In this document: positions 1 through 64,000 of the stretch, one piece after another
How positions within the stretch are numbered: position 1 is the stretch's first letter
How the letters are laid out: every line of letters starts with the position of its first letter
Source of the DNA: Arthrobacter sp. V1I7
GTDB lineage: Bacteria > Actinomycetota > Actinomycetes > Actinomycetales > Micrococcaceae
NCBI RefSeq assembly: GCF_030817015.1
Contig: NZ_JAUSYS010000001.1
Span: forward strand, 1,984,001-2,048,000
DNA: 64,000 bases
Reading direction: 5' to 3'
Position numbers and translations under genes: made by a program
Notes under the pieces: model-generated
Databases searched by the model: none
The model's input: the letters and a program-made list of their open reading frames with translations, nothing else
Told to the model about the DNA's origin: nothing

Positions 1-106
1 GTGTCAAGACAGGTGGTTCCACGGATGCCCCGGGGGCAATCGGCGAGCATCATGAACGCAATGTGCACACAATTCAGCAAGCTCACAACAAAGGGAGGAC
101 TCCGCG

Positions 107-796
107 ATGGCACTCAAATCAGCTGAAACTACCCGGCACGGAAGTGGACCTGTCCGGCGGCTCGGCGCGATCGGATTCTGGGGAGGAATCGCGGGCGCCC
201 TTTCGGCCTTCGTGTTGATCGTTTATCCGCCAGCGGTTGTCCCGGAGCAGTTCAGCTACCCGTTCAACGGCGCCGGATTTACCGTTGCCCAGGTGTTTTT
301 TGCCGTGCAGAACGCGACGCAGGTGGCAGTGATCGTGGCGCTGCTGCGGACCCCGGCTGTTGGTTCGTCGCGGCTCGTGCGGGCCGGCCTGTTCACCGGT
401 ATCGCGGGTCTGGCTTTGCTCTCCCTCCTGGAGCTGGTGGTCATCGCAGCCGCGCACTCCGTTTCCGGGGAGCCGCTGTACGACCTGTTCCAGGCGCTCT
501 TTGGAATCCCGACGATGATCACTGGGATCGGACTGGTCCTGGGCGGCATCGGCGTCCTTCGGGTTGGCGCTTGGAAAGGTGCGAAGCGGTTCCTACCGTT
601 GGTATTGGGAGTGTATGTCTTCGTGCCGCTGACTCCAGCCGTCATGGGCCCCCACATTGCGGGCCGGATCGGCATCGGGATCTGGGTGCTGCTCTTTGCC
701 CTCCTCGGCTGGATCCTCTGGCGCGGTGACGGCGCTGGCAGCCGTGATGTCGTGGGCTCGGAGGTGGCCGGCTCAAGCGGGCCCAGGCAGCGGTGA
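107..796 (+). CDS. Polytopic membrane protein of unknown function
   Basis: I do not recognise the family. The 229-residue product has about six hydrophobic segments (roughly residues 23-45, 57-80, 90-115, 130-152, 163-180 and 188-206). A short basic N-terminus and a polar C-terminal tail suggest an inner-membrane protein with both ends in the cytoplasm. The ATG is preceded by a strong GGGAGGA ribosome-binding site at 8-nt spacing, which fixes the start. Its stop codon overlaps a GTG start of the next frame (GTGA at 793-796), so the two were probably co-translated. No catalytic motif is visible, so no function is proposed. Confidence 0.7.
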   Translation: MALKSAETTRHGSGPVRRLGAIGFWGGIAGALSAFVLIVYPPAVVPEQFSYPFNGAGFTVAQVFFAVQNATQVAVIVALLRTPAVGSSRLVRAGLFTGIAGLALLSLLELVVIAAAHSVSGEPLYDLFQALFGIPTMITGIGLVLGGIGVLRVGAWKGAKRFLPLVLGVYVFVPLTPAVMGPHIAGRIGIGIWVLLFALLGWILWRGDGAGSRDVVGSEVAGSSGPRQR

Positions 797-1101
797 GACC
801 TGTCCTGGCACCGGGTGTGGCGGTGGGTGCGCTGCTCGGTTGGGCAGAACATCTGCGGCGAAGCGGCGGCCGTCGTGGATGGCGCCGGCTGGCCCTGCCT
901 CCGCTGCTGTTCGCCGCCGCCCCGCTGGCCATGCCGGGCGCCCTGACATCACTGCAGACCACCGGGATCGGCGGCGGGCGGTTATGGTGCCGCTCATTGG
1001 ACTGGCAGGCGGCTACGCATTGTGCGGGCACGGGCGCGGCTGGACCTGTGGCCGGGGTTGGTCAGTCCGTGGCGCTAAAGGCCATCGATGAGCGGGCCTA
1101 G
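793..1101 (+). pseudogene. Probable frameshifted membrane-protein remnant
   Basis: The GTG overlaps the stop of the preceding membrane-protein gene. The first 60 or so residues contain one hydrophobic stretch (LPPLLFAAAPLAMPG). After about position 975 the sense continues better in another frame, which reads GGAVMVPLIGLAGGYALCG, a second transmembrane-like segment. The annotated frame becomes low-complexity there. I read this as a short two-helix membrane protein broken by a frameshift. It could also be a small intact gene with an unusual tail, and no homologue is recognised. Confidence 0.35.
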
Positions 1102-1178
1102 ACATGACACCGGTGGCTCGGCGCAACATGCAACGTATCCGTCCGAACTACGCGGCCTTCGGTCCGATTGGAGAAACC

Positions 1179-1904
1179 ATGGAAAGCATCCAGCCCTTGC
1201 CCGGCGACCGCAGGGCCGGAGCCTTCGCCTACGCGGCCGGTGCGGTTGGAATAATCACCTTCACCGCATTAGGCCTCATGTACGGCGTGGAAATGTCCAG
1301 ACCCGGACCGCGGCTCTTCGGCCCAATCAGCGACATCGGAAGCGGGCTGTTCAACCTCTTGGCCGTCCCGGTCATCTTGCAGCTCCACAAACGCCTTTCC
1401 CCGTCACACTGGACAGGGCCAGGGCTGGCGGTCGTCGTCGTGCTGTCAGTTGCCGGGGCAACCGGCTCGTTCCTGCTCGTGGCCAAGGTGCTCGGCTTCG
1501 CCGTCGCCACCACGGCGGCAATGCTGGCACTCGCCGCTCAAGCAGTTTGGCTTGTGTCCGCGCACACCAAACTGCTGAGACGCGGCGGCTACCCGCTGCG
1601 GCTTGCCAAACTGGGCAGATTCGTGGGGGCGGCATTCCTTGCCGGAGCTGCGATTGTCGCATTCGGGTTCCTGGTTCCGGGCGGATGGATGCAGTGGACC
1701 GTATTCGGTATCGGCGGACTGATCGGCCTGACAGGTTGGGTGGGCATGCCATTCTGGTTTCTTATGGCGGGCCGGCGGCTCGTCCACAAACGCTCAACAC
1801 CGAGGACTTCACCGACGCCCAAGCCATCGCCCGCATCACCCGAGGCAACTTCCGGCTCGTCCCAGGCGATTCACCCAGATCGAACGAGTCATGAAAGTCA
1901 ATGA
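1179..1904 (+). CDS. Membrane protein with aberrant, transposon-derived C-terminus
   Basis: The start is the ATG with a GGAG box six bases upstream (TTGGAGAAACC). An upstream in-frame ATG at 1104 has no comparable site. Residues 1 to about 205 form around six hydrophobic segments, including FAYAAGAVGIITFTALGLMY near the N-terminus and a WMQWTVFGIGGLIGLTGWVG helix late. The family is not recognised. From about position 1790 the reading frame runs into DNA that, in another frame, encodes the C-terminal part of a TniB-like ATPase. The last 35 or so residues, rich in Ser, Pro and Thr, are therefore probably junk acquired when a mobile element landed at the gene's 3' end. Confidence 0.6.
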   Translation: MESIQPLPGDRRAGAFAYAAGAVGIITFTALGLMYGVEMSRPGPRLFGPISDIGSGLFNLLAVPVILQLHKRLSPSHWTGPGLAVVVVLSVAGATGSFLLVAKVLGFAVATTAAMLALAAQAVWLVSAHTKLLRRGGYPLRLAKLGRFVGAAFLAGAAIVAFGFLVPGGWMQWTVFGIGGLIGLTGWVGMPFWFLMAGRRLVHKRSTPRTSPTPKPSPASPEATSGSSQAIHPDRTSHESQ

Positions 1905-1960
1905 TCCCAGCACGACCACCGACGACGTCGTCGATGAAGCGGGCCACCCGACCCTGGTTC
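1790..1960 (+). pseudogene. 3' remnant of a TniB/IstB-like transposition ATPase
   Basis: Two frames joined near 1868 give DFTDAQAIARITRGNFRLV and then RFTQIERVMKVNDPSTTTDDVVDEA. These match, in order, the C-terminal part of the better-preserved ATPase remnant at 6708-7625 (DFTDAEAIAAVARITNGNFRLI, then LFTQIMRIRDINQLHSITKEVVEA). The piece is too short to act and carries one frameshift. It marks a second, more decayed copy of the same transposon gene, cut off by the IS110 element that begins at about 2033. Confidence 0.65.
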
Positions 1961-2048
1961 ATCAGCGTTCATCGGCATCAGCTAGACCGCCGGGTGGGTG
2001 GCCGGGGTCAGGTGACCTGGTAGCCGGTTCTGATGCTCCTATCGTGTG

Positions 2049-3272
2049 TCAAGCGGTGGCGAGCCAGTTTCTGTAGCGATCGGCGAGTTCGGGCAGCGGC
2101 CGGGCTTTGCGCTCGATATCGGAGATCCGGGCGGGCCACGTGCTTAAGGCTACGGCCACTTGACTGAGGGTGATGTTCTTTTTCGTGCGAATGGCGCGGA
2201 GGTCGGCTTGGACCGTCCTTACTGCTGGGCTGGTAAGGATGCGGTAGATCTCTCGGACGATGGCCCTTTTGAGGCAGCGGATGATTTCCTTCTTGCTCTT
2301 GCCATCCTGTGTGCGGCGCTCGACGTAGGCGCGGGTTTTGGGGTCGTGGCGCATTCGGACGAGTGCGATGCGGTGGAGGGCGGCGTTACCCTGTCTGTCG
2401 CCGCCACGGTTGAGCCGGTGGCGGGTGGTGCGCCCGGAGGACGCCGGGATTGGCGCGGCGCCGCAGAGCGCGGCGAACGACGCTTCGTTGCGGATCCGCT
2501 CTGGGTTGCCGCCCGCGGTCACGACGAGTTGCGCGGCGACCAGGGTCCCGACGCCGTAGACATCCAGCAATGCTGGGTGGTGCGCCTGGACGAGTTCATG
2601 CAATTGCGTCTCGATGCCGGCGACGCGGTCTGAGAGCTCCTGGTGGGCGCAAGCCATCGTCTTCAGGGCCAGCCCGGCGGCGTCTTCAGGGCCGGCCAGA
2701 TCGGATCCAGGACGACTACTGGCCAGACGGCGCAGCAGCGCGTCCGTGTCCAGGTCCCGGTATCTGGCGCGGACCGGTTCTGGAGCGGTGATCAGCAGCC
2801 CTTTAATGGCGTTGGAGATCGAGGTCATGGAGGAGACGAACCGTTTCCGCGCGCCGAGCAGGAATCGGATGGATTCAGCGGCGGTGTTGGTGTCTTTCGG
2901 GATGGAGATGCCACGGCCGGAAAGCACCGTACGGGCAGCTTCGACTGCGTCGACAGGATCTGATTTCCCATTCATCCGGCGCACCTGCCGGGTAGGGCGC
3001 AGGACTTCCAGCACGGTGTGTCCGGCGGACTGAAGGGCCCGGGTCAGGCCGGCGCCGTAGGAGTTGGTGCCCTCGACACCGATCCCCCGGACGGGGCCGG
3101 CTGAGGCTACGGCATCGATGAGCGCGGCATAGCCACGGCTGTCCGCCGTGAACGTCGCGGTGGAGACCACCGCGCCGTTCTCGGTGAGAATGGCAAGGGT
3201 GTGAGTGTCGGTGTGGGTGTCGACCCCGGCGACGCGTCCGGCCGCGTCGACATCCGCTCTCGCGTGTGGCAT
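2049..3272 (-). CDS. IS110-family DEDD transposase with C-terminal Xre-like HTH
   Basis: This recombinase excises and inserts the IS110 element using a RuvC-like DEDD domain and a C-terminal Tnp domain. The first motif, VAGVDTHTDTHTLAI, is seen near residue 15. The conserved transposase_20 block (LLDVYGVGTLVAAQLVVTAG, then GAAPIPASSGRTTRHRLNRG) lies in the second half. A tail of about 45 residues (LRAIRTKKNITLSQVAVAL, then ISDIERKARPLPELADRYRNWL) reads as an Xre-type helix-turn-helix. The start MPHARADVD is chosen because it puts the first catalytic Asp at the usual distance from the N-terminus; the open frame extends upstream to 3386. The gene appears intact at 407 aa. Confidence 0.9.
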   Translation of the reverse strand: MPHARADVDAAGRVAGVDTHTDTHTLAILTENGAVVSTATFTADSRGYAALIDAVASAGPVRGIGVEGTNSYGAGLTRALQSAGHTVLEVLRPTRQVRRMNGKSDPVDAVEAARTVLSGRGISIPKDTNTAAESIRFLLGARKRFVSSMTSISNAIKGLLITAPEPVRARYRDLDTDALLRRLASSRPGSDLAGPEDAAGLALKTMACAHQELSDRVAGIETQLHELVQAHHPALLDVYGVGTLVAAQLVVTAGGNPERIRNEASFAALCGAAPIPASSGRTTRHRLNRGGDRQGNAALHRIALVRMRHDPKTRAYVERRTQDGKSKKEIIRCLKRAIVREIYRILTSPAVRTVQADLRAIRTKKNITLSQVAVALSTWPARISDIERKARPLPELADRYRNWLATA

Positions 3273-3384
3273 ATGGTGTCCTTCCAAGCAACGGTTCGGG
3301 TTGTCACCGTTGGCCCTGTCGGCCGCAGACAGGACGCTGAAGGGACGCGCACCATGGCAGGGCCAACTGGTCATGGGATCGGTC
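3273..3384 (-). ncRNA. Candidate bridge RNA / structured left end of the IS110 element
   Basis: The non-coding segment between the proposed left end and the transposase start holds a perfect 10-bp inverted repeat: GTTGGCCCTG at 3309-3318 pairs with CAGGGCCAAC at 3358-3367. Inside it a smaller hairpin is possible (GTC...GAC around GGCCGCA). IS110-group elements are known to encode a structured bridge RNA here that specifies target and donor DNA. The segment is shorter than the approximately 177-nt RNA of IS621, so the RNA or the element may extend past 3394. A further strong hairpin (GTCCCCC, GAA, GGGGGCC) lies at about 3461-3478. Function is inferred from position and folding potential only. 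Confidence 0.4.
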
Positions 3385-3536
3385 ATGCTCCTATGAGGTC
3401 ATGAACCGGCAGAGCCCACGGCTGGTCCCGGGAACGCAGGACAAATCAGGTCAAGGACAGGTCCCCCGAAGGGGGCCGCCAGTCAAGTATCGGGTCACTG
3501 CATTCCCGGACCCTTCCAGTATCAGCGTCAAGTTTT

Positions 3537-4886
3537 CGGTGTAACTGGTTTTGATTTTATTTCTTGCCGGCGGACAGGCGTCCGTCGAAGGTGACTTCGA
3601 AGGCATTGAGCGCAGCCTTCCAGCGGTTGGACCAGCGTTGTCGGCCCGTCCCGGTGGGGTCCAGACTCATGACCGCCAGATAGACGCATTTGAGCGCGGC
3701 CTGCTCCGTGGGGAAGTGTCCGCGGGCATTCACGGCTCGCCGGATGCGCGCGTTGATGCTCTCTATGGCGTTGGTCGTGCAGATGATGGTGCGGATCTCG
3801 CGGTCGAACTGCAGGAAGGGCACGAATTCGGCCCAGGCGTTGGTCCAGAGCCGGATGATCGCCGGGTAGCGCTTCTCCCACTTCTCGCTGAACTCCACGA
3901 ACCGGTCCAGGGCATCGGATTCCGACGCCGCCGTGTAGACGGGCTTGAGGTCCTTCGCGATCGCGGACCAGTCCTTCTTCGACGCGTAGCGGAACGAGTT
4001 GCGCAAAAGGTGAACAATGCAGGTCTGGGTGATCGTCTGAGGCCAGACGGTGGCGATGGCCTCGGGCAGGCCCTTGAGCCCGTCACAGACCACAATCAGG
4101 CAGTCCTGGGTGCCGCGGTTCTTGATCTCGGACAGGACCCGCAGCCAGTACTTCGCCCCCTCCCCGTCACCGTGCTCGCCGGCCCAGAGCCCAAGGATGT
4201 CACGGGTGCCCTCGCAGGTCACCGCCAGCGCCACGTAGATCGGCCGGTTCGTGACCTGCCCGTCGCGGATCTTCACGTTCACCGCGTCGATGAAGATCAC
4301 CGGATAGACCGGATCCAGCGGCCGGCTCTGCCAGGCCGACAAACCCTCCAAGACCTTCTCCGTGATGGTGGAGATCGTCTGCTTGGAGACCTCCGCGCCG
4401 TAGACCTCGGCCAGGTGGGCGCAGATCTCCCCGTGCGTGAGTCCCTTGGCGGACAGCGAGATGACCAGGTCATCGAGCCCGGACAGGCGGCGCTGCCGCT
4501 TCCTGACCAGCTCCGGGGTGAACGAGCCGTCCCGATCCCGCGGCACCGCGATCTGCACCGGACCGGCCTCGGTCAACAGCTCCTTGGACCGGGTGCCGTT
4601 CCGCGAGTTCCCGCCGCCCCTGCCAGCCGGATCGTGCCGGGCGTAGCCCAGATGGTCCTCCATCTCGCCCTCCAGCGCCGATTCCACGACCATCTTCGTC
4701 AGCCGGGACAGCAGCCCGCCCTCACCGGTCAGCCGCAGGCCTTCCGCACGCGCCCGCTCACTCAGCTGCTGCACCAACTGCTCATCCAGCGCGTCCGCCG
4801 GAGCCGGCGCAACCATGCTCGTCGCAGCAGTCACATCACTAGTCACATCAGTCACGGCAACCTCCTAATTCTCTGGAGTTACACCG
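3537..4886 (-). mobile_element. IS256-family insertion sequence
   Basis: The element contains one complete IS256-type transposase. CGGTGTAACT at 3537-3546 is inverted as AGTTACACCG at 4877-4886, giving at least 10 bp of perfect terminal inverted repeat. The true tips may lie a few bases further out, since AT-rich sequence follows on both sides. On its right the element cuts an IS110-type transposase fragment that resumes at about 4897, so it inserted into an older mobile element. No clear target duplication was found. Confidence 0.8.
3557..4855 (-). CDS. IS256-family (Mutator-type) transposase
   Basis: The 432-aa protein has the layout of IS256 DDE transposases. An N-terminal DNA-binding region includes GEMEDHLGYARHDPAGRGGG. 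The core has VIFIDAVNVKIRDG (first Asp), CLIVVCDGLKGLPEAI (second Asp) and CIVHLLRNSFRYASKKDW. The CTTNAIESINARIRRAVNARG block near the C-terminus carries the catalytic Glu. The start is a GTG with AGGAGG five bases upstream. Length and motifs are complete, so the enzyme is probably active or recently active. Confidence 0.95.
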   Translation of the reverse strand: MTDVTSDVTAATSMVAPAPADALDEQLVQQLSERARAEGLRLTGEGGLLSRLTKMVVESALEGEMEDHLGYARHDPAGRGGGNSRNGTRSKELLTEAGPVQIAVPRDRDGSFTPELVRKRQRRLSGLDDLVISLSAKGLTHGEICAHLAEVYGAEVSKQTISTITEKVLEGLSAWQSRPLDPVYPVIFIDAVNVKIRDGQVTNRPIYVALAVTCEGTRDILGLWAGEHGDGEGAKYWLRVLSEIKNRGTQDCLIVVCDGLKGLPEAIATVWPQTITQTCIVHLLRNSFRYASKKDWSAIAKDLKPVYTAASESDALDRFVEFSEKWEKRYPAIIRLWTNAWAEFVPFLQFDREIRTIICTTNAIESINARIRRAVNARGHFPTEQAALKCVYLAVMSLDPTGTGRQRWSNRWKAALNAFEVTFDGRLSAGKK

Positions 4887-5182
4887 TTTAAATTACAGTC
4901 CCGGTAGCCGAGTGCATTAAGGCGTTTGACGGCGTCGTTTTTGGCTTGGACTGGGTCGCGTCGGGTGAAGATGGTGGCTCCGGGGTCTTGGTAGCACTCC
5001 CCGTAGGCGAGCATGTGCCAGGCGGCGGTGAGGATGGAATGCTGGGTCGCGCCGATGGCTTTCATGCGTCCGTGCCGGGCGATGCGGGGGGAGCAGCTGT
5101 TGGGCCTGCTGGCAATCGGCATTGCCGCGGTGCCCAAGGCTGCCTTGAGGTAGGGGTTGCCCGGCCGGTTGAGCGTGGCCAT
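4887..5182 (-). pseudogene. C-terminal fragment of an IS110/IS116-type transposase
   Basis: The sequence RPGNPYLKAALGTAAMPIAS, followed by GRMKAIGATQHSILTAAWHMLAYGE and DPGATIFTRRDPVQAKNDAVKRLNALGY, is the typical C-terminus of IS110/IS116-group transposases. The N-terminal DEDD domain is absent. The 3' end is replaced at about 4897 by the IS256 tip (NLNGVTPEN is element-derived). This subgroup differs from the intact IS110 at 2049-3272, so at least three insertion events are layered here. Confidence 0.75.
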
Positions 5183-5198
5183 CCGGCGCCCGGCGGGC

Positions 5199-5564
5199 TC
5201 AGGGACGGCGGGCCGCCCAGGCGGTCCGGCTGTCTCGGACCATCAGGTCGGTGCGGCGCAGGAGACCGTCGGAGTCGTCCGCCGTCAAGAGGTAGTCAAG
5301 AGTGGCGAGGTCGTCGGTGGCCAGCCGGCCGTCGACGGCTTTGCGGATACTGCGCACGACGGCGTGCGCGTAGCGGCCGGTGCTTGGCGGTGCCGGGTTC
5401 GCTTCGACGCTGAAGCTGCACTGTTCAGCGATCTCGAATCCGGCGCGCGCCAAGTGCGGCCGCCAGTGCGGGTGCGGGTTCCATCCTGCCTGGTTCATCG
5501 CCTCATCTAAGTTGACCAGCGAAAACCCCGGAAACTCGCGGTTGGACCGACTGTAGTGAGACAA
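5199..5564 (-). pseudogene. C-terminal fragment of a class I SAM-dependent methyltransferase
   Basis: The pattern HLARAGFEIAEQCSFSVEAN, followed by about 60 residues ending LLRRTDLMVRDSRTAWAARRP, resembles the end of actinobacterial class I methyltransferases, which commonly finish with R-x-x-W-x-A-x-R-P. The SAM-binding Rossmann half is missing. The first 20 or so residues (MSHYSRSNREFPGF) come from unrelated DNA that includes half of a palindrome at 5551-5589. It is a truncated remnant between IS debris and that palindrome. The assignment is by pattern recall only. Confidence 0.45.
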
Positions 5565-5589
5565 AATTTCCCGATTTGTCGCACTACAG
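5551..5589. repeat. 15-bp inverted repeat with 9-nt spacer
   Basis: CTGTAGTGAGACAAA at 5551-5565 is mirrored by TTTGTCGCACTACAG at 5575-5589, with one mismatch in 15 and a 9-nt AT-rich spacer. No T-run follows on either strand, so a simple terminator is unlikely. It sits exactly where the truncated methyltransferase ends. A site-specific recombination site, an operator or a mobile-element tip are all possible. Confidence 0.6.
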
Positions 5590-5882
5590 TTGGCCTGTGG
5601 ATCGCAGCGATAAGTAGCGGCGTTTTCGCAGCGCTAAATGTCACCCTTAGGGCCCGTTAGCCGATCCCGGAGAGGGCGCCCGCCCGAGCGTCTGCTTGAT
5701 GAACGGTGTTCGCCCCAGGAGAGGCCGGAATCGGAGCCGTCTACCGCACCGCTGTGTTCTCGCGCCGTCATCGCTTGGATTCGGCCCGAGGCCGACCGCC
5801 GGTGCTCCTGATTGCCCCATCGCTTGTTCGATCGAGTCCCGGACTCTGGTGCTGTTCGGTCCGGCTCGATAGCGTGTAACGC

Positions 5883-6320
5883 ATGGCCATCAAACTTGAG
5901 AACGTCGGCATTACGGTTCGCGACCTGGAAGCGACGATCGCCTTTTTCACCGACCTCGGCCTCACAGTCGTCGGCCGTGACACGGTCAGTGGCGAGTGGA
6001 CCGACATCGCCGTCGGACTCGACGGCAATCATGCCAACATTGCGATGCTCCAAACACCAGACGGTCAAGGTCGCCTGGAGCTGTTCGAGTACATCCACCC
6101 CGAAGCTATCGAGTCGGGACCCACTCGCCCGAACGAGATCGGGATGCACCGCGTCGCCTTCTCAGTCGACGACATCGACAAAGCCCTTGAGATAGCCGCG
6201 AGGCACGGCTGCCGACCGCTACGCGGTGTGGCAACGTACGAGGACGTCTACAAGCTCACCTACGTCCGCGGTCCCAGCGGCATCCTTGTGATGCTCGCCG
6301 AGGAACTGAAGAAGAACTGA
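5883..6320 (+). CDS. VOC (glyoxalase/bleomycin-resistance) superfamily protein
   Basis: The 145-aa product has the two beta-alpha-beta-beta-beta modules of the vicinal oxygen chelate fold. Module one starts KLENVGITVRDLEATIAFFTDLGL, and module two starts HRVAFSVDDIDKALEIAARHGC and ends PSGILVMLAEEL. Likely metal ligands are a Glu in LELFEYIHP and the His in GMHRVAFSV. Such proteins act as lactoylglutathione-lyase-like isomerases, dioxygenases or resistance proteins, and the substrate cannot be told from sequence. It stands alone between mobile-element debris. The ribosome-binding site is weak. Confidence 0.85.
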   Translation: MAIKLENVGITVRDLEATIAFFTDLGLTVVGRDTVSGEWTDIAVGLDGNHANIAMLQTPDGQGRLELFEYIHPEAIESGPTRPNEIGMHRVAFSVDDIDKALEIAARHGCRPLRGVATYEDVYKLTYVRGPSGILVMLAEELKKN

Positions 6321-6707
6321 CGGCCGGATCGCCGCTCGCCCTCGCCGCACCAACCATTCGGCAGCAGATCGGAGACGATCGTCGCGACCCGCTTCGTTGC
6401 CGCAAGCAAATCAGCCATCGCTCCGACGCCCGCGAGCCGGCCGCCCGCCGGGACATTCTGGCCTTCAGCCTTTCCAGCCTGCCCCACTTATCCCTGGCCG
6501 GCTCCATTCCCAAATGACCAGACCGAGAAAATGTCCGGCGAGGGCAGACAAACGGGACACGAACTGGATTAAGCCCTGACAGCTGCTGTCTCGAAAAGCA
6601 AGGCCGGCCAGGAACCTTTGGATGTGCAGCAGCATCGGCTTCGCATCTACACGGAAGACTGAGCCAGCGAGAGGAACGCCCATGCCCGCCAAGGACGAGA
6701 ATGACGA
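6321..6707. other. Non-coding stretch, possible remnant of an upstream transposase gene
   Basis: No convincing frame is visible on either strand. The frames here are short and lack family motifs. In TniA/TniB-type elements a DDE transposase gene normally precedes the ATPase, so this segment may be its decayed 3' end, but nothing in the sequence proves it. Confidence 0.3.
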
Positions 6708-7625
6708 TTGACGCCGCTTCCTGTTCGCGGATCTCGGCGGGATTCCGCGGCACCTCCACCGATCCCGCCCGACACGCCGGCACTTCTTAGCACCAAGGAG
6801 CACCGGCGCTTCACGGAGTTTGCCACCGCGGTGCGCACCAACCGCCACATCGGCGTCTGCTACGGCCCGCCCGGCGTTGGCAAGACCCTTTCAGCACGCG
6901 TTCAGCACGCGGCTACGCCGGCGCGACGGAACGCGACGGAATGGGAACAATGGCAGCGGACCGGTCACACCAACACAGAGCCCATCCCTGCTCGTGTGCT
7001 CAAAGCCAAAACGGCATTCTGGACCCCCACCGTGACCATCAGCCTCTGAGAGATCGACCGGCAACTGCCCCGGACCTGCCAGAGAATCTCCTGGGCAATC
7101 GAATACGCCCGGGAAGGTAACATCGACGTCTTCGAGCACCGCAATTCCCGAGCGTCCGGCCTGACCGAGCTCCTCATCATCGACGAGGCAGACCGTCTCA
7201 AACCTCCAGGGCTTGAGCAGGTCGGGGACTACTGCGACCGTGACACCAGCCGCCTCGGCTTCGCCCACCATTACCGGACCCTCAGGACCGACGACCTCAC
7301 CTTCGTCCTGACGAATCGCTGGCGGGAACTCGGCCTGAGCATCGACCCCCCGGACTTCACCGACGCCGAAGCTATCGCCGCCGTCGCCCGCATCACCAAC
7401 GGCAACTTCCGGCTCATCCAGAGGCTCTTTACCCAGATCATGCGAATCCGCGACATTAACCAGCTCCACAGCATCACGAAGGAAGTCGTCGAAGCCGCCC
7501 GCGAAACTTTGCTCATCGGCACCTGGCCGCGCCGATATCGCCGCTACATCTCCGCCAAATACCGTGGAGAATCAGGTAGCCCAAAACGCAGAATCGCAGC
7601 AAGTGTGATGCCCAGGAGGTTATGA
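6708..7625 (+). pseudogene. TniB/IstB-like AAA+ transposition ATPase, nonsense-disrupted
   Basis: One frame reads through most of an AAA+ ATPase of the kind that partners DDE transposases. It shows Walker A ([16 protein letters not shown]) near residue 50, Walker B (LTELLIIDEADRL), the distal LTNRWRELGLSIDPPDFTDAEAIA segment and NGNFRLIQRLFTQI. An in-frame TGA at 7047-7049 interrupts it. Between DEADRL and HHYRTL about 20 residues seem to be missing compared with intact relatives, judged from memory. The last part, after about 7530, is unrelated sequence. The gene is dead unless read through. Part of its 3' third recurs at 1790-1960. Confidence 0.75.
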
Positions 7626-8290
7626 GCCGGCGGTCCACCTGAAGTGAGGCAGAAACCATTAATGGGCCAGCTGTAATGGAACTTGGCCAACTTGGATGAG
7701 ACCGAACATCTGAAATGCCGAACGGGCCAGGCTCCAGAAACCGCGCCGAGCTGACGTAACGGCGGTTATCTGCGTAACGAAACAGTCGAAAAACGGGGGA
7801 GTCGGCACTCGCTACCGCCTCGGTGCAGGGTGAAGTGGGCCTTCCGGTGGGCGGCGCTACGGCAAATCCACCCCCGGTGGCAGCAAGAAGCTCTCGATGA
7901 AGATCACGTCCACAGTGGACGGCAGAACCCTGAGACCCAGACGGTTACCGCGCCAGTAAAGGTCGTCGCCGGGACACTCAAGACGGTGACGCCTATCGTG
8001 TGCCGTTATGGCAAGGGAGAAACCTACTTCCGGGACCTACGGAGCACCCGGTCATAAATGTCTTATTGGGCGGCGGGCGGCGGCAGGCAGCGGATCTGCC
8101 TCCGCGTTGTGCCAGCTTGTTCTGCGACGCCAGCATAACTTATCGTCTATCGACCTGGCGTGGTCATTTGAAATCGCCGGACCCATCGTTATGCCGCGCT
8201 ACGATTCGGGGCCAATCGCCTCGGGGGCGGATCCCAAAGGCGCGGTCGGCTCCACACTTAAGGGACATTTATCGACCCTTGGAGGGTGAC
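7626..8290. other. Gene-poor stretch holding transposon-end-like iterons
   Basis: No supported gene lies between the dead ATPase and the lipoprotein start. GGCCA motifs at 7665, 7685 and 7725 fall on an exact 20-nt register (separate repeat entry). From about 7850 to 8050 there are only short frames without recognised motifs. The lipoprotein's promoter must lie in the last 150 bases, but no clear -35/-10 pair was picked out. Confidence 0.4.
7663..7737. repeat. 20-nt-phased GGCCA iterons, candidate transposon end
   Basis: Copies begin TGGGCCAGCTGTAATGG (7663) and TTGGCCAACTTGG (7683), with a third GGGCCAG at 7724. The GGCCA cores start at 7665, 7685 and 7725, that is 20 and 40 nt apart. Elements of the Tn7/Tn5053/Mu type carry several transposase-binding sites of about 20 bp at their ends. 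The set lies directly downstream of the dead TniB-like ATPase and resembles the set at 13697-13757. Confidence 0.5.
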
Positions 8291-9031
8291 ATGCGCAGAT
8301 CAGCAACGTCCGGCGTCGCGGTTTCCGCGGCATTTCTCTTCGCCTTGCTGCTCGCGGGATGCGGCCAGCCGGCAGCGCCCCCGGCAACCTCGACGACGAC
8401 GGCGCCTGCCGAGTCCAGCCCCACCGCGACGGCGAGCCGGCCGGCGTCGCCGACCCCGACCCCCAGTCTCACCGCGTCCGCAGCCTGGACTACATACACG
8501 ACGGCCGACGGCCAGTTGACCTTCGATGTGCCTACAGCCTGGAGCATTAGGGATCCCGCTGGGGATTTGCCTGAAGGTGGTGGCGCATTCGCGGAAGTTA
8601 CCAACCAGGCCGGGAAGCCGATGGCAACACTCCGCACCAATATGGCCGTGGGATCCGCCTGCGTGGAGCGGTTCCCATATTCGGTACTGGAAACCCAGCC
8701 GATGGCCGCCCTGACCCAAGGCGGCTCCACGCCACGGTATGTCTTTGAGACCCGCGGAGACGTCACGGCGCCGTATCCGACTATCAACACCGTAGCTGCG
8801 TACGGCATCGAGACAGCCGCCGCACCCACGGGGGAAGTGGCGTGCCCCATCTTCCACTTCTTCACGTGGCCGCCGACGTCCGCGAGCTTCGGTGCGGGCT
8901 ATAACCCAGTGAACAATGAGACTCCCGGCGACCCGTCGCTGCCGTACCTCGAAAAGGCCAAGCTATACATGGGCACGCCCGAGTACCTGGATATCAAGCG
9001 GATGATCACCTCGTTGCGGCCGACATCGTAG
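8291..9031 (+). CDS. Putative lipoprotein of unknown function
   Basis: The start ATG follows TTGGAGGGTGAC, a strong site at the right spacing; an open frame upstream to 8000 is not used. The N-terminus MRRSATSGVAVSAAFLFALLLAGC is a lipoprotein signal with an LLAGC lipobox, so the mature protein would be anchored to the outer face of the membrane by a Cys at about residue 24. A Pro/Ser/Thr-rich linker of roughly 40 residues follows, then a folded domain (TYTTADGQLTFDVPTAWSI to the end) of about 170 residues. The FDVPTAWSI pattern resembles small secreted actinobacterial domains of unknown role. Partners are not evident. Confidence 0.8.
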   Translation: MRRSATSGVAVSAAFLFALLLAGCGQPAAPPATSTTTAPAESSPTATASRPASPTPTPSLTASAAWTTYTTADGQLTFDVPTAWSIRDPAGDLPEGGGAFAEVTNQAGKPMATLRTNMAVGSACVERFPYSVLETQPMAALTQGGSTPRYVFETRGDVTAPYPTINTVAAYGIETAAAPTGEVACPIFHFFTWPPTSASFGAGYNPVNNETPGDPSLPYLEKAKLYMGTPEYLDIKRMITSLRPTS

Positions 9032-9348
9032 GCTGCCAGTGATGGCCGAAAACCGCCAGGACACCCTGAGCGAAATGTCCGTCGCCGAACCCCGTGTAGC
9101 CAAGGTCGTGAGGAACGCCCTACCCCGTCGCTGCTAACTTGCATCTCTCCCTAACGCCCTCACCGGTAATGGACCACATGTCGGCCTATGTGGCCTGAAA
9201 GGCCAACGGGGGAGTGGTAGCGCGTCTCCTGCTTGGCCTTACTTCACGAGGGCCGCAAGTCGCTTCTGGCAAACGCCGGCACCGCTGGTTTCCGTGTGAT
9301 GGTGGCATGGCGGATGCCGGGGAAACGGGTCCTGTTCGGTTGCGGGGT
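9032..9348. other. Convergent intergenic region
   Basis: This 317-bp gap separates the lipoprotein (plus strand) from the MFS gene (minus strand), which converge on it. Short complementary stretches such as GGCCTATGTGGCC and GGCCTGAAAGGCC (9182-9204) could form small hairpins, but I see no hairpin with a T-run and no gene. Confidence 0.4.
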
Positions 9349-10596
9349 TCAGGTACGGACCCGGTCGCGGCGGCGGTCGATGACCGAAACGATCACAGCT
9401 ACCGTGGTGAGTCCCGCTGCCAGGTACAGGGGTAGGTAGGTGGCCGGGGCAATGATGGCGCCTGCCAAAGCTGTTCCGGCGGAACCGGCGGTGATCTTCA
9501 GGGCGCCGATCCAGACGAATATCTGCCCTCGCGCTTGAGTTGGGGCGTACTCGCTTCGGGCCGCCAGGGTGGCGGCAAAGAAATAGGAGTTAAGGGCTCC
9601 CGCGAGCGAGTAAGCGGCAACAGCCTCAGGAAAGACGCCCGCGAAGGTTATCCCGCAGAGGGCGACGCCGACGGTGGCGGCCAGCCAAGTCATGAGGGGG
9701 TCCGCGTCAGTTCGCATGGGCCGGATCATCACGCCGGCCGAGCCGACAAGACCACCAAGGCCGTATGCTGCCGTCAGGATCCCTGCGGCGGCTGGTTCCA
9801 CTCGCAGCTCTCCGGTGGATGCAACCGCGGTGATGGGCAGAGCCGCGACAGAAAGGGCGATGACGACAGTCAGGTAAAGCGTCCGGCGCATGGGACCGCT
9901 GGATACCATCATCAGCAGTGTTTGTCCGGGACGGGGAATCTCCGAGGGAACAGCAGCTGGCGGTGAGTAGGGCAACAATCGGATTACGGCTGCGGCCACG
10001 AAAGTCGAACCGGCCAGTAGTAAGGCCGCAACAGCCGGATCCGCCCAGGCCGAGACGGCCGCCACCAACGACGGCCCAATAGTGCCGCCGATGCCGTATG
10101 TAGCAACGTCCCACCCTTGGGCCCGCCGCTGGCTGATCCGGTCACTGCCGGCGATCGCAGCGAGGCGGCTGCTGATGCCTCCAGTCAGGAGTGGACCAAC
10201 CAGCCCGGAGGTTATGAGCAGCAAAGCCGGGATGATGGGCGGTGTCAGCGGATACAGCAGGACAGCTGCGGCCAGTGTGACGCCGTGTGCCATGCAGGCC
10301 ACGGCGATCACCGTTCGGCCGTCGCGTGCTGTGTCGAGGCACCTGGCAATGAAAGGGCCGAAGATGTGCGGGGCGGTGATGCACGCGCCCAGGATTCCTG
10401 CCAGCCACCCGGGGGCGCCGCTGGTCGTCACGAGCAGGACGATGGCGACGACGGCACCACCATCCGCGCTGCGAGCCAGAGTAGCGGCAAGAACGTATCG
10501 GGCAAGACCGCCAGGGACGGCGGACTTTTGCCTGTTCTTTTGGGGCTGGATTTTGCTGGGGGACAGGCTCATGTCCCTCTCCGAAGTGTCCGTCAC
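9349..10596 (-). CDS. MFS transporter
   Basis: The 415-aa protein has about twelve hydrophobic segments and an N-terminal MFS signature region (ILGACITAPHIFGPFIARCLD followed by a short basic loop). A longer cytoplasmic loop after helix six contains YSPPAAVPSEIPRPG. It resembles efflux-type members that move small molecules across the inner membrane; the substrate is unknown. The GTG at 10596 is chosen because GGAGG lies nine bases upstream and it sits 5 bp after the stop of the DapA-like gene. An ATG at 10572 is an alternative. Tight spacing with the lyase gene indicates an operon, probably under the divergent MocR regulator. Confidence 0.85.
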   Translation of the reverse strand: MTDTSERDMSLSPSKIQPQKNRQKSAVPGGLARYVLAATLARSADGGAVVAIVLLVTTSGAPGWLAGILGACITAPHIFGPFIARCLDTARDGRTVIAVACMAHGVTLAAAVLLYPLTPPIIPALLLITSGLVGPLLTGGISSRLAAIAGSDRISQRRAQGWDVATYGIGGTIGPSLVAAVSAWADPAVAALLLAGSTFVAAAVIRLLPYSPPAAVPSEIPRPGQTLLMMVSSGPMRRTLYLTVVIALSVAALPITAVASTGELRVEPAAAGILTAAYGLGGLVGSAGVMIRPMRTDADPLMTWLAATVGVALCGITFAGVFPEAVAAYSLAGALNSYFFAATLAARSEYAPTQARGQIFVWIGALKITAGSAGTALAGAIIAPATYLPLYLAAGLTTVAVIVSVIDRRRDRVRT

Positions 10597-10600
10597 TGGG

Positions 10601-11488
10601 TTATGCCTCCAGTCCGATCTGGCGAATGGCCTCAGCGACTTTGTCCCGCCCTTCGCTGTCGAGCCCGCGCAACGGTAATGGCAGCGTCGAGGAGGCCACC
10701 AGTCCGAGGTCCTCTGCAAGGGCTGCCGTGACGCGAAGGCTGCCGTAGGTTCTGAACAGCGACCACACCGGTTCGAGCTGTGCGGACGCTTCCAGGGCCA
10801 GATCGCTCCGGCCAGCCATGGCGTGATCCACAATGGCCCTGGCCCGCTGAGGAGCCACCCCCGCGATCACCGAGTACCAGAGGTCGCAACCGGCAAGCAG
10901 CGCTTCCGCCGCTACCCAGTCCCCGCTAATACCTACAAAGGTTCCCTGCGGCAGACCGGGGCGAAGCTTGCCGAGGCGGCTTGCAACTTCTCCGGCGGCG
11001 GGCGGCGGGATCTTGATTGACGCGATTCCCGGGATACGGGCGATGCGGGCATGCAGGTCATCGGAGAAGGTAAAGCCTGTGGTGCCCGGGTTGTCATAAA
11101 CGACGACGGGAAGCACGGACTCGGCTGCAACGGCTGCGTACAAGGCAAATACTTCCACGTCGGTGAGGCGCTGGTAGGACACCGGAGCCAGGAGCAACGC
11201 GGAGGCACCCGCGTTCTGTGCATCCTCCGCATACGCAAGCACGTCACGTGTGCGCACCGCACCTACACCGGCGAGAACCGGAACGCCGTCAGCGGCGTCC
11301 ACAGCTGCCTCGAGGACGGCTCGGCGTTCGTCACGTGAGAGGTAGGCATAGTTTCCCGTCGAGCCAAGAACGCCCAGGGAGTCCACGCCGGCCTGGGCGG
11401 CGCGGGATACCAGCAGGGCCACGGCTTTGAGGTCGACGCTTTCACCGTTCATGGGGGTGAGGGGAAATGCACTAAGGCCGTTGAACAA
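10601..11488 (-). CDS. DapA/NAL-superfamily Schiff-base lyase
   Basis: This 295-aa TIM-barrel protein belongs to the dihydrodipicolinate synthase / N-acetylneuraminate lyase superfamily. The Schiff-base Lys is in GIASIKIPPPAAG, the conserved Tyr is in VVVYDNPGTTGFTFS, and SLGVLGSTGNYAYLSRDERR matches the phosphate/carboxylate-binding loop (usually GTTGE). The altered GSTGN argues against a housekeeping DapA and for an aldolase or lyase with another substrate. The start is TTG with CAGGA five bases upstream. It is the first gene of an operon with the MFS transporter and divergent from a MocR regulator, which suggests uptake or export plus breakdown of one compound. Confidence 0.85.
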   Translation of the reverse strand: MFNGLSAFPLTPMNGESVDLKAVALLVSRAAQAGVDSLGVLGSTGNYAYLSRDERRAVLEAAVDAADGVPVLAGVGAVRTRDVLAYAEDAQNAGASALLLAPVSYQRLTDVEVFALYAAVAAESVLPVVVYDNPGTTGFTFSDDLHARIARIPGIASIKIPPPAAGEVASRLGKLRPGLPQGTFVGISGDWVAAEALLAGCDLWYSVIAGVAPQRARAIVDHAMAGRSDLALEASAQLEPVWSLFRTYGSLRVTAALAEDLGLVASSTLPLPLRGLDSEGRDKVAEAIRQIGLEA

Positions 11489-11571
11489 CGAGTCCTGCTT
11501 TCATGCGGCTGCAGCGGGCCGGGCCGAGCCGCAGCGTACGGGTGGTTACGCATTTCATGCTGCCAAACCCA

Positions 11572-11592
11572 TTGGTCCTACACTAGGTCCAA
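11572..11592. promoter_or_regulatory. Imperfect palindrome, candidate MocR operator
   Basis: Arms TTGGTCCTA and TAGGTCCAA are complementary at 8 of 9 positions around a 3-nt centre. The site lies in the divergent region between the DapA-like gene and the MocR gene, 24 bp before the latter's ATG. That is a position expected for autorepression. The assignment is inferred from symmetry and place. Confidence 0.45.
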
Positions 11593-11615
11593 GAACGTAC
11601 AACTCCGGAGGTCCA

Positions 11616-13031
11616 ATGGGTGAAGCTGAAATACCGATCGTGCTCGACAGGCAGAGCCCCGCCTCCCTGACCGCACAACTGGCCAGCCAGCTGCGCATTG
11701 CCATCCTCAACGGACTCCTTCAGCCCGAACACACGCTTCCCGCGACGCGACGGATGGCAACGGAACTAGGCATCTCACGCGGCGTCGTCGTCCGCGCGTT
11801 CGAGCAGCTATCCGGCGAAGGGTTCCTTGAAAGCAGCGGAGCAGGCGGAACCAAAGTCGCGGTCCGCCCCGACATCCAAACCCGTCCCCGCAAAAAGACG
11901 GAGCACAACAGCAACCGCACCCAAGCTGACTCGATTGACCTGACCCCGGGCAGGCCGTCCGGGACGCCCTTCAAAGACAGGGAATGGCGTAACGCCTGGA
12001 AAAAGGCACTATCAGAACAGGGAAACACGCACCTGCCGCCAGCCCTCGGGACCTCCGCGCTGCGCGAAGCAGTCACCCGACATCTTGCAGTGTCCCGAGG
12101 GCTCTCCGTCGAACCCGAGGACGTCATCATCACCGGCGGCACCAGCGACGCACTTCAGCTAGTCGTGGCCATGCTCCGCAGCCACGCAGATCACCCCCAC
12201 ATCCTGGTGGAGGACCCCGGCTACCCAACAGCCCGCCGGGTCATGAGCGCCGCCGGTGCCCAGCTTTTGACCGTTCCGGTAGACGAAAACGGTCTCAAAA
12301 GTTCCCAACTGGCCGCACTGAGCGACATACCCGACGCGGTACTCATAACGCCCAGCCACCAGTACCCGCTGGGCGGCAGGATGGCCGTCCAGGAACGGCT
12401 GGGTCTACTGAAATGGGCTGACCATCATGGTGTGCTCGTCCTGGAAGACGACTACGACAGCGAGTTCCGTCACAGCAGAATGCCCCTTCCTGCCGTCGCC
12501 TCGCTGCCCACCAACGCCGAGGTAGTGCTTCTGGGAACCTTCTCGAAAAACCTCAGCCCCTGGCTGCGCTGCGGATACCTGGTGGTTCGGGGCGATGCCG
12601 GCCACCGGCTCAAGGCAGTACGTGAAGCCCTGGACACCCCGGTAGCAGGAGTACTCCAGTCGGCCCTGGCCCATTACATCCAGGAAGGCGGGCTCGCCCG
12701 CCACGTCACACGCGCCCGGCGGGAGTATTCACACCGCCGCGCCATGCTCATGCAGCGCCTGGGATTCCGCGAGGATCTCGAGCTAACGGCTCTCGACGGG
12801 GGATTGCACGCTGTCATCCGCTTCGAACAACCCGACGCCGCGGACTTGGCAGCAAAAGCCCTGCAGCAAGGGGTCCGCGTGACACCACTTGCCGGATACT
12901 ATGCGGACCGCCAACCCACGAACGGTCTGATCATTGGCTACGGAGCCGTTACAGACCTGCAATTGTCCAGAGCGCTCACCATCATAAGTAGCCTGCTGAA
13001 TACAACAGCTGAACACAACACCCGCCCCTGA
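11616..13031 (+). CDS. MocR/PdxR-type regulator (GntR HTH fused to aminotransferase fold)
   Basis: Residues about 10-75 form a GntR winged helix (SLTAQLASQLRIAILNGLLQ, then LGISRGVVVRAFEQLSGEGFL). The remaining 380 residues or so have the fold type I aminotransferase pattern, with LVEDPGYPTARRV, LEDDYDSEFRHS and the PLP-lysine motif LGTFSKNLSPWLRCGYLV. Such regulators bind PLP or its adducts and control vitamin B6, amino-acid or GABA-type catabolism. The start ATG follows CCGGAGGTCCA. It is transcribed divergently from the DapA-like lyase and MFS genes, its likely targets. A palindrome overlaps its own leader. Confidence 0.93.
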   Translation: MGEAEIPIVLDRQSPASLTAQLASQLRIAILNGLLQPEHTLPATRRMATELGISRGVVVRAFEQLSGEGFLESSGAGGTKVAVRPDIQTRPRKKTEHNSNRTQADSIDLTPGRPSGTPFKDREWRNAWKKALSEQGNTHLPPALGTSALREAVTRHLAVSRGLSVEPEDVIITGGTSDALQLVVAMLRSHADHPHILVEDPGYPTARRVMSAAGAQLLTVPVDENGLKSSQLAALSDIPDAVLITPSHQYPLGGRMAVQERLGLLKWADHHGVLVLEDDYDSEFRHSRMPLPAVASLPTNAEVVLLGTFSKNLSPWLRCGYLVVRGDAGHRLKAVREALDTPVAGVLQSALAHYIQEGGLARHVTRARREYSHRRAMLMQRLGFREDLELTALDGGLHAVIRFEQPDAADLAAKALQQGVRVTPLAGYYADRQPTNGLIIGYGAVTDLQLSRALTIISSLLNTTAEHNTRP

Positions 13032-13534
<503 letters not shown>

Positions 13535-13574
13535 GGACAACGTATTTGGTCCTTTGGACAACCTAATTGGTCCT
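13535..13574. repeat. Two tandem 19-bp repeats
   Basis: The copies at 13535-13553 and 13556-13574 share 17 of 19 bases (GGACAAC..., ending TTGGTCCT). Each copy is itself roughly palindromic (GGACAA against TTGGTCC). They lie at the left edge of a repeat-rich 250-bp block that ends with the iterons at 13697 and the IS1634-family element. Confidence 0.6.
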
Positions 13575-13696
13575 GGATGTGAGTGTGAGATTCCGAGCTA
13601 GTTGAGATTTGTCGGAACAAGTTGGACCAATTCAGGTCAACTTGACCCTCATCCAGCCTGCTCTGAATCTCACCCTATTGTGAGGTTCCACGGTAC

Positions 13697-13757
13697 TTGG
13701 TCATTTCCCAACTTAGATGGCCACGTTTCACAGTAGTTGGCCAGCTGTTTCATACAG
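13697..13757. repeat. Three 20-nt-phased TTGGYCA iterons, candidate transposon end
   Basis: Copies start at 13697 (TTGGTCATTTCCCAAC), 13717 (ATGGCCACGTTTCACAG) and 13737 (TTGGCCAGCTGTTTCATAC), exactly 20 nt apart. The third shares GGCCAGCTGT with the iteron at 7663. Regular spacing of about two helical turns is typical of arrays bound by a transposase or iteron-binding protein. Confidence 0.55.
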
Positions 13758-13791
13758 TTGAGATTGCTAGAAAACTTGGTTAACTTTGCCA

Positions 13792-15558
13792 TCTCAGTAA
13801 ACTGTCGGGCTCCTGACTCGTGCCACTAGGACCGCAAATTTGGGGCAATAGGCCCCTGACCTGCTGTTTCTCGCTGCCGGTAGGGCATTTTTGGTTACTA
13901 AGAACCTCTGGGAAGTAGCCTCGGAGGATGGTTTCACAGTTCGTGCGCAAGATTAGGACGGCCTCGGGCGCCGTCGCGGTCCAGGTCGTGGCGAAGGATC
14001 GTGGCCAGGTCGTTGAGATCGACCATGTGGGCTCGGCCCACACCGACGCCGAGTTGGAACTGCTGCTGGAGTTAGCGCGAGAGAGGCTACATCCTGGCCA
14101 GGGGATGTTGGATCTGGGCCCGCTGCCCCGGATCCAGGCCAGTACCGAGGATGTCGCCGACTGGACCACGGCCGGGCCCATGCCGGTCTCCAGCCCTGGT
14201 GGCCGCCGACGGCTCGTGGCCGGAGGCGGGCGCGTGGTCGCGACCGCTTCGCTGCTGCTCTGGAACGTCCTGACCGAGGCGTACTCCCGTCTGGGATTCG
14301 ACACAGTCGGAGACGACGTGTTCAGATCTCTGGTACTCGCCCGGATCGTCGAGCCTACCTCCAAGGCCGATACCATCCGGGTCCTGGAAGAGATCGGCGC
14401 GGTTGCCCCCTCCCTGCGTACAGTCTTCCGGTGCCTGCAGCGCTGCAACAAGCAGGACTACCGCGGCACTCTGGCCAAGGCGTGCCTGGCCCACTCGGTC
14501 CGAACAACCGGGACCTCGGCCATGGTGCTCTACGACGTCACCACGCTCCACTTCGAGAACGAGGACGAGGACGCTCTGCGCAAGGTCGGGATGAGCAAGG
14601 AGCACCGCGTCGACCCGCAGGTCCAGGTCGGGCTTCTCGTGGACCCGGCCGGGTTCCCGCTGGAGATGCACCTGTTCGAGGGCAACAAGGCCGAGACGAC
14701 CACTCTCGTCCCCGTTCTGGAAGCCTTCCAAGAACGCCACGGCGTGACGGACATGGTCGTGGTGGCCGATGCGGGCATGCTCTCGGCGGGGAACCTGAAC
14801 GCGCTCGAGGATGCCGGGTTCTCCTTCATCGTCGGCTCCCGCCTGACCAAAGCCCCCTACGACCTCGCCGAGCACTTCGAACGCCGCGGGGACTACTTCG
14901 AAAACGGGCAGATCCTCGAATCCAGGCGCGTGATGGGCACCGGCAAGAACGGGCGGGAGCGCCGGATCGTCTACCAGTACTCCTTCAAGCGCGCCAAACG
15001 GGACAACCGCAATATCAACCTCATGATCGACAAAGCCGAACGCATCGCCGACGGGAAGGCCCCGCTGAAGAAGGCCAGATTCCTCAAGGTCACCGGCGCC
15101 CAGAAGGCTCTCGACCAGCCCACCATCGACCGCGCCCGCCAGCTCGCCGGCCTCAAGGGCTACGTCACCAACCTCCCCGAGACCAAGATGCCCGGCACCG
15201 CGGTGATCAGCGCCTACCACGACCTCTGGCAGGTCGAGGCCTCCTTCCGCATGACCAAATCCGACCTACGCGCCCGGCCCGTGTTCCACCGTCAGCGGGA
15301 GGCCATCGAAGCCCACCTCACCGTCGTGTTCGCAGCCCTCGCCATCGCACGCCATCTGCAGGAGGCCACCGGGGCATCCATCAAGCGCATCGTCCAGACC
15401 CTACGCGCAGTCCGATCAGCGACCATCGAACTCAACGGACAACGCCTGACCCTCGACCCCGACATACCGTTGGAAGCCCAAAACCTCCTCGCAGAACTCG
15501 GCCGCGAAGGTCACTAAGCCAGTTGGCACGAGTCAGGTCTCAGTAAACTGTCGGGCTC
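13792..15558 (+). mobile_element. IS1634-family element with 20-21 bp flanking direct repeats
   Basis: Terminal inverted repeats are CCTGACTCGTGCCA at the left (from 13812) and its complement TGGCACGAGTCAGG at the right (ending 15537). Immediately outside, the same 21 bases occur at 13792-13812 and 15538-15558, beginning TCTCAGTAAACTG. One terminal C can be assigned to either repeat or element. IS1634 of Mycoplasma is known for unusually long, variable target duplications, and this copy fits that behaviour. It contains one intact transposase gene. Confidence 0.9.
13928..15517 (+). CDS. IS1634-family DDE transposase
   Basis: The 529-aa protein carries the IS1634/IS4-like DDE core: MVLYDVTTLHFENEDEDALRKVG (first Asp), VVVADAGMLSAGNLNALEDAGFSFIVG (second Asp) and AYHDLWQVEASFRMTKSDLRARPVFH (catalytic Glu in the Y-x-x-L-W-x-V-E-x-x-F signature). 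An N-terminal region of about 100 residues ends in RRRLVAGGGRVVAT. The gene fills the element between its inverted repeats and ends 20 bp before the right tip. It is full length with all catalytic residues visible. Confidence 0.95.
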   Translation: MVSQFVRKIRTASGAVAVQVVAKDRGQVVEIDHVGSAHTDAELELLLELARERLHPGQGMLDLGPLPRIQASTEDVADWTTAGPMPVSSPGGRRRLVAGGGRVVATASLLLWNVLTEAYSRLGFDTVGDDVFRSLVLARIVEPTSKADTIRVLEEIGAVAPSLRTVFRCLQRCNKQDYRGTLAKACLAHSVRTTGTSAMVLYDVTTLHFENEDEDALRKVGMSKEHRVDPQVQVGLLVDPAGFPLEMHLFEGNKAETTTLVPVLEAFQERHGVTDMVVVADAGMLSAGNLNALEDAGFSFIVGSRLTKAPYDLAEHFERRGDYFENGQILESRRVMGTGKNGRERRIVYQYSFKRAKRDNRNINLMIDKAERIADGKAPLKKARFLKVTGAQKALDQPTIDRARQLAGLKGYVTNLPETKMPGTAVISAYHDLWQVEASFRMTKSDLRARPVFHRQREAIEAHLTVVFAALAIARHLQEATGASIKRIVQTLRAVRSATIELNGQRLTLDPDIPLEAQNLLAELGREGH

Positions 15559-15642
15559 ACCGCCGGGGCTAGGGCGGACGGCTTCGCGATCTCCGAAACG
15601 GACCGCACCGCCGTTCTGTCCACTTCCGGCCGGGCTAGAGCT

Positions 15643-15819
15643 ATGGCAGATATGCTGGCGGCGCTCCACCATGCAATTTCGCATCTCTTCATCGTCACGG
15701 ACTGTAAGGCCCAGGGTGACGAGGCGGTGCTTCGCTGGCGGGATCACAACCGCGACCGCTACCGAAAGGGCATCGCACATGAAAAATGTGTGATGCCCTT
15801 TCGTGCGTTCAGAGACTGA
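15643..15819 (+). CDS. Short unrecognised ORF, possibly the 3' end of a disrupted gene
   Basis: The frame encodes 58 residues from an ATG (MADMLAALHHAISHLFIVTD...). It stays open upstream without a start back to about 15547, right at the IS1634 target repeat, giving a 90-residue coding-like stretch (ADGFAISETDRTAVLSTSGRA before the ATG). It may be the tail of a gene cut by the IS, but I do not recognise the protein. A long hairpin overlaps its 3' part, which argues for caution. Confidence 0.3.
   Translation: MADMLAALHHAISHLFIVTDCKAQGDEAVLRWRDHNRDRYRKGIAHEKCVMPFRAFRD
15763..15803. terminator. 18-bp stem-loop downstream of the AIPR gene
   Basis: CGAAAGGGCATCGCACAT pairs with ATGTGTGATGCCCTTTCG (one G-T pair) around a GAAAA loop. 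It lies about 50 bp beyond the stop of the minus-strand AIPR frame. No clear T-run follows on either strand, so it may be a Rho-dependent end, a processing site or a mobile-element structure. Confidence 0.5.
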
Positions 15820-15853
15820 GCTGATGCGGCTCATTGCTGGAACTACACCCGGC

Positions 15854-17143
15854 TTACGATTTCTTCGTCCTCACATTCTTGGCGAAGTCGTCGTAGATGC
15901 TTTTATTGCTACTTACTGTGGCTTCCATAAGTGAGGTGAAGAGAGCCAAAACCGCTTTTACGTTAGAGCTGCTCTTCAATCCTTGGTTAGTCGCCGGCTT
16001 CAGTTGCTCTGAGAAGGAGAGGGCCGTGCGCACAACTGGAAGCCAAAGCTTGACACCCTGTTCAGGCTTTAGGTTGTTCTTCTTGAACTCGATGTCGACT
16101 CGAGAGGTTACAACTTCGGATAGGATCACCTCTACGCATGACGCGATCGCGGCGACAGTCAGTACGAGAGCGCCGCGAGAGCTCAGGAATGCAGCATGAG
16201 TCTTCTGTTGTGCCGTTCGATCGTCCTCTGCCAGCGCTGTGATCTCTTGTTTGACTTGTTCTACGGCTTTTAGAAGCGAATGGCAGAACAACACGTGTTT
16301 AGCAGAGAGGGACTCATTGAAGAACCGAGCGTATATTGCGTCGTCCTCCCAAATTTGCCGGGTTTCGTTATACCCCAGGTTGGGTTCGCCATGGAAAGCT
16401 GCCAGTGATTGGGCAACCGAGCCGTCTGCCAGCAGATTCTTTTCACGACGCATAGCATCAGTGCTGCCCCCTCTACGCCCACCGCGATATTCGGCATCAG
16501 GAATAGACTCGAATTGCGACCTAAGACGCTGCTGAACGGCGTCCCCGCTGCGGAAGTCAGTTGCTTGGACTTTATTTTGAGTATTGTTGAATTTAACTAC
16601 GCTGTTGACAATATTTGGATCTGCGCTTGATATAAATCGAACTTGCACCCAGGCATCATGAAGGTTGACCGCCTCTTCATCAGTTAGCTCGCCTAGGGAG
16701 CCGGTTGTCTGTCCACCATTCACGATGCCAATACCGTCAATTTCGATAGACGTCTTATCTTCATCCGCTAAGGCCTGGTATTTGTTCACTAAGGCCGTGA
16801 TGCCGTTGTTGAAAATAAGGAAATCCTTGGGGTTCCCCTGCGCCGTCAATTTGATGTTGTGATTGATATTCTGCGTAGACTTTCTGGAACCGAGGTATTC
16901 GCGTATGTTAGGGGAGAGCAGGGCAGATTTGTGCTCCGTCCAAGTGGTTCTCAGAGCGTCTGCCCGGACTGCCGTGCAGTATGTGTTCCAAGTGGGTCCC
17001 GCAACTTCAAAACCGCCCTTCGTCTCGAAGGTGAAAGTGTCAGAGACAAGAATGGGCGCTTTCCCTCTTCGATATATGTCCTCGATACTCTCGATGCCTA
17101 TTTGTCGCGCAAAGACATCAACATCCGAACTCGGGGCGCCCGA
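15854..17143 (-). pseudogene. AIPR-family (abortive phage infection) protein, 5' truncated
   Basis: AIPR-domain proteins are linked to abortive infection against phage. The hallmark NPKDFLIFNNGITALVNKY and IGIVNGGQTTGSLGEL block is present, as is VKFNNTQNKVQATDFRS. An apparent TTG start at 16849 is misleading: upstream the same frame stays open to 17143 and encodes further family-like sequence (SALLSPNIREYLGSRKSTQ runs directly into the block). No start codon is available before an in-frame stop at 17144-17146. The true N-terminus, often 100 or more residues, is therefore lost at a junction with an unrelated regulator fragment. Base composition is visibly more AT-rich than its neighbours, consistent with transfer. 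Confidence 0.8.
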
Positions 17144-17159
17144 TCAACGCGGCGGGCGA

Positions 17160-17279
17160 GGTGTCGGCGATCGCTGGACCCTGATCGTGCTCCGCGACAT
17201 CGTCTTCGGAGACAAGCGCTATTTCCGAGAGCTGCACGCCGGCCTCGCCGTGCGCGGTCAAGAGGAAATACTCGTCTAG
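17160..17279 (+). pseudogene. Fragment of an HxlR-type winged-helix regulator
   Basis: The frame GVGDRWTLIVLRDIVFGDKRYFRELHAGL is the characteristic first half of HxlR regulators (usually I-G-D-K-W-T-L-L-I-L-R-D). The usual N-terminal Cys region and the whole second half are missing, and the frame ends within 20 residues. It is joined directly to the broken AIPR gene and overlaps the end of the subtilase by four bases. It is a recombination scar with no expected function. Confidence 0.65.
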
Positions 17280-19273
17280 GGGATAGGGCGGGTCTGCCGG
17301 ACTTGCTGGTCACTGTTAGCGGACTGCGAATCGGGCGTAATTGCGCCGCTCACCACGAGTGCGAACCCTTGCGTGGGTCCGAAGTTGACTTCAGTTGCGA
17401 TGACTTCGGCGCTCCACTGACCGGGTTGGGCGTCTACCACGACCATTTCGGTTGGGTTGAGCGTGTCCGGGACGCCGCCGGGCGCTGACTGGCCGGCGAT
17501 GAAATGGTTACCCAGAAACACGTCGCCGTTCGGTGCGGTCACCCGGAGGTCGAGGTTGTTGATGGCGCTGTTGTCCGAGCCGATCGTGCCCGGCGGTTCC
17601 GTCCAGTTGAGTGTGACGGCGAGGGGGGCGGATTGCTCGAGGGAGAATTGAAGCAGACACGTCGCACCGGTTACGAGCCCATCCTTATTCCGCACGTCGA
17701 GCAGCAGGCGTGGGGCGTGCTGTCCCAGTGCCGCAACGGGTTTGAGCGCGCCCCAGCCCCGTGTGGGGCTCGGTATCTCGGTATTGTTGCCGGTCGCGAC
17801 GGTCGAGTTGAGTGCGATCGCCCGGATCAGTGCCGCCGTCGGCGCGAAACCGTCTTCGGGCCGCGGATGTCCGTCACGGTACCGTCCCTCGATGAGTTGT
17901 TGGCGGACGAGGGTTAGGACAGCGGCGACCCATGGGGTGGCGTAGCTGCTCGCGCAGGGGACAGCCGCGGCGTTTAGCTCGCATAGTGTGCCGATCCGGG
18001 CGGACATGACGCCGCATCCGACACCCGTCAGGTCCGGCTTTCGGCGTCCATCGGCGGTCGGTCCCGCGTTGCCGTCGCCGACGGTGTCTCCGGGTTGGCC
18101 TACTGCTGTAGCGCTGACGCAGAGGGCATTCTTCGCTGTGCCAGGGGGGCCCTGCTCTTCGTCGCTGTTGCCGCTCGATCCGACGACGACGTGGTCTTCG
18201 TTCGCCGAAACGAAGGCGTCCACGCCTGCCGAGTGCGGGTCGTAGGTGGCCGGGCGGCCGACGCCTTGCGGTTTGGCGTGCCAGCTGTTGCTGTGCACTG
18301 TCGCACCGCTCTGGGAGGCGGCGGCCAGTTCGATCATTATGGTGCTTGTGGTCTTGACGTCGCTGACGTTGCCGCATGTCAGGCGGGCGCCGGAGGCGAC
18401 TCCTCGCTGTGGGTGCGCGCCGAGGCCGCCTGCAGCGTCGCCGGCGGCGATGCCGCAGGTGAAGGTGGCGTGTTTGCCTGTTGGCCTCTGGGCGGAGTTG
18501 CGTACCAGCAGGACTTTCCGGTGGTTGGGCCCGGGCTGCGGGTGTTCGGTGTCGGTGAAGAAGCAGTGGTCGAGGTCCGGTGGTCCGTTGTCGATCATTC
18601 CGATGACCTGGCCGGCTCCGGTCAGGCCCAGCCTTTCGATCTCGGGTATCCGGCCTGCCGTCGTGAGCACCGGGTTCCCTGCGGTGCCTCCTCGGTCTTC
18701 GCTGACCTCGGGCACTTCCTGGACCCAGCGGACACCTTGCATTTCAGCGATCCGTGCCGCAGTGGCGGAGTTGCCGGTGATGCGGATCAGGAACTTGCCT
18801 CCCAGTGGCCGTTCGTCGAGGACGGCGATGATCCGCTCCGGTGGGAGAAGTTCCTGTACTTGGGTAAGAACCGACTCTGCCTGCGAATTAAAGGCGATCA
18901 CGTCGATAGGTGCGGGGGCGGTTGGCTCGTCGACCTGCTCTTCGTTGCGTAACTCGGCCGAAACTTTGAGATCGTTGGTCATCTGCGCGACCGCCCGCAC
19001 CCGCTCATCGCTTCGCAGTTGTGCCGCCGTGGCCGGGTCGAGCACTTCGATATAGCAGTTGCGGGGCACGTATTCGGTAAGTTTCAGGCCGAATTCGGAT
19101 CGGAGCTGCTCGGTTGCCTCGGCCTTGAGAGTCTCGAAAAACTGGACGATCCAGGCGGGTTCGCTCGCCATGTCGATCGGCTCGTCAAGGTTCGACTGGA
19201 GGTCCTGTTCAACGAGTGGATCGAAAGTGCGTCCGGCCATCGAGATGGCGGTATCCGTGCGAGGCTGGTTCAT
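17276..19273 (-). CDS. Subtilisin-like (S8, KP-43-type) serine protease without signal peptide
   Basis: The 665-aa enzyme has a complete catalytic triad: Asp near residue 228 (VIGMIDNGPP), His near 268 (TGKHATFTCGIAAG) and Ser near 443 (PCASSYATPWVAA). The oxyanion-hole Asn is near 369 (VVVGSSGNSDEE). Residues about 50-190 form two propeptide-like modules (LTEYVPRNCYIEVLDPATAA; KFLIRITGNSATAARIAEMQ). The C-terminus is a beta-sandwich like that of KP-43 proteases (INNLDLRVTAPNGDVFLGN, ending GFALVVSG). No signal peptide is visible, so it should act in the cytoplasm unless exported otherwise. The ATG has AGGAG seven bases upstream and overlaps the stop of the toroid gene (ATGA), implying coupled translation and a shared substrate pathway. 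Confidence 0.92.
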   Translation of the reverse strand: MNQPRTDTAISMAGRTFDPLVEQDLQSNLDEPIDMASEPAWIVQFFETLKAEATEQLRSEFGLKLTEYVPRNCYIEVLDPATAAQLRSDERVRAVAQMTNDLKVSAELRNEEQVDEPTAPAPIDVIAFNSQAESVLTQVQELLPPERIIAVLDERPLGGKFLIRITGNSATAARIAEMQGVRWVQEVPEVSEDRGGTAGNPVLTTAGRIPEIERLGLTGAGQVIGMIDNGPPDLDHCFFTDTEHPQPGPNHRKVLLVRNSAQRPTGKHATFTCGIAAGDAAGGLGAHPQRGVASGARLTCGNVSDVKTTSTIMIELAAASQSGATVHSNSWHAKPQGVGRPATYDPHSAGVDAFVSANEDHVVVGSSGNSDEEQGPPGTAKNALCVSATAVGQPGDTVGDGNAGPTADGRRKPDLTGVGCGVMSARIGTLCELNAAAVPCASSYATPWVAAVLTLVRQQLIEGRYRDGHPRPEDGFAPTAALIRAIALNSTVATGNNTEIPSPTRGWGALKPVAALGQHAPRLLLDVRNKDGLVTGATCLLQFSLEQSAPLAVTLNWTEPPGTIGSDNSAINNLDLRVTAPNGDVFLGNHFIAGQSAPGGVPDTLNPTEMVVVDAQPGQWSAEVIATEVNFGPTQGFALVVSGAITPDSQSANSDQQVRQTRPIP

Positions 19274-21054
19274 GGCCTGCTCCTTCCGCTGGGTGGATGC
19301 GTGAAGAGGCGAAACGAGGTATTCATCCGGGCAAGCGCCCACCAGACGGCCAGCGAAATCGGGAGCCGTATGTCGATGTCCGGATCCATTTCGCCGGTTT
19401 CGGTGGCTGGGGGGATGACGCCGAAGCCGCCATCGGGGCATTGCTGCGCGTGCAGGAACGCGGTCACGGAACGAATCCGCTCGGGAACCAGTGGTCCAAA
19501 CGCGTGCGCACTCCGCAGCAGTGAGCACCCGGTAACCAGATTTGACCGGCGCAGTGTATCGATCGCAAGTGATTCGAGACGGCGTGCTACCTGGCCGTCC
19601 GGCTGCGGCAACGGCGCGTCGCCGTATGCGGCGGCAAGTCGCCGGACGTGGTCGGGATCAACCTGCCGTACGGCCAGCGCTTGCCATAATTGCGCAGGGG
19701 CAGGGAGATTCGCCGGTGCCAGCAGTCCGAGTTGGGTAAGTATCGCCCTTTCCTCACACCACCTGGACTGGCTGCCGGATGTTTGGCTGTCCACAATAGA
19801 TCGGACTCCGTCGACGAAACCGGTCAGGATCGGAACGTCCATCCCGCGGCCGCGTAGAATGCCGAAAACTGCCAAGGTGAGCGTGGCCGGAACGGCCGCG
19901 AGTTGAGCGCTTTCCTGCAGACGTGCGGTGAGCTGTTTGGCGGCCCTGTCCGCCAGAGCAGTGGCGCGTTCGTCGATGGCGCTGATCAGGGTCGTGCCGA
20001 CGAGCGCGCCCATGACTGCGGTCGGGGTCGACTGCGGGGTTTCCATGATGGCGGCGAACCAGGCGGCGCCCTGGCTCGTGGACGACTGGTTCGTGCGCTC
20101 TGCTCGGGGCGCGACGCTCCGAACCTCGTGGTCTGGATCGGCTAATGTCTCACGCCCGATCCTGCTCATAGTTGCGAGGACGAGGACCAGGGTGCTGTGG
20201 TATCTCTCAGCGAAACGCCGTTCGTCCGGCGGTGCACTACCGGTGCGGGTTGCGTAGGCGCCGGGGTCCGTTTGTTCGATCGCCACGATCGAGCCGTCGA
20301 GGTCCTGGGCAGCGGTGAGCTCGGACCATGCGTTCTCGTAGCTGGTGTCGTGGTTGAAACGCAAGCAGTCCCAGGACAACAGCAGCTCACCCACCAGGTC
20401 CCAGTGCCCCTGGCGTCCAAAGCGCACCAGGGCGTCGGACACGACTCGGTGCAGTTGGTCGAGTTGCTGCGGGGTCAGTTCGCTCGGCGGGCGGTCACCG
20501 AATGCGCAGCCGAACATCACGTCGTGGGTTAGCTCGTAGATCGATCGCTCGGTTTGGTAGAGCGCGTCGGGGTTCCGGACTAGGAGTGATGATGCCGTGA
20601 GCTCGGCGAGCGGAGGCAGGTGGTGGCTGAACCCGCCCCAGTCGAGGATTGTCCGCTCGATCATCACATGGTGCGGGAGGCGCCCGGTCTGATCGAGCAG
20701 GCCTGTGTCGATAGCCCGTTGGATCGCTGCCTCATGCGCCGGGTCCGGGTTGCTGGTGATCCTGAGAAATGCGCACAGGCCGGCCCGCAGGATCAAATGA
20801 TTGCTGTTGCGGACAGGTCGGTTGCGAAGCTCGGGTACTTGTGCGGCCGTGGTGAGCCGGTCGATGATCTGGGTGGCGCTCGGCTGCTCGTCGATCAGTC
20901 CATGCCGGATGCCGTGCACCATGAGGACGATCAGCTCAAGCAGAGGCTTGTTCTGCGATTCGTTCTTACTATCCTGTCGCGGCACGAATTGATTCAGCTG
21001 TAGTGCGAGCCAGTCCATAGCTGCCGCCGCCGCGGAACGCCGGAACACCTGCAA
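19270..21054 (-). CDS. Alpha/alpha-toroid-like protein with DUF6895-like region
   Basis: No characterised function is recognised. The 594-aa product is helical and soluble. A middle block (SIYELTHDVMFGCAFGDRPPSELTPQ, followed later by HWDLVGELLLSWDCL) resembles DUF6895 proteins as I recall them. Near the C-terminus TAFLHAQQCPDGGFGVIPPATE matches the QW-type motif of alpha/alpha-toroid enzymes (terpene cyclases, prenyltransferases and relatives). The start is taken as TTG with AGGA five bases upstream; a GTG at 21048 or ATG at 21018 is possible. It follows the second small-peptide gene by 21 bp, in the same frame after its TAG, and overlaps the subtilase start by ATGA. Role in modifying or binding the peptides is inference. 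Confidence 0.75.
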   Translation of the reverse strand: MQVFRRSAAAAAMDWLALQLNQFVPRQDSKNESQNKPLLELIVLMVHGIRHGLIDEQPSATQIIDRLTTAAQVPELRNRPVRNSNHLILRAGLCAFLRITSNPDPAHEAAIQRAIDTGLLDQTGRLPHHVMIERTILDWGGFSHHLPPLAELTASSLLVRNPDALYQTERSIYELTHDVMFGCAFGDRPPSELTPQQLDQLHRVVSDALVRFGRQGHWDLVGELLLSWDCLRFNHDTSYENAWSELTAAQDLDGSIVAIEQTDPGAYATRTGSAPPDERRFAERYHSTLVLVLATMSRIGRETLADPDHEVRSVAPRAERTNQSSTSQGAAWFAAIMETPQSTPTAVMGALVGTTLISAIDERATALADRAAKQLTARLQESAQLAAVPATLTLAVFGILRGRGMDVPILTGFVDGVRSIVDSQTSGSQSRWCEERAILTQLGLLAPANLPAPAQLWQALAVRQVDPDHVRRLAAAYGDAPLPQPDGQVARRLESLAIDTLRRSNLVTGCSLLRSAHAFGPLVPERIRSVTAFLHAQQCPDGGFGVIPPATETGEMDPDIDIRLPISLAVWWALARMNTSFRLFTHPPSGRSRP

Positions 21055-21075
21055 TCCGATCCTGCCCGTGGCGCC

Positions 21076-21288
21076 CTACTGGTCCTTGCTGTGGTAGAGC
21101 ACGTAGGTTTCGTGGACGAAGAGGTCCGTCACGCTCTGCTCGTCTTCGTCCTCGGCGTGTTCCTGAGACGTCTCGACGATTTTACGAGCCAGTGTGGGGA
21201 GATCGAAGATGCTCTGCTTGGCCAGGGCGGCCATCACATCCTCGAGCGCGGGGACTCCTTGAATCGGTGTAGAGGTTGAATCGGCCAT
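21076..21288 (-). CDS. Small acidic peptide, paralogue 2 (candidate precursor or substrate)
   Basis: The 70-aa product MADSTSTPIQGVPALEDVMA... shares the core EDVMAALAKQSIFDLPTLAR with the next peptide upstream. After an acidic variable stretch (EHAEDEDEQS) it ends LFVHETYVLYHSKDQ. A GGGAGCTGGC ribosome-binding site precedes the ATG, nearly the same as that of paralogue 1. The conserved amphipathic N-terminal half followed by an acidic linker and an aromatic C-terminal motif recalls leader-core precursors of modified peptides. No Cys is present, which excludes lanthionine or thiazole chemistry from Cys. Its role is unknown. Confidence 0.8.
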   Translation of the reverse strand: MADSTSTPIQGVPALEDVMAALAKQSIFDLPTLARKIVETSQEHAEDEDEQSVTDLFVHETYVLYHSKDQ

Positions 21289-21364
21289 GCCAGCTCCCAG
21301 TGGATTGTTCGGTGAGTGGATGTGAAGGTTGTTGTTCCCCGTCGGCTGCGCGAGTGCCGGCACA

Positions 21365-21559
21365 TCATTCCTCTTTGTGCACGTATACGTAACTGGAGTG
21401 GACAAACATCTCGCCGACGTACGATGAGTCCTCGTTCTCAGTGCGTTCTTCGGCGTCTTGGATGAGTCGGCGGGCTAGTGTCGGCAGATCAAAAACGCTC
21501 TGCTTGGCAAGTGACGCCATGACGTCTTCAACGTTCGGTGTCCCGATGAATTCGGCCAT
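21365..21559 (-). CDS. Small acidic peptide, paralogue 1 (candidate precursor or substrate)
   Basis: The 64-aa product MAEFIGTPNVEDVMASLAKQ continues SVFDLPTLARRLIQDAEERT and ends MFVHSSYVYVHKEE. It aligns with paralogue 2 over its whole length, with strongest identity in EDVMA-LAKQS-FDLPTLAR and in the FVH-x-x-YV-x-x-H tail. It is the first gene of the four-gene cassette, 25 bp after a predicted transcription start, with ribosome-binding site GGGAGCTGAA. High expression relative to the enzymes downstream would be expected from its place. It has no Cys and no signal peptide. Confidence 0.8.
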   Translation of the reverse strand: MAEFIGTPNVEDVMASLAKQSVFDLPTLARRLIQDAEERTENEDSSYVGEMFVHSSYVYVHKEE

Positions 21560-21590
21560 TTCAGCTCCCTGCTCGTTCCGGATTGACTAC

Positions 21591-21619
21591 AGGGTAGGCG
21601 CTGTCATTACCGGTGGCAA
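21591..21619 (-). promoter_or_regulatory. Predicted sigma-70-type promoter of the peptide-toroid-subtilase cassette
   Basis: Reading the minus strand, TTGCCA (21614-21619) and TACCCT (21591-21596) are separated by 17 bp. The predicted start of transcription falls near 21584, about 25 nt before the ATG of the first small peptide. No operator symmetry was noticed. Confidence 0.55.
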
Positions 21620-21733
21620 TAGTCCGCGTTGACTCATAGGAAATGCGCGCGAAGCAGGTATCGAAGAATCATCTGAGAATGCGCGCTAGGCGGGGTGTCC
21701 GCCGGCCCGGCACGCTGGGCCACGGGGCTGTCA

Positions 21734-22226
21734 ATGAACGAACGCAAGGCTGTGACGAAGGCGATCGCGACCCGGTATGCGCGGTCGGACCGGTCGGCCA
21801 AGAGGATCATCCTGGACGAGCTATGCGCGACGGCCGGGTGGCACCGCGACCACGCGCGCAAGGCGCTGCGCCAGTCGCTGGTGCTGCGGAAGGTCAGGCC
21901 CAGGTCGCCGAGGCCGCCGATCTACGGGGAGCCGGTGATTACGGCGCTGCGGCCGTGCTGGGCCGTTCAGGGCAACCCATGCGGGCGGCTGCTGGCCGCG
22001 GCGCTGCCGGACCTGGTGCCGAGGCTGCGCCGCCACGGCGAGCTGGTCATCGATGACGGACGCCGCGGCGCTGCTGGTGCGGATCTCCCCGGCCACCATC
22101 GACCGGCGGCTCGCGGCCGACCGGGCAAAACTCGGGGCCCGGGGCCGCTCACACACGAAGCCCGGGTCGCTGTTGAAGGACGCCATCCCGATGCGGACGT
22201 GGGCCGAATGGAACGATGCGAAGCTC
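21734..22226 (+). pseudogene. 5' remnant of an integrase-type transposase gene
   Basis: The frame beginning MNERKAVTKAIATRYARSD, followed by KRIILDELCATAGWHRDHARKALRQ, matches the start of an actinobacterial transposase with an integrase core. Near 22045 sense moves to another frame (DDAAALLVRISPATIDRRLAADRAKL continuing SHTKPGSLLKDAIPMRTWAEWND), so there is a frameshift. The catalytic core that should follow is missing after about 22226. It is an inactive fragment just upstream of the peptide cassette, transcribed away from it. Confidence 0.65.
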
Positions 22227-22349
22227 CGCGGTACTGCAGGCTGTAGGCGAATTCGAGGCTCATCGGATCGATCATGGACGTGGGTGCCTTTCACCGGATG
22301 AAGGTCGCTGTGCGCTGGATTCAGCATAAGACCGACCCGCGACCCCGTC

Positions 22350-22823
22350 ATGGCTTTGTGGGAAGATGCTCGAAACACCGATCAGAGGGGCGACATCGAA
22401 TTCGACGAGAAGCTTCGCAGATGGGCTAAGGGGTCCTACACACTCGAGGCAGGCACGGAGCTGCTGATTCGCGCGTTCGGCGGCCGGTTCGCCTCCACCG
22501 GGGAGCCGTGGATCCATGTCGAGGACGGACAGCCATGGATCGACTTCGAAGCCATTCCCGACAATGTAGGCGTCCTCTCCGGAGGGGAGCGCCGGATGCT
22601 GCTCATCATCGCGTCCATAGGCGGCGGCGCTCCGGTCGACCTGTCGGACGTCTTGCCCGCACTCGACCGGGCCAACCTGAGCATGGTCCTGGCAGCCGTG
22701 TCGCACGCCGGCGGCTCCCATGAACATTCGATGATGGACCTGAACAAGGACGGAACCCACTCGATCAGCCGGCAGACGTCGCTGTATCCGTGGCCGGAGC
22801 CCGGCGTTCTGTATTCCCTGTAG
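22350..22823 (+). CDS. Hypothetical protein
   Basis: The 157-aa product is not recognised. It is soluble, mildly acidic and well composed for a real gene (TLEAGTELLIRAFGGRFA, GGERRMLLIIASIGGGAPVDLSDV). The last third resembles a C-terminal segment found behind an exposed linker (SHEHSMMDLNKDGTHSISRQ). No transmembrane segment or catalytic motif stands out. It precedes another small hypothetical gene on the same strand. Confidence 0.6.
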   Translation: MALWEDARNTDQRGDIEFDEKLRRWAKGSYTLEAGTELLIRAFGGRFASTGEPWIHVEDGQPWIDFEAIPDNVGVLSGGERRMLLIIASIGGGAPVDLSDVLPALDRANLSMVLAAVSHAGGSHEHSMMDLNKDGTHSISRQTSLYPWPEPGVLYSL

Positions 22824-22920
22824 CGCCGGAAAGTGACACCCCTCGGTCCCACATGTACTGGGCGATGTCTGCCAATGATGAAGTGAGCCCGGAAACGCCG
22901 GGCCACGAAAGGAAAACATC

Positions 22921-23181
22921 ATGTCTCGCACGCACTTCGAGCTCTACATCGGATCCTCCACGGACGGATGCTCCATCCACCCGCACTACGAGGAAGGCAC
23001 GCACCTCTCCCTGGAAGACGCCAAGGCGCATGCCGCTTCGGTGACCGGCCGGCGGCTGTCATGGGAGTGGGTGGCAGAGCGGAAGCGATGGCGGGCGGAG
23101 GCCGGCTGGGGCAAGGCCGCCGAGATCGAGGAATTGTCGAACGGTCCCGTCCGGATCAGCGTAGCTGTCACGCCGATGTAG
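22921..23181 (+). CDS. Small hypothetical protein
   Basis: This 86-aa protein (MSRTHFELYIGSSTDGCSIH...) begins nine bases after an AAAGGA box. It contains a KAHAASVTGRRLSWEWVAERKRW segment and a short beta-like C-terminus (PVRISVAVTPM). No family is recognised. Composition and ribosome-binding site support expression. Confidence 0.6.
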   Translation: MSRTHFELYIGSSTDGCSIHPHYEEGTHLSLEDAKAHAASVTGRRLSWEWVAERKRWRAEAGWGKAAEIEELSNGPVRISVAVTPM

Positions 23182-23247
23182 CCCCGTGCCAGCTTCGCGG
23201 TGGTGCGGCACCGCGAAGCGGGCACAATTAGCCGTCAGGCCCGGTGC

Positions 23248-23806
23248 CTATTTGAAGAAGTCCACCATGCCCTGCTGAAGCCGGATGTGGATTGCCCCGC
23301 GCCCTTCTCTCACGCCTGGGATGTAGTAGACCTCGTCCGTGAGCAGTGGCGGCTGCCCTTCCCACGTCGAGGTGACGTGTGAGCGGGGCATGGACGAGTA
23401 CCAAATTTTTCTCTTGGGCTCTTCCTCTTTCCACAGCACCATGTAGGCCATCCTCCGAAAGGAAGTAGCTGCTGTTCGGGTCGACTTCAGGTGCGAGATT
23501 CCAGCAACGGATGACAGTACGGTCCAGCACCTTCTTTCCGACCGTGTAGGTCCTGTAGCTGGGGCGGCTGCTCAAAGCACGCTCGTCTTGGTGCACCTTC
23601 CTCAGCCGTATGGCCGTGGTTAGCTCGTGCTCTGGCTGTATGCCCAGCCTGAGAGCGCGTTCGATGAATTCAGCGACCAGCGGCGCCGCCTCTTGCTCTG
23701 CCCGGCGCGGGGCCGCAGCGGCAGCTTCCACGTCCCTTGATGCTTGGGCCCTTTGGGCCTCAGCCTGGCGTTTGCTTGTCTCGATTGCATCTTCAAGTTG
23801 GCCCAT
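23248..23806 (-). pseudogene. Hypothetical gene with an apparent frameshift
   Basis: The 5' frame encodes a helical, Ala/Glu-rich segment (EDAIETSKRQAEAQRAQ; AEFIERALRLGIQPE) followed by VIRCWNLAPEVDPNSSYFL. At about 23450 sense continues only in a second frame: MAYMVLWKEEEPKRKIWYSS, then TDEVYYIPGVREGRGAIHIRL to the stop. The remainder of the first frame is low-complexity. Together they would make one protein of about 185 residues. It is either a real pseudogene or a one-base sequencing error in GGAGGATGGCC. The function is unknown. Confidence 0.55.
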
Positions 23807-23938
23807 GCGAGCACTCTAGGGTCAGACAGAGACTTGGCGCTATGGCCCAGCCGCAGATGAAGCAGTCGCTCTGGCGAGGCGGGGAGAGGCATTCGAAGGC
23901 CCGCACACCTGAGGTTTAGCAAGGGGCAACAGCCCGAC

Positions 23939-24247
23939 CTAACTACGGGCTTGTTGGGGGAGTGGCTTACCGTCACTGAAAGCCTCTGAGGATCTCCAAG
24001 GCGGCTTGCTGCTCACGGGACCCTGGGCGTTCAGCCAGATTGCAGGATCCACATAGGGAACTCGTAGCAGTTGAGCATCTTCTGTCATGTCCTCAAGCTG
24101 GTCAGCGGTTCCGGCCACGTAATTGCAAAGTCCGAGGATCTGAGCGCCCTGGCTGCGTTCCGCGTCCTTGCCGTCCTCAAGGAATGCCTGTTCCCCGAGT
24201 GGCGGTAAGTCGGGCAACGGTCGATACTCAACTGCCATTTCCGTCAT
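23939..24247 (-). CDS. Hypothetical protein
   Basis: This 102-aa frame (MTEMAVEYRPLPDLPPLGEQ...) is supported by sensible composition and a GGGGGCTGAA box before the ATG. It includes LGLCNYVAGTADQLEDMTEDAQ and VDPAIWLNAQGP. No family is recognised. The C-terminal 25 residues look less conserved in character. Confidence 0.45.
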   Translation of the reverse strand: MTEMAVEYRPLPDLPPLGEQAFLEDGKDAERSQGAQILGLCNYVAGTADQLEDMTEDAQLLRVPYVDPAIWLNAQGPVSSKPPWRSSEAFSDGKPLPQQARS

Positions 24248-24500
24248 TTCAGCCCCCAGGGTCCGGATTTGGACTTACTGTACGCCGACCGACCTTCCCG
24301 AACTCGATCCGTGTTGGGCGCGGATCAGTGGGTTCTGGTGTTGGCGCGCCAAAGCACTCCAGCAGCGATGGCGCCATGGCGTACCTGTCCCTGGTCAACG
24401 GTCCTATCTGGCTGAGATTCAGGCCGTCCCGGACTTGACCGGTTTACGGGGGCTAACGGCCGTGATGAGATTAGCCAGACATTGAACACTGGGGGACATC

Positions 24501-25203
24501 TTGAACGCGCTTTCCTTTGACCGCGCAGCACGTTTTCGCGCCCTCGTGGCCCGGCTTGACGGCAGCAACAGCACCAAGGAACGGACGCAGCTGCTACCCG
24601 CCCTGATTGACCTGGCGGAGGACCTGGCAGCTAGCCCTCCTGGCCGCCGGAAGCGCTTCACCCGCGCTGAAGGCCGAGATCATCGCCTTGGTCATCCGGT
24701 TCCGGGTCGAGAAGCAGCGCTCCGAGGTCATCCGTCCGCAGGCAGTTACCCGAACATTCGACTACGACACAACGGACCCCCGGTCGCGGAATCCGTATTA
24801 TGCGGACAAGAATCACCGCCAGGCTCGCAAAAACCGAGCCCGCCGGGTCAACTTCGGCTCCACCCCCAGCGCTCTGCAGTTCGGAAAGGACATGGCCGCG
24901 CTGCGCGAGGATGTCGACTTCGCTCTGGCCGATGCCGACAAGGACCCAAGCTTCCTGCTGGATCGGATCGTGAAGCTCTATCGAGCCCGGAAGAGGGCCC
25001 TAAACTCCAACTACGAGCACGAGGTCGGAGATGAGCTGGACGGGATGGCCATCAGTGTTGCCGGTACGACGGCACGGGAAGCTACGGCCCATGCGCGGCC
25101 GGCTGTCCGATTTTACAAACCTGTCCCGGATGAGGTCTCGCCAATCTTCAGTAAGCAGGTCGTTTCCGGTGGCCTGCCTACACTGGGTCGTGGTCGGCGT
25201 TAG
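24501..25203 (+). pseudogene. Hypothetical gene with an apparent frameshift
   Basis: The frame from 24501 gives MNALSFDRAARFRALVARLD and continues to LIDLAEDLAAS. At about 24635 sense moves to another frame (LLAAGSASPALKAEIIALVI), which runs to 25203 with RTFDYDTTDPRSRNPYYADK and FLLDRIVKLYRARKRALNS. Joined, these give a helical soluble protein of about 230 residues that I do not recognise. As with the gene at 23248-23806, a one-base error and genuine decay cannot be separated here. It is the last gene before the dif-like site. Confidence 0.5.
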
Positions 25204-25686
25204 CCGCGAGGGAGGATAGCCCACACACACCTTTGCGCCCATTCCGTAGCAGCGGCAAACCTATGTACCGGTGCGATCAGCTCGTCATACATCCCCGTCG
25301 TCCGCTGGGGTACCGTGGGATGGCGATTCTGTTGGCGCTACCGCTACCGCTAATGCTGCCGCCCTCCGACATTTAAGTCGACAATCGAATCAGTGGATCA
25401 AGCCGCAGACCTTGCAAACTTTCTCAAGGACAATGACGGTAAACAGGTTCAGTTAGATGTGACGTGCAAATCGTCCAGCACCGCATGTTACCCCGGACAG
25501 GCGAATTGATTCATCTGATGAGATACGCAGAGTACTACTTGACATAATGTGGATTATCGGCGTTTGGGGTGAGGGGTGGAAGGGGCCGGAAACACGTGGA
25601 ATATGCCGATGGTCGCACCCGGACCGGCCCGGCCTTTCCTCCGGCGAATCCATTGTCTTAAGCGTCGGCCTCGCTGAGAATGAACC
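25204..25686. other. Intergenic region containing the dif-like site
   Basis: No gene is supported in this 483-bp gap. It is relatively AT-rich around 25360-25560 and holds the 28-bp dif-like sequence (separate entry). The promoter of the type III PKS operon must lie in its last part, but no convincing hexamers were identified. Confidence 0.5.
25537..25564 (-). other. dif: Candidate chromosomal dif site (XerC/XerD recombination)
   Basis: On the minus strand the 28 bp consist of the arm AACGCCGATAA, a 6-nt spacer and the arm TTATGTCAAGT. The second arm matches the E. coli XerD-binding half (TTATGTTAAAT) at 9 of 11 positions. The first ends CGATAA where E. coli has CGCATAA-like sequence. The whole agrees with the actinobacterial dif consensus as I recall it. 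Dif resolves chromosome dimers at the replication terminus. Its place between IS-rich DNA and core genes, near the proteasome locus (also near the terminus in Mycobacterium tuberculosis), supports the call. Confidence 0.85.
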
Positions 25687-26883
25687 ATGACGGTCTACCT
25701 GAGGTCCCTGGAAACTGCTGTTCCACCAACTGTCCTGGTCCAAACCGAAGCGCGTGACGTCTTTGCGGCCCAGCCCGGACTGACGAGGCTCGGTACGCGG
25801 CTCGTCAGCACCTGCTTTGACTCGGCAGCCATCGACACCCGCTACACGGCCGTCGAGGAACTCACCCTGGACCGCCGGGCCGAGAATCCCCGGTTCTTCG
25901 ATTCCGCCACCGGCCTTCTGCTCAGTCCCAGCACCAAGGCCCGGAACGACATCTTTGCCACCGAGGCCACCAAACTCTTTATCGAGTCCGCCCAAAAAGC
26001 CCTGGACGCCTGCCCGGGAATTGATCCACTTGACATAACTCACCTGGTGACGGTCTCCTGCACCGGTTTTTTCAACCCGGGCCCGGACTATAAGATCGTG
26101 CGCGCCTTGGGCCTGAACCCGGCCGTTCAGCGGTACCACCTCGGCTTCATGGGCTGCTACGCCGCCTTTCCCGCGCTGCGGGCCGCGAAGTCCTTCTGCG
26201 AGGCCGATCCGGAGGCCGTGGTGCTGGTGGTCTGCGCCGAACTCTGCTCCCTGCACGTCCGGACCTCGAATGATCCGGACACCATCATGGGCTCGGCCCT
26301 GTTCGCCGACGGTGCGGCTGCGGCCATCATCAGCGCGCGGGACATCCCCGGTGAACCGGCGCTCCTGCAGTTGGACCACTTCGAAACGGTTCTGACGCCC
26401 GTCGGCGAGGAATCCATGGCATGGAACATCGGCGACCAAGGCTTCGAGATGGTGCTCGGCAACTACGTTCCGCACATCATCGACGACCACATCATCGGCG
26501 CACTGGAACCGCTGCTGTCCCGGGAGGTTTCCCTGCTCGGACTCCCCTACCGCGACATCCGGCACTGGGCCATCCATCCCGGCGGCCGCAGCATCCTGGA
26601 CAAGGTGCAGTCCCGGCTGGGGCTCAGCGACGAGCAGCTGGTACCGGCCCGGGAAACGCTCCGGAACTTCGGCAACATGAGCAGTGCGACGGTGCTGTTC
26701 GTGCTCAGGCACATCCTGGACCTTCCGGGCGAAGACGGCAACGAACGGATCTGTTCGATGGCGTTCGGGCCCGGGCTGACAGTCGAAACGGCACTCTTCA
26801 CCAAGCTCCGCGACACCGCGACGGCGGCTTCCGCGCGGACGGAGCGAAGCGCCGCCGCCCTGCCGGAATCCGCGCTGGCCTGA
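25687..26883 (+). CDS. Type III polyketide synthase
   Basis: This 398-aa chalcone-synthase-like enzyme condenses an acyl-CoA starter with malonyl-CoA units. The Cys-His-Asn triad is visible: Cys157 (LGFMGCYAAFPAL), His297 (HWAIHPGGRSILD) and Asn330 (RNFGNMSSATVLF). The length is normal for the family. It is the first gene of an operon; a SAM methyltransferase starts 9 bp after its stop and an FAD monooxygenase overlaps that. The set resembles systems that make methylated, hydroxylated alkylresorcinols or quinones, such as Streptomyces SrsABC. The starter unit cannot be deduced. Confidence 0.95.
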   Translation: MTVYLRSLETAVPPTVLVQTEARDVFAAQPGLTRLGTRLVSTCFDSAAIDTRYTAVEELTLDRRAENPRFFDSATGLLLSPSTKARNDIFATEATKLFIESAQKALDACPGIDPLDITHLVTVSCTGFFNPGPDYKIVRALGLNPAVQRYHLGFMGCYAAFPALRAAKSFCEADPEAVVLVVCAELCSLHVRTSNDPDTIMGSALFADGAAAAIISARDIPGEPALLQLDHFETVLTPVGEESMAWNIGDQGFEMVLGNYVPHIIDDHIIGALEPLLSREVSLLGLPYRDIRHWAIHPGGRSILDKVQSRLGLSDEQLVPARETLRNFGNMSSATVLFVLRHILDLPGEDGNERICSMAFGPGLTVETALFTKLRDTATAASARTERSAAALPESALA

Positions 26884-26891
26884 GGCGCAAC

Positions 26892-27593
26892 GTGGAGCTT
26901 CTGCGGGAACGTGCAACTGACGCGGTCGAGCAAATGGACCTGCCCGGCTGTGACCCGGCCCGGCTGGACCGGACCTACGAGCAGTTTGCGCTGGTCAACC
27001 GGGCCGTCTCCGGCTGGCGCGGCCTGTACCTCCGTGAGCTCCGGCCCCGGCTCAGGGCAGGCTCAGCCACGACCCTCCTCGACATCGGCTGCGGCGGCGG
27101 GGACGTGCCGGTAATGCTGGCCCGTTGGGCCTCCCGCGACGGGCTCCGGCTTGAGATCACGGCCATCGACCCGGATCCGCGGGCCAGCCGTTTCGCCGCC
27201 AAACATCATCCGGCGGCCGGCGTGACGTTCCGGCAGGCGACTACAGCCGGCCTGGTCCGCGAGGGCCGCAGCTACGACTTCGTCGTATCCAACCACGTGC
27301 TCCACCACCTGGCAGCGGACGAGTTTCCGGCCTTCCTGGCCGAGTCGGGAAAACTCTGCCACGGCCGGGTCATCCATAATGACCTGCGGCGCAGTGTCCT
27401 GGCCTATGCGCTCTTCTTCGCCGGCTCCCGGCCTCTCACCGGCTCCTATATCCGGCAGGACGGGCTGACGTCCATCCGGCGGAGCTACACGACGGCGGAG
27501 CTCCGTGCCGCCGCTCCCCCGGGCTGGACGGTGGTACGCCGCGCCCCCTACCGGAACCTGCTGATCCTCGACAAAAGCGCCGCGGGTGCCTGA
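26892..27593 (+). CDS. Class I SAM-dependent methyltransferase of the PKS operon
   Basis: The 233-aa enzyme starts at GTG, 9 bp after the PKS stop; the open frame further upstream lies inside the PKS gene and is not used. The SAM-binding motif I is TTLLDIGCGGGDVPVMLARW, the acidic motif II is EITAIDPDPRAS, and SYDFVVSNHVLHHL is the motif typical of small-molecule methyltransferases. It probably methylates the polyketide ring oxygen or carbon. The last codons overlap the GTG start of the monooxygenase by 8 nt, so all three genes form one transcript. Confidence 0.9.
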   Translation: MELLRERATDAVEQMDLPGCDPARLDRTYEQFALVNRAVSGWRGLYLRELRPRLRAGSATTLLDIGCGGGDVPVMLARWASRDGLRLEITAIDPDPRASRFAAKHHPAAGVTFRQATTAGLVREGRSYDFVVSNHVLHHLAADEFPAFLAESGKLCHGRVIHNDLRRSVLAYALFFAGSRPLTGSYIRQDGLTSIRRSYTTAELRAAAPPGWTVVRRAPYRNLLILDKSAAGA

Positions 27594-28743
27594 GGTCCTG
27601 GTCATCGGCGGCGGACCGGTCGGCCTGTTCATGGCCGCCCTGCTGCTGCAAAACGGCGTGCGGGTCCGGGTGCTCGAACAGCGCGCCGCGCCGGACCCGC
27701 ACTCCCGGGCCATCGGCATCCACCCTCCCGCGCTGGACGTGCTGGAACGGATCGGCGTCGCGCAGGAACTGGTGGCCGGGGGGATCCCGATCCGTCGCGG
27801 CATCGCGGTCGGCGGCGGGCGGCAGCTCGCGGAGATGAACTTCGACGGCGTGTCGGAGAGCTACCCCTTCGTCCTGTCCCTACCCCAGAGCCGTACCGAG
27901 GCAGCCCTGGAACGGCGCGTCCGGGCGCTCGATCCCGGCGCCCTGCACCGCGGCGTCGGGCTCACCGGCCTGCACGACGACGGCGCTCAGGTCACGGTGA
28001 CGGGCAGCTCACCCACGGGGCCGGTCCGGTATTCGGCGAACCTCGTGATCGCCGCCGACGGGGTCCGCTCCACCGTGCGGACACTGCAGGGAACGGCGGT
28101 GCATGCCAAGGACTATCCCGACACCTACCTGATGGGCGACTTCGCCGACGGCACCTGCCTCGGCCCGGACGCCGCGCTCTTCCTGGCGTCGGAGGGGATT
28201 GTCGAGTCCTTCCCGCTGCCCGGGGTCCAGCGCCGCTGGGTGCTCCGGCTCAACGGGTCGGACAGGGCGGGGAGTGCTGCGCTGCACGCCAAGACCGACG
28301 CCGGCTGGCTGGCGGAGCGCGTCCGGGACCGCACCGACATCCATGTCGACGCCGGCAGCAACAGCATGCTCAGCAGCTTCGGCGCACGGTCACGGCTGGC
28401 ACGCCGGATGGTGACCGGACGGACAATCCTGATCGGCGACGCCGCCCACGAGATCAGCCCTATCGGAGGCCAGGGCATGAACCTGGGCTGGCTCGACGCT
28501 GTGGCGCTGGCGCCGCTCGTGCTCGCCGCCGTGCGGGGTGCCGACGCGGGAGCGCAACTGCAAAGGTTTGAACGCAACCGGATGACGGCCGCCGTCAGGG
28601 CGATGCGGCAGGCGGAGATCAATATGGCGCTGGGCCGGCCGCTCGCCGGCACCCTCCTTGACATCAGGAACAACGCGATCTCGGCGGCCGCCGCGGTCCC
28701 GGCGCTGAATTCATTCGTGGCCCGCCGTTTCACCATGCAGTGA
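27586..28743 (+). CDS. FAD-dependent aromatic hydroxylase of the PKS operon
   Basis: This 385-aa flavoprotein is of the p-hydroxybenzoate hydroxylase type. The Rossmann motif VLVIGGGPVGLFMAALLLQ is at the N-terminus, NLVIAADGVRSTVR is the DG motif, and TILIGDAAHEISPIGGQGMN is the GD motif that binds the FAD ribityl chain. It begins at a GTG overlapping the methyltransferase stop. In this setting it would hydroxylate the phenolic product of the type III PKS, possibly leading to a quinone. The substrate is inferred from the operon. Confidence 0.92.
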   Translation: MPEVLVIGGGPVGLFMAALLLQNGVRVRVLEQRAAPDPHSRAIGIHPPALDVLERIGVAQELVAGGIPIRRGIAVGGGRQLAEMNFDGVSESYPFVLSLPQSRTEAALERRVRALDPGALHRGVGLTGLHDDGAQVTVTGSSPTGPVRYSANLVIAADGVRSTVRTLQGTAVHAKDYPDTYLMGDFADGTCLGPDAALFLASEGIVESFPLPGVQRRWVLRLNGSDRAGSAALHAKTDAGWLAERVRDRTDIHVDAGSNSMLSSFGARSRLARRMVTGRTILIGDAAHEISPIGGQGMNLGWLDAVALAPLVLAAVRGADAGAQLQRFERNRMTAAVRAMRQAEINMALGRPLAGTLLDIRNNAISAAAAVPALNSFVARRFTMQ

Positions 28744-28795
28744 GCAGCGGGTCGGTCCAGCCGGCGGGGCCATGTCCCCGGAATAGACTGGGGGC

Positions 28796-29728
28796 ATGGG
28801 CCGCCTCTCCAGGACGAACCGGCGCATGGCATTGCCGACCACGGCAGCGGCGGGTCTGCTGGCCGTCGTGTCGGCATGCGGTGCGGGCGGCGGAAGCGCC
28901 GCCGGGACGGGTCCCCGGGAACCGCAACGGGCCTTCCCGGTCACCGCCGAGGTCAACCAGCTCCGCGACAACTACGGCAAACAGATCGTCTCGATCCAGC
29001 TCACCAATACCTCAGACGCCGCACTGACCGTGCTTGGTGCCCGGCTCGATAGTGCGCTGTTCGCGGACAGGATCAGCTGGCAGGCGTCCCCGGACGGGAT
29101 CGAGCTCCCACCCGGCCAGACCAAGAGCCTCCCGGCACAATTGCCCGCCCCGGTCTGCGCACCGGCCGGACGGGCGGAAGCCGCACCAACCCTCGCCCTG
29201 ACGATGGCACCGGCCACGGAAACCGCGCTGGAGGAAACTGCACCGGAGGAAATCGTCACCGCGGCCGACCCCTACGGTGTCCTGGCCCGGACCAACGCCG
29301 AACTGTGTCTCGCGCAAGCGGCGGACGCTATCGCCGGATTCCGGCTGGATCCCGGCCTTGAGGTCTCCGCGGACGGGCGGACCGCCGTCGTGCGGCTGCT
29401 CATGACACCACGGCACGCCGGGCCTGCCGCTGATTCCGCTGCCTTGACGATAGTCCGGATCGAGGGCACCACGCTCCTGGCCGAGGACCCGGCGGTCCCC
29501 TGGCCCCGTGCCGTTCCGGTGCGGACCGGCGGGGACGGCCGCGAGATCCGGCTGGGGATCCGGCCCGCGCGGTGCGATCCGCACGCCGTGGCGGAAGACA
29601 AGGTCGGGACGCTGCTTCCGCTCCGCGTGACAGTCGCAGGGCGGGACGGCGTGCTCAAGGTCGACGCCGGGCCGCTGCTTCGCGGCCGCATCTACGACTT
29701 TGTCACCGCAGCCTGCGGACGCCAGTAG
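28796..29728 (+). CDS. Putative lipoprotein of unknown function
   Basis: The N-terminus MGRLSRTNRRMALPTTAAAG followed by LLAVVSAC is a lipoprotein signal with Cys near residue 28. The mature part is about 280 residues and mostly beta (VSIQLTNTSDAALTVLGARLD; AVVRLLMTPRHAG). The text resembles actinobacterial extracellular proteins with immunoglobulin-like folds, but no named domain is recognised. It sits between the PKS operon and def and is probably transcribed with def, since only 9 bp separate them. Confidence 0.75.
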   Translation: MGRLSRTNRRMALPTTAAAGLLAVVSACGAGGGSAAGTGPREPQRAFPVTAEVNQLRDNYGKQIVSIQLTNTSDAALTVLGARLDSALFADRISWQASPDGIELPPGQTKSLPAQLPAPVCAPAGRAEAAPTLALTMAPATETALEETAPEEIVTAADPYGVLARTNAELCLAQAADAIAGFRLDPGLEVSADGRTAVVRLLMTPRHAGPAADSAALTIVRIEGTTLLAEDPAVPWPRAVPVRTGGDGREIRLGIRPARCDPHAVAEDKVGTLLPLRVTVAGRDGVLKVDAGPLLRGRIYDFVTAACGRQ

Positions 29729-29737
29729 TCTGTTGGC

Positions 29738-30409
29738 ATGTCACCAGAGGCCAAGGTCACGGACTTCAGCGCCGCCCGCATCCAGGAAACCGCCCAGCAA
29801 ATCCTCAGCGCAGGGGTGCTTCCGACGATTGTCCAGGCCGGCCACCCGGTCCTCCGGCAGGTGGCGGCGCCCTTTGACGGGCAGCTGAACGCGGCCGAAC
29901 TCGGGCAGCTGATCGACCTGATGCGCAGCGTCATGCACAAGGCGCCGGGCGTGGGCCTCGCCGCCCCGCAGCTCGGCATTCCGTTGCAGCTGGCCGTGCT
30001 CGAGGACCAGTTCCAGGTCGACCCCGAAGTTGCCGGCACCCGCGGAAGGGAGCCGCTGCCGTTCTTCGCGATGCTTAACCCGTCCTACCGCCCACTGGGT
30101 CCCTCGACCGTGGCGTTCTACGAAGGATGCCTGTCCCTGAACGGTCTGCAGGCTGCCGTGTCCCGGCCCGAGTCGGTGCGGCTCGATTTCACTGCGCCGG
30201 ACGGCAGCCGTCAAGAGCGGGACTTCAGCGGCTGGCAGGCCCGGATTGTCCAGCATGAAACAGACCACACGCATGGCATCCTGTACCTGGACCGGGCGGA
30301 GCTCCGTTCCATCACCACCAATGCCGAATACTCAGCCCGCTGGGCGCAGCCGGACATCAGCCTCGCCCGGCGGGAACTCGGGTTCCTGCCGGACCCGCCG
30401 GCGCCCTAA
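29738..30409 (+). CDS. def: Peptide deformylase
   Basis: Peptide deformylase removes the N-formyl group from nascent proteins using a metal ion. Its three motifs are present: GVGLAAPQLGI (motif 1), YEGCLSLNG with the metal-binding Cys (motif 2) and VQHETDHTHGILYLDR with the two metal His (motif 3). At 223 aa it is longer than the E. coli enzyme, with an N-terminal extension (about residues 1-45) common in actinobacterial forms. The family's usual L after HExDH is T here (HETDHTHG), a minor oddity. Confidence 0.93.
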   Translation: MSPEAKVTDFSAARIQETAQQILSAGVLPTIVQAGHPVLRQVAAPFDGQLNAAELGQLIDLMRSVMHKAPGVGLAAPQLGIPLQLAVLEDQFQVDPEVAGTRGREPLPFFAMLNPSYRPLGPSTVAFYEGCLSLNGLQAAVSRPESVRLDFTAPDGSRQERDFSGWQARIVQHETDHTHGILYLDRAELRSITTNAEYSARWAQPDISLARRELGFLPDPPAP

Positions 30410-30504
30410 GCAGGTCGTCAGCACCGGGCGCCCGGGCCGGGAAGCAGCTCGCGGGCCTGCCGGCCCGGCGGCGCCGGATGCACCGCCGCCCTAGGATGGA
30501 CAGT

Positions 30505-31404
30505 ATGTTCCCCGTGTCCGTTGCCTCCCTGCTGTGCCCGGTGTGCCGAAACAGGCTCCGGCCCGGCGGTGGCTCCGGCCGGATGCTGGTGTGCCCGGCG
30601 GGCCACAGTTTCGACGCGGCCAAGCAGGGGTATTTCAATTTCCTGGTCGGCAAGGGAACGGTCTTCGAAGCCGACGCGGCCGACATGGTGGCGGCCCGCT
30701 TTGAATTCCTCTCGGCTGGACACTACCGGCCGCTCGCCGATGCCGTGGCCGAACTCTCCGCCCCGGCACTGGCCGCCCAGCAGAATGCCGGCACCGGAGC
30801 CGTGGCCACGGTGCTGGACGCCGGAACCGGCACCGGGCACTACCTCCGGGCTCTGCTGGACCGGACCGTGCAGGATGGAAGCGCGCGTGCCGGGAGACCG
30901 GTCGCGGCAATCGGCCTCGACATCTCGAAGTTTGCGCTCCGCCGCGCGGCAAAGCTGAACCCCGAGGCGGTGAATCTGGTGAGCGATGTGTGGCAGCCAC
31001 TGCCGGTCGCGAACGATGCCGTCGACGTCGTCACCGTGGTCTTCGCGCCACGCAACGCGGCCGAATTTGCCCGGGTGCTCCGGCCTGGCGGCCGCCTGGT
31101 GGTTGTCACACCCCGGCCCGGGCACCTTGCCGAGATCGCCGGCCAGACCGGAATGCTGGGGATCGAACCGGCGAAGGACGAACGGCTTGCCGCCTCCCTG
31201 GAGAATCATTTTTCCGCGGTCAGCGGCCGCGACCTTGACCTGGATCTGGCCCTCTCCCCTGCCGACGTCGCGAGGCTGGCTGTGATGGGTCCGGCCGGAC
31301 ACCATCTGGACCGCGGCGCCCTCGACTCACTGGTGGCTGCACTTCCGCCGATAACTGCCGTGTCCGCCCGGTTCCGGATCAGCGTCTTCGAACCGCGTTC
31401 CTAG
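30505..31404 (+). CDS. RlmA-like 23S rRNA (guanine-N1)-methyltransferase
   Basis: RlmA enzymes methylate N1 of a guanine in 23S rRNA helix 35. An N-terminal zinc finger is seen (LCPVCRNRL, then VCPAGHSFDAAKQGYFNFLV), followed by a SAM-binding domain (TVLDAGTGTGHYLRALLD; AIGLDISKFALRRAAK; FAPRNAAEFARVLRPGGRLV). The sequence after the finger is the hallmark of this family. The ATG at 30505 is chosen for its place after AGGATGG; ATGs at 30496 and 30478 are in frame. In Gram-positive producers the relative TlrB confers tylosin resistance, so a resistance role cannot be excluded. Confidence 0.85.
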   Translation: MFPVSVASLLCPVCRNRLRPGGGSGRMLVCPAGHSFDAAKQGYFNFLVGKGTVFEADAADMVAARFEFLSAGHYRPLADAVAELSAPALAAQQNAGTGAVATVLDAGTGTGHYLRALLDRTVQDGSARAGRPVAAIGLDISKFALRRAAKLNPEAVNLVSDVWQPLPVANDAVDVVTVVFAPRNAAEFARVLRPGGRLVVVTPRPGHLAEIAGQTGMLGIEPAKDERLAASLENHFSAVSGRDLDLDLALSPADVARLAVMGPAGHHLDRGALDSLVAALPPITAVSARFRISVFEPRS

Positions 31405-31562
31405 GCCCGTTCCGCACCCCGCCCGGGAGCCGCCCAGATAACGACTTGGCCACGTTGCCGAACACTTTTCCGCGGCCCCCCGCGGCCCGCGGCCTTCGGC
31501 TTAGGATGGAAGCAGAGTTACTGAGGGTCTGCGCTGCCGGCCCCGGGGCGAAGGGGGAACGA

Positions 31563-32024
31563 ATGTTCGACTGGCTGGCCGAAAACTGGTGGGCATTGTG
31601 GCTCACGGGCTTCCTGGCATTCGCCGTGGTGGAGATGATCACTCTCGACCTCTTCTTCATCATGCTCGGTGGCGGCGCATTGGCCGGGCTGCTCGCCGAC
31701 TTCGCGGGAGCGGACCTCTGGCTTCAGATCGTCGCCTTTTGCGTCGTCTCCCTTCTGATGATCGGCTTCGTGCGGCCTGTCGCCCTCAAGCACCTCCACC
31801 GGGGGCCGGCCGAGCAGCGCAGCAACATCGAACGCCTGATCGGCGAGTCCGCACTGGTCATGGAATCCGTCACTGAGAGCGGTGGACTCGTCAAGATCGG
31901 CGGAGACGTCTGGAGCGCGCGATCCGAGGCCGGAGTCCTCGCACCGGGCCAGCACGCCGTCGTCAGCGCCATCGAGGGCGCAACCGCCGTCGTGACCCCG
32001 CAGGCGGAAGCGGCCAACCCGTAG
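31563..32024 (+). CDS. NfeD-family membrane protein
   Basis: The 153-aa protein begins MFDWLAENWWALWLTGFLAF and has three to four membrane segments followed by a C-terminal OB-fold (IERLIGESALVMESVTESGG; VKIGGDVWSARSE; VVSAIEGATAVVTP). NfeD proteins are partners of SPFH/stomatin proteins in membrane organisation and quality control, and a stomatin gene follows 128 bp downstream. The start is placed at the ATG after AAGGGGGAACGA; an upstream in-frame ATG lacks such a site. Confidence 0.88.
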   Translation: MFDWLAENWWALWLTGFLAFAVVEMITLDLFFIMLGGGALAGLLADFAGADLWLQIVAFCVVSLLMIGFVRPVALKHLHRGPAEQRSNIERLIGESALVMESVTESGGLVKIGGDVWSARSEAGVLAPGQHAVVSAIEGATAVVTPQAEAANP

Positions 32025-32152
32025 GCACGACCCCATGCGGCGTCCCGATACCGGGAAAAGACTTCCTGCCGCCGCCACCGGCGGCAGGACCGTCGCGGCA
32101 GCTATCCGGCCGCTGACATAGCAGGACCACATAACTGGGGAAAAGGTGATGT

Positions 32153-33163
32153 ATGGATATCGCAGTCGCAATCGTGCTGCTGGTACTCGTTGCGTTCGTA
32201 ATTATTGTGCTGGTGCGCTCGGTGCGGATTATCCCGCAGGCCCGGGCCGGCGTCGTCGAGCGGCTCGGCAAGTACCAGCGCACTCTTAACCCCGGCCTCA
32301 CCATCCTGATCCCGTTCGTGGACCGGTTGCTCCCGCTGCTGGACCTGCGCGAACAGGTGGTCTCCTTCCCGCCGCAGCCGGTGATCACCGAAGACAACCT
32401 GGTGGTCTCGATCGACACCGTGGTCTACTTCCAGGTCACGGACGCGCGCGCCGCGACGTACGAGATCGCCAACTACATCCAGGCCGTCGAGCAGCTCACC
32501 ACGACGACGCTCCGCAACGTCGTCGGCGGCCTGAACCTCGAAGAGGCCCTGACATCCCGTGACCAGATCAATGGCCAGCTTCGCGGCGTGCTTGATGAAG
32601 CGACGGGCCGCTGGGGCATCCGCGTCTCCCGCGTGGAGCTCAAGGCGATCGATCCGCCCCACTCGATCCAGGACTCGATGGAGAAGCAGATGCGGGCCGA
32701 GCGTGACCGGCGCGCCGCCATCCTCACCGCCGAAGGCACCAAGCAGTCGGCCATCCTTACCGCGGAAGGCCAGCGCCAGTCCTCCATCCTGAAGGCCGAG
32801 GGCGACGCGAAGGCGGCGATCCTGCGGGCGGACGGAGAGGCCCAGGCGATCCAGAAGGTGTTCGACGCCATCCACAAGGGGAACCCGGACAACAAGCTCC
32901 TGGCGTACCAGTACCTGCAGACCCTCCCGAAGATCGCCGAGGGTTCCTCGAACAAGCTCTGGATCATCCCAAGCGAGGTCGGCGAAGCGCTGAAGGGAAT
33001 CGGCAACGTCCTGGGCGGGACCGCTTCCGGCCAGGCATCCGATGGCCTGTTCGGCCCCGATGTGGACGGCCGGGCACCCGTAGCGCCGGCGGCGGGGGCA
33101 GTGGGCACGGAAGCTGTCGCTCCGTCCGCCGGTCCCACTCCCCCGGCACGCCCGCCGAGCTAG
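32153..33163 (+). CDS. SPFH/band 7 (stomatin-like) membrane protein
   Basis: One N-terminal membrane segment (IAVAIVLLVLVAFVIIVLVR) is followed by the SPFH domain. Conserved features include RAGVVERLGKYQRTLNPGL, VISIDTVVYFQVTD-like sequence, and AVEQLTTTTLRNVVGGLNLE. The GIRVSRVELKAIDPPHSIQDSMEKQ region leads into an Ala/Glu-rich coiled coil with repeated ILTAEGxxQSxIL units. The last 60 residues are Pro/Ala-rich. Such proteins oligomerise as membrane scaffolds with NfeD partners. It is 336 aa and intact. Confidence 0.92.
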   Translation: MDIAVAIVLLVLVAFVIIVLVRSVRIIPQARAGVVERLGKYQRTLNPGLTILIPFVDRLLPLLDLREQVVSFPPQPVITEDNLVVSIDTVVYFQVTDARAATYEIANYIQAVEQLTTTTLRNVVGGLNLEEALTSRDQINGQLRGVLDEATGRWGIRVSRVELKAIDPPHSIQDSMEKQMRAERDRRAAILTAEGTKQSAILTAEGQRQSSILKAEGDAKAAILRADGEAQAIQKVFDAIHKGNPDNKLLAYQYLQTLPKIAEGSSNKLWIIPSEVGEALKGIGNVLGGTASGQASDGLFGPDVDGRAPVAPAAGAVGTEAVAPSAGPTPPARPPS

Positions 33164-33201
33164 CCGCACGCCGGGCCGGGCCGGGCGCACGAGGAACACA
33201 G

Positions 33202-33229
33202 GGAGGCATCCGCCAGAGCGGGTGCCTCC
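33202..33229 (+). terminator. Stem-loop after the stomatin gene
   Basis: GGAGGCATCCGC pairs with GCGGGTGCCTCC (one G-T pair) around a short loop, 39 bp after the stomatin stop, followed by a TTCCTCT tract rather than a pure T-run. It probably ends the NfeD-stomatin transcript before the rbpA promoters. Confidence 0.55.
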
Positions 33230-33295
33230 TTCCTCTGCTGTGCCTCCTTCCTTGGCAGCCATGAACCGGCGGCCGGCGCGGAACGGCGGCAGGGC

Positions 33296-33325
33296 TTTAC
33301 CGGAGCGGTACCGTTCCCGTATACT
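33296..33325 (+). promoter_or_regulatory. Housekeeping-type promoter upstream of rbpA
   Basis: TTTACC (33296-33301) and TATACT (33320-33325) are separated by 18 bp. The predicted start near 33332 would give a leader of about 190 nt before the rbpA ATG. Confidence 0.5.
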
Positions 33326-33355
33326 TGAATATTTGTCCGGCTGGTTCAGCCCGTC

Positions 33356-33381
33356 GGAACAATTACGCCTCGCAAAGCGTT
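33356..33381 (+). promoter_or_regulatory. SigR/SigH-type (thiol-stress) promoter upstream of rbpA
   Basis: GGAAC (33356-33360), 18 bp, then GTT (33379-33381) matches the actinobacterial SigR/SigH consensus GGAAT-N18/19-GTT in all but one base. rbpA is a known SigR target in Streptomyces, which supports the assignment. It lies downstream of the housekeeping-type promoter. Confidence 0.65.
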
Positions 33382-33520
33382 GAAACCAGTGACGATTTAT
33401 CCGGTCTTTGTCCAGTGGTTGTCCACTTAAAGCGACGTAATGCACACAGTAGTCCGGCGAGGCTTTACCGCCCCGGATCCCGCAGGGCACGACCCTGCGA
33501 ACCGAATAGAGGGAGAAAAG

Positions 33521-33868
33521 ATGAGCGATCGCAGCCTGCGGGGTATGCGCCTTGGCGCACAGAGCATGGAGACCGAATCCGGCGTCGAACCGGCTCCGCG
33601 CCAGCGGGTTGAGTACCGCTGCGAGGACGGCGAGCAGGTATTCGTGACCTTCTCCTCCGAAGCGGAGATCCCCCCGGTCTGGGTATCGAAGACGGGCAAG
33701 GAAGCCTTGCTGGTCGACGGCGAACGTCCCGTGAACAGCAACGAGAAAGCGGTCCGCACGCACTGGGACATGCTGCTGGAACGCCGCTCCCTCCCCGAGC
33801 TTGAGCAGATCCTCGAAGACCGCCTCACGATCCTGCGTGAACGCCGGGGCGAACGCCGCTCGGCCTGA
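33521..33868 (+). CDS. rbpA: RNA polymerase-binding protein RbpA
   Basis: RbpA is an actinobacterial general transcription factor that binds the principal sigma factor and stabilises the open complex. The 115-aa protein starts MSDRSLRGMRLGAQSMETES, the typical N-terminal tail and basic linker region. It contains the zinc-ribbon-like core (RVEYRCEDGEQVFVTFSSEA; IPPVWVSKTGKEALL) and the C-terminal sigma-interaction domain (RTHWDMLLERRSLPELEQIL). The ATG follows GGGAGAAAAG. Two promoter-like sites lie upstream, so housekeeping and thiol-stress control are both likely. Confidence 0.95.
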   Translation: MSDRSLRGMRLGAQSMETESGVEPAPRQRVEYRCEDGEQVFVTFSSEAEIPPVWVSKTGKEALLVDGERPVNSNEKAVRTHWDMLLERRSLPELEQILEDRLTILRERRGERRSA

Positions 33869-33876
33869 CCAGCCCT

Positions 33877-33952
33877 GCAGCAACAGAAGGGGCCGGGCCC
33901 GCAACGTCATTACCGACGGAGCGGACCCGGCCCCTTTTTTGCTGCTGCTTGA
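33877..33952. terminator. Bidirectional terminator between rbpA and ppm1
   Basis: GGGGCCGGG (from 33889) pairs with CCCGGCCCC (ending 33934), followed by TTTTTT on the plus strand. The flanks CAGCAACAG and TTGCTGCTG extend the symmetry, so the minus strand also reads a stem ending in a T-rich tail. rbpA and the mannosyltransferase gene converge here. Confidence 0.85.
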
Positions 33953-33960
33953 AGGGGCTG

Positions 33961-34695
33961 CTAGAGCGACTTCTTGCCGGTCAAATTGTTCCAGCGTGCT
34001 TTCAGACCCCACCGCGTGACGTTGACCATGGCCTCGACCACGATGCTGCCGCTCATCTTTGAGGCGCCAAGCTCCCGCTCCACGAAGGTGATCGGTCGTT
34101 CCACGATGGTGAGCCCAAGCTTAGCCACCCGCCAGGCGAGGTCCACCTGGAAGCCGTAGCCAACCGAGTCGACGGTGTCGAGGTTAAGTTTCTCCAAGGT
34201 CGTGCGCCGGAACGCGCGGAAGCCCCCGGTCACGTCCTTGATCTTGACGCCGAGCATGATCCGCGCGTAGGTGCTGCCGACCCGGGAGATCGCTTGACGG
34301 TAGAGCGGCCAGTTGACGACGCTGCCCCCGGGAACCCAGCGCGAACCCATTGCGAGGTCGGCGCCCTGTTCTACCGCCTCAAGCAGCTGGGGAAGCTGCT
34401 CGGGCTTGTGCGAACCGTCGGCGTCCATTTCAACCAGGACGTCATAGCCCGCATTGAGGCCCCATTTGAAGCCTGCGATGTAGGCTGCACCGAGTCCCGC
34501 CTTGCCTGCGCGGTGCAGGACGTGGACCTGGCTGTCCTCGGCGGCGATCCGGTCCGCGAGCCCACCCGTGCCGTCAGGGCTGTTGTCGTCAACAACCAGG
34601 ACATCGGAAGCCGGCACAGCGGTGCGCAGACGCCCGAGAGTCTTGGGCAACGATTCGAGCTCGTTGTAGGTCGGGATGATCGTGAGGACACGCAC
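33961..34695 (-). CDS. ppm1: Polyprenol monophosphomannose synthase (GT2)
   Basis: This enzyme transfers mannose from GDP-mannose to a polyprenol phosphate, giving the lipid donor for protein O-mannosylation and cell-envelope mannosides. The GT2 pattern is clear: [54 protein letters not shown] (DxD), and [16 protein letters not shown]. At 244 aa it covers the catalytic domain only, without the acyltransferase (Lnt) fusion seen in some mycobacteria. The start ATG is followed by the canonical [12 protein letters not shown]. Confidence 0.92.
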
Positions 34696-35121
34696 AGCGA
34701 GGCCTTTCCTTGAAGGGAGCGGTCAGAACGCCGGGAAGTCAATAGATAGCGGACACCAGGCGCAACTTACCATTATAGGGAGTCGCGGGGCCCGCACAGG
34801 CCGTCCCCGTCCCAGGGCAGGTCCACCCGCTTCGGGCCAGTTCCGGAAGTCCGCGAAGTGTGCCGCCGGAACCGTTTTCTGCTGCGGGGTGGACCCGCCC
34901 CCTGGGGTTACCCATGGCCGGAACCAAGGCCGCCGCAATGCAGGGGCGCTGGAACTGTCCGGGGACGTCCGGAGCCTGCATCCTGCGCAACCCTCCGTTG
35001 AGCGTCAATGCTACGGGCACCCCGAGTTCTGTCAACCGGACTGTGACCTGCCATTTCATCCATCGCCGCAGGCCAGCAGCGTCCCGTGGCGGTGAATGTT
35101 TCGGGATGTTTGCCTCGTGTG
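34696..35121. other. Intergenic region upstream of ppm1
   Basis: This 426-bp gap lies between two minus-strand genes. No gene is supported. It carries a good -10-like hexamer for ppm1 (separate entry). The amidohydrolase transcript must end at its right edge, but no clear hairpin with a T-run was seen. Confidence 0.5.
34772..34777 (-). promoter_or_regulatory. Likely -10 element of ppm1
   Basis: The minus strand reads TATAAT, a perfect hexamer in otherwise GC-rich DNA, about 75 nt before the ppm1 start. No convincing -35 is visible at 16-18 bp. Confidence 0.45.
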
Positions 35122-36774
35122 TCAGGCTCCGAGGGCGCCGCTCGAGAACAGTTCGCGCCCGTCGCGGACGGTGAGCAGGCAGTCCGGATCTGAGCCCGTG
35201 TCCAGCGCAGGCAGCAGGGGGGTGCGGGCCCGGGGATCCGTGCTCCAGGACTGCACCCGGCCATCCGCAACCTGGACCATGAGTTCCTCGACCTCCCAGA
35301 CAGCGAAGCTTGCCGGAGCACCAGGGACGAGTTGACCGGCCATCGGGTTCCGGTAGCGGGCGGCGCGCCAGCCGGCCCGGGTGTGGCCAAGGAAGGCGGC
35401 GCGGGCAGAAATCTGTTCGGCGGGGTTGCTGTGCTCCAAACAGGCACGGACGCTGGACCAGGGCCGCAGTGGGGTCACCGGGCTGTCGCTGCCGAAGCAG
35501 ATGGGGACTCCGGCGGCGTAGAAAGAGGCGAACGGGTTCATCCCCAGCTGCCGTGACCCGAGGCGTTGCTCGTACAGCTTGCCGGCTCCGCCCCAGGCGG
35601 AGTCGAAACCTGGCTGGGCGCTGACCGTGACGGAGTACTTGGCCAGCCGGCCGATGGCATCCGGATCGGCGAGTTCCACATGTTCGAAGCGGTGGCCTGC
35701 AGCACGCACCCGCTGCTCCCCGACTTCAGCGGCGGCCAGGTCCAGGGCGTCCAGCGCCGCAGCGAGGCCGGCGTCGCCGATGATGTGGAAGCCCGCCTGG
35801 ATGCCCAGCAGCGAACAGGCTGCCAGATGGGCGGCGGCCTGGTCCACCGAGACGTACAGGCTGCCGCGCTCCCCCGGTGAGTCGGTGTAGTCCGCGCGGA
35901 GCGCCGCGGTGCGGGATCCAATGGAGCCGTCGATGTTCAGGTCCCCGGCGAGGCCCAGGACGGACACGCCCAGGCCGTCGAGGATGGACTGCGCGTGCTC
36001 CTGGGACGTGGCCAGTTCGCCCCAGTACGGCAGGATCTCGGGGACGGCGGGGCCGATGCGGCTTTCGTCGTTCCAGCCGGCCGCAAGGTGCAGGTCCTCG
36101 ATGCTGCCGATATGCGGTGCCGCCATCTCGGCGAGGCCAACGTACCCGTTGGCAGCTGCTTCGGCCAGTGCCTGCTGCTGGTAGCCGCGGAGTGCGGCGG
36201 CGGGCAGGCGGCGCGCTGCGAGCCGGGCGGCCGTGTGCGCGGCGCGCTTGACCTGGCCACCGGCGGACAGGCCATCCAGACCGTCCAGGCCGGCCGCCGC
36301 CGCCAGGGCAGAAGAAACCAGCGCCGAATGCACATCGACGCGGGATAGGTAGACCTTGCGTCCTCCTGCCGCGCGTTCCAGTTCGGCTGCGGACGGCAGG
36401 CTGGGGTCGGCCCACAGCGTCTCGTCCCAGCCATGGCCCAGGACGGTGCCTTCCGCGGTGGAACCGGCGACGGCGTCGAGCAGTTCGCGGGCGGAGCGGA
36501 CGCTGCTGAGCTGCAGGGAGTCCTGCGCGATGCCCGTTTCGGTCAGGTGGACGTGGGAGTCGACGAAGCCGGGGGCCAGGAGCGCGCCGTGCAGGTCCAC
36601 GACGTCCATCGAGGCGTCAGCGATGGACGTGGCGGCCTGTTCGGAGCCGACCCACGCGACCGTGTCGCCGTCGACCAGCATCGCCGTCGCAAAGGGATCG
36701 GCGGCCGTGTAGACGGATCCGTTGCGGTACAGCGTCACCTTGCGGGGTGCGGGGGCGGCCGGGGAGTCGGTCAT
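35122..36774 (-). CDS. YtcJ-type amidohydrolase
   Basis: The 550-aa metal-dependent hydrolase belongs to the amidohydrolase superfamily (amidohydro_3). Seen are the N-terminal composite sheet (VTLYRNGSVYTAADPFATAM), the metal-binding HxH in APGFVDSHVHLTETG, a distal FHIIGDAGLAAALDAL, and ERLGSRQLGMNPF-like sequence. ICFGSDSPVTPLRPW carries the conserved Asp. Substrates in this family are mostly unknown. The start ATG has AAGGAG ten bases upstream; the longer open frame is not used. It follows helY after 104 bp. Confidence 0.85.
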   Translation of the reverse strand: MTDSPAAPAPRKVTLYRNGSVYTAADPFATAMLVDGDTVAWVGSEQAATSIADASMDVVDLHGALLAPGFVDSHVHLTETGIAQDSLQLSSVRSARELLDAVAGSTAEGTVLGHGWDETLWADPSLPSAAELERAAGGRKVYLSRVDVHSALVSSALAAAAGLDGLDGLSAGGQVKRAAHTAARLAARRLPAAALRGYQQQALAEAAANGYVGLAEMAAPHIGSIEDLHLAAGWNDESRIGPAVPEILPYWGELATSQEHAQSILDGLGVSVLGLAGDLNIDGSIGSRTAALRADYTDSPGERGSLYVSVDQAAAHLAACSLLGIQAGFHIIGDAGLAAALDALDLAAAEVGEQRVRAAGHRFEHVELADPDAIGRLAKYSVTVSAQPGFDSAWGGAGKLYEQRLGSRQLGMNPFASFYAAGVPICFGSDSPVTPLRPWSSVRACLEHSNPAEQISARAAFLGHTRAGWRAARYRNPMAGQLVPGAPASFAVWEVEELMVQVADGRVQSWSTDPRARTPLLPALDTGSDPDCLLTVRDGRELFSSGALGA

Positions 36775-36878
36775 GGTGCGGGAGCTCCTTGTAGCTTGTC
36801 GCCGGCGCGGGCCGGCCGTGTTCGAGGAAGGTGTCCGGCCCAAGCTCGGACGAGGGAGTAGCGGCGGGCGTCGGCCCG

Positions 36879-39773
36879 CTACGTCACGGAGGAGTAGGCG
36901 ACGACGCCGCGCTTGACGAGTTTGATGGCGTCACTGCAGAGCCGGGAGACACGCGCGTCCAGGTCGGGGATCTTGGCCAACTGGTCCAGCAGGTCAATGA
37001 CCTGCTTGACCCAGCGGACGAAGTCGCCCGCGGCGAGGTCCGTGCCGCTGAGGACGTCCTGGAGGTGCCGTCCCTTGGCCCATTTGTAAATCGGCCAGAC
37101 GAGGCCCAGCTCGGGTTCCCCGGTCAGCGGCAGCTTGTTCGCTTCCTCCACGTCTTCGAGGGCCGACCACTCCCGCACGACGGTGTCGACGGCGGATTCC
37201 AGCGAGACGCTGGGCATCTTGGGGCGCAGCCCCCGGTCCTCCCGTTTGGCCTGGTAAACCAGGACGCTGACCAGCGCTGCCACTTCGGCGGCGTCGAGGT
37301 CGCTGAATGCTCCCATCCGGAGGGACTGGGAAATCAGCAGATCCTTTTCCCCGTAAATCCGGCGGAGCCGCTGCCCGTCCCGGCTGATCGTGAGCACCCC
37401 CGAATCGGAGGTTTCCAGATAGCCGTAGCTGGCCAGCACGCCGCACACCCGGTCGAACGTCTTCGCGATGGTGTTCGTGCGGCCCTGGATCTGCCGGACC
37501 AGCCCGTCCGTCTCCTGCCGCAGCTTCCACCAGCGCTCGGACCAGCGTGCGTGGTCTTCGCGTTCGCTGCAGCCATGGCAGGGGTGGGCGCGGAGCTCGC
37601 GCCGCAACTCGGCAATCCGCTTTTCCTGGTTCGGCAAGGCCGCGGCGCGGCCGAAGTCTTCGTTCCGGTTCGGCGGTGCCGGCGGGCGGTTCTCGCGGAT
37701 GGCGTTGCGGACCGACGAGGCCAGGTCGCGACGCGATTTGGGCACCTTCGCGTTGAAGGACTTAGGGATCCGGATCCGAGTGATCGGCGCGAGCGGGCCC
37801 TCGACGTCATGGATGCCGATCCGCCGCAACTGGTTGTCCATCGTCAGAACGGCCGGCCGGGGCTCGCGGGAGTGATGGTCCGAACTGAGGACGACGGCGA
37901 GTCCCGGCGCCCTGCCGCCGGGCACGTCCACCACGTCCCCGGGCAGGAGCCGGCTCAAGGAGTCCTCGGTGAGGGATTTCTTCGCGCGGGAACCGCTCTT
38001 GGACGCGTTCTTCTCGGCGTCGGACAGCGCCCGCAGCAGCCGGGAGTATTCGGTGAAGTCGCCCAGGTGGCAGGTCATCGCCTTGCTGAATCCGGCCAGC
38101 GACTCTTCCCGGCTCCGGACCTGCCTGGCGAGCCCGACGACGGAACGGTCCGCCTGGAACTGGGCAAAGGAGGATTCCAGGATCTCCCGGGCGCGCATCC
38201 GGCCGAACTGGGCCAGCAGGTTGATGGACATGTTGTACGTGGGCCGGAAGCTGGAGTTCAGCGGGTAGGTCCGCCGGGAGGCGAGGCCCGCGACGGCGGC
38301 CGGATCGGTGCCCGGCTGCCACAGCACGACGGCGTGGCCCTCGACGTCGATCCCGCGCCGGCCGGCCCGGCCGGTCAGCTGGGTGTACTCCCCCGCCGTG
38401 ATGTTGACGTGTGCCTCGCCGTTGAACTTGTCGAGCTTTTCCAGCACAACGCAGCGCGCAGGCATGTTGACGCCGAGCGCCAGGGTCTCGGTGGCGAAGA
38501 CGGCCTTGACCAGTCCGTCGACGAAGAGCTTTTCCACGACTTCCTTGAAGGTGGGCAGCATACCCGCGTGGTGCGCGGCGAGGCCGCGCAAGAGGCCGTC
38601 GCGCCAGCTCCAGAACCCAAGGACGTCCAGGTCATCGGAGGGGATGTCCTGCGCGGCCTCGTCGACCCGCCGGGCGATGACGAGCTGCTCCTGCTCGGTG
38701 GTCAGCCAGAGCCCGGCGGAGACGCACTGGGCCACCGCCGCGTCGCAGCCGGCGCGGGAGAAAATGAAGGTTATTGCCGGCAGCAGGTCCTGACGGTCCA
38801 GGCTGGCGATGACCTGCGGCCGGCTGGCCTTGCGGACCGGGCTGCGTGGACCGCCCTGGAGGGCGTCGTCGCGCTGGCTCTGTTGGTTGCGTTGATTCCG
38901 CTGATTGCGTCCGCCCTGCCCGAAGCGGCCGCGGAAGTTCATTTGGCTTTCGGCCCGGGCCATGGAGAGGAGCTCGGGGTTAACCTCGAAGCCCGGGCGG
39001 GTGCTGAGGTCGGCAGTTTCCGTCGTGGCGGAGGCATCCGCTTCCCCGGCGGGGGCGATTTCGTCGAAGCTCGTATCCCCGGCGAAGAGATCCACGATCT
39101 TCCGGCCCACCATGACGTGCTGCCAGAGCGGTACCGGGCGGTGTTCGGAGACGATCACGTCGGTCTGCCCGCGCACGGTGTCCAGCCAGGCACCGAACTC
39201 TTCGGCGTTGGAGACAGTGGCGCTGAGCGAGGCCACCTGGACCTCGCTGGGCAGGTGGATGATGACCTCTTCCCAGACGGCGCCTCGGAAACGGTCGGCG
39301 AGGTAGTGGACCTCGTCCATGACGACGAAACCCAGATCGTCGAGGGTGTCGGAATCGGAGTACAGCATGTTGCGGAGCACCTCGGTGGTCATCACCACCA
39401 CGGGGGCGTCGCCGTTGATGCTGGTGTCACCAGTCAGCAGCCCGACCTGCGAGGCGCCGTACTTCTCGGACAGCTCGGAGTATTTCTGGTTGCTGAGGGC
39501 CTTGATCGGGGTGGTGTAGAACGCTTTCAAGCCACGCTGGAGGGCCAGATAGATGGCGAATTCCCCCACGATGGTCTTGCCGGCACCCGTGGGCGCCGCC
39601 ACGAGGACACCGCGGCCGGCCTGAAGCGACAGGCACGCCTCGCGCTGGAAATCGTCGAGTTCGAATTCCAGCGACCGGATGAACCCGCCCAGATAGGTTT
39701 TGGCTTCTGCAGCCCGTTCGACGCTGGCGCGGTAGCGTTCAGCCGGCGATTCGGGCCCGGGTAGTAAGGACAT
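36879..39773 (-). CDS. helY: HelY-type DExH RNA helicase
   Basis: This 964-aa superfamily 2 helicase is related to Mtr4/Ski2. Motifs in order are Walker A LVAAPTGAGKTIVGEFAIY, TTPIKALSNQKY, LTGDTSINGDAPVVVMTTEV, the DExH box VVMDEVHYL, and SLSATVSNAEEFG. Then come ATETLALGVNMPARCVVLE, the motif VI region QLTGRAGRRGIDVEGH, and a C-terminal DSHCT-like domain. Mtr4 relatives unwind structured RNA for decay. In mycobacteria helY is likewise next to tatC and tatA and the proteasome genes, so the gene order is conserved. Confidence 0.93.
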   Translation of the reverse strand: MSLLPGPESPAERYRASVERAAEAKTYLGGFIRSLEFELDDFQREACLSLQAGRGVLVAAPTGAGKTIVGEFAIYLALQRGLKAFYTTPIKALSNQKYSELSEKYGASQVGLLTGDTSINGDAPVVVMTTEVLRNMLYSDSDTLDDLGFVVMDEVHYLADRFRGAVWEEVIIHLPSEVQVASLSATVSNAEEFGAWLDTVRGQTDVIVSEHRPVPLWQHVMVGRKIVDLFAGDTSFDEIAPAGEADASATTETADLSTRPGFEVNPELLSMARAESQMNFRGRFGQGGRNQRNQRNQQSQRDDALQGGPRSPVRKASRPQVIASLDRQDLLPAITFIFSRAGCDAAVAQCVSAGLWLTTEQEQLVIARRVDEAAQDIPSDDLDVLGFWSWRDGLLRGLAAHHAGMLPTFKEVVEKLFVDGLVKAVFATETLALGVNMPARCVVLEKLDKFNGEAHVNITAGEYTQLTGRAGRRGIDVEGHAVVLWQPGTDPAAVAGLASRRTYPLNSSFRPTYNMSINLLAQFGRMRAREILESSFAQFQADRSVVGLARQVRSREESLAGFSKAMTCHLGDFTEYSRLLRALSDAEKNASKSGSRAKKSLTEDSLSRLLPGDVVDVPGGRAPGLAVVLSSDHHSREPRPAVLTMDNQLRRIGIHDVEGPLAPITRIRIPKSFNAKVPKSRRDLASSVRNAIRENRPPAPPNRNEDFGRAAALPNQEKRIAELRRELRAHPCHGCSEREDHARWSERWWKLRQETDGLVRQIQGRTNTIAKTFDRVCGVLASYGYLETSDSGVLTISRDGQRLRRIYGEKDLLISQSLRMGAFSDLDAAEVAALVSVLVYQAKREDRGLRPKMPSVSLESAVDTVVREWSALEDVEEANKLPLTGEPELGLVWPIYKWAKGRHLQDVLSGTDLAAGDFVRWVKQVIDLLDQLAKIPDLDARVSRLCSDAIKLVKRGVVAYSSVT

Positions 39774-39797
39774 GCTTCCAGCCTAGTGCGCGAACGG

Positions 39798-40634
39798 CTA
39801 GAGATTCTCCAGCTCGGAGCTTGGAGTTGCCTGGCCCGCCGTGGCCTCGGTCTCCGCGGCGCGCTTGACGGCCCGCCGTTCCCGGCGGCGGTCGTTGAGC
39901 AGGCAAAGCCCAATCGCGGCGAAGAAGAGCGCCAGCATAGGACCGGCCAGGTAGAACATGCTCATCGCATCGGCCCCGGGCGCGGCCATCGCGGCGAAGA
40001 GGCAGACCAGGAATACCGTGATGCGCCAGCTCTTGACTAGCTGCTGGCCTTTGACCAGGCCGGCCAGGTTCAGGCCGAACAGGACCACCGGCAAGAGGAA
40101 GGCGATGCCGAAGGCCAGCAGCAGGCGCAGCACAAACGACAGGTACACCTGGGCGCTGATGAAGTTGGATCCGCCGGACGGGGTGAAGTCGGTCAGCACG
40201 CGGACTGCATTGGGGAGCACGAGCCAGGCCAGCAGCACGCCGCCGACAAACAGCGGCACCGCGGCGGCGACGAAGGACAGGGCCAGGCGGCGTTCCTTCT
40301 TGTGCAGGCCGGGCACGATGAACGCCCAGAGCTGGTAGAGCCAGACGGGACTGGCGACGATGAGGCCAAGGAAGACGGACACTTGGATCATCAGGTCGAA
40401 GGAACTTGCCACGCCGTCGAAGTTCAGGCTGGCCTGCCGGCCCTCATGCTCGTTCAGGTCGACGATCGGCTGGATCAGCGCCGCGAGCATCGGCTGGTAG
40501 ACGAGGAAACCGACGACGGTTCCGAGCACGACGGCGATCGCAGACTTGAAGAGGCGGTTCCGCAGCTCTTTCAGGTGGTCAAGGAGCGCCATCCGCCCCT
40601 CGGGATTAGACCGGCGACCCATGGTTACTGCCAT
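39798..40634 (-). CDS. tatC: Sec-independent translocase subunit TatC
   Basis: TatC recognises twin-arginine signal peptides and forms the core of the Tat export complex. The 278-aa protein has six membrane helices and the family's N-terminal MALLDHLKELRNRLFKSAIA and FAYLPVW-like region (VASPVWLYQLWAFIVPGLHKKERR). It starts six bases after tatA ends. An ATG 12 bases downstream (MGRRSNPEGRM) is an alternative start. Confidence 0.95.
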   Translation of the reverse strand: MAVTMGRRSNPEGRMALLDHLKELRNRLFKSAIAVVLGTVVGFLVYQPMLAALIQPIVDLNEHEGRQASLNFDGVASSFDLMIQVSVFLGLIVASPVWLYQLWAFIVPGLHKKERRLALSFVAAAVPLFVGGVLLAWLVLPNAVRVLTDFTPSGGSNFISAQVYLSFVLRLLLAFGIAFLLPVVLFGLNLAGLVKGQQLVKSWRITVFLVCLFAAMAAPGADAMSMFYLAGPMLALFFAAIGLCLLNDRRRERRAVKRAAETEATAGQATPSSELENL

Positions 40635-40640
40635 GGGGAA

Positions 40641-40910
40641 TTAGGCGCGGTTCGGAGGCGGAACGTCGGTTCCTTCGCCTGGGCGGCTCTCGGTGCCGGG
40701 GGTGCGCGGGTGGTTCACGACCCGGCCCTCGACGGGGTCGGATTCAGCCTTGGCGTCGGTGGTGCCGTCCTTCTTCATTTCGCGGACCTCCGACTTGAAG
40801 ATGCGCATCGACTGGCCAAGGCTGCGGGCCATGCCGGGGAGCTTCGGCGCCGCGAAAAGCACCAATGCCAGAACGATGATGATGATGAGATGCCAGCCTT
40901 CAAGCCTCAT
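40641..40910 (-). CDS. tatA: Twin-arginine translocase subunit TatA
   Basis: This 89-aa protein has a single N-terminal helix (GWHLIIIIVLALVLFAAPKL) followed by the amphipathic helix PGMARSLGQSMRIFKSEVREM and a polar tail. TatA multimers form the export pore recruited by TatC. The phenylalanine-glycine hinge seen in many TatA proteins is replaced by FAAPKLP, common in actinobacteria. It is co-transcribed with tatC. Confidence 0.93.
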   Translation of the reverse strand: MRLEGWHLIIIIVLALVLFAAPKLPGMARSLGQSMRIFKSEVREMKKDGTTDAKAESDPVEGRVVNHPRTPGTESRPGEGTDVPPPNRA

Positions 40911-40945
40911 GACAGGAGGTCCTTTCGTTTGAGTCCATCTTATGT

Positions 40946-41290
40946 CTAACTGAATTCGATGTCGTGCAGCCGCTGCGGCTGGCCACGGTCCGTCTTGCGC
41001 TGGATGCGGCGCAGCCGGCGGGCCTCCTGCCGTGCGGATTTAGCGGCATGATACTCGTGCCGGATCCGGGCGGGCGGGGTGAAAACGGCGGAGCCGGGGA
41101 CCGCGCCGGGCTCTGCGGGGATAGGACTCGGCGCGGTGGACGGTAACTGGCTGAACCGGTCCCCCGCTTCGCCGAGCTCCTTGACCGTCGTCATGAACTG
41201 GCGGAACAAGCGCACACCGAGCACGGCAAAGAACAACAGGGAGAGCGCGACGAGCGCTATCCAGATCACGATCCAGGACCACCAAGGCAT
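40946..41290 (-). CDS. Single-pass membrane protein between pafBC and tatA
   Basis: The 114-aa product has one N-terminal membrane helix (WIVIWIALVALSLLFFAVLG), a short amphipathic stretch (RLFRQFMTTVKELGEAGDRF), a Pro-rich linker and a basic C-terminus (SARQEARRLRRIQRKTDRG). The topology resembles TatA/TatB (helix plus amphipathic segment), which is notable beside tatA, but the typical motifs are absent. Function is unknown. Confidence 0.75.
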   Translation of the reverse strand: MPWWSWIVIWIALVALSLLFFAVLGVRLFRQFMTTVKELGEAGDRFSQLPSTAPSPIPAEPGAVPGSAVFTPPARIRHEYHAAKSARQEARRLRRIQRKTDRGQPQRLHDIEFS

Positions 41291-41316
41291 GCTGAACAGT
41301 CTAGCCGGGATACTGG

Positions 41317-43362
41317 CTAGTCTTCGTACTGGGCCCGGGCGGCCTCCACCCAGTCCCGGGCGGCGTCCGCGAGGGCGGCAGGCTCCAGGATCCGGACCGC
41401 GCCGCCGTGCTGGGCCACGAACATCGGCAGCCAGTCGGGATTGCCGAAGCGGATTTCTGCCAGCATGCCGCCGCCGGGCAGGGCTGCGGTGCGTTCGGCG
41501 TAGTAGTCGTCGGCGAGCCCGATGCCCCGGCGCGTCAGTTCCACGACGACGACAGTGTCGTCGTCGTTCGGGGTGAAAAGCTTCACCGGGAAACTGCCGG
41601 CCGGCGCCGCCGGCGCCGACACCGGGCGGCCGGTGGCGTGCAGCTCCTCGATCCGGTCCAGCCGGAAGTTGCGCAGGCCCCGCGCGGAGTGGCAGTAGGC
41701 CTCGAGATACCAGGTGCTGTCGAGCGAATAGAGCCGCAGCGGGTCCACCTCGCGTTCGGAGACGGTGTCGCTCTGCGGGGAGTAATACCGGAGCCGCAGC
41801 TGCGTGCCGGTACGGATGGCCGCGCGCGCCGCCTCGAGGGTCGCGGAGTCGTCCGGTCCCACCTCCGGGCCGGAGAGCGACGCCGCCTTAAGCCCCTCTT
41901 CCCCGGCCGCCGCCAGCAGCTTCAGCGTCACGGACTCCAGAGCACTGCCCTCGGCGAGCTCGGGAAGGCCGTTGAGGGTCTCCAGGCCCGTCAGCAGCGC
42001 ACAGGCCTCCTCCACGGTGAAGCGCACGGGCCGGAGGTCCAGGTCCTGGCGGATGAAGACGTGGTCATCGTCCCACTGGATGTCCAGCAGGTCATCGGGG
42101 TAGCCCTCGGGAAGGCCCGAACAGATCAGGATCCGCAGGTCCTCCTCGAGTTCCTTGCGGGTGATGCCGAACCGGGCCGCGACCTCGCTGATGTGCAGGC
42201 CCTGATTGTGGACCAGGAAAGGGACCAGCTGGAGCATCCGGTTGAGCTGATCCTCGGACGTCCGTTTGCGCCGCCGTTTGGCCGGACCCGTGTCCGGGAA
42301 GATGACCGGCGGGACGGGGGTTGCGGCGAAGTCGGCCGCGGCGGAAAGGCGACGCCGCACGGCGCTGACAAGCTCGGGCGGGTCAGCTACCTTCACCCGG
42401 GGGCCGTAGGAGGCGAGTTCCTCGCCGAGGATCTCGGCGTCGCGGAACGGCACCAGCAAGCGGTCCCGGCCGGAATCGGGCTGGTTCGCGTCGGGTTCGG
42501 AAGTCGGGCCGGCGGCCGCACCGGGCTTCACGGTCGGGCCGGCGCCGGGCTGGCCGGCGGGAGGGACCGGCTGGGCGCGCTTGCGCAGCCCCAGCAGCCT
42601 GTCCTGCTGGACGTCGACGACGGCGGTCCGCAGCGGCAGCTCCGCCAGCCGCGCGAGTTCGGCTCGGACGTTAAAGCCCGACGGCGGAGTGAAGGTTTCC
42701 TTTTCGAGCACGGTCACGGCCGAGGTCAGGCGGGAGAGCCGGAAGAAGCGCCGGTCACCGCGCGTCTGGTCTTGTCCGACGAGGTACCACTGGCCGAAAC
42801 GGCTGCCAAGGCCCCAGGGCTCCACGCGCCGTTCCTCCTCCTTGCCGGTGCTGCCGGCGAGGTAGTGGAAGCTGACCGGGTGCTGGGCGTGCATGGCGGC
42901 GACGAGGTCCTCGAACGCCTGGCCCGCCGGCCGGATGCGCGGCTGGACCCCGGCGGGAAGCTCGGCGTCGGCCAACCCTCCGGCCGCCTGGAGTTTGCGG
43001 ACCGCGTCCAGCGCCGCCGAGCCGAGCGCGGCGTGCTCCCAGAGCTGCGCGGCCAGGATCAGGACCGTGCACTCTTCGGGGCTCAGGCTGACGTCCGGCA
43101 GCCGGTTGGAGTCCTTGCCGATCCGGTACCGGGTGGTCGCCGGGTCATCCGAGCCCCAGCCCTTGTCCGTCAGCGTCTCGACGTCGAAGCCGAACTGACG
43201 GAGCTCACTCTTGTCCCGCTCGAACATCCGGCCGAAGGAGACGTCGCTGCTGACGGTGTCGCGGTACACCTTTTCGCGCAATTCACCGCGGCGGAGGCCG
43301 TACTTGGTGTTCAGCAGGGCGATGAGCAGGTTCAGGAGGCGTTCAGTACGTGAGGCGGACAC
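41317..43362 (-). CDS. pafBC: PafBC fusion, WYL-domain DNA-damage regulator
   Basis: PafB and PafC form the transcription activator of the mycobacterial RecA-independent DNA-damage response. Here both are fused in one 681-aa protein, as known for Arthrobacter. The first half has a winged helix (TERLLNLLIALLNTKYGLRR) and a WYL domain (RVEPWGLGSRFGQWYLVGQD). The second half repeats this (LNRMLQLVPFLVHNQGLHIS; REVDPLRLYSLDSTWYLEAY), joined by a Pro/Ala-rich linker near residues 260-300. The start is a GTG. A strong hairpin lies 33 bp upstream and may limit read-through from the FKBP genes. Confidence 0.95.
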   Translation of the reverse strand: MSASRTERLLNLLIALLNTKYGLRRGELREKVYRDTVSSDVSFGRMFERDKSELRQFGFDVETLTDKGWGSDDPATTRYRIGKDSNRLPDVSLSPEECTVLILAAQLWEHAALGSAALDAVRKLQAAGGLADAELPAGVQPRIRPAGQAFEDLVAAMHAQHPVSFHYLAGSTGKEEERRVEPWGLGSRFGQWYLVGQDQTRGDRRFFRLSRLTSAVTVLEKETFTPPSGFNVRAELARLAELPLRTAVVDVQQDRLLGLRKRAQPVPPAGQPGAGPTVKPGAAAGPTSEPDANQPDSGRDRLLVPFRDAEILGEELASYGPRVKVADPPELVSAVRRRLSAAADFAATPVPPVIFPDTGPAKRRRKRTSEDQLNRMLQLVPFLVHNQGLHISEVAARFGITRKELEEDLRILICSGLPEGYPDDLLDIQWDDDHVFIRQDLDLRPVRFTVEEACALLTGLETLNGLPELAEGSALESVTLKLLAAAGEEGLKAASLSGPEVGPDDSATLEAARAAIRTGTQLRLRYYSPQSDTVSEREVDPLRLYSLDSTWYLEAYCHSARGLRNFRLDRIEELHATGRPVSAPAAPAGSFPVKLFTPNDDDTVVVVELTRRGIGLADDYYAERTAALPGGGMLAEIRFGNPDWLPMFVAQHGGAVRILEPAALADAARDWVEAARAQYED

Positions 43363-43395
43363 CTCGCTAGGGTACTTCCCCCCGGGAGAATGACA

Positions 43396-43442
43396 AAAGC
43401 GCGGTAACAGCCGGAAGGGCTTTCCGGTTGTTACCGCGCTTT
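43396..43442 (-). terminator. 21-bp stem-loop between the FKBP gene and pafBC
   Basis: AAAGCGCGGTAACAGCCGGAA pairs with its complement at 43422-43442 (one G-T pair) around a 5-nt loop. On the minus strand the stem is followed by TTTTG. It lies after the FKBP gene and only 33 bp before the pafBC start, so it acts either as a terminator of the upstream unit or as an attenuator for pafBC. Confidence 0.7.
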
Positions 43443-43525
43443 CGCAGTACGGTGGCTGGCCCGAGGTGGGCCCACGCCCGCGGGGTTCCCTGTCCGAGCT
43501 TGCGAGGATAGGGGGCGGGTGGGGA

Positions 43526-43921
43526 CTAGCGGACGGCGACGAGGTCGACGACGAAGATCAGCGCCTCGTTCGGGCCGATCGCCCCGCCGGCGCCACGGGA
43601 GCCGTAGGCCAGCTCGGAGGGAATTTCCAGCCGGCGGCGGCCGCCGACCTTCATGCCCAGCAGGCCCTGGTCCCAGCCCTGGATGACCTGGCCGACGCCG
43701 ACGCGGAAGTCCAGCGGTGCGCCGCGGCCCCAGGACGCGTCAAATTCTTCGCCGGTGGACCAGGCCACGCCGACGTAGTGGGTGGAGACGGTGTCGCCGG
43801 CCTTGGCCTCGGCGCCGTCGCCCTCGATCAGGTCCGTGATGACCAGTTCGGTGGGAACGGCACCTTCGGGGAAGTCAATTTCCGGCTTCTGGCGGTCGAG
43901 GTCGCGCTGTCCAAATGACAT
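43526..43921 (-). CDS. FKBP-type peptidyl-prolyl isomerase, cytoplasmic
   Basis: The 131-aa protein is a single FKBP domain catalysing proline cis-trans isomerisation. Visible are DLIEGDGAEAKAGDTVSTHYVG, GEEFDASWGRGAPLDFRVGV, GQVIQGWDQGLLGMKVGGRR, and ELAYGSRGAGGAIGPNEALIF. No signal peptide is present. The ATG has AAGGAG nine bases upstream. It follows a secreted FKBP lipoprotein gene by 38 bp; the two may arise from an old duplication. Confidence 0.93.
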   Translation of the reverse strand: MSFGQRDLDRQKPEIDFPEGAVPTELVITDLIEGDGAEAKAGDTVSTHYVGVAWSTGEEFDASWGRGAPLDFRVGVGQVIQGWDQGLLGMKVGGRRRLEIPSELAYGSRGAGGAIGPNEALIFVVDLVAVR

Positions 43922-43959
43922 GGTTGCTCCTTCTTGCGTGGCGTGCGGTGGCGTGAAAG

Positions 43960-44893
43960 TTACTTGGTGCCCAGGATGTCGACGACGAAGACGAGGTCGC
44001 CCTTGGCGTCGCCCTGGCCTTCTTCACCGTAGGCGAGGTCCTTGGGGATGACCAGCAGGACGCGTGATCCGACGGTCTTGCCGGCCAGGCCCTGGGTCCA
44101 TCCTTTGATGACGCCGGTGAGCGGGAAGCTGGCCTTCTCGCCGCGGTCGAAGCTGGAATCGAAGACCTTGCCTTCGGTCAGGGTGACGCCCACATAGTTG
44201 ACGGTGAGGGTATCGGTTTCCTTGACCTCGGGGCCGGTGCCCTTGATGAGCTCCTGGGAGATAAGGGCGGTCGGTGCCGCGACGCCGGCGACGGAGATCT
44301 CGGGGATGCCCTTGTCGTTTTCGGTGACGGTCGGCAGACCGGCCGGCGGGGTGATGGTTTCGCCTTCAGGCTTGTCCAGCACCGTCGGGGCCTCCTTGGC
44401 GGAGAGCACCTTGACGACGAGGAGCTGGCTGGGCTGGGCTTCGGCGCCCTCGGCGGCGGCCTGGCCCGGGACGGCCAGGGCAAGGGTGGGAACCGATCCT
44501 GGCGCCGACGAAGGCGTTGTAGATGACGGCGCTGCCGGTCTTGAGCTCGTCGTTCAGTTCGAGTGGCTCCGGGTCGCCGGCAAAGGTGTCTTCCAGGGTC
44601 GTGCCGTCCGTGCCGTTGAGGGCGAGGATGGAGATTTCAGCGATCTGGTTGGCCTTGACCCGATCGCCGCTGCCTTCCGTGATCACCTTGACAGTGGGTT
44701 CGGAGACCTCCAGGGGTTTGGTGAATTCCACACCCGGCGCCTCCTTTTCGCCCTTTTCCGTCAGCTTGACCGAGTCGAGCTTTGCGGTTTCGCCGGCGGA
44801 CTGGCTGGTGGGCTCCGGCGCGGGGGGCTCGCCGCCGCCGCAGGCGGTCAGCAGCAGCAGTCCGGGGAGGAGAATTGCTAGTAGTCGGCGCAC
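43960..44893 (-). pseudogene. FKBP-type isomerase lipoprotein with an apparent frameshift
   Basis: From the GTG at 44893 the protein begins MRRLLAILLPGLLLLTACGG, a lipoprotein signal with Cys at about residue 18, and continues through a beta-rich first domain to YNAFVGARIGS. There the frame is lost: removing one C from a CCC run at about 44496 restores TLALAVPGQAAAEGAEA and joins the second part (VLSAKEAPTVLDKPEG), which contains a full FKBP domain (SQELIKGTGPEVKETDTLTV; GVIKGWTQGLAGKTVGSRVL). The sense on both sides is excellent, so either a recent one-base insertion or a sequencing error in a homopolymer is likely. The intact gene would be about 310 residues. Confidence 0.8.
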
Positions 44894-45004
44894 TTTAGAA
44901 ACTTTCGTCGAGGCAGTGTGGACACATTGCCGCGCAGTTTCCCACGGCAAAGGAAGCGGTGGCCGCCTAACGGCCGTATCCAGAATAACGCGGAAAGCTG
45001 GATG

Positions 45005-46369
45005 TCAGCCCATAGAGTCCAGCAGGGCATCCACCCGCTCGTCAATGCTGCGGAACGGGTCCTTGCACAGAATGGTCTGATGCGCGCGGTCGTTGAGCTT
45101 CAGGTGCACCCAGTCCACGGTATAGTCGCGGCCGAGCTCCTGGGCCCGCCGGACGAAATCGCCGCGGAGCTTGGCGCGGGTGGTCTGCGGCGGCGCGTCC
45201 ACGGCGTCCTTGACCGCGGTGTCGTCCACCACCCGGCGGACCGCACCGCGGGCCTGCAGCAGGTAGTACAGCCCGCGGGTGCGGGAGATGTCGTGATACG
45301 TCAGGTCCAGTTGCGCGATCCGGGGTGCATCCAGCCCCAGTCCGTGCCGCGCGCGGTAGCCATCCATCAGCTTTTTCTTGATCGCCCAGTCCACTTCGGT
45401 GTCGATCGTGCTGGTGTTGCCGCTCTCGATCGCGTCGAGGGTCCGTTCCCACAGGTCCAGGATCATCGGCACGTGCACATTGTGCGCGCCCTGTTCGGCC
45501 ACGAACGCCGTGACCTTGCCCAGGTATTCCCGCTGGATCTCCAGGGCGGTGAGCTGCCGGCCGTTGGCGAGCCGGACGAGGGCGCGGCCGGTCAGGTCGT
45601 GGGATATTTCGCGGATGCTGCGGATGGGGTTCTCCATCCGCATGTCCCGCATAATGACTCCGGCCTCGATCATCCGCAGGATCAGGTCCACGGTCCCGAT
45701 CTTAAGCAGCGCGGTGGTCTCGGACATGTTGGAGTCGCCGACGATGACGTGCAGCCGGCGGTAGAACTCGGCGTCGGCGTGCGGCTCGTCCCGTGTGTTG
45801 ATGATGGGCCGGGACCGGGTGGTGGCCGAGGAGACGCCTTCCCAGATGTGGTCGGCCCGCTGCGAGAAGGCGAAGGTGGCGCCATGCGGGGTCTTCAGGA
45901 TCTTGCCGGCCCCGGCAATGAGCTGGCGGGTCACGAGGAACGGGATCAGGATTTCCGCCAGCCGGGAGAATTCCCCGCGGCGCGGGATGAGGTAGTTTTC
46001 GTGGCTTCCGTAGGAGTTCCCGGCCGAGTCTGTGTTGTTCTTGAACAGGTATACGGTGCCATTGAACCCCTCGGCCGCGAGCCGCTCCTGCGCTTCGTCC
46101 ACGAGGTCGTCCAGGATCAGTTCGCCGGCCCGGTCGTGCGCGATCAGCTGCGCCAGATCGTCGCACTCGGCGGTGGCGTACTCCGGGTGGGAGCCGACGT
46201 CGAGGTACAGGCGTGAGCCGTTAGTCAGGAATACATTGGAGGATCTCCCCCAGCTGACCACTTTGCGGAACAGGTAGCGGGCCACCTCCTCGGGCGCCAG
46301 CGGACGGGACTCCGGGCTCGAATAGGAAATCCCGAACTCGGTTTCGATGCCGAAAATACGCTTGTCCAT
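45005..46369 (-). CDS. pafA: Pup-protein ligase PafA
   Basis: PafA attaches the C-terminal Glu of Pup to lysines of target proteins using ATP, with a glutamine-synthetase-like fold. The 454-aa protein starts [20 protein letters not shown], the ATP/Mg loop of the family. It contains [20 protein letters not shown] and [20 protein letters not shown], and ends [16 protein letters not shown]. It lacks the Dop-loop insertion seen in the neighbouring dop. Its ATG lies 2 bp after the prcA stop with GGAGGACTGAA in front, so it is co-transcribed with the proteasome genes. Confidence 0.97.
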
Positions 46370-46370
46370 T

Positions 46371-47078
46371 TCAGTCCTCCTCAGCAAGCAATGCCACGAT
46401 GTCGGCGTCCTCCAGGCGGCGGAACGCGCGGCGGGTGCCGCGGCTGCTCTCCGAACCGCGGTCGAGCACGGCAACTTCCACGGCCGACGCCGGCAGGGTG
46501 GCGGTTTCCTTGTCGGCCACGAGTCCGGCCTGCGCGAGGCGGATGGCGGCAGCGAAATCCAGCTCGCCCCGCCAGCCGGCGTCGACGGCCTCGGATACCT
46601 TGTCCGCCTGGCCGCCCATCACGATGAATCCCTTTTCGTCCGCGATGGACCCGTCAAAGGTCAGCCGGTACAGGTGGTCCTCTTCCGGGCTGGCACCCAC
46701 CTCGGCGACGGCAAGCTCGACTTCGAACGGCTTCTGCTCCGCCGTGAAGACGGCACCCAGGCTCTGCGCATACACGCTCGCCAGTCCCCGGGCGGTGACG
46801 TCCTCCCGGTCGTAGGAGTAGCCGCGTACGTCCGCGTACCGCACCCCCGCCTGGCGGAGGCTTTCGAATTCGTTGTACTTGCCTACCGCGGCGAACGCGA
46901 TCTTGTCGTAGATCTCACCGATCTTATGCAGCGACGGCGAGGGGTTTTCCGCCACGAGCGCGATCCCGTCCCGGCAGCTGATCACCACCACCGAGCGGCC
47001 CCGGGCGATGCCTTTCCGCGCGAAGTCCGCACGGTCCTTCATCAGCTGTTCCGGCGAAACATAGAACTGCTGGGTCAT
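46371..47078 (-). CDS. prcA: 20S proteasome alpha subunit
   Basis: This 235-aa subunit forms the outer heptameric rings and gates the 20S core particle. The N-terminus [23 protein letters not shown] is the gating segment, followed by [20 protein letters not shown] and the alpha-type body ([40 protein letters not shown]). There is no catalytic Thr. It starts 1 bp after the stop of prcB. Confidence 0.96.
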
Positions 47079-47079
47079 C

Positions 47080-47916
47080 TCAGGCCTCCCGCTGGGCGAG
47101 GGAGCGGGACTCGATGATCCGGCCGGCGACCGCCGCGAGCTCGCGGTCCGGCACCCGGAAGGCGCCGGAACGGCTCACGGTGTAAATCACCGGCCAGAGG
47201 CGGCGGACCGGGTCGGGGCCGCCGGTGGCGGAGTCGTCGTCGGCGGCGTCATAGAGGGCTTCGACGGCGACGGCGACGGCTTCCTCCTCCGTGAGGTTGG
47301 GCCGCCACAGCTTCTTCAGCGCGCCGCGGGCGAACATGGAGCCGGACCCTACGGTGTGGTGCTCCTGCTCCTCGTAGCGTCCGCCGGTGACGTCGTAGGA
47401 AAAGAGCCGTCCAATGCCGGCCGGCCGGTCGAAACCGGCAAAGAGCGGAACCACGGCGAGTCCCTGCATCGCCATCGGCAGGTTTCCGCGGATCATCGCG
47501 CCGAGCCGGTTGGCTTTGCCTTCGAGGCTCAGAAGGGTCCCCTCGATTTTTTCGTAATGTTCAAGTTCCACCTGGAACAGCCGCGTGAGGTCGAGGGCGA
47601 TTCCGGCCGTTCCGGCGATTCCGAGCACGGAGTACTGGTCCGCCGGGAAGACCTTCTCGATGTGCCGGCTGGCGATCACGTTCCCCATCGTGGCGCGCCG
47701 GTCACCGGCCATCAGCACGCCACCGGCATAACTGAGGGCAACGATCGTCGTCCCGTGCGGCGCCTGGAGGGGCGCGGCACCGTTCGGGGCCGCGGCGGGC
47801 AGGTGCCCGGCAGAGTGCAGGCCGAAAGGCAGTAAGCCGGGACGTTCGCGCTGGAGATGCTCGGTGAAGGAGGACGTCGCGGTGGCTGCTACCTGGTTGG
47901 CTGTTGTTTCCTGCAC
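47080..47916 (-). CDS. prcB: 20S proteasome beta subunit with propeptide
   Basis: This is the catalytic subunit of the 20S core particle, 278 aa as translated. A propeptide of about 55 residues ends in QAPHG, and cleavage would expose Thr56 as the nucleophile ([20 protein letters not shown]). The conserved Asp and Lys region ([20 protein letters not shown]) and [20 protein letters not shown] follow. The start is a GTG with GGGAGC eight bases away. It lies 78 bp after pup. Confidence 0.96.
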
Positions 47917-47994
47917 TCGTGCGCTCCCTCAACGTGGTGGATCAACGACTTCCTCAAGCCCGGTACCGCCCCTGTCCGACGGCTGGCTGCGGTC

Positions 47995-48198
47995 TTATTG
48001 ACCGCCCTTTTGGACGAAGGCGCGGACGAACTCCTCTGCGTTGGATTCAAGCACGCCATCGATCTCATCAAGCAGATCGTCCACGCCCTGCGTGGCGGCT
48101 GATGCCTGGCCCTCCGCGGGTGCCGGCGGCGCCGCGGGGATGTCCTCGTCGACCTCGGTGTCCCGCGACTGCGGCTGCTGCTGCTCCTGGCCTGCCAT
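47995..48198 (-). CDS. pup: Prokaryotic ubiquitin-like protein Pup
   Basis: Pup is a small disordered tag for proteasomal degradation. The 67-aa protein starts MAGQEQQQPQSRDTEVDEDI and ends with the helical ARC-binding segment (DDLLDEIDGVLESNAEEFVR) and FVQKGGQ. The terminal Gln means Dop must deamidate it to Glu before PafA can ligate it. The ATG and ribosome-binding site (AAGGAGAGAA) lie inside a longer open frame that is not used. Confidence 0.97.
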   Translation of the reverse strand: MAGQEQQQPQSRDTEVDEDIPAAPPAPAEGQASAATQGVDDLLDEIDGVLESNAEEFVRAFVQKGGQ

Positions 48199-48287
48199 TG
48201 TTCTCTCCTTCTGTCCGTCCCCGATTTTCGAAGGGACATCCTGTAGCAATACTGCCACGCCGAAGGCGTCGGCGGGGGCCTTTGTTC

Positions 48288-49961
48288 CTAGGAACCGGGG
48301 CTGAGTCCGAGGAGCTCGGCAAGGAACGGTCCGGCCTCCCGGTGACGGGCAAACAGCGCGCCGGTAAGGGCCTCGGTTCCGCGCAGCGGTTCCCGGGTGG
48401 GCACGCGCTGGAGCCTGCCACGGCCGGGGACATCGAAGATCACCGAGTCCCAGCTGGCCCCGACGAGGTCGGTCCCGAAGCGGCTCACGCAGCGTCCCCG
48501 GAAGTAGGCCCGGGTGTCCGACGGCGGTTCGGTCACGGCCCGCTGAATGGCCGCGTCCTCGACGATCCGTTTCATCCGGTCCCGGGCCAGGAGCCGGTAG
48601 TAGAGCCCCTTTTCCGGCCGGATATCCGCCCATTGCAGGTCCACCAGGCCCAGCCGTGCGTTATCCCATTCCAAGCCGTCCCGGTCCCGGTATCCCTCCA
48701 GCAGGGAGAGCTTCGCGAGCCACTCCACGGAGGAGGCGGCTGCGGTCCGGTCGCTGCCCAACTCGGTCAGGGTGGCGGACCAGCGCTCCAGCACGGCATG
48801 GGTATGCCCGTCACCGTCCACGGCATCGGCAACACCGGTGTCCTGGGCGTGCTTCGCGGCCGCCTCGTAGTAGATCCACTGAAGGTCCAGGGCCGTGATC
48901 CGGCGCCCGTCCAGCAGACGCACGGTGGCGGTGAGGGAGGTGTCGTGGCTGACGGCCTGGAGCGCTGCGACCGGTTCGTGGATTTCCACGCGCGGGGCCA
49001 GGCCGGCCTCGATCAGGCTCAGGACCATCGCGGTGGTGCCGAACTTGAGGTAGTTGGACGTCTGGCTCAGGTTGGCGTCGCCGATGATGACGTGGAGCCG
49101 GCGGTACTTGTCGGCGGTGGCGTGGGGTTCGTCGCGGGTGTTGATGATGGGCCGGCGGATGGTGGTCTCCAGGCCCACCTCCGTCTCGAAGAAATCCGCG
49201 CGCTGGCTGATCTGGTAGCCGGGCCGGGAGCTGTCCTGCCCCCTGCCGACCCGGCCGGAGCCGCAGATGATCTGGCGGGTGACAAAGAACGGGGTCAGGC
49301 CTCGCACGATGTCGCCAAAGGGCACGTTGCGGGGCATCAGGTAGTTCTCGTGGGAACCGTAGGACACCGACTTGTTGTCCGTGTTGTTCTTGTAGAGGTT
49401 GATCGGCGGCAGGTCCGGGTCGCCGGCCAGCCGGCGCACGGCGGCGAGGGCCACGAGGTCCCCGGCGGCATCCCAGGCGACGGCATCGCGAGGGTTGGTC
49501 ACTTCCGGACTGGAGTACTCGGGATGGGCGTGATCAACGTAGAGCCGAGCGCCGTTGCCCAGCACCATGTTCATCAGCAGCGTGCCGGATTCATCCTCGC
49601 CGTCGTGCTCCAGCTCGGCCCGTCCGTAGGCCAGGGCGACCGCCTCCGCGTCCAGCACGGGCGGCTGGTCGGTCAGCTGCTCCGGGTCTGCGGCACTGCG
49701 CTCCAAGGTCCAGCCCCGGGCGTCGTGCAGCGGCTCCTCGTCCGTGTAGTCCCAGCGTGTTTCGGCGCCGCCGGCGGCACGCTGCCGCGTCACCTGGGCG
49801 TAGGCCTGGATCACCCGGGCAGACATCATGGTGGCGTTGGCGCCGGGGGCGGAGGGCGCATGGATGCCGTATTCCGTCTCCGAACCCATCACCCTCATGG
49901 CACCGCCGACGGGCAGGCCCCCGGACACCCCGGCCGGACGGCCGGTCGCAGCTGCCGTCAT
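48288..49961 (-). CDS. dop: Pup deamidase/depupylase Dop
   Basis: Dop converts Pup's C-terminal Gln to Glu and removes Pup from substrates. The 557-aa protein has the family ATP loop near its start ([16 protein letters not shown]), the Dop-specific insertion ([15 protein letters not shown] and following residues, about 70-115) that PafA lacks, and [20 protein letters not shown]. It ends [19 protein letters not shown]. The ATG overlaps the arc stop (ATGA). The first 21 residues ([15 protein letters not shown]...) are a weakly conserved extension; an internal ATG just before [10 protein letters not shown] is the alternative start. Confidence 0.96.
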
Positions 49962-51760
49962 AGGTACTGGCCCGTGCTGGGCATCGTCTCGATGGACTTC
50001 CCGGGTTCCTGGCCCGCCTTGCCCTGGACGATGGTGCGGATGTAGGTGATGCGCTCGCCCTTCTTGCCGGAGATCCGTGCCCAGTCGTCCGGGTTGGTGG
50101 TGTTCGGCATGTCCTCGTGCTCCCGGAACTCGTCGATGACGGCGCGCAGCAGATGGTCGATGCGGATGCCCTTCTGGCCAATGGTGAGCAGGTCCTTGAT
50201 CGCGTACTTCTTGGCCCGGTCCACCACGTTCTGCACCACGGCGCCGGAGTTGAAGTCCTTGAAGTAGAGCATCTCGGTGTCGCCGTTGGCGTACGTCACC
50301 TCAAGGTATTCGTTGGACTTGTCGGTGGAGTACATGGCCTCGACCGTGCGCTGGACCATGGCGTCCACCGTGGCCTGCACATCGCCGTCATGTTCGGCCA
50401 GGTCGGACTGGTGGAACGGCAGGTCGGCGGTGATGTACTTGTTGAAGATGTCGGCCGCGGCCTCGGCATCGGGGCGCTGGATCTTCACTTTCACGTCGAG
50501 CCGGCCCGGCCGCAGGATGGCCGGATCAATCATGTCCTCCCGGTTGGAGGCGCCGATCACGATTACGTTGTCCAGACGCTCCACGCCGTCGATCTCGCTC
50601 AGGAGCTGCGGAACGATCGTGGTTTCAACGTCGGAGGAGATGCCGGTGCCACGGGTGCGGAACAACGAATCCATCTCGTCGAAGAACACCACGACGGGGC
50701 TGCCCCCGGAAGCCTTCTCCCGGGCGCGGGCGAAGATCAGCCGGATATGCCGTTCGGTCTCGCCGACGTACTTATCGAGCAGTTCCGGTCCCTTGATGTT
50801 CAGGAAGTAGCTTTTCATGTCCGACTTGCCGGTGCGCTCGGCTGCCCGGGCCGCCAGGGAGTTGGCGACGGCCTTGGCGATCAGTGTCTTGCCGCAGCCC
50901 GGAGGGCCGTACAGCAGGATGCCCTTGGGCGCCTTGAGCCCGTGTTCACGGTACAGGTCCGGATGCAGGAACGGCAGTTCGACGGCGTCGCGGATCTGCT
51001 CGATCTGCGGCCCCAGGCCGCCGATGTCCTGGTAGGTGATATCCGGAACCTCTTCGAGGACCAGGTTCTCCACTTCCGAGCGCGGGATCTTCTCCAGCGC
51101 GTAGCCGGTGCGGGAGTCGATGGAGAGCGCGTCGCCGACCCGCAGGTTCTGCGACATCAGGGCGCCGGAGAGCCGGATGACGCGCTCCTCGTCCGCGCGG
51201 CCCACCACGAGGGCACGGTCCGAGCCCAGCATTTCCTTGAGCGTGACCAGGTCCCCGGCCCGCTCGTAGCCCAGCCCGGCCACCACGAGCAACGCCTCGT
51301 TGAGCAGCACTTCCTGGCCGGCCGCGAGCTGGTTCATATTGACCAGCGGGCTGATCCCCACGCGCATCTTGCGCCCGGCATTGAAGATGTCCACGGATTC
51401 CTCGGTGGCTGCCTGGCCGCTGTTGCCGGCCGCGGGCAGCCGCTTCGGGTTCAGCTGCAGCACCGTGCCGAAGCTGTAGGGCGGCTGACCCTCCTGGTCG
51501 AGGGCGTTCTTGAGCCGGAGGATTTCCGCCTTGGCCGCCTCCAGCGTGGCCACGAGTTTGGAGTTGTTCTGCGTCGCGGCGGCTAGCTGCCGGTCAATAT
51601 GCCGGAGTTTGTCCCGGAGAATATTGACCTGCCGTTCGGCCACGGACAGCTCGTTCGCGGCGTAGCGGTCGTCGTCGGCACCCTGTGCCGCTGATCGTGC
51701 TGCCGTCTCTGCTGCCTCGTCCGCCGGTGTGCGGCCCGGGTCAGTGTTCGGAGTCTCCAT
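49958..51760 (-). CDS. arc: Proteasomal AAA+ ATPase ARC/Mpa
   Basis: ARC (Mpa in mycobacteria) forms a hexameric ring that captures pupylated proteins, unfolds them and feeds them into the 20S core. The 600-aa protein has an N-terminal coiled coil (about residues 35-90) that binds Pup, interdomain OB folds, and one AAA+ domain. The AAA+ motifs are [39 protein letters not shown], and [20 protein letters not shown]. The C-terminal GQYL is the proteasome-docking motif. It is followed by dop with an ATGA overlap. Confidence 0.97.
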
Positions 51761-51841
51761 CGTGCATCATCCCCTTCCTGCGCTGCTATTAAGACATTAG
51801 CCCCAACTAGCCGGTCACGCGGAAGACTTCCGAAATCTGGA

Positions 51842-52948
51842 CTAGTTCGTAACCTCCGGGTCGTCCTTGACGTTGGTTCCGGCAATGGCGTCCCGGGCGG
51901 CCCGGCGCAGTTTCTTGTCCGAGACGGCGCGCTCTCCCACCGCGCCCGGGGTCCAGGCGTTGACGTCCTCTTCGTTGAAGCCGGTCTTGGAGGGACGGCG
52001 CTTGACAGAGATGCCGGTGACGCCGTCGGCCAGCCGCCGGGTGACGAGCAGGAAGCCGGTATGCGCAACCATCCGGTGGTCCGGGCGGACGGCCAGGCCC
52101 TCGAGGTGCCAGCCGCGGACCATGGATTCCCAGGCATCGGGTTCGGTGAAACGGCCATCGGCCCGGATGGCTTCGGCGGTCCGGGAAAGCTGCGTCACCG
52201 TTGCGACATAATTGATCCACACGCCGCCGGGGGCCAGGACTGTGGCGACGGCGTCGAGGCATTCCCAGGGGGCGAGCATGTCAAGGACCACACGGTCCAC
52301 GGAGCCCGGATCCTCGCTGCGGACGACTTCCTCCTGGAAATCGCCGAGGGAGATCTTCCATGCCGGGTGGGGACCGCCGAAGATCGTTTCGACGTTGCCG
52401 CGGGCGATATCAGCGAATTCCTCGCGCCGTTCAAAGGAGTGCAGGTAGCCGTTGTCCCCCACGGCGCGCAGCAGCGAGATGGACAGCGCGCCGGAGCCGA
52501 CGCCCGCTTCGACCACGCGCGCGCCGGGGAAAATGTCCGCCATGGTGACGATCTGGCCGGCGTCCTTGGGGTACACCACGGCCGCGCCGCGGGGCATCGA
52601 GAGCACGAAGTCCGAAAGCAGCGGCCGCAGCGTCTGGTACTGCTGGCCGACGTTGTTCACGACGACGGAGCCGTCCGGCTGGCCGATGATCTCGTCATGG
52701 TTCAGGAACCCGCGGTGCGTGTGGAAGGCGCCGCCCGCTTCGAGGCTGATGGTGTTCATCCGGCCGCGTTCGTCCGTGAGCTGCACGCGCTCCCCTTCGC
52801 GGAACGGGCCGCGACGGCGGGCGGCGCCGACCGGCACCGTGGGCGTGGCGCCCGTGGTGCCGGCCTGGGCCTCTTCGGTGCTGGTTCTTGTGCTCCCGGC
52901 CGCGCCGGTGTCGGCCGGGCTGGTGTTGGCGGCGGTGTCGCTGCTCAT
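51842..52948 (-). CDS. trmI: tRNA (adenine-58-N1)-methyltransferase TrmI
   Basis: TrmI makes m1A58 in the T-loop of tRNAs. The 368-aa protein has an Ala/Thr-rich N-terminal extension, then the family's beta-barrel start (GERVQLTDERGRMNTISLEA; GGAFHTHRGFLNHDEIIGQP) and the SAM-binding domain (PGARVVEAGVGSGALSISLL; RVVLDMLAPWECLDAVATVL). The same gene precedes the Pup locus in mycobacteria, supporting the call. It is probably the first gene of the arc-dop-pup-prcBA-pafA unit. Confidence 0.93.
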   Translation of the reverse strand: MSSDTAANTSPADTGAAGSTRTSTEEAQAGTTGATPTVPVGAARRRGPFREGERVQLTDERGRMNTISLEAGGAFHTHRGFLNHDEIIGQPDGSVVVNNVGQQYQTLRPLLSDFVLSMPRGAAVVYPKDAGQIVTMADIFPGARVVEAGVGSGALSISLLRAVGDNGYLHSFERREEFADIARGNVETIFGGPHPAWKISLGDFQEEVVRSEDPGSVDRVVLDMLAPWECLDAVATVLAPGGVWINYVATVTQLSRTAEAIRADGRFTEPDAWESMVRGWHLEGLAVRPDHRMVAHTGFLLVTRRLADGVTGISVKRRPSKTGFNEEDVNAWTPGAVGERAVSDKKLRRAARDAIAGTNVKDDPEVTN

Positions 52949-53061
52949 GAAGATGTCCTCACTCCTGTAAAGCTGTAGGGCCGCGGATTTGCCGGCGGCT
53001 CGGCTGCTTGAGCCCGGGGCGTTGCGCCCAGGGCCGGAAAATTCACGGCCGGCAGGTAACT

Positions 53062-54261
53062 CTACCCGTTCCGGCCGTACGTCCGCCCGCTGCCGCGGGG
53101 ACTCTTACCGGTGATGGCGTCCAGGACCGTGGCTTGGCGCAGCAGTCCCGTGACGGTGCCGTCGCGGTTGACGACGGCGTATGCCTGGCCGTCGATCTGG
53201 GCCAGGTACTGAAGCAGCTCCTGGCCCTGGGACGACTCAGGAACATACGCACCGGCGCCCAGGGCGTAGGAAACGGCCGTGAGCGGTGTGCTGGCCACGG
53301 CGTCCGGCGGCACCGTGGCGGCAACACCGGCGTCGACCACGGCCACCGGACGGCCGTCCGGGCCGTACAGCACGACGGCGGGCGGGGAACCGGCGGCGGA
53401 CCGGTGCAGGCGCTCCAGTTCGGCGACTGTGGCGGTTTCCGGAAGCCCGACGGCCGGCTCGGCGAGGGATCCTGCGTGCACGAGATGCAGCCGCCCCCGC
53501 AGGCGCGCCTGCTGGATCGACGCCGTCGCGCCCATCCAGAGGAAGCTGCCCACCAATACGGTGATGAGCATGAGCGAGATATCCGGGCGTTCACCGCTGA
53601 GCAAGGGCAGGGCGACGAACCACACGACGAGGGCGATCACGATGATCCGGCCGCCCCAGCCGGCGGCCACGGTGCCTTTCGCCTGGCTGCCCGTCACCTT
53701 CCAGACAGCGGATTCGACCAGCCGGCCACCGTCCAGCGGCAGCCCGGGCAAGACGTTGAAGATGCCGATCAACAGGTTGGCCCAGACAAAAATGTTGGCC
53801 AGGATGTCCGCGACGCCGCTCAGGTTGCCGGCGGTGAGCAGCACCCAGCCGCCCCCGGCCAGGACGAAGTTGGCGGCCGGACCGGCCAGGGCCACCAGGA
53901 CGGAGCGGCCAGGGGAGGCGGTGAAACTCTCGAACTGGGTATGGCCGCCCCAGAGGTTAAGGACGATTTTCTCGGTGGGCCAGTGGTAGATCTTAGCGGT
54001 CAGGGCGTGCGCGAGTTCATGCACCAGCACCGAGATCAGCAACAGGAGGGCGTAGGCGAACGCTACAAAATAGGCGCCAATGCCGAGGTCGGGGTTGTTG
54101 CGCAGGAGCACGGGCCCGTAGACGATCACGGTGAACGCCGCGATGATGAACCAGGAATGGGCGAGGACCACGGGGATCCCGGCGATCCGGCCCAGCGGGA
54201 TGCCGTCTTTGCGGGCACCCACCGATTTTCCGGGCTGTCCCTGGGTGTCGGTGTCAGTCAC
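53062..54261 (-). CDS. Site-2-type metalloprotease (M50) with CBS region
   Basis: This 399-aa membrane protease has the zinc motif VLVHELAHALTAKIY in the second or third helix and the distal NVLPGLPLDGGRLVESAVWK with the third ligand Asp. Six or so helices are followed by a cytosolic CBS-like region (VVLYGPDGRPVAVVDAGVAA; YLAQIDGQAYAVVNRDGTVT). Such proteases cut membrane-bound regulators. It starts at a GTG that overlaps the end of the HAD gene by 8 nt; a 24-residue longer frame is not preferred. Confidence 0.9.
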   Translation of the reverse strand: MTDTDTQGQPGKSVGARKDGIPLGRIAGIPVVLAHSWFIIAAFTVIVYGPVLLRNNPDLGIGAYFVAFAYALLLLISVLVHELAHALTAKIYHWPTEKIVLNLWGGHTQFESFTASPGRSVLVALAGPAANFVLAGGGWVLLTAGNLSGVADILANIFVWANLLIGIFNVLPGLPLDGGRLVESAVWKVTGSQAKGTVAAGWGGRIIVIALVVWFVALPLLSGERPDISLMLITVLVGSFLWMGATASIQQARLRGRLHLVHAGSLAEPAVGLPETATVAELERLHRSAAGSPPAVVLYGPDGRPVAVVDAGVAATVPPDAVASTPLTAVSYALGAGAYVPESSQGQELLQYLAQIDGQAYAVVNRDGTVTGLLRQATVLDAITGKSPRGSGRTYGRNG

Positions 54262-55003
54262 TGGCGAGGCTCCCGGCCGTGGCACGGTCCAGGCCGAATG
54301 TCGCGTCCGGAAACTCCCGGCGGAGGGCCACAAGTTCTTCGAGGTCCGCCACGGTGCGTCCGGCCAGGGTTTCCCAGGTGGCGTGGCGGGGATCCGGCGG
54401 GAGCGGGACGATATGCGGAATCGCCACGGTCAGTACCCCGGACGCCACGGCCGCCGCCACCCCGGGCGCCGAGTCCTCGAGCGCCACGCAGTGTTGCAGG
54501 CCGAGCGCCGGATCTGCCTGCTGGAGGAGTTCGACGGCCTTCAGGTAGGCCTCGGGGTGGGGCTTGCCCTGCGTCACCGTGTCCCCCGTGATGAGGAAGT
54601 CAAAGTAGGGCTTCGGCAGGCTGGCGACGATTTCGCGGGCCAGCGGGGCTTCGGACATGGTGACCAGGGCGCAACGGATGCCGGCGGTGTGGAGCTCATC
54701 GAGGAGTTCACGGGCCCCGGGCCGCCAGGGCACAGAGGTCCGGACCCGGCTGATGACGTGTTCCGTGAGGATGTCGATTATTTCGCGGCGCTCCAGCTTC
54801 ACGCCGGCCCCTTGCAGAATCCCGGCGGAGAACATCAGCGACTGGCCCACGAGCTGCAAGGCCTTCTCGTGCGACCACTGCCCGCCGTGGGCGGCGACGA
54901 GAGCGTGTTCGGCTTCAATCCAGTACGGCTCCGTGTCGACGATGGTGCCATCCATGTCCCATAGTGCGGCTTTGAGCAGGGGCTGGGAAGCTGAGGATCG
55001 CAT
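54254..55003 (-). CDS. HAD-superfamily hydrolase
   Basis: The 249-aa protein has the HAD motifs AALWDMDGTIVDTEPYW (motif I nucleophile Asp), CALVTMSEAPLAREI (motif II), GKPHPEAYLKAVELL (motif III Lys) and CVALEDSAPGVAAAVASG (motif IV). The helical cap is of the beta-phosphoglucomutase type. Phosphosugar substrates are typical for this subgroup. The ATG at 55003 is chosen; the frame open to 55099 has no ribosome-binding site. It is coupled to the M50 protease gene. Confidence 0.9.
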   Translation of the reverse strand: MRSSASQPLLKAALWDMDGTIVDTEPYWIEAEHALVAAHGGQWSHEKALQLVGQSLMFSAGILQGAGVKLERREIIDILTEHVISRVRTSVPWRPGARELLDELHTAGIRCALVTMSEAPLAREIVASLPKPYFDFLITGDTVTQGKPHPEAYLKAVELLQQADPALGLQHCVALEDSAPGVAAAVASGVLTVAIPHIVPLPPDPRHATWETLAGRTVADLEELVALRREFPDATFGLDRATAGSLASD

Positions 55004-55166
55004 GCCCTCAAGTCTACGGTGCGGCCGTGTTGGGGCCTGGATAGTACGCCCATGGCGAATATCACGCCCCCGGACCGCTCCCGGCGGAGCCGGATTCACC
55101 GGGCATGCAGGATTTCCGGCGCTTCATTCCATGCGGGGGCCGGGTGCTTGGACGTAGGGTGAAGAA

Positions 55167-56072
55167 ATGAATAGCTTCGAGGCAGACACAACCGAAGCGG
55201 CCGGCGTGCCCGAGCCGGAGCGGCTTCTGCAGCCGGTGCCCGAGGGCCAGCGCATCACGGTGATGCTTGCCGCCTTCGAAGGCTGGAACGACGCCGGCGA
55301 GGCCGCAAGTGACGCGTTGCGCTACCTGAACAAGTTATGGGGCGGCAAGAAAGTCGGATCGATCGACGCCGACGAGTACTACGACTTCCAGTTCACCCGC
55401 CCGACGATCCGCCGGACCTCCTCCGGGGAGCGGAAGATCAAATGGCCGTCCACCCGGATCTTCAAGGCCAGCGTGCCGGACTCGAATGTGGACGTCATCT
55501 TTGTACAGGGCACCGAACCGTCTTATAAGTGGCGCGCCTACACCGCCGAACTGCTGGTCCACGCGGAGGCGCTCCAGGTGGATTACGTGATACTGGTCGG
55601 CGCCCTGCTCGCTGACGTACCGCACAGCCGGCCGATCCCGGTCAGCGCGTCCACTGACGACGCGGCCCTGCGCGAGCGGATGGACCTCGAGGCCTCGCAG
55701 TATGAGGGGCCGGTGGGGATCGTCGGAGTCCTGGCTGAAGTGTCGCTGCTGGCCGGGCTGCCTACCGTATCCCTGTGGGCCGCGGTGCCGCACTACGTGG
55801 CCCAGGCGCCATCACCCAAGGCCCAACTGGCTTTGCTGCACCGCATCGAGGAACTGCTGCAGGTTCCACTGGACACCCAGGAACTGGTCGAGGAGTCGGA
55901 CGCGTGGGAGCGCGGCGTGGACGAGCTGGCCACCGAAGACCCCGAGATTGCCGCCTACGTCCGCCAGCTGGAGGAAGCGAAGGACACCGCCGACCTTCCC
56001 GAGGCCAGCGGTGAGTCGATCGCGCGGGAGTTCGAGCGCTACCTCAAGCGCCGCGGCAAGGACAAGCCCTAG
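55167..56072 (+). CDS. PAC2-family protein
   Basis: The 301-aa protein belongs to the PAC2 family, whose eukaryotic members are proteasome assembly chaperones. Visible are VMLAAFEGWNDAGEAASDAL, DADEYYDFQFTRPTIRRTSS, VDVIFVQGTEPSYKWRAYTA and SLWAAVPHYVAQAPSPKAQLA. Actinobacterial homologues occur near proteasome and mycothiol genes, but a role in bacterial proteasome assembly is unproven. It stands divergent from the HAD gene and converges with mshC. Confidence 0.9.
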   Translation: MNSFEADTTEAAGVPEPERLLQPVPEGQRITVMLAAFEGWNDAGEAASDALRYLNKLWGGKKVGSIDADEYYDFQFTRPTIRRTSSGERKIKWPSTRIFKASVPDSNVDVIFVQGTEPSYKWRAYTAELLVHAEALQVDYVILVGALLADVPHSRPIPVSASTDDAALRERMDLEASQYEGPVGIVGVLAEVSLLAGLPTVSLWAAVPHYVAQAPSPKAQLALLHRIEELLQVPLDTQELVEESDAWERGVDELATEDPEIAAYVRQLEEAKDTADLPEASGESIAREFERYLKRRGKDKP

Positions 56073-56148
56073 CCGGAGCCGGGCGGCCGCTCAGCGCGGG
56101 CCTGCATGGCAGCCCGGGGCCATCGCCCCGCGGGTCAATACTTTGGGG

Positions 56149-57429
56149 TCAGAGCTCGATGCCGAGAAGCGCGTCGACGGCGTCGCTCACCAGGGCAGAG
56201 TCCCCGGCGGCGCCGATGCCGCCGCCCTGCCGGGCCGCGCGGGCCCAGTCGTCGACGGCTGCGAGGGCACCGGGGGCATTCAGGTCATCGGACAGCGCGG
56301 CACGCATCCGGGCGACGAGCGGGGCGGCCGAGCCTTCCGGAGCCACCCCCAGAGCCTCGCGCCAGTTACGGAGCCGCTCCTTGGCCTCGGTGAATCCACC
56401 GTCGGTCCACGACCAGTCGGTCCGGTAGTGATGGGCCAGAATGGCCAAACGGATCGCGGCCGGTTCTTCACCCTCGGCGCGCAGCCGGGACACCAGGACG
56501 AGGTTGCCCTTGGACTTGCTCATCTTTTCGCCGTCGAGCCCCACCATCCCGGCATGGGCGAAGTGGCGTGCCAGCGGCACCCCGGCCAGCGAGTACGCAT
56601 GGCCGGCACCCATTTCATGATGCGGGAAAACCAGGTCCGAACCGCCTCCCTGGACGGTGAACGGAGCGGGAAGAAACTGCCGGGCGATGACGGTACATTC
56701 GATGTGCCAGCCGGGGCGCCCCTCCCCCAACCCGCCGCCAGGCCAACTCGGTTCCCCGTCCCGGGCCACCCGCCACAGCAGCGGATCCAGGGCCTGGCGC
56801 TTCCCGGCACGGCCGGGATCGCCACCTCGTTCGGCGAAAAGCTCCAGCATCTCGGCGTCGGACAGGCCGGAGAGGGCGCCCAGCGTCCACGCGTCGTCGG
56901 CGTCCGGGGCGTGCTTGCCGGCGGCTTCGACGTCGTAGTAGACGTCGCCGTCGGGTTCGCCGTCGCTGCCGGGCACACGGTACGCGAGGCCCCGCTCCAC
57001 CAGCCCTTCGATCGCGGGAACGATCAGGGGTATCGCTTCGACGGCGCCGACGTAGTGGTCCGGTGCAAGCACGTTGAGGGCTTCCATGTCCGTCCGGAAG
57101 AGGTCGATCTGGCTGGCGGCGAGGTCACGCCAGTCCACACCCGTCGCCGTCGCCCGCTCCAGCAGCGGGTCGTCGACGTCGGTGACGTTCTGGACATACG
57201 AGACCTGCTGACCGCCGTCGCGCCAGGCCCGGTTCAGCAGGTCAAAGGCCACATAGCTGGCCGCGTGGCCCATGTGGGTGGCGTCATACGGGGTGATCCC
57301 GCAGACATACAGCGACTGTTCGCCCGAGGCTTCGAGGGCGGCCATTGCGCCCTTGGCGGTGTCGAAAAGGCGGAGGGCAGGCATGCTGCCCGGGAGTTGG
57401 GGAACAGGGGGGGAGATCCAGGACTTCAC
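56149..57429 (-). CDS. mshC: Cysteine:glucosaminyl-inositol ligase MshC
   Basis: MshC joins cysteine to GlcN-Ins in mycothiol synthesis. It is a class I aminoacyl-tRNA-synthetase-like enzyme related to CysS. The 426-aa protein has the HIGH-equivalent in [20 protein letters not shown] (Cys being a zinc ligand), the KMSKS motif in [15 protein letters not shown], and [17 protein letters not shown]. The short C-terminus without a tRNA-binding domain separates it from CysS. Its presence shows the organism makes mycothiol. Confidence 0.96.
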
Positions 57430-57444
57430 AGCCCAAGCCTAGTG

Positions 57445-58278
57445 CTAGGCGCTGATGACATTGAAACCGAGCAGCAGATACAGCGCCAGGCCAAGGAAGA
57501 TTCGGTACCAGACGAAAAGGCGGTAGCTGCGGGTCGAGACGAACTTCAGGAACCAGCCGATGATGATGTAGCCCACCACCAGGGCAATGATGGTGGCAAG
57601 GGCCGTTTCGGGCAGTCCGTAAGGTCCTGTGATGCCGTCCTTGGAGACCACCTTGTAGAGCTGGTAGAGGCCGCTGCCGAACACGGCAGGGATGGCCAGC
57701 AGGAAAGAGTAGCGCGCCGCGGCCTCCCGGGTGTAGCCCATCAGCAGGCCTGCCGTGATGGTACCGCCGGAGCGGGAGACGCCCGGAATCAGGGCCATGG
57801 CCTGGGCCAGCCCGTACAGGAGGCCGTGTTTGTAGGTCAGCTGGGTGAGGTCGCGGTCCTGGCGGCCGACCGCGTCCGCGACGGCCAGGAACAGGCCGAA
57901 CACGATCAAGGTGGTAGCAACAATCCAGAGGCTGCGGAGCACGGACTCAATCTGGTCCTGGAACAGCAGCCCCAGGACGATGATCGGCAGGCTTCCCAGG
58001 ATCACCAGCCAGCCCATCCGGACGTCCGGATCCTGCCGGGAGATCTTGCCGCGGAGCGAACCGAGCCAGGCCTTCACGATCCGCACGATATCCCGCCAGA
58101 AGTAAATGACCACGGCGGTTTCCGTGCCCAGCTGCGTGATGGCGGTGAACGCCGCACCGGGGTCGGCCGCGTTCGGCAGGAAGGAGCCGACAATCCGCAG
58201 GTGGGCGCTGGAGGAAATCGGCAGGAATTCTGTCAGGCCTTGGACAAGGCCCAGCAGGGCCGCTTCAAACCAGTTCAC
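57445..58278 (-). CDS. uppP: Undecaprenyl-diphosphatase UppP
   Basis: UppP recycles undecaprenyl pyrophosphate for cell-wall synthesis and gives bacitracin resistance. The 277-aa membrane protein begins [20 protein letters not shown] followed by SSSAHLRI, the signature (E/Q)xxxE region, and has the second motif [20 protein letters not shown]. About eight membrane helices are visible. The GTG start is chosen because the family starts at this Asn-Trp; ATGs 27 and 54 bp upstream are possible. It is 15 bp before mshC in the transcription direction. Confidence 0.94.
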
Positions 58279-58330
58279 GTTTATAGACCCTACGTCATCA
58301 ACCATTCCGAATCCCCGTAAGCTTGCTGAC

Positions 58331-59266
58331 ATGCAGCAGCGTTATGTCGGCAACAGTGGGTTGCGCGTGTCCGCCCTCGCCCTTGGCACCATGTCCTGGG
58401 CCAGGGAGACTGATGAGCAGGAAGCTTCCGGCCTGCTTCGCGGGTTCGTGGACGCGGGAGGCACCCTGATCGACACGGCAGCCTCATACGCCGGCGGCCA
58501 GGCCGAGGCCCTGCTCGGCGGCATGCTGGGCGACGTCGTGGCCCGGTCCGAGGTCGTTCTTTCCACGAAGGCCGGGCTTTCGACGTCGGAGGGGCGCCGG
58601 AGCGTCGATACGTCCCGGAATGGGATGCTGTCCGCGCTGGACGCCAGCCTGGCCAGGCTGGGGACCGACCATGTGGACATCTGGTTCGCCCAGGCCTGGG
58701 ATCCGAACGTCCCCCTCGAGGAAACCCTCTCCGCCCTGGAGTTTGCCCTCCGTTCCGGCCGGGCCCGGTACGTGGGCGTCTCCAACTTCAACGGTTGGCA
58801 GACGTCCAAGGCCGCAGCCGTGGCAGGATTTCCCCTCGTCGCCAACCAGTCCGAATACTCCCTGGTGCACCGCACCCCGGAAGCCGAGCTGATTCCGGCA
58901 ATCGAGGACGCCGGCCTTGGCCTGCTGGCGTGGGGGCCGGTGGGCCGCGGCGTGCTGAGCGGGAAATACCGCGGGCACATTCCGGCGGACTCACGGGCGG
59001 CCAATTCGCGGCTGGCCAGCTACGTGGAACCGTACCTCGAGGGTGCCGCCTCCAGCGTTGTCGAAGCCGTAGCGATGGCGGCGAAAGGACTTGGCCGGAC
59101 AGCCCTGGACGTCTCCCTCGGCTGGCTGCTGTCCCAGCAGGGAGTTGCTGCCGCGATCGTCGGCGCCCGCACCACGGTGCAGCTCAAGGAAGCCCTGGAT
59201 TCGACGCTGGCCCCGTTGCCGGCGGAGATTGCCCAGGCCCTGGAGGACGTTTCCAACCCGGTCTGA
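58331..59266 (+). CDS. Aldo/keto reductase
   Basis: This 311-aa NADPH-dependent oxidoreductase of the AKR family starts [20 protein letters not shown]. The active-site Asp and Tyr are in [20 protein letters not shown], the Lys in [14 protein letters not shown], and [20 protein letters not shown] is the cofactor-side region. [20 protein letters not shown] binds the NADP adenosine. The catalytic His usually seen near the HVD position is Gln (WFAQAWDPN), as in several AKR subgroups. The substrate is unknown. Confidence 0.9.
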
Positions 59267-59314
59267 GACACCGGGACAATGGAATCAAGGAGCTACAACG
59301 GACCTCGTCAGGAC

Positions 59315-59581
59315 CTAGTCCTGAAGGATTTCGAGGTCTTCCTCGTCGTCCACGTCTTCCTCATCGTCCTCGTCGCTGTCGTCATCGATCACCTCAAGTG
59401 GAGTAACTTCGCCATACGCTTCGTAAAGGGAATCGTCATAGACTTCAAAGGCGTCAGCAACGGCAAAGAACGCCGCCTCGACCGCGGGGTCCCCATCCCC
59501 CCGGCGCGCCGCAGCGGCAGCCAGGTGTTCTTCCAGGGCGGCGGTCAGGGACTGAAGCGCGACGCGCGGATCGATGCTCAT
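59315..59581 (-). CDS. Small acidic hypothetical protein
   Basis: The 88-aa protein (MSIDPRVALQSLTAALEEHL...) has a helical N-terminal half and ends in an almost continuous run of Asp and Glu from about residue 65. It resembles small conserved proteins found near this locus in Arthrobacter, sometimes labelled primosomal protein without evidence. It could bind basic proteins or nucleic-acid enzymes. Function is unknown. Confidence 0.75.
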   Translation of the reverse strand: MSIDPRVALQSLTAALEEHLAAAAARRGDGDPAVEAAFFAVADAFEVYDDSLYEAYGEVTPLEVIDDDSDEDDEEDVDDEEDLEILQD

Positions 59582-59620
59582 GACTTCACGTTAGCGGGAA
59601 AAAGACGAAAATGGAGAGCA

Positions 59621-59854
59621 ATGAAGGAACATTTTCTGAGCAGTTCGGTCCGGCGGGAGAGGGACTACCTGAAGCAGTACGAGTACCTGGTACTGACGGT
59701 CAGTCCTGAGGATTCCCTTGCCGAGGCCCGCCGCCGTCTCGTCGAACATTCCGAGTACGGCAAGTGGGAACTCGAGCGCAGCGTCCTCTATCTGGGCGGC
59801 GGGCGGCGCTTCTGGCTCCGGCGCAAGGTCATCCAGGTCCAGCGGACCGTCTAA
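59621..59854 (+). CDS. DUF5703-family small protein
   Basis: The 77-aa product MKEHFLSSSVRRERDYLKQY continues EYLVLTVSPEDSLAEARRRL and ends VLYLGGGRRFWLRRKVIQVQ plus three residues. This pattern is typical of DUF5703 proteins of Actinobacteria. They are conserved but uncharacterised. The ATG at 59621 is used; the longer frame from 59279 overlaps the acidic gene on the other strand and is not coding upstream. Confidence 0.85.
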   Translation: MKEHFLSSSVRRERDYLKQYEYLVLTVSPEDSLAEARRRLVEHSEYGKWELERSVLYLGGGRRFWLRRKVIQVQRTV

Positions 59855-59877
59855 TACTTACGGGGCTCCCGCCGCTG

Positions 59878-61041
59878 CTACGGCGTTTCCAGCGGACCCA
59901 GCCAGGCGTTCGCGACCGTGTTGTGCGCCGATTCGTCGTCGGAGGGGTGGAACATGCCCGCCAGCACGTCACGGTACAGCCGCTCGAGTTCCGAGCCACG
60001 GAAGTAGCTTGATCCGCCGGAGACCCGGATGGCCAGGTCCACCACGGTGCGTGCCGTCTCCGTTGCCCGTACCTTGAGCCCCACCAGCTGCGGGAACCAC
60101 TGGCTGCCGTGTTCCGCGAGGTCGTCGACGTCCGCGGCGACCCGGGACAGCTGCGGGTAGAGCGCGTCCATGGCCATCGCCGCCTCGGCCACCTTCCAGC
60201 GGATGTCCGGGTCCTGGGCGTAACTGCGCCCGCCGTTCTTGAGCGACGTCCGGCGTTTGACCGCTTCGACGCCGAGCAGCAGCGCACGTTCGCCGATGCC
60301 GGTGTAGACGGCGGCGAGCAGCGTCTCGAAGCAGGCGAAGATCGCAAAGATCAGCGGATCCGCGGTAGGTCCCACCGGCAGCTTCCGGAAGATCCGGTCG
60401 GGCCCGACGACGGCACCGGCCAGCACCGTGGTGTTGGACTGGCTGGCCCGCATGCCCAGGGTGTCCCAGTCGTCCAGGATCTCGTAGCCCGGCGTGTCCC
60501 TCGTGATGAAGCCGTGCACCAGCTCCCCTTCGCCGTCCCGGGCCGCCGCATCCTTTCCGAAGATCCCAAGCCGGGTCCAGGCCGGCGAGAGGCTCGTGAA
60601 GATCTTGCGGCCCGTGAAGGAGTAGGCGCCATCGGGCTGCGGGACCGCGTCCGTGCGGGAGTCGAAGAGCACCGAGTCGTTGCCCGCTTCGGAGTTCCCG
60701 AAAGCAAAGATCTCGCCCTGTGCCGCTTCCCGGAGGACGAACGCGAGCGAGGAATCGCCCCGGGCCGCGAGGACGTGCGCCACGCCAGTCCAGACCAGGT
60801 GCATGTTGATCGCCAGAGCCGTGGCCGGGGCCGCCGTCGCGAGCCGGCGCTGGAGTTGTGCCGCCGCAGCGAGTCCCAGCCCCAGGCCGCCGTCGGAGAC
60901 GGGAACAAAGATCTTCAGGTAGCCCGAGGCAGCGAGCTCCTCCAGATCCTCCTGGCAGAACGCATTGTCGCGGTCGTACCCTGCGGCCCGGCTCCGGATC
61001 CGGTCCAGCAATGGCTCGGGCAGGATGTCAGCAGGGTTCAT
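59878..61041 (-). CDS. Acyl-CoA dehydrogenase-family flavoprotein
   Basis: The 387-aa protein shows the acyl-CoA dehydrogenase fold: an N-terminal helical domain (LEELAASGYLKIFVPVSDGG), a beta domain (YSFTGRKIFTSLSPAWTRLG; MRASQSNTTVLAGAVVGPDR) and a C-terminal helical domain (LAIRVSGGSSYFRGSELERL). The catalytic Glu of classic dehydrogenases is not evident, and the form resembles the DszC/HpaH-like monooxygenase branch. Substrate and exact reaction remain open. Confidence 0.85.
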   Translation of the reverse strand: MNPADILPEPLLDRIRSRAAGYDRDNAFCQEDLEELAASGYLKIFVPVSDGGLGLGLAAAAQLQRRLATAAPATALAINMHLVWTGVAHVLAARGDSSLAFVLREAAQGEIFAFGNSEAGNDSVLFDSRTDAVPQPDGAYSFTGRKIFTSLSPAWTRLGIFGKDAAARDGEGELVHGFITRDTPGYEILDDWDTLGMRASQSNTTVLAGAVVGPDRIFRKLPVGPTADPLIFAIFACFETLLAAVYTGIGERALLLGVEAVKRRTSLKNGGRSYAQDPDIRWKVAEAAMAMDALYPQLSRVAADVDDLAEHGSQWFPQLVGLKVRATETARTVVDLAIRVSGGSSYFRGSELERLYRDVLAGMFHPSDDESAHNTVANAWLGPLETP

Positions 61042-61080
61042 CGTGGCCTTCCGGCTCTCGGCGCTTCAAGCCAGCGGGGT

Positions 61081-62385
61081 TCAGTAGTTGGTCAGCAGCG
61101 TATCCAGCACCCGGGCGCCGAACTTCAGGGACTCGGCGGGGACGCGCTCGTCGACGCCGTGGAACATGCCGGTGAAGTCGAGGTCGTCCGGCAGCTGGAG
61201 CGGGGCGAAGCCGTAGCCGGTGATGCCGAGTCGGCTCAGGGCTTTATTGTCAGTGCCGCCGGAGAGTGTGTACGGCAGGACCTTGGCGCCGGGGTCCTCG
61301 GAGTGCAGGGCGTCAATCATCGAATCGACGAGATTCCCGGCGAACGGGACCTCCAGCGAGACGTCGTTGTGGACGTAGCTTACGTCGACGCCGTTGCCCG
61401 CCAGTTCGCGGACGATCTCGAGGACCTGCTGTTCCTGGCCGGGCAGGGTACGGCAGTCAATGAGGGCCTCTGCCGACTCGGGGATCACGTTGTGCTTGTA
61501 GCCGCCCTTGAGCAGAGTGGGGTTGGTCGTGTTCTGCAGCGTCGCGCCGACGAAGCGGGCGACGGTACCGAGCTCCTTCAGGATCCTGTCGGGGTCGTCC
61601 GGGTCGAATTCCACGCCCGTGAGTTCCGTCACGCCGTCCAGGAACTGCCGGGTGGTGGGGGTCAGTTCCACCGGCCATTTGTATTCGCCGATCCGCGAGA
61701 CGGCGCTGGCGAGCCGAGTCACGGCATTGTCCGTGTTGATCTGCGAGCCATGGCCGGCGCGGCCGTGGGCCACGAGGCGGAGCCAGGAGAGGCCCTTCTC
61801 GGCGGTCTGCAGCAGGTAGGTGCGCTGGCCGCCGATGGTGGCGGAGAACCCGCCGACTTCGGAGATTGCCTCGGTGGCGCCCGCAAAAAGTTCCGGGCGT
61901 TTGTCGACGGCGTAGTGGGCACCGTATTTGCCGCCGGCTTCCTCGTCGGCGAAGAACGCGAAGATCAGGTCCCGCTTGGGCTTGCGGCCGGTGCGGGCAA
62001 AATTGCGCAGCACCGCGAGGATCATGGCGTCCATGTCCTTCATGTCGACGGCGCCGCGGCCCCAGATCAGGCCGTCCTTGAGTTCGGCGCCGAAGGGGTC
62101 CACGGACCACTGCTCGCGGAGTGCGGGAACCACGTCCAGATGCCCGTGGACCACGAGGGCACTGGCGGAAGGGTCCTCCCCCGCCATTCTGGTCACCACG
62201 CTGGCCCGGCCGGGGGCGGACTCGAAGATTTCGGCGTCCAGCCCGACCTCGGTCATCAGCCCTGCCGTGTATTCGGCCGCCGCACGCTCCCCCGGACCTG
62301 TTCCGTCGCCGTAGTTGGAGGTGTCGATCCGGATCAGTTCCTGGCAGATCCGAACAACTTCGTCCTCGGGCCGGATTTCAGTCAT
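61081..62385 (-). CDS. M20-family metallopeptidase
   Basis: The 434-aa enzyme is a zinc-dependent amidohydrolase of the M20/ArgE type. Metal-binding motifs are ALVVHGHLDVVPA (His and Asp), WGRGAVDMKDMDAMIL (bridging Asp), FAFFADEEAGGKYGAHY (catalytic Glu pair) and GGTDNKALSRLGITGYGFAP near the end, where the family's last His is expected. A dimerisation domain lies between (LVAHGRAGHGSQINTDNAVT). Substrates are dipeptides or N-acyl amino acids. The ATG has AAGGAG eight bases upstream. Confidence 0.93.
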   Translation of the reverse strand: MTEIRPEDEVVRICQELIRIDTSNYGDGTGPGERAAAEYTAGLMTEVGLDAEIFESAPGRASVVTRMAGEDPSASALVVHGHLDVVPALREQWSVDPFGAELKDGLIWGRGAVDMKDMDAMILAVLRNFARTGRKPKRDLIFAFFADEEAGGKYGAHYAVDKRPELFAGATEAISEVGGFSATIGGQRTYLLQTAEKGLSWLRLVAHGRAGHGSQINTDNAVTRLASAVSRIGEYKWPVELTPTTRQFLDGVTELTGVEFDPDDPDRILKELGTVARFVGATLQNTTNPTLLKGGYKHNVIPESAEALIDCRTLPGQEQQVLEIVRELAGNGVDVSYVHNDVSLEVPFAGNLVDSMIDALHSEDPGAKVLPYTLSGGTDNKALSRLGITGYGFAPLQLPDDLDFTGMFHGVDERVPAESLKFGARVLDTLLTNY

Positions 62386-62456
62386 GGGGCACTCCTTGTG
62401 GCGGGGGCTGATTGCTGGCTTCAGCCTACTCACAAGCCCCGACAAGCCCCGATTAT

Positions 62457-62483
62457 TTGTTTCCGGAAACTTCATGCTAGAGT
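62457..62483 (+). promoter_or_regulatory. Possible promoter of tRNA-Leu
   Basis: TAGAGT (62478-62483), preceded by TGC as an extended -10, lies about 65 nt before the tRNA. TTGTTT at 62457-62462 is a candidate -35 but the spacing is only 15 bp, so the pairing is weak. Confidence 0.35.
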
Positions 62484-62548
62484 CTTTCTCGCTGCTTCGG
62501 AGAAAAGCGAAACGCTGAAAGGCGGAAATCGTCTCCGAATTACCACCT

Positions 62549-62631
62549 GCGCGGGTGGCGGAATGGCAGACGCGCTAGCTTGAGGTGCTAGTCCTCGAAA
62601 GGGGGTGGGGGTTCAAGTCCCCCTCCGCGCA
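62549..62631 (+). tRNA. tRNA-Leu (anticodon GAG)
   Basis: The 83-nt sequence folds into a class II tRNA. The acceptor stem GCGCGGG pairs with TCCGCGC followed by discriminator A. The anticodon stem CTAGC/GCTAG holds the loop TTGAGGT with anticodon GAG at 62582-62584, reading CUC. The variable arm is TCCTCGAAAGGGGG-like, and the T-arm is GGGGGTTCAAGTCCCCC. CCA is not encoded. A terminator follows 10 nt later. Confidence 0.97.
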
Positions 62632-62640
62632 CAAGGGAAA

Positions 62641-62668
62641 ACCCCTAGAATCCAAGGATTCTAGGGGT
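62641..62668 (+). terminator. Rho-independent terminator of tRNA-Leu
   Basis: ACCCCTAGAATCC pairs perfectly with GGATTCTAGGGGT around a 2-nt loop and is followed by TTTTTT, ending the tRNA transcript. Confidence 0.93.
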
Positions 62669-62737
62669 TTTTTTCTTTGTCCACCCACGCCGGGCGCTGA
62701 AAGCGCCATCCGCCAGTCCAACCTCCGCGTAGTGGTG

Positions 62738-63247
62738 TCATGACCCACGTTCTACGTCCGGTGGATCTAGAGGGGCCCGGTCAGGACCACTCTCTCTCGT
62801 TGCGCGGTGCCGTGCTCCCAGCATGGCGGCAGCTGCCACCAGAATCAGCAGGATAATTCCAGCGATGAATGCGGCCGTTGTCCCTATCCCGTACGACATG
62901 GACTCCTCACCGGAACCAGCCAGCAAGTTGCCGCGCTGCACGTCAAGCCAAACGCTGATTGCCGACAGCACTACGATCAGAGGCAACTGAGGTAGTCCGA
63001 CCAAGAGAGACGAAGCAACCTTCAGCGGAATGCCAAGGCGGCGGCTGGCAAGGTAAGCCGTAAGGGGAGCTGCCAAAAGCATGGCGACCAACCAACCGGG
63101 CGGGACCGCTTCAGTCGTCGATGGGTTGCGCAGCACAACCGGAATGAATACCAGCACGGTGGCAGCCGCGGAGGTCGCGGCCAGCCAAGCGACACGGCTG
63201 GCGGACCCCTTCCTGGTCGAGCGATGATCAGCGGCAAAAGTGTTCAT
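62738..63247 (-). CDS. Membrane protein of unknown function
   Basis: The 169-aa protein has about four membrane segments (SRVAWLAATSAAATVLVFIP; VAMLLAAPLTAYLASRRL; LLVGLPQLPLIVVLSAISVW; AAFIAGIILLILVAAAAMLG) and a charged C-terminus (RESGPDRAPLDPPDVERGS). No family is recognised. The ATG at 63247 is chosen over an upstream frame start. It is divergent from the antiporter gene that follows. Confidence 0.65.
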   Translation of the reverse strand: MNTFAADHRSTRKGSASRVAWLAATSAAATVLVFIPVVLRNPSTTEAVPPGWLVAMLLAAPLTAYLASRRLGIPLKVASSLLVGLPQLPLIVVLSAISVWLDVQRGNLLAGSGEESMSYGIGTTAAFIAGIILLILVAAAAMLGARHRATRESGPDRAPLDPPDVERGS

Positions 63248-63423
63248 AACGGGTCCATCCTGACTCTGTAAGTTCCACATTCTCCGCGACGAGTCCTCGG
63301 AGGAACCGTGACATACCGCCTAGCGGCATCTTGGGGTTGGCTGTTATGGCGCCAACACCAATGACAGCGGTAGCTTTGGAACGCTCTTTCTTCGAAACAG
63401 CCGAGGTACCGGAGGTACCGCTG

Positions 63424-64000
63424 ATGGATGGCTTGCCCACGTCGTTGGTTCTGATCGCCTTGCTGGCTGTAGCAGCGCCCCTTGCAGCCCGCTTCCTTGA
63501 TCGTCTGGTCAAGGTGCCTATCGTGGTGTTCGAGATTGTCCTCGGAATCATGCTCGGCCCCAGGCTGTTGGGGTGGATTCAGCCCGCCGACTTCACGGAT
63601 ACATTGGCCCAATTCGGGCTGGCCATGCTCTTCTTCGTTGCCGGCAACGAGATTGATTTCGCCGTAATCCGCGGCCGGCCCGTAAAGCGTGCATTCGCTG
63701 GCTGGGTCATCTCGTTGGCGGCTGGCATCGGCGCTGGCCTTGTCCTCGCCCCGACACCGGCGGCCGCTGTGATCATTGGCGTCGCCTTGTGTTCCACGGC
63801 TCTGGGCGCGCTGCTGCCGATCCTTCGCGACGCCGGCGAATCGAAATCCCCGCTCGGTATCGCGGTGACCGCACTGGGGGCTGTTGGGGAGTTTGGGCCT
63901 CTGGTTGCGATCTCGCTGTTCTTTAGTGGCAGGCAATTGGGGCCGGCTACAGGAGTACTTCTCGGGTTTGTTCTCCTGACCGGGCTGGCGGTTTATCTGG
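63424..64000 (+). CDS. CPA2-family cation:proton antiporter, 5' part
   Basis: The frame is open to the end of the window, giving the first 192 residues. Membrane helices alternate with the family's RFLDRLVKVPIVVFEIVLGI, LGPRLLGWIQPADFTDTLAQ and GLAMLFFVAGNEIDFAVIRG, the last being the conserved L-F-x-A-G-x-E-I-D of Kef/CPA2 transporters. Such proteins exchange K+ or Na+ for protons. The ATG at 63424 has GGAGG eight bases upstream; in-frame ATGs at 63361 and 63346 are less supported. The gene is cut by the window edge. Confidence 0.85.
   Translation, partial: MDGLPTSLVLIALLAVAAPLAARFLDRLVKVPIVVFEIVLGIMLGPRLLGWIQPADFTDTLAQFGLAMLFFVAGNEIDFAVIRGRPVKRAFAGWVISLAAGIGAGLVLAPTPAAAVIIGVALCSTALGALLPILRDAGESKSPLGIAVTALGAVGEFGPLVAISLFFSGRQLGPATGVLLGFVLLTGLAVYL

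Follow-up and report, generated by a model that had tools for sequence, protein, structure and literature searches.

The window analyzed here, a stretch of 64,000 nucleotides from Arthrobacter sp. V1I7, contains a cassette of four codirectional genes on the minus strand, running from 21559 down to 17276 and comprising (i) pepA (21365..21559), encoding a 64-aa putative RiPP precursor with the leader VEDVMASLAKQSVFDLPTLA and a core around HSSYVYVH; (ii) its paralogue pepB (21076..21288), encoding a 70-aa putative RiPP precursor with a core around HETYVLYH; (iii) a gene with a TTG start (19270..21054), encoding a 594-aa DUF6895 protein of predicted toroid fold, a putative peptide-modifying enzyme for which an epimerase activity is proposed; and (iv) a gene (17276..19273) encoding a 665-aa S8 subtilase of the KP-43 type, a putative leader peptidase with a pro-domain-like region and an intact triad. 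The four genes occur where the initial annotation had placed them, and its account of the spacing, with 21 bp ahead of the 594-aa gene and an ATGA overlap of the last two genes, holds as well. Both peptide genes display GGGAG 5 bases upstream of the ATG. A promoter-like block, TTGCCA-17-TACCCT (21591..21619, minus strand), lies upstream of pepA and is preserved when the DNA is aligned with that of Arthrobacter sp. PsM3, the similarity declining further upstream; a plain sigma-70 consensus scan of 16700-22200 found no promoter, this block included. The public entries for the window's own proteins begin later, comprising 582 aa for the DUF6895 protein and 488 aa for the S8 subtilase (73% query coverage); the long form of the subtilase is favored because the S8 entry of Arthrobacter sp. 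PsM3 comprises 661 aa. Compared with the PsM3 copies, the dN/dS values are 0.146 for pepA, 0.223 for pepB, 0.330 for the DUF6895 gene, and 0.137 for the S8 gene, and all four genes are under purifying selection.

The segment of the window from 2049 to 26000 is an accessory region. Outside the cassette, one flank displays a partial AIPR/AbiU-like ORF (15854..16849, minus strand) and an IS1634 transposase (13928..15517, plus strand), whereas the other flank (21695-22246) is read as a transposase remnant with no Pfam match. The plus-strand segment at 16863-17279, which reads GDRWTLIVLRDIVFGDKRYFREL, appears by eye to be a fragment of an HxlR-type regulator abutting the subtilase stop, and has no Pfam match. 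IS110-like, Mutator-type, and IS1634 transposases are found at 2.0-4.9 and 13.9-15.5 kb of the window, and the GC content is 57-64% at 12-26 kb versus 65-71% at 26-36 kb. In addition, a type III polyketide synthase, a methyltransferase, and an FAD-dependent oxidoreductase stand in a row at 25687-28743, forming a small biosynthetic operon.

The alignment of 19 peptides discloses a near-fixed stretch, VEDVMAALAKQSIFDLPTLA, followed by an acidic linker and a variable C-terminus that centers on Tyr-Val-x-x-His. The mean column entropy amounts to 0.70 bits in the leader (pepB 14-36) versus 1.92 bits in the core (54-70), where Tyr62 and His66 are the sole near-fixed positions (0.30 bits each). A conserved leader combined with a variable core is the usual pattern of RiPP precursors, and the peptides display it. 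A second hallmark of RiPP pathways is also found, the precursor genes adjoining, and being conserved together with, the gene of an enzyme whose modifying role is read from its family. A lanthipeptide is ruled out by the absence of Cys from PepA, PepB, and the other printed peptides, as judged by eye. The peptides, the toroid protein, and the subtilase are without NCBIfam match at E ≤ 1, and no mention of the string QSIFDLPTLA was found in the literature searched.

The 594-aa protein belongs to the DUF6895 family (PF21836), scoring 172.5 bits against a Pfam cut-off of 23.8, an HMM result that bears out the DUF6895-like features initially ascribed to it. It comprises (i) an N-terminal half (residues 1-300; 20155..21054, minus strand), the DUF6895 domain with Y173, T176, H177, D219, E223, and H286, and (ii) a C-terminal half (residues 301-594; 19270..20154, minus strand), a second helical domain, which carries a QW-like motif. 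Y173, T176, H177, D219, L220, E223, G254, and H286 are identical throughout the 31 DUF6895 sequences chosen for comparison. Modeling predicts an (alpha/alpha) toroid for the DUF6895 fold, with structure matches spread over many toroids of differing chemistry; Foldseek returned no match at E ≤ 0.001 for DUF6895, and the sequence search against the PDB gave a single match (E 0.97). In two other loci the C-terminal half has its counterpart in a gene of its own, with hhalign probabilities of 97.9% (L051, 242-aa) and 93.3% (L068, 215-aa). For a counterpart of the Streptomyces 240-aa partner described below, hhalign gives no support. A second DUF6895 copy is another candidate identity of this half: a comparison of the two halves by hhalign yields no match, but the L051 relative scores 21.5 bits against DUF6895, below the cut-off of 23.8. 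No literature was found on PF21836 as such. An epimerase of the DUF6895 family in lasso peptide modification is reported by title (Shi et al., ACS Catal. 2026, doi 10.1021/acscatal.5c08590; cited in PMC13352647); by that title, this member acts in RiPP modification, and epimerization is the sole reported activity of the family that was found, one that by analogy may extend to the branch represented in the window.

The subtilase matches PF00082 with 58.3 bits against a cut-off of 21.8, and its triad, D228, H268, and S443, is invariant in 31 of 31 sequences. The model predicts a pro-domain-like region and two N-terminal beta-alpha-beta regions, and no N-terminal hydrophobic segment was seen by eye. 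The enzyme belongs to a larger family, in which most of the best 120 of 209 matches are without a visible DUF6895 link.

Arthrobacter sp. PsM3 carries the same four genes in unchanged order (L004, 6491-10776), flanked by one ORF read as a cobalamin-dependent methionine synthase and another read as an ABC transporter. As far as both loci were read, no further gene is common to the window and PsM3, and no shared transporter or immunity gene was seen. Because the flanks differ between the two, the cassette appears to move as a whole. Co-occurrence beyond this pair was assessed by exact agreement in the size of the longest contigs between homologue lists, obtained from protein searches that comprise 13 DUF6895 homologues (scoring confined to the 7,996 candidates with the most words in common), 20 peptides, and 209 S8 proteins at E ≤ 1e-30, the best 120 of 209 being listed (8,000 candidates scored). 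Nine of the 12 DUF6895 homologues besides the window's own have a peptide and/or S8 partner with a contig of the same size, taking the best 120 of 209 S8 proteins; six have a peptide, at least eight an S8, and at least five both. Among the matches listed, the DUF6895 contigs comprise (i) five that agree with a peptide and an S8 (155998, 87275, 557757, 5010, and 4949); (ii) three that agree with an S8 and no peptide (5394, 62812, and 87962); (iii) one that agrees with a peptide and no S8 (7786); and (iv) three of the 12 with neither partner (4298, 3032, and 195584). One additional size, 43072, connects a peptide with an S8. Since chance agreement of exact sizes is hard to obtain and contigs of about 5 kb hold little else, these matches suggest that several contigs carry the same set besides that of PsM3, the only one seen as DNA beyond the window. 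The initial annotation had made its reading depend on co-occurrence of the peptides and the enzymes across genomes, and the PsM3 synteny together with the partnered homologues among the matches listed supplies it.

The distribution is narrow. The long DUF6895 form is found in one of 395 genomes of the window's family, the window's own, and in another family a single genome of 245 shows a partial 28.8-bit match to it; the peptide profile is found in none of 391 genomes of that other family's order, in a search run without a positive control. Within the class, 32 of 394 genomes carry the DUF6895 domain itself with a score above the cut-off, a few of these matches being weak, and viral contigs yielded no relative. 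Altogether, the four-gene RiPP-like cassette is real, conserved, and rare.

The DUF6895 domain also occurs in other genetic surroundings. Of 44 stretches taken for DUF6895 hits, 40 gave a tblastn match, with none in L040, L046, L047, and L048. The most frequent arrangement, found in 28 of the 40 loci (L005-L009, L049, L050, L052, L053, L055-L059, and L069-L082, with L009 and L076 on one contig), comprises a 240-aa protein, then one or two DUF6895 genes, and then a PF00144-type hydrolase homologue. One hydrolase scores 180.4 bits with PF00144 in Pfam, and for two of them the best of many beta-lactamase models in NCBIfam is the AmpH D-Ala-D-Ala carboxypeptidase, under its cut-off. The one 240-aa protein compared with Pfam has no match, and six short ORFs and two 240-aa proteins are without NCBIfam match at E ≤ 0.01. 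An upstream short ORF was picked in all 28 loci by a script that chooses the best-scoring ORF of 40-100 aa, so that its presence alone carries little weight; nevertheless, 18 of the 28 ORFs contain SPPTPRP, a motif for which no literature mention was found, five end in a hydrophobic run plus SP(K/R)xP, and three share an NLA(C/V)A(Q/R)AF end. This recurring actinomycete cassette of short ORF, 240-aa protein, DUF6895, and PF00144 looks like an undescribed RiPP pathway.

The remaining loci are more diverse. In three plasmid loci, from Streptomyces sp. NBC_00857, Kitasatospora cathayae, and Pseudalkalibacillus hwajinpoensis, the DUF6895 gene lies 37-78 bp downstream of a short ORF. The last of these, a Bacillota plasmid (L068, 7608-9527), displays a short ORF and split genes for the DUF6895 N and C parts, with no adjoining protease annotated. 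In another genome (G448, L043, 7420-11610), a matrixin/astacin-like protease, a 75-aa ORF (...WDGYLLIYKGD...), a methyltransferase, DUF6895, and a TauD-like oxygenase stand in a row. At L051 and L054, inspection by eye revealed no short peptide upstream. IPT/TIG-domain proteins and type I PKS genes occur in the vicinity of both plasmid loci L066 and L067. When compared with DUF6902 (PF21843, cut-off 27), L067 6986-8740, L068 7935-8879, and L054 9307-10248 score 21.4, 18.8, and 15.4 bits, and, as far as sequence similarity goes, the two families may be related. Because other DUF6895 loci, in actinomycetes and on one Bacillota plasmid, likewise follow a short ORF, the cassette of the window looks like one branch of a wider, apparently undescribed group.

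The short ORFs beside other DUF6895 genes were compared with the window peptides by means of a forward profile built from those of H7 (NBC_00857), H8 (Kitasatospora), and L043 (G448), the H7 ORF being entered from an internal Met instead of the annotated 118-aa start and that of L052 without its first two residues. Among nine targets, each scored against 3,000 shuffles, H9 (Bacillota) lies above 3,000, the divergent window-family peptide P0032 above 2,999, and L042 above 2,993; L060 lies above 2,942 (58 as high) and is counted as missed, and PepA and PepB lie above 2,922 and 2,838 (78 and 162 as high). In a ranking against 3,958 ORFs of 40-150 aa drawn from the loci retrieved, together with 19 window-family peptides, the two training ORFs lead. 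H9 comes next (E 0.0057), then six peptides of the window family, L042 (entered twice), and one more window-family peptide, with the first unrelated ORF at rank 13; PepA appears at rank 40 and PepB outside the first 40. With the reverse profile, the shuffles scoring as high number, of 3,000, 75 for H8, 86 for H7, 51 for L043, 220 for L060, 2,125 for H9, and 2,201 for L042, and the A3 profile compared with single peptides gives, of 2,000 shuffles, 21 for L043, 147 for L049, and 151 for L060, with L042, L052, and L055 worse. L043-P0032 (p about 0.005) and L042-L060 (about 0.002) stand out in 15 pairwise tests, and only the profile of H7, H8, and L043 links the peptide groups. In the beta-lactamase-type cassettes, the short ORFs show no similarity to PepA and PepB, and direct homology was rejected. 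Because the window-family members are interdependent, most E-values of the ranking lie near 1, and the reverse search fails, kinship between these short ORFs and the window peptides is probable, not proven. No S8 match at E ≤ 1e-5 occurs in any of the 44 stretches except that of PsM3; since the other profile-linked loci are without an S8 match, the peptide goes with DUF6895.

On these grounds the operon is probably of RiPP architecture, and, given that architecture, epimerization is a likely reaction; taken together, a compact pathway in which the toroid modifies and epimerizes the core and the subtilase removes the leader is the reading toward which we lean, by somewhat better than an even chance. 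PepA and PepB would be the precursors: the 594-aa protein would recognize their leader, of consensus VEDVMAALAKQSIFDLPTLA, and the core, a short C-terminal segment around H-x-x-Y-V-x-x-H, would be modified. The DUF6895 half would be the catalytic toroid, performing L to D epimerization of at least one core residue, the conserved Tyr or its neighbors being the first candidates, an assignment based on family and fold; His177/His286 and Asp219/Glu223 may be acid-base or metal-site residues, and the second half of the protein may hold the substrate or bring it into position. The subtilase, synthesized with a pro-domain of its own, would then remove the leader in the cytosol, as the operon and the zymogen-like design suggest.

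The same RiPP architecture might serve a toroid that performs another core reaction, such as cyclization, a Tyr/His cross-link, or the addition of a group. Toroid folds are likewise found in cyclases and other enzymes; however, the only DUF6895 activity found to be reported, going by the accessible part of its source, is epimerization, and the four cassette genes include no oxidase or radical-enzyme gene, which makes this an unlikely alternative, at about one chance in four. Much less probable is a conflict or defense module with the protease as effector and the peptides and toroid as sensor or inhibitor: the cassette adjoins the partial AIPR/AbiU-like ORF and a generic PADLOC subtilase model matches the S8 weakly (35.6 bits), but no defense gene was seen beside the four genes in the stretch of PsM3 that was read, the peptides and the toroid are without PADLOC match at E ≤ 1, and other DUF6895 loci display the short ORF with no S8 match. 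Least probable of all, and hardly to be expected, are peptides acting in trans as inhibitors, chaperones, or propeptides of the subtilase instead of toroid substrates, a reading prompted by the operon that they share with it and by a peptide end that is beta-rich in composition and, we presume, loosely resembles I9 propeptides. The initial annotation had left a peptide natural product and a conflict or signaling system side by side; co-occurrence, the leader/core pattern, the DUF6895 family epimerase named in the title of a published study, and the protease favor the former, and there is little for the latter. A known unrelated pathway for the two enzymes, which would have spoken against the initial reading, was not encountered, the sole reported DUF6895 function being, as far as its source was accessible, RiPP chemistry. 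Each part of the proposed RiPP pathway is of known fold or family, and the combination, for which no described pathway had been named initially, is undescribed in the literature searched, a coverage that leaves most subscription journals outside.

On a wider scale, we tentatively entertain, at somewhat less than even chances, that DUF6895 toroids define a large undescribed RiPP superclass in Actinomycetota and Bacillota, independent of lasso chemistry, in which one or two toroids make D-residues without a radical enzyme and the last protease is swappable. Its precursors would be short and combine a conserved leader with a core that is aromatic or hydrophobic, and its proteases would include (i) S8 enzymes, as in the window; (ii) in Streptomyces and relatives, a hydrolase of the beta-lactamase fold that may be D-specific; and (iii) a matrixin/astacin-like enzyme in one other genome, with the window representing a compact four-gene form. 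If the favored reading of the operon is right, two precursors, one toroid enzyme, and one protease would constitute a minimal path to ribosomal peptides with mirror-image residues, the chemistry of the barely described DUF6895 family would become testable in a laboratory strain, and DUF6895 after a short ORF would provide a search handle for peptide pathways still hidden in Streptomyces and relatives. D-residues raise the protease resistance of peptides, which would give such a route practical interest.

Compared to known systems, the subtilase is closest in type to KP-43 enzymes, which are secreted. The window S8 differs from KP-43 and SubHal (1wmd, 5fax) in the lack of an N-terminal hydrophobic segment and the presence of two predicted N-terminal beta-alpha-beta regions. 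PagA (4h6w, 'Prenylagaramide maturation protease'), a cyanobactin maturation protease, is likewise an S8 enzyme of a RiPP pathway; it appears at Foldseek rank 36 (E 4.9e-12), one among many S8 matches to the window enzyme and outside the closest.

The window protein shares its Pfam domain family by name with the epimerase of Shi et al., whose substrate is, by the title of that article, a lasso peptide; in contrast, no PF13471 match in the window's genome reaches the cut-off, and the operon encodes a 594-aa two-domain enzyme and an S8. A lasso reading of the window was rejected, the best genome match to PF13471, the B2-type transglutaminase-like protease, scoring 15.2 bits against a cut-off of 26. 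PF13471 is present in 16 of the 32 DUF6895 genomes and never closer than about 38 kb to DUF6895 (nearest in G700, on the same contig), a result limited by four contigs of 5-18 kb (G635:C216, G644:C132, G574:C101, and G731:C115) whose surroundings are cut off. According to Pfam, the lasso cyclase (asparagine-synthetase-like) domain is absent from the four cassette proteins. A different solution is provided by MslH, which has a metallophosphatase-like fold, unlike the DUF6895 toroid. As far as the accessible part of its description goes, this epimerase of the lasso peptide MS-271 (PMC10406935) epimerizes a ribosomal peptide, as proposed for the toroid of the window.

The nearest parallel in gene order is given by the cassettes of Streptomyces and other actinomycetes with the 240-aa protein, which, like the window, comprise a short ORF, DUF6895, and a serine hydrolase in last place. 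Besides this common layout, their DUF6895 genes, one or two in number, stand separately and encode about 310 aa each, and their hydrolase is of the beta-lactamase fold, whereas the window encodes a single 594-aa protein and an S8 subtilase; their 240-aa protein is unrelated by hhalign, and their peptides end in hydrophobic or Pro-rich stretches, unlike PepA and PepB.
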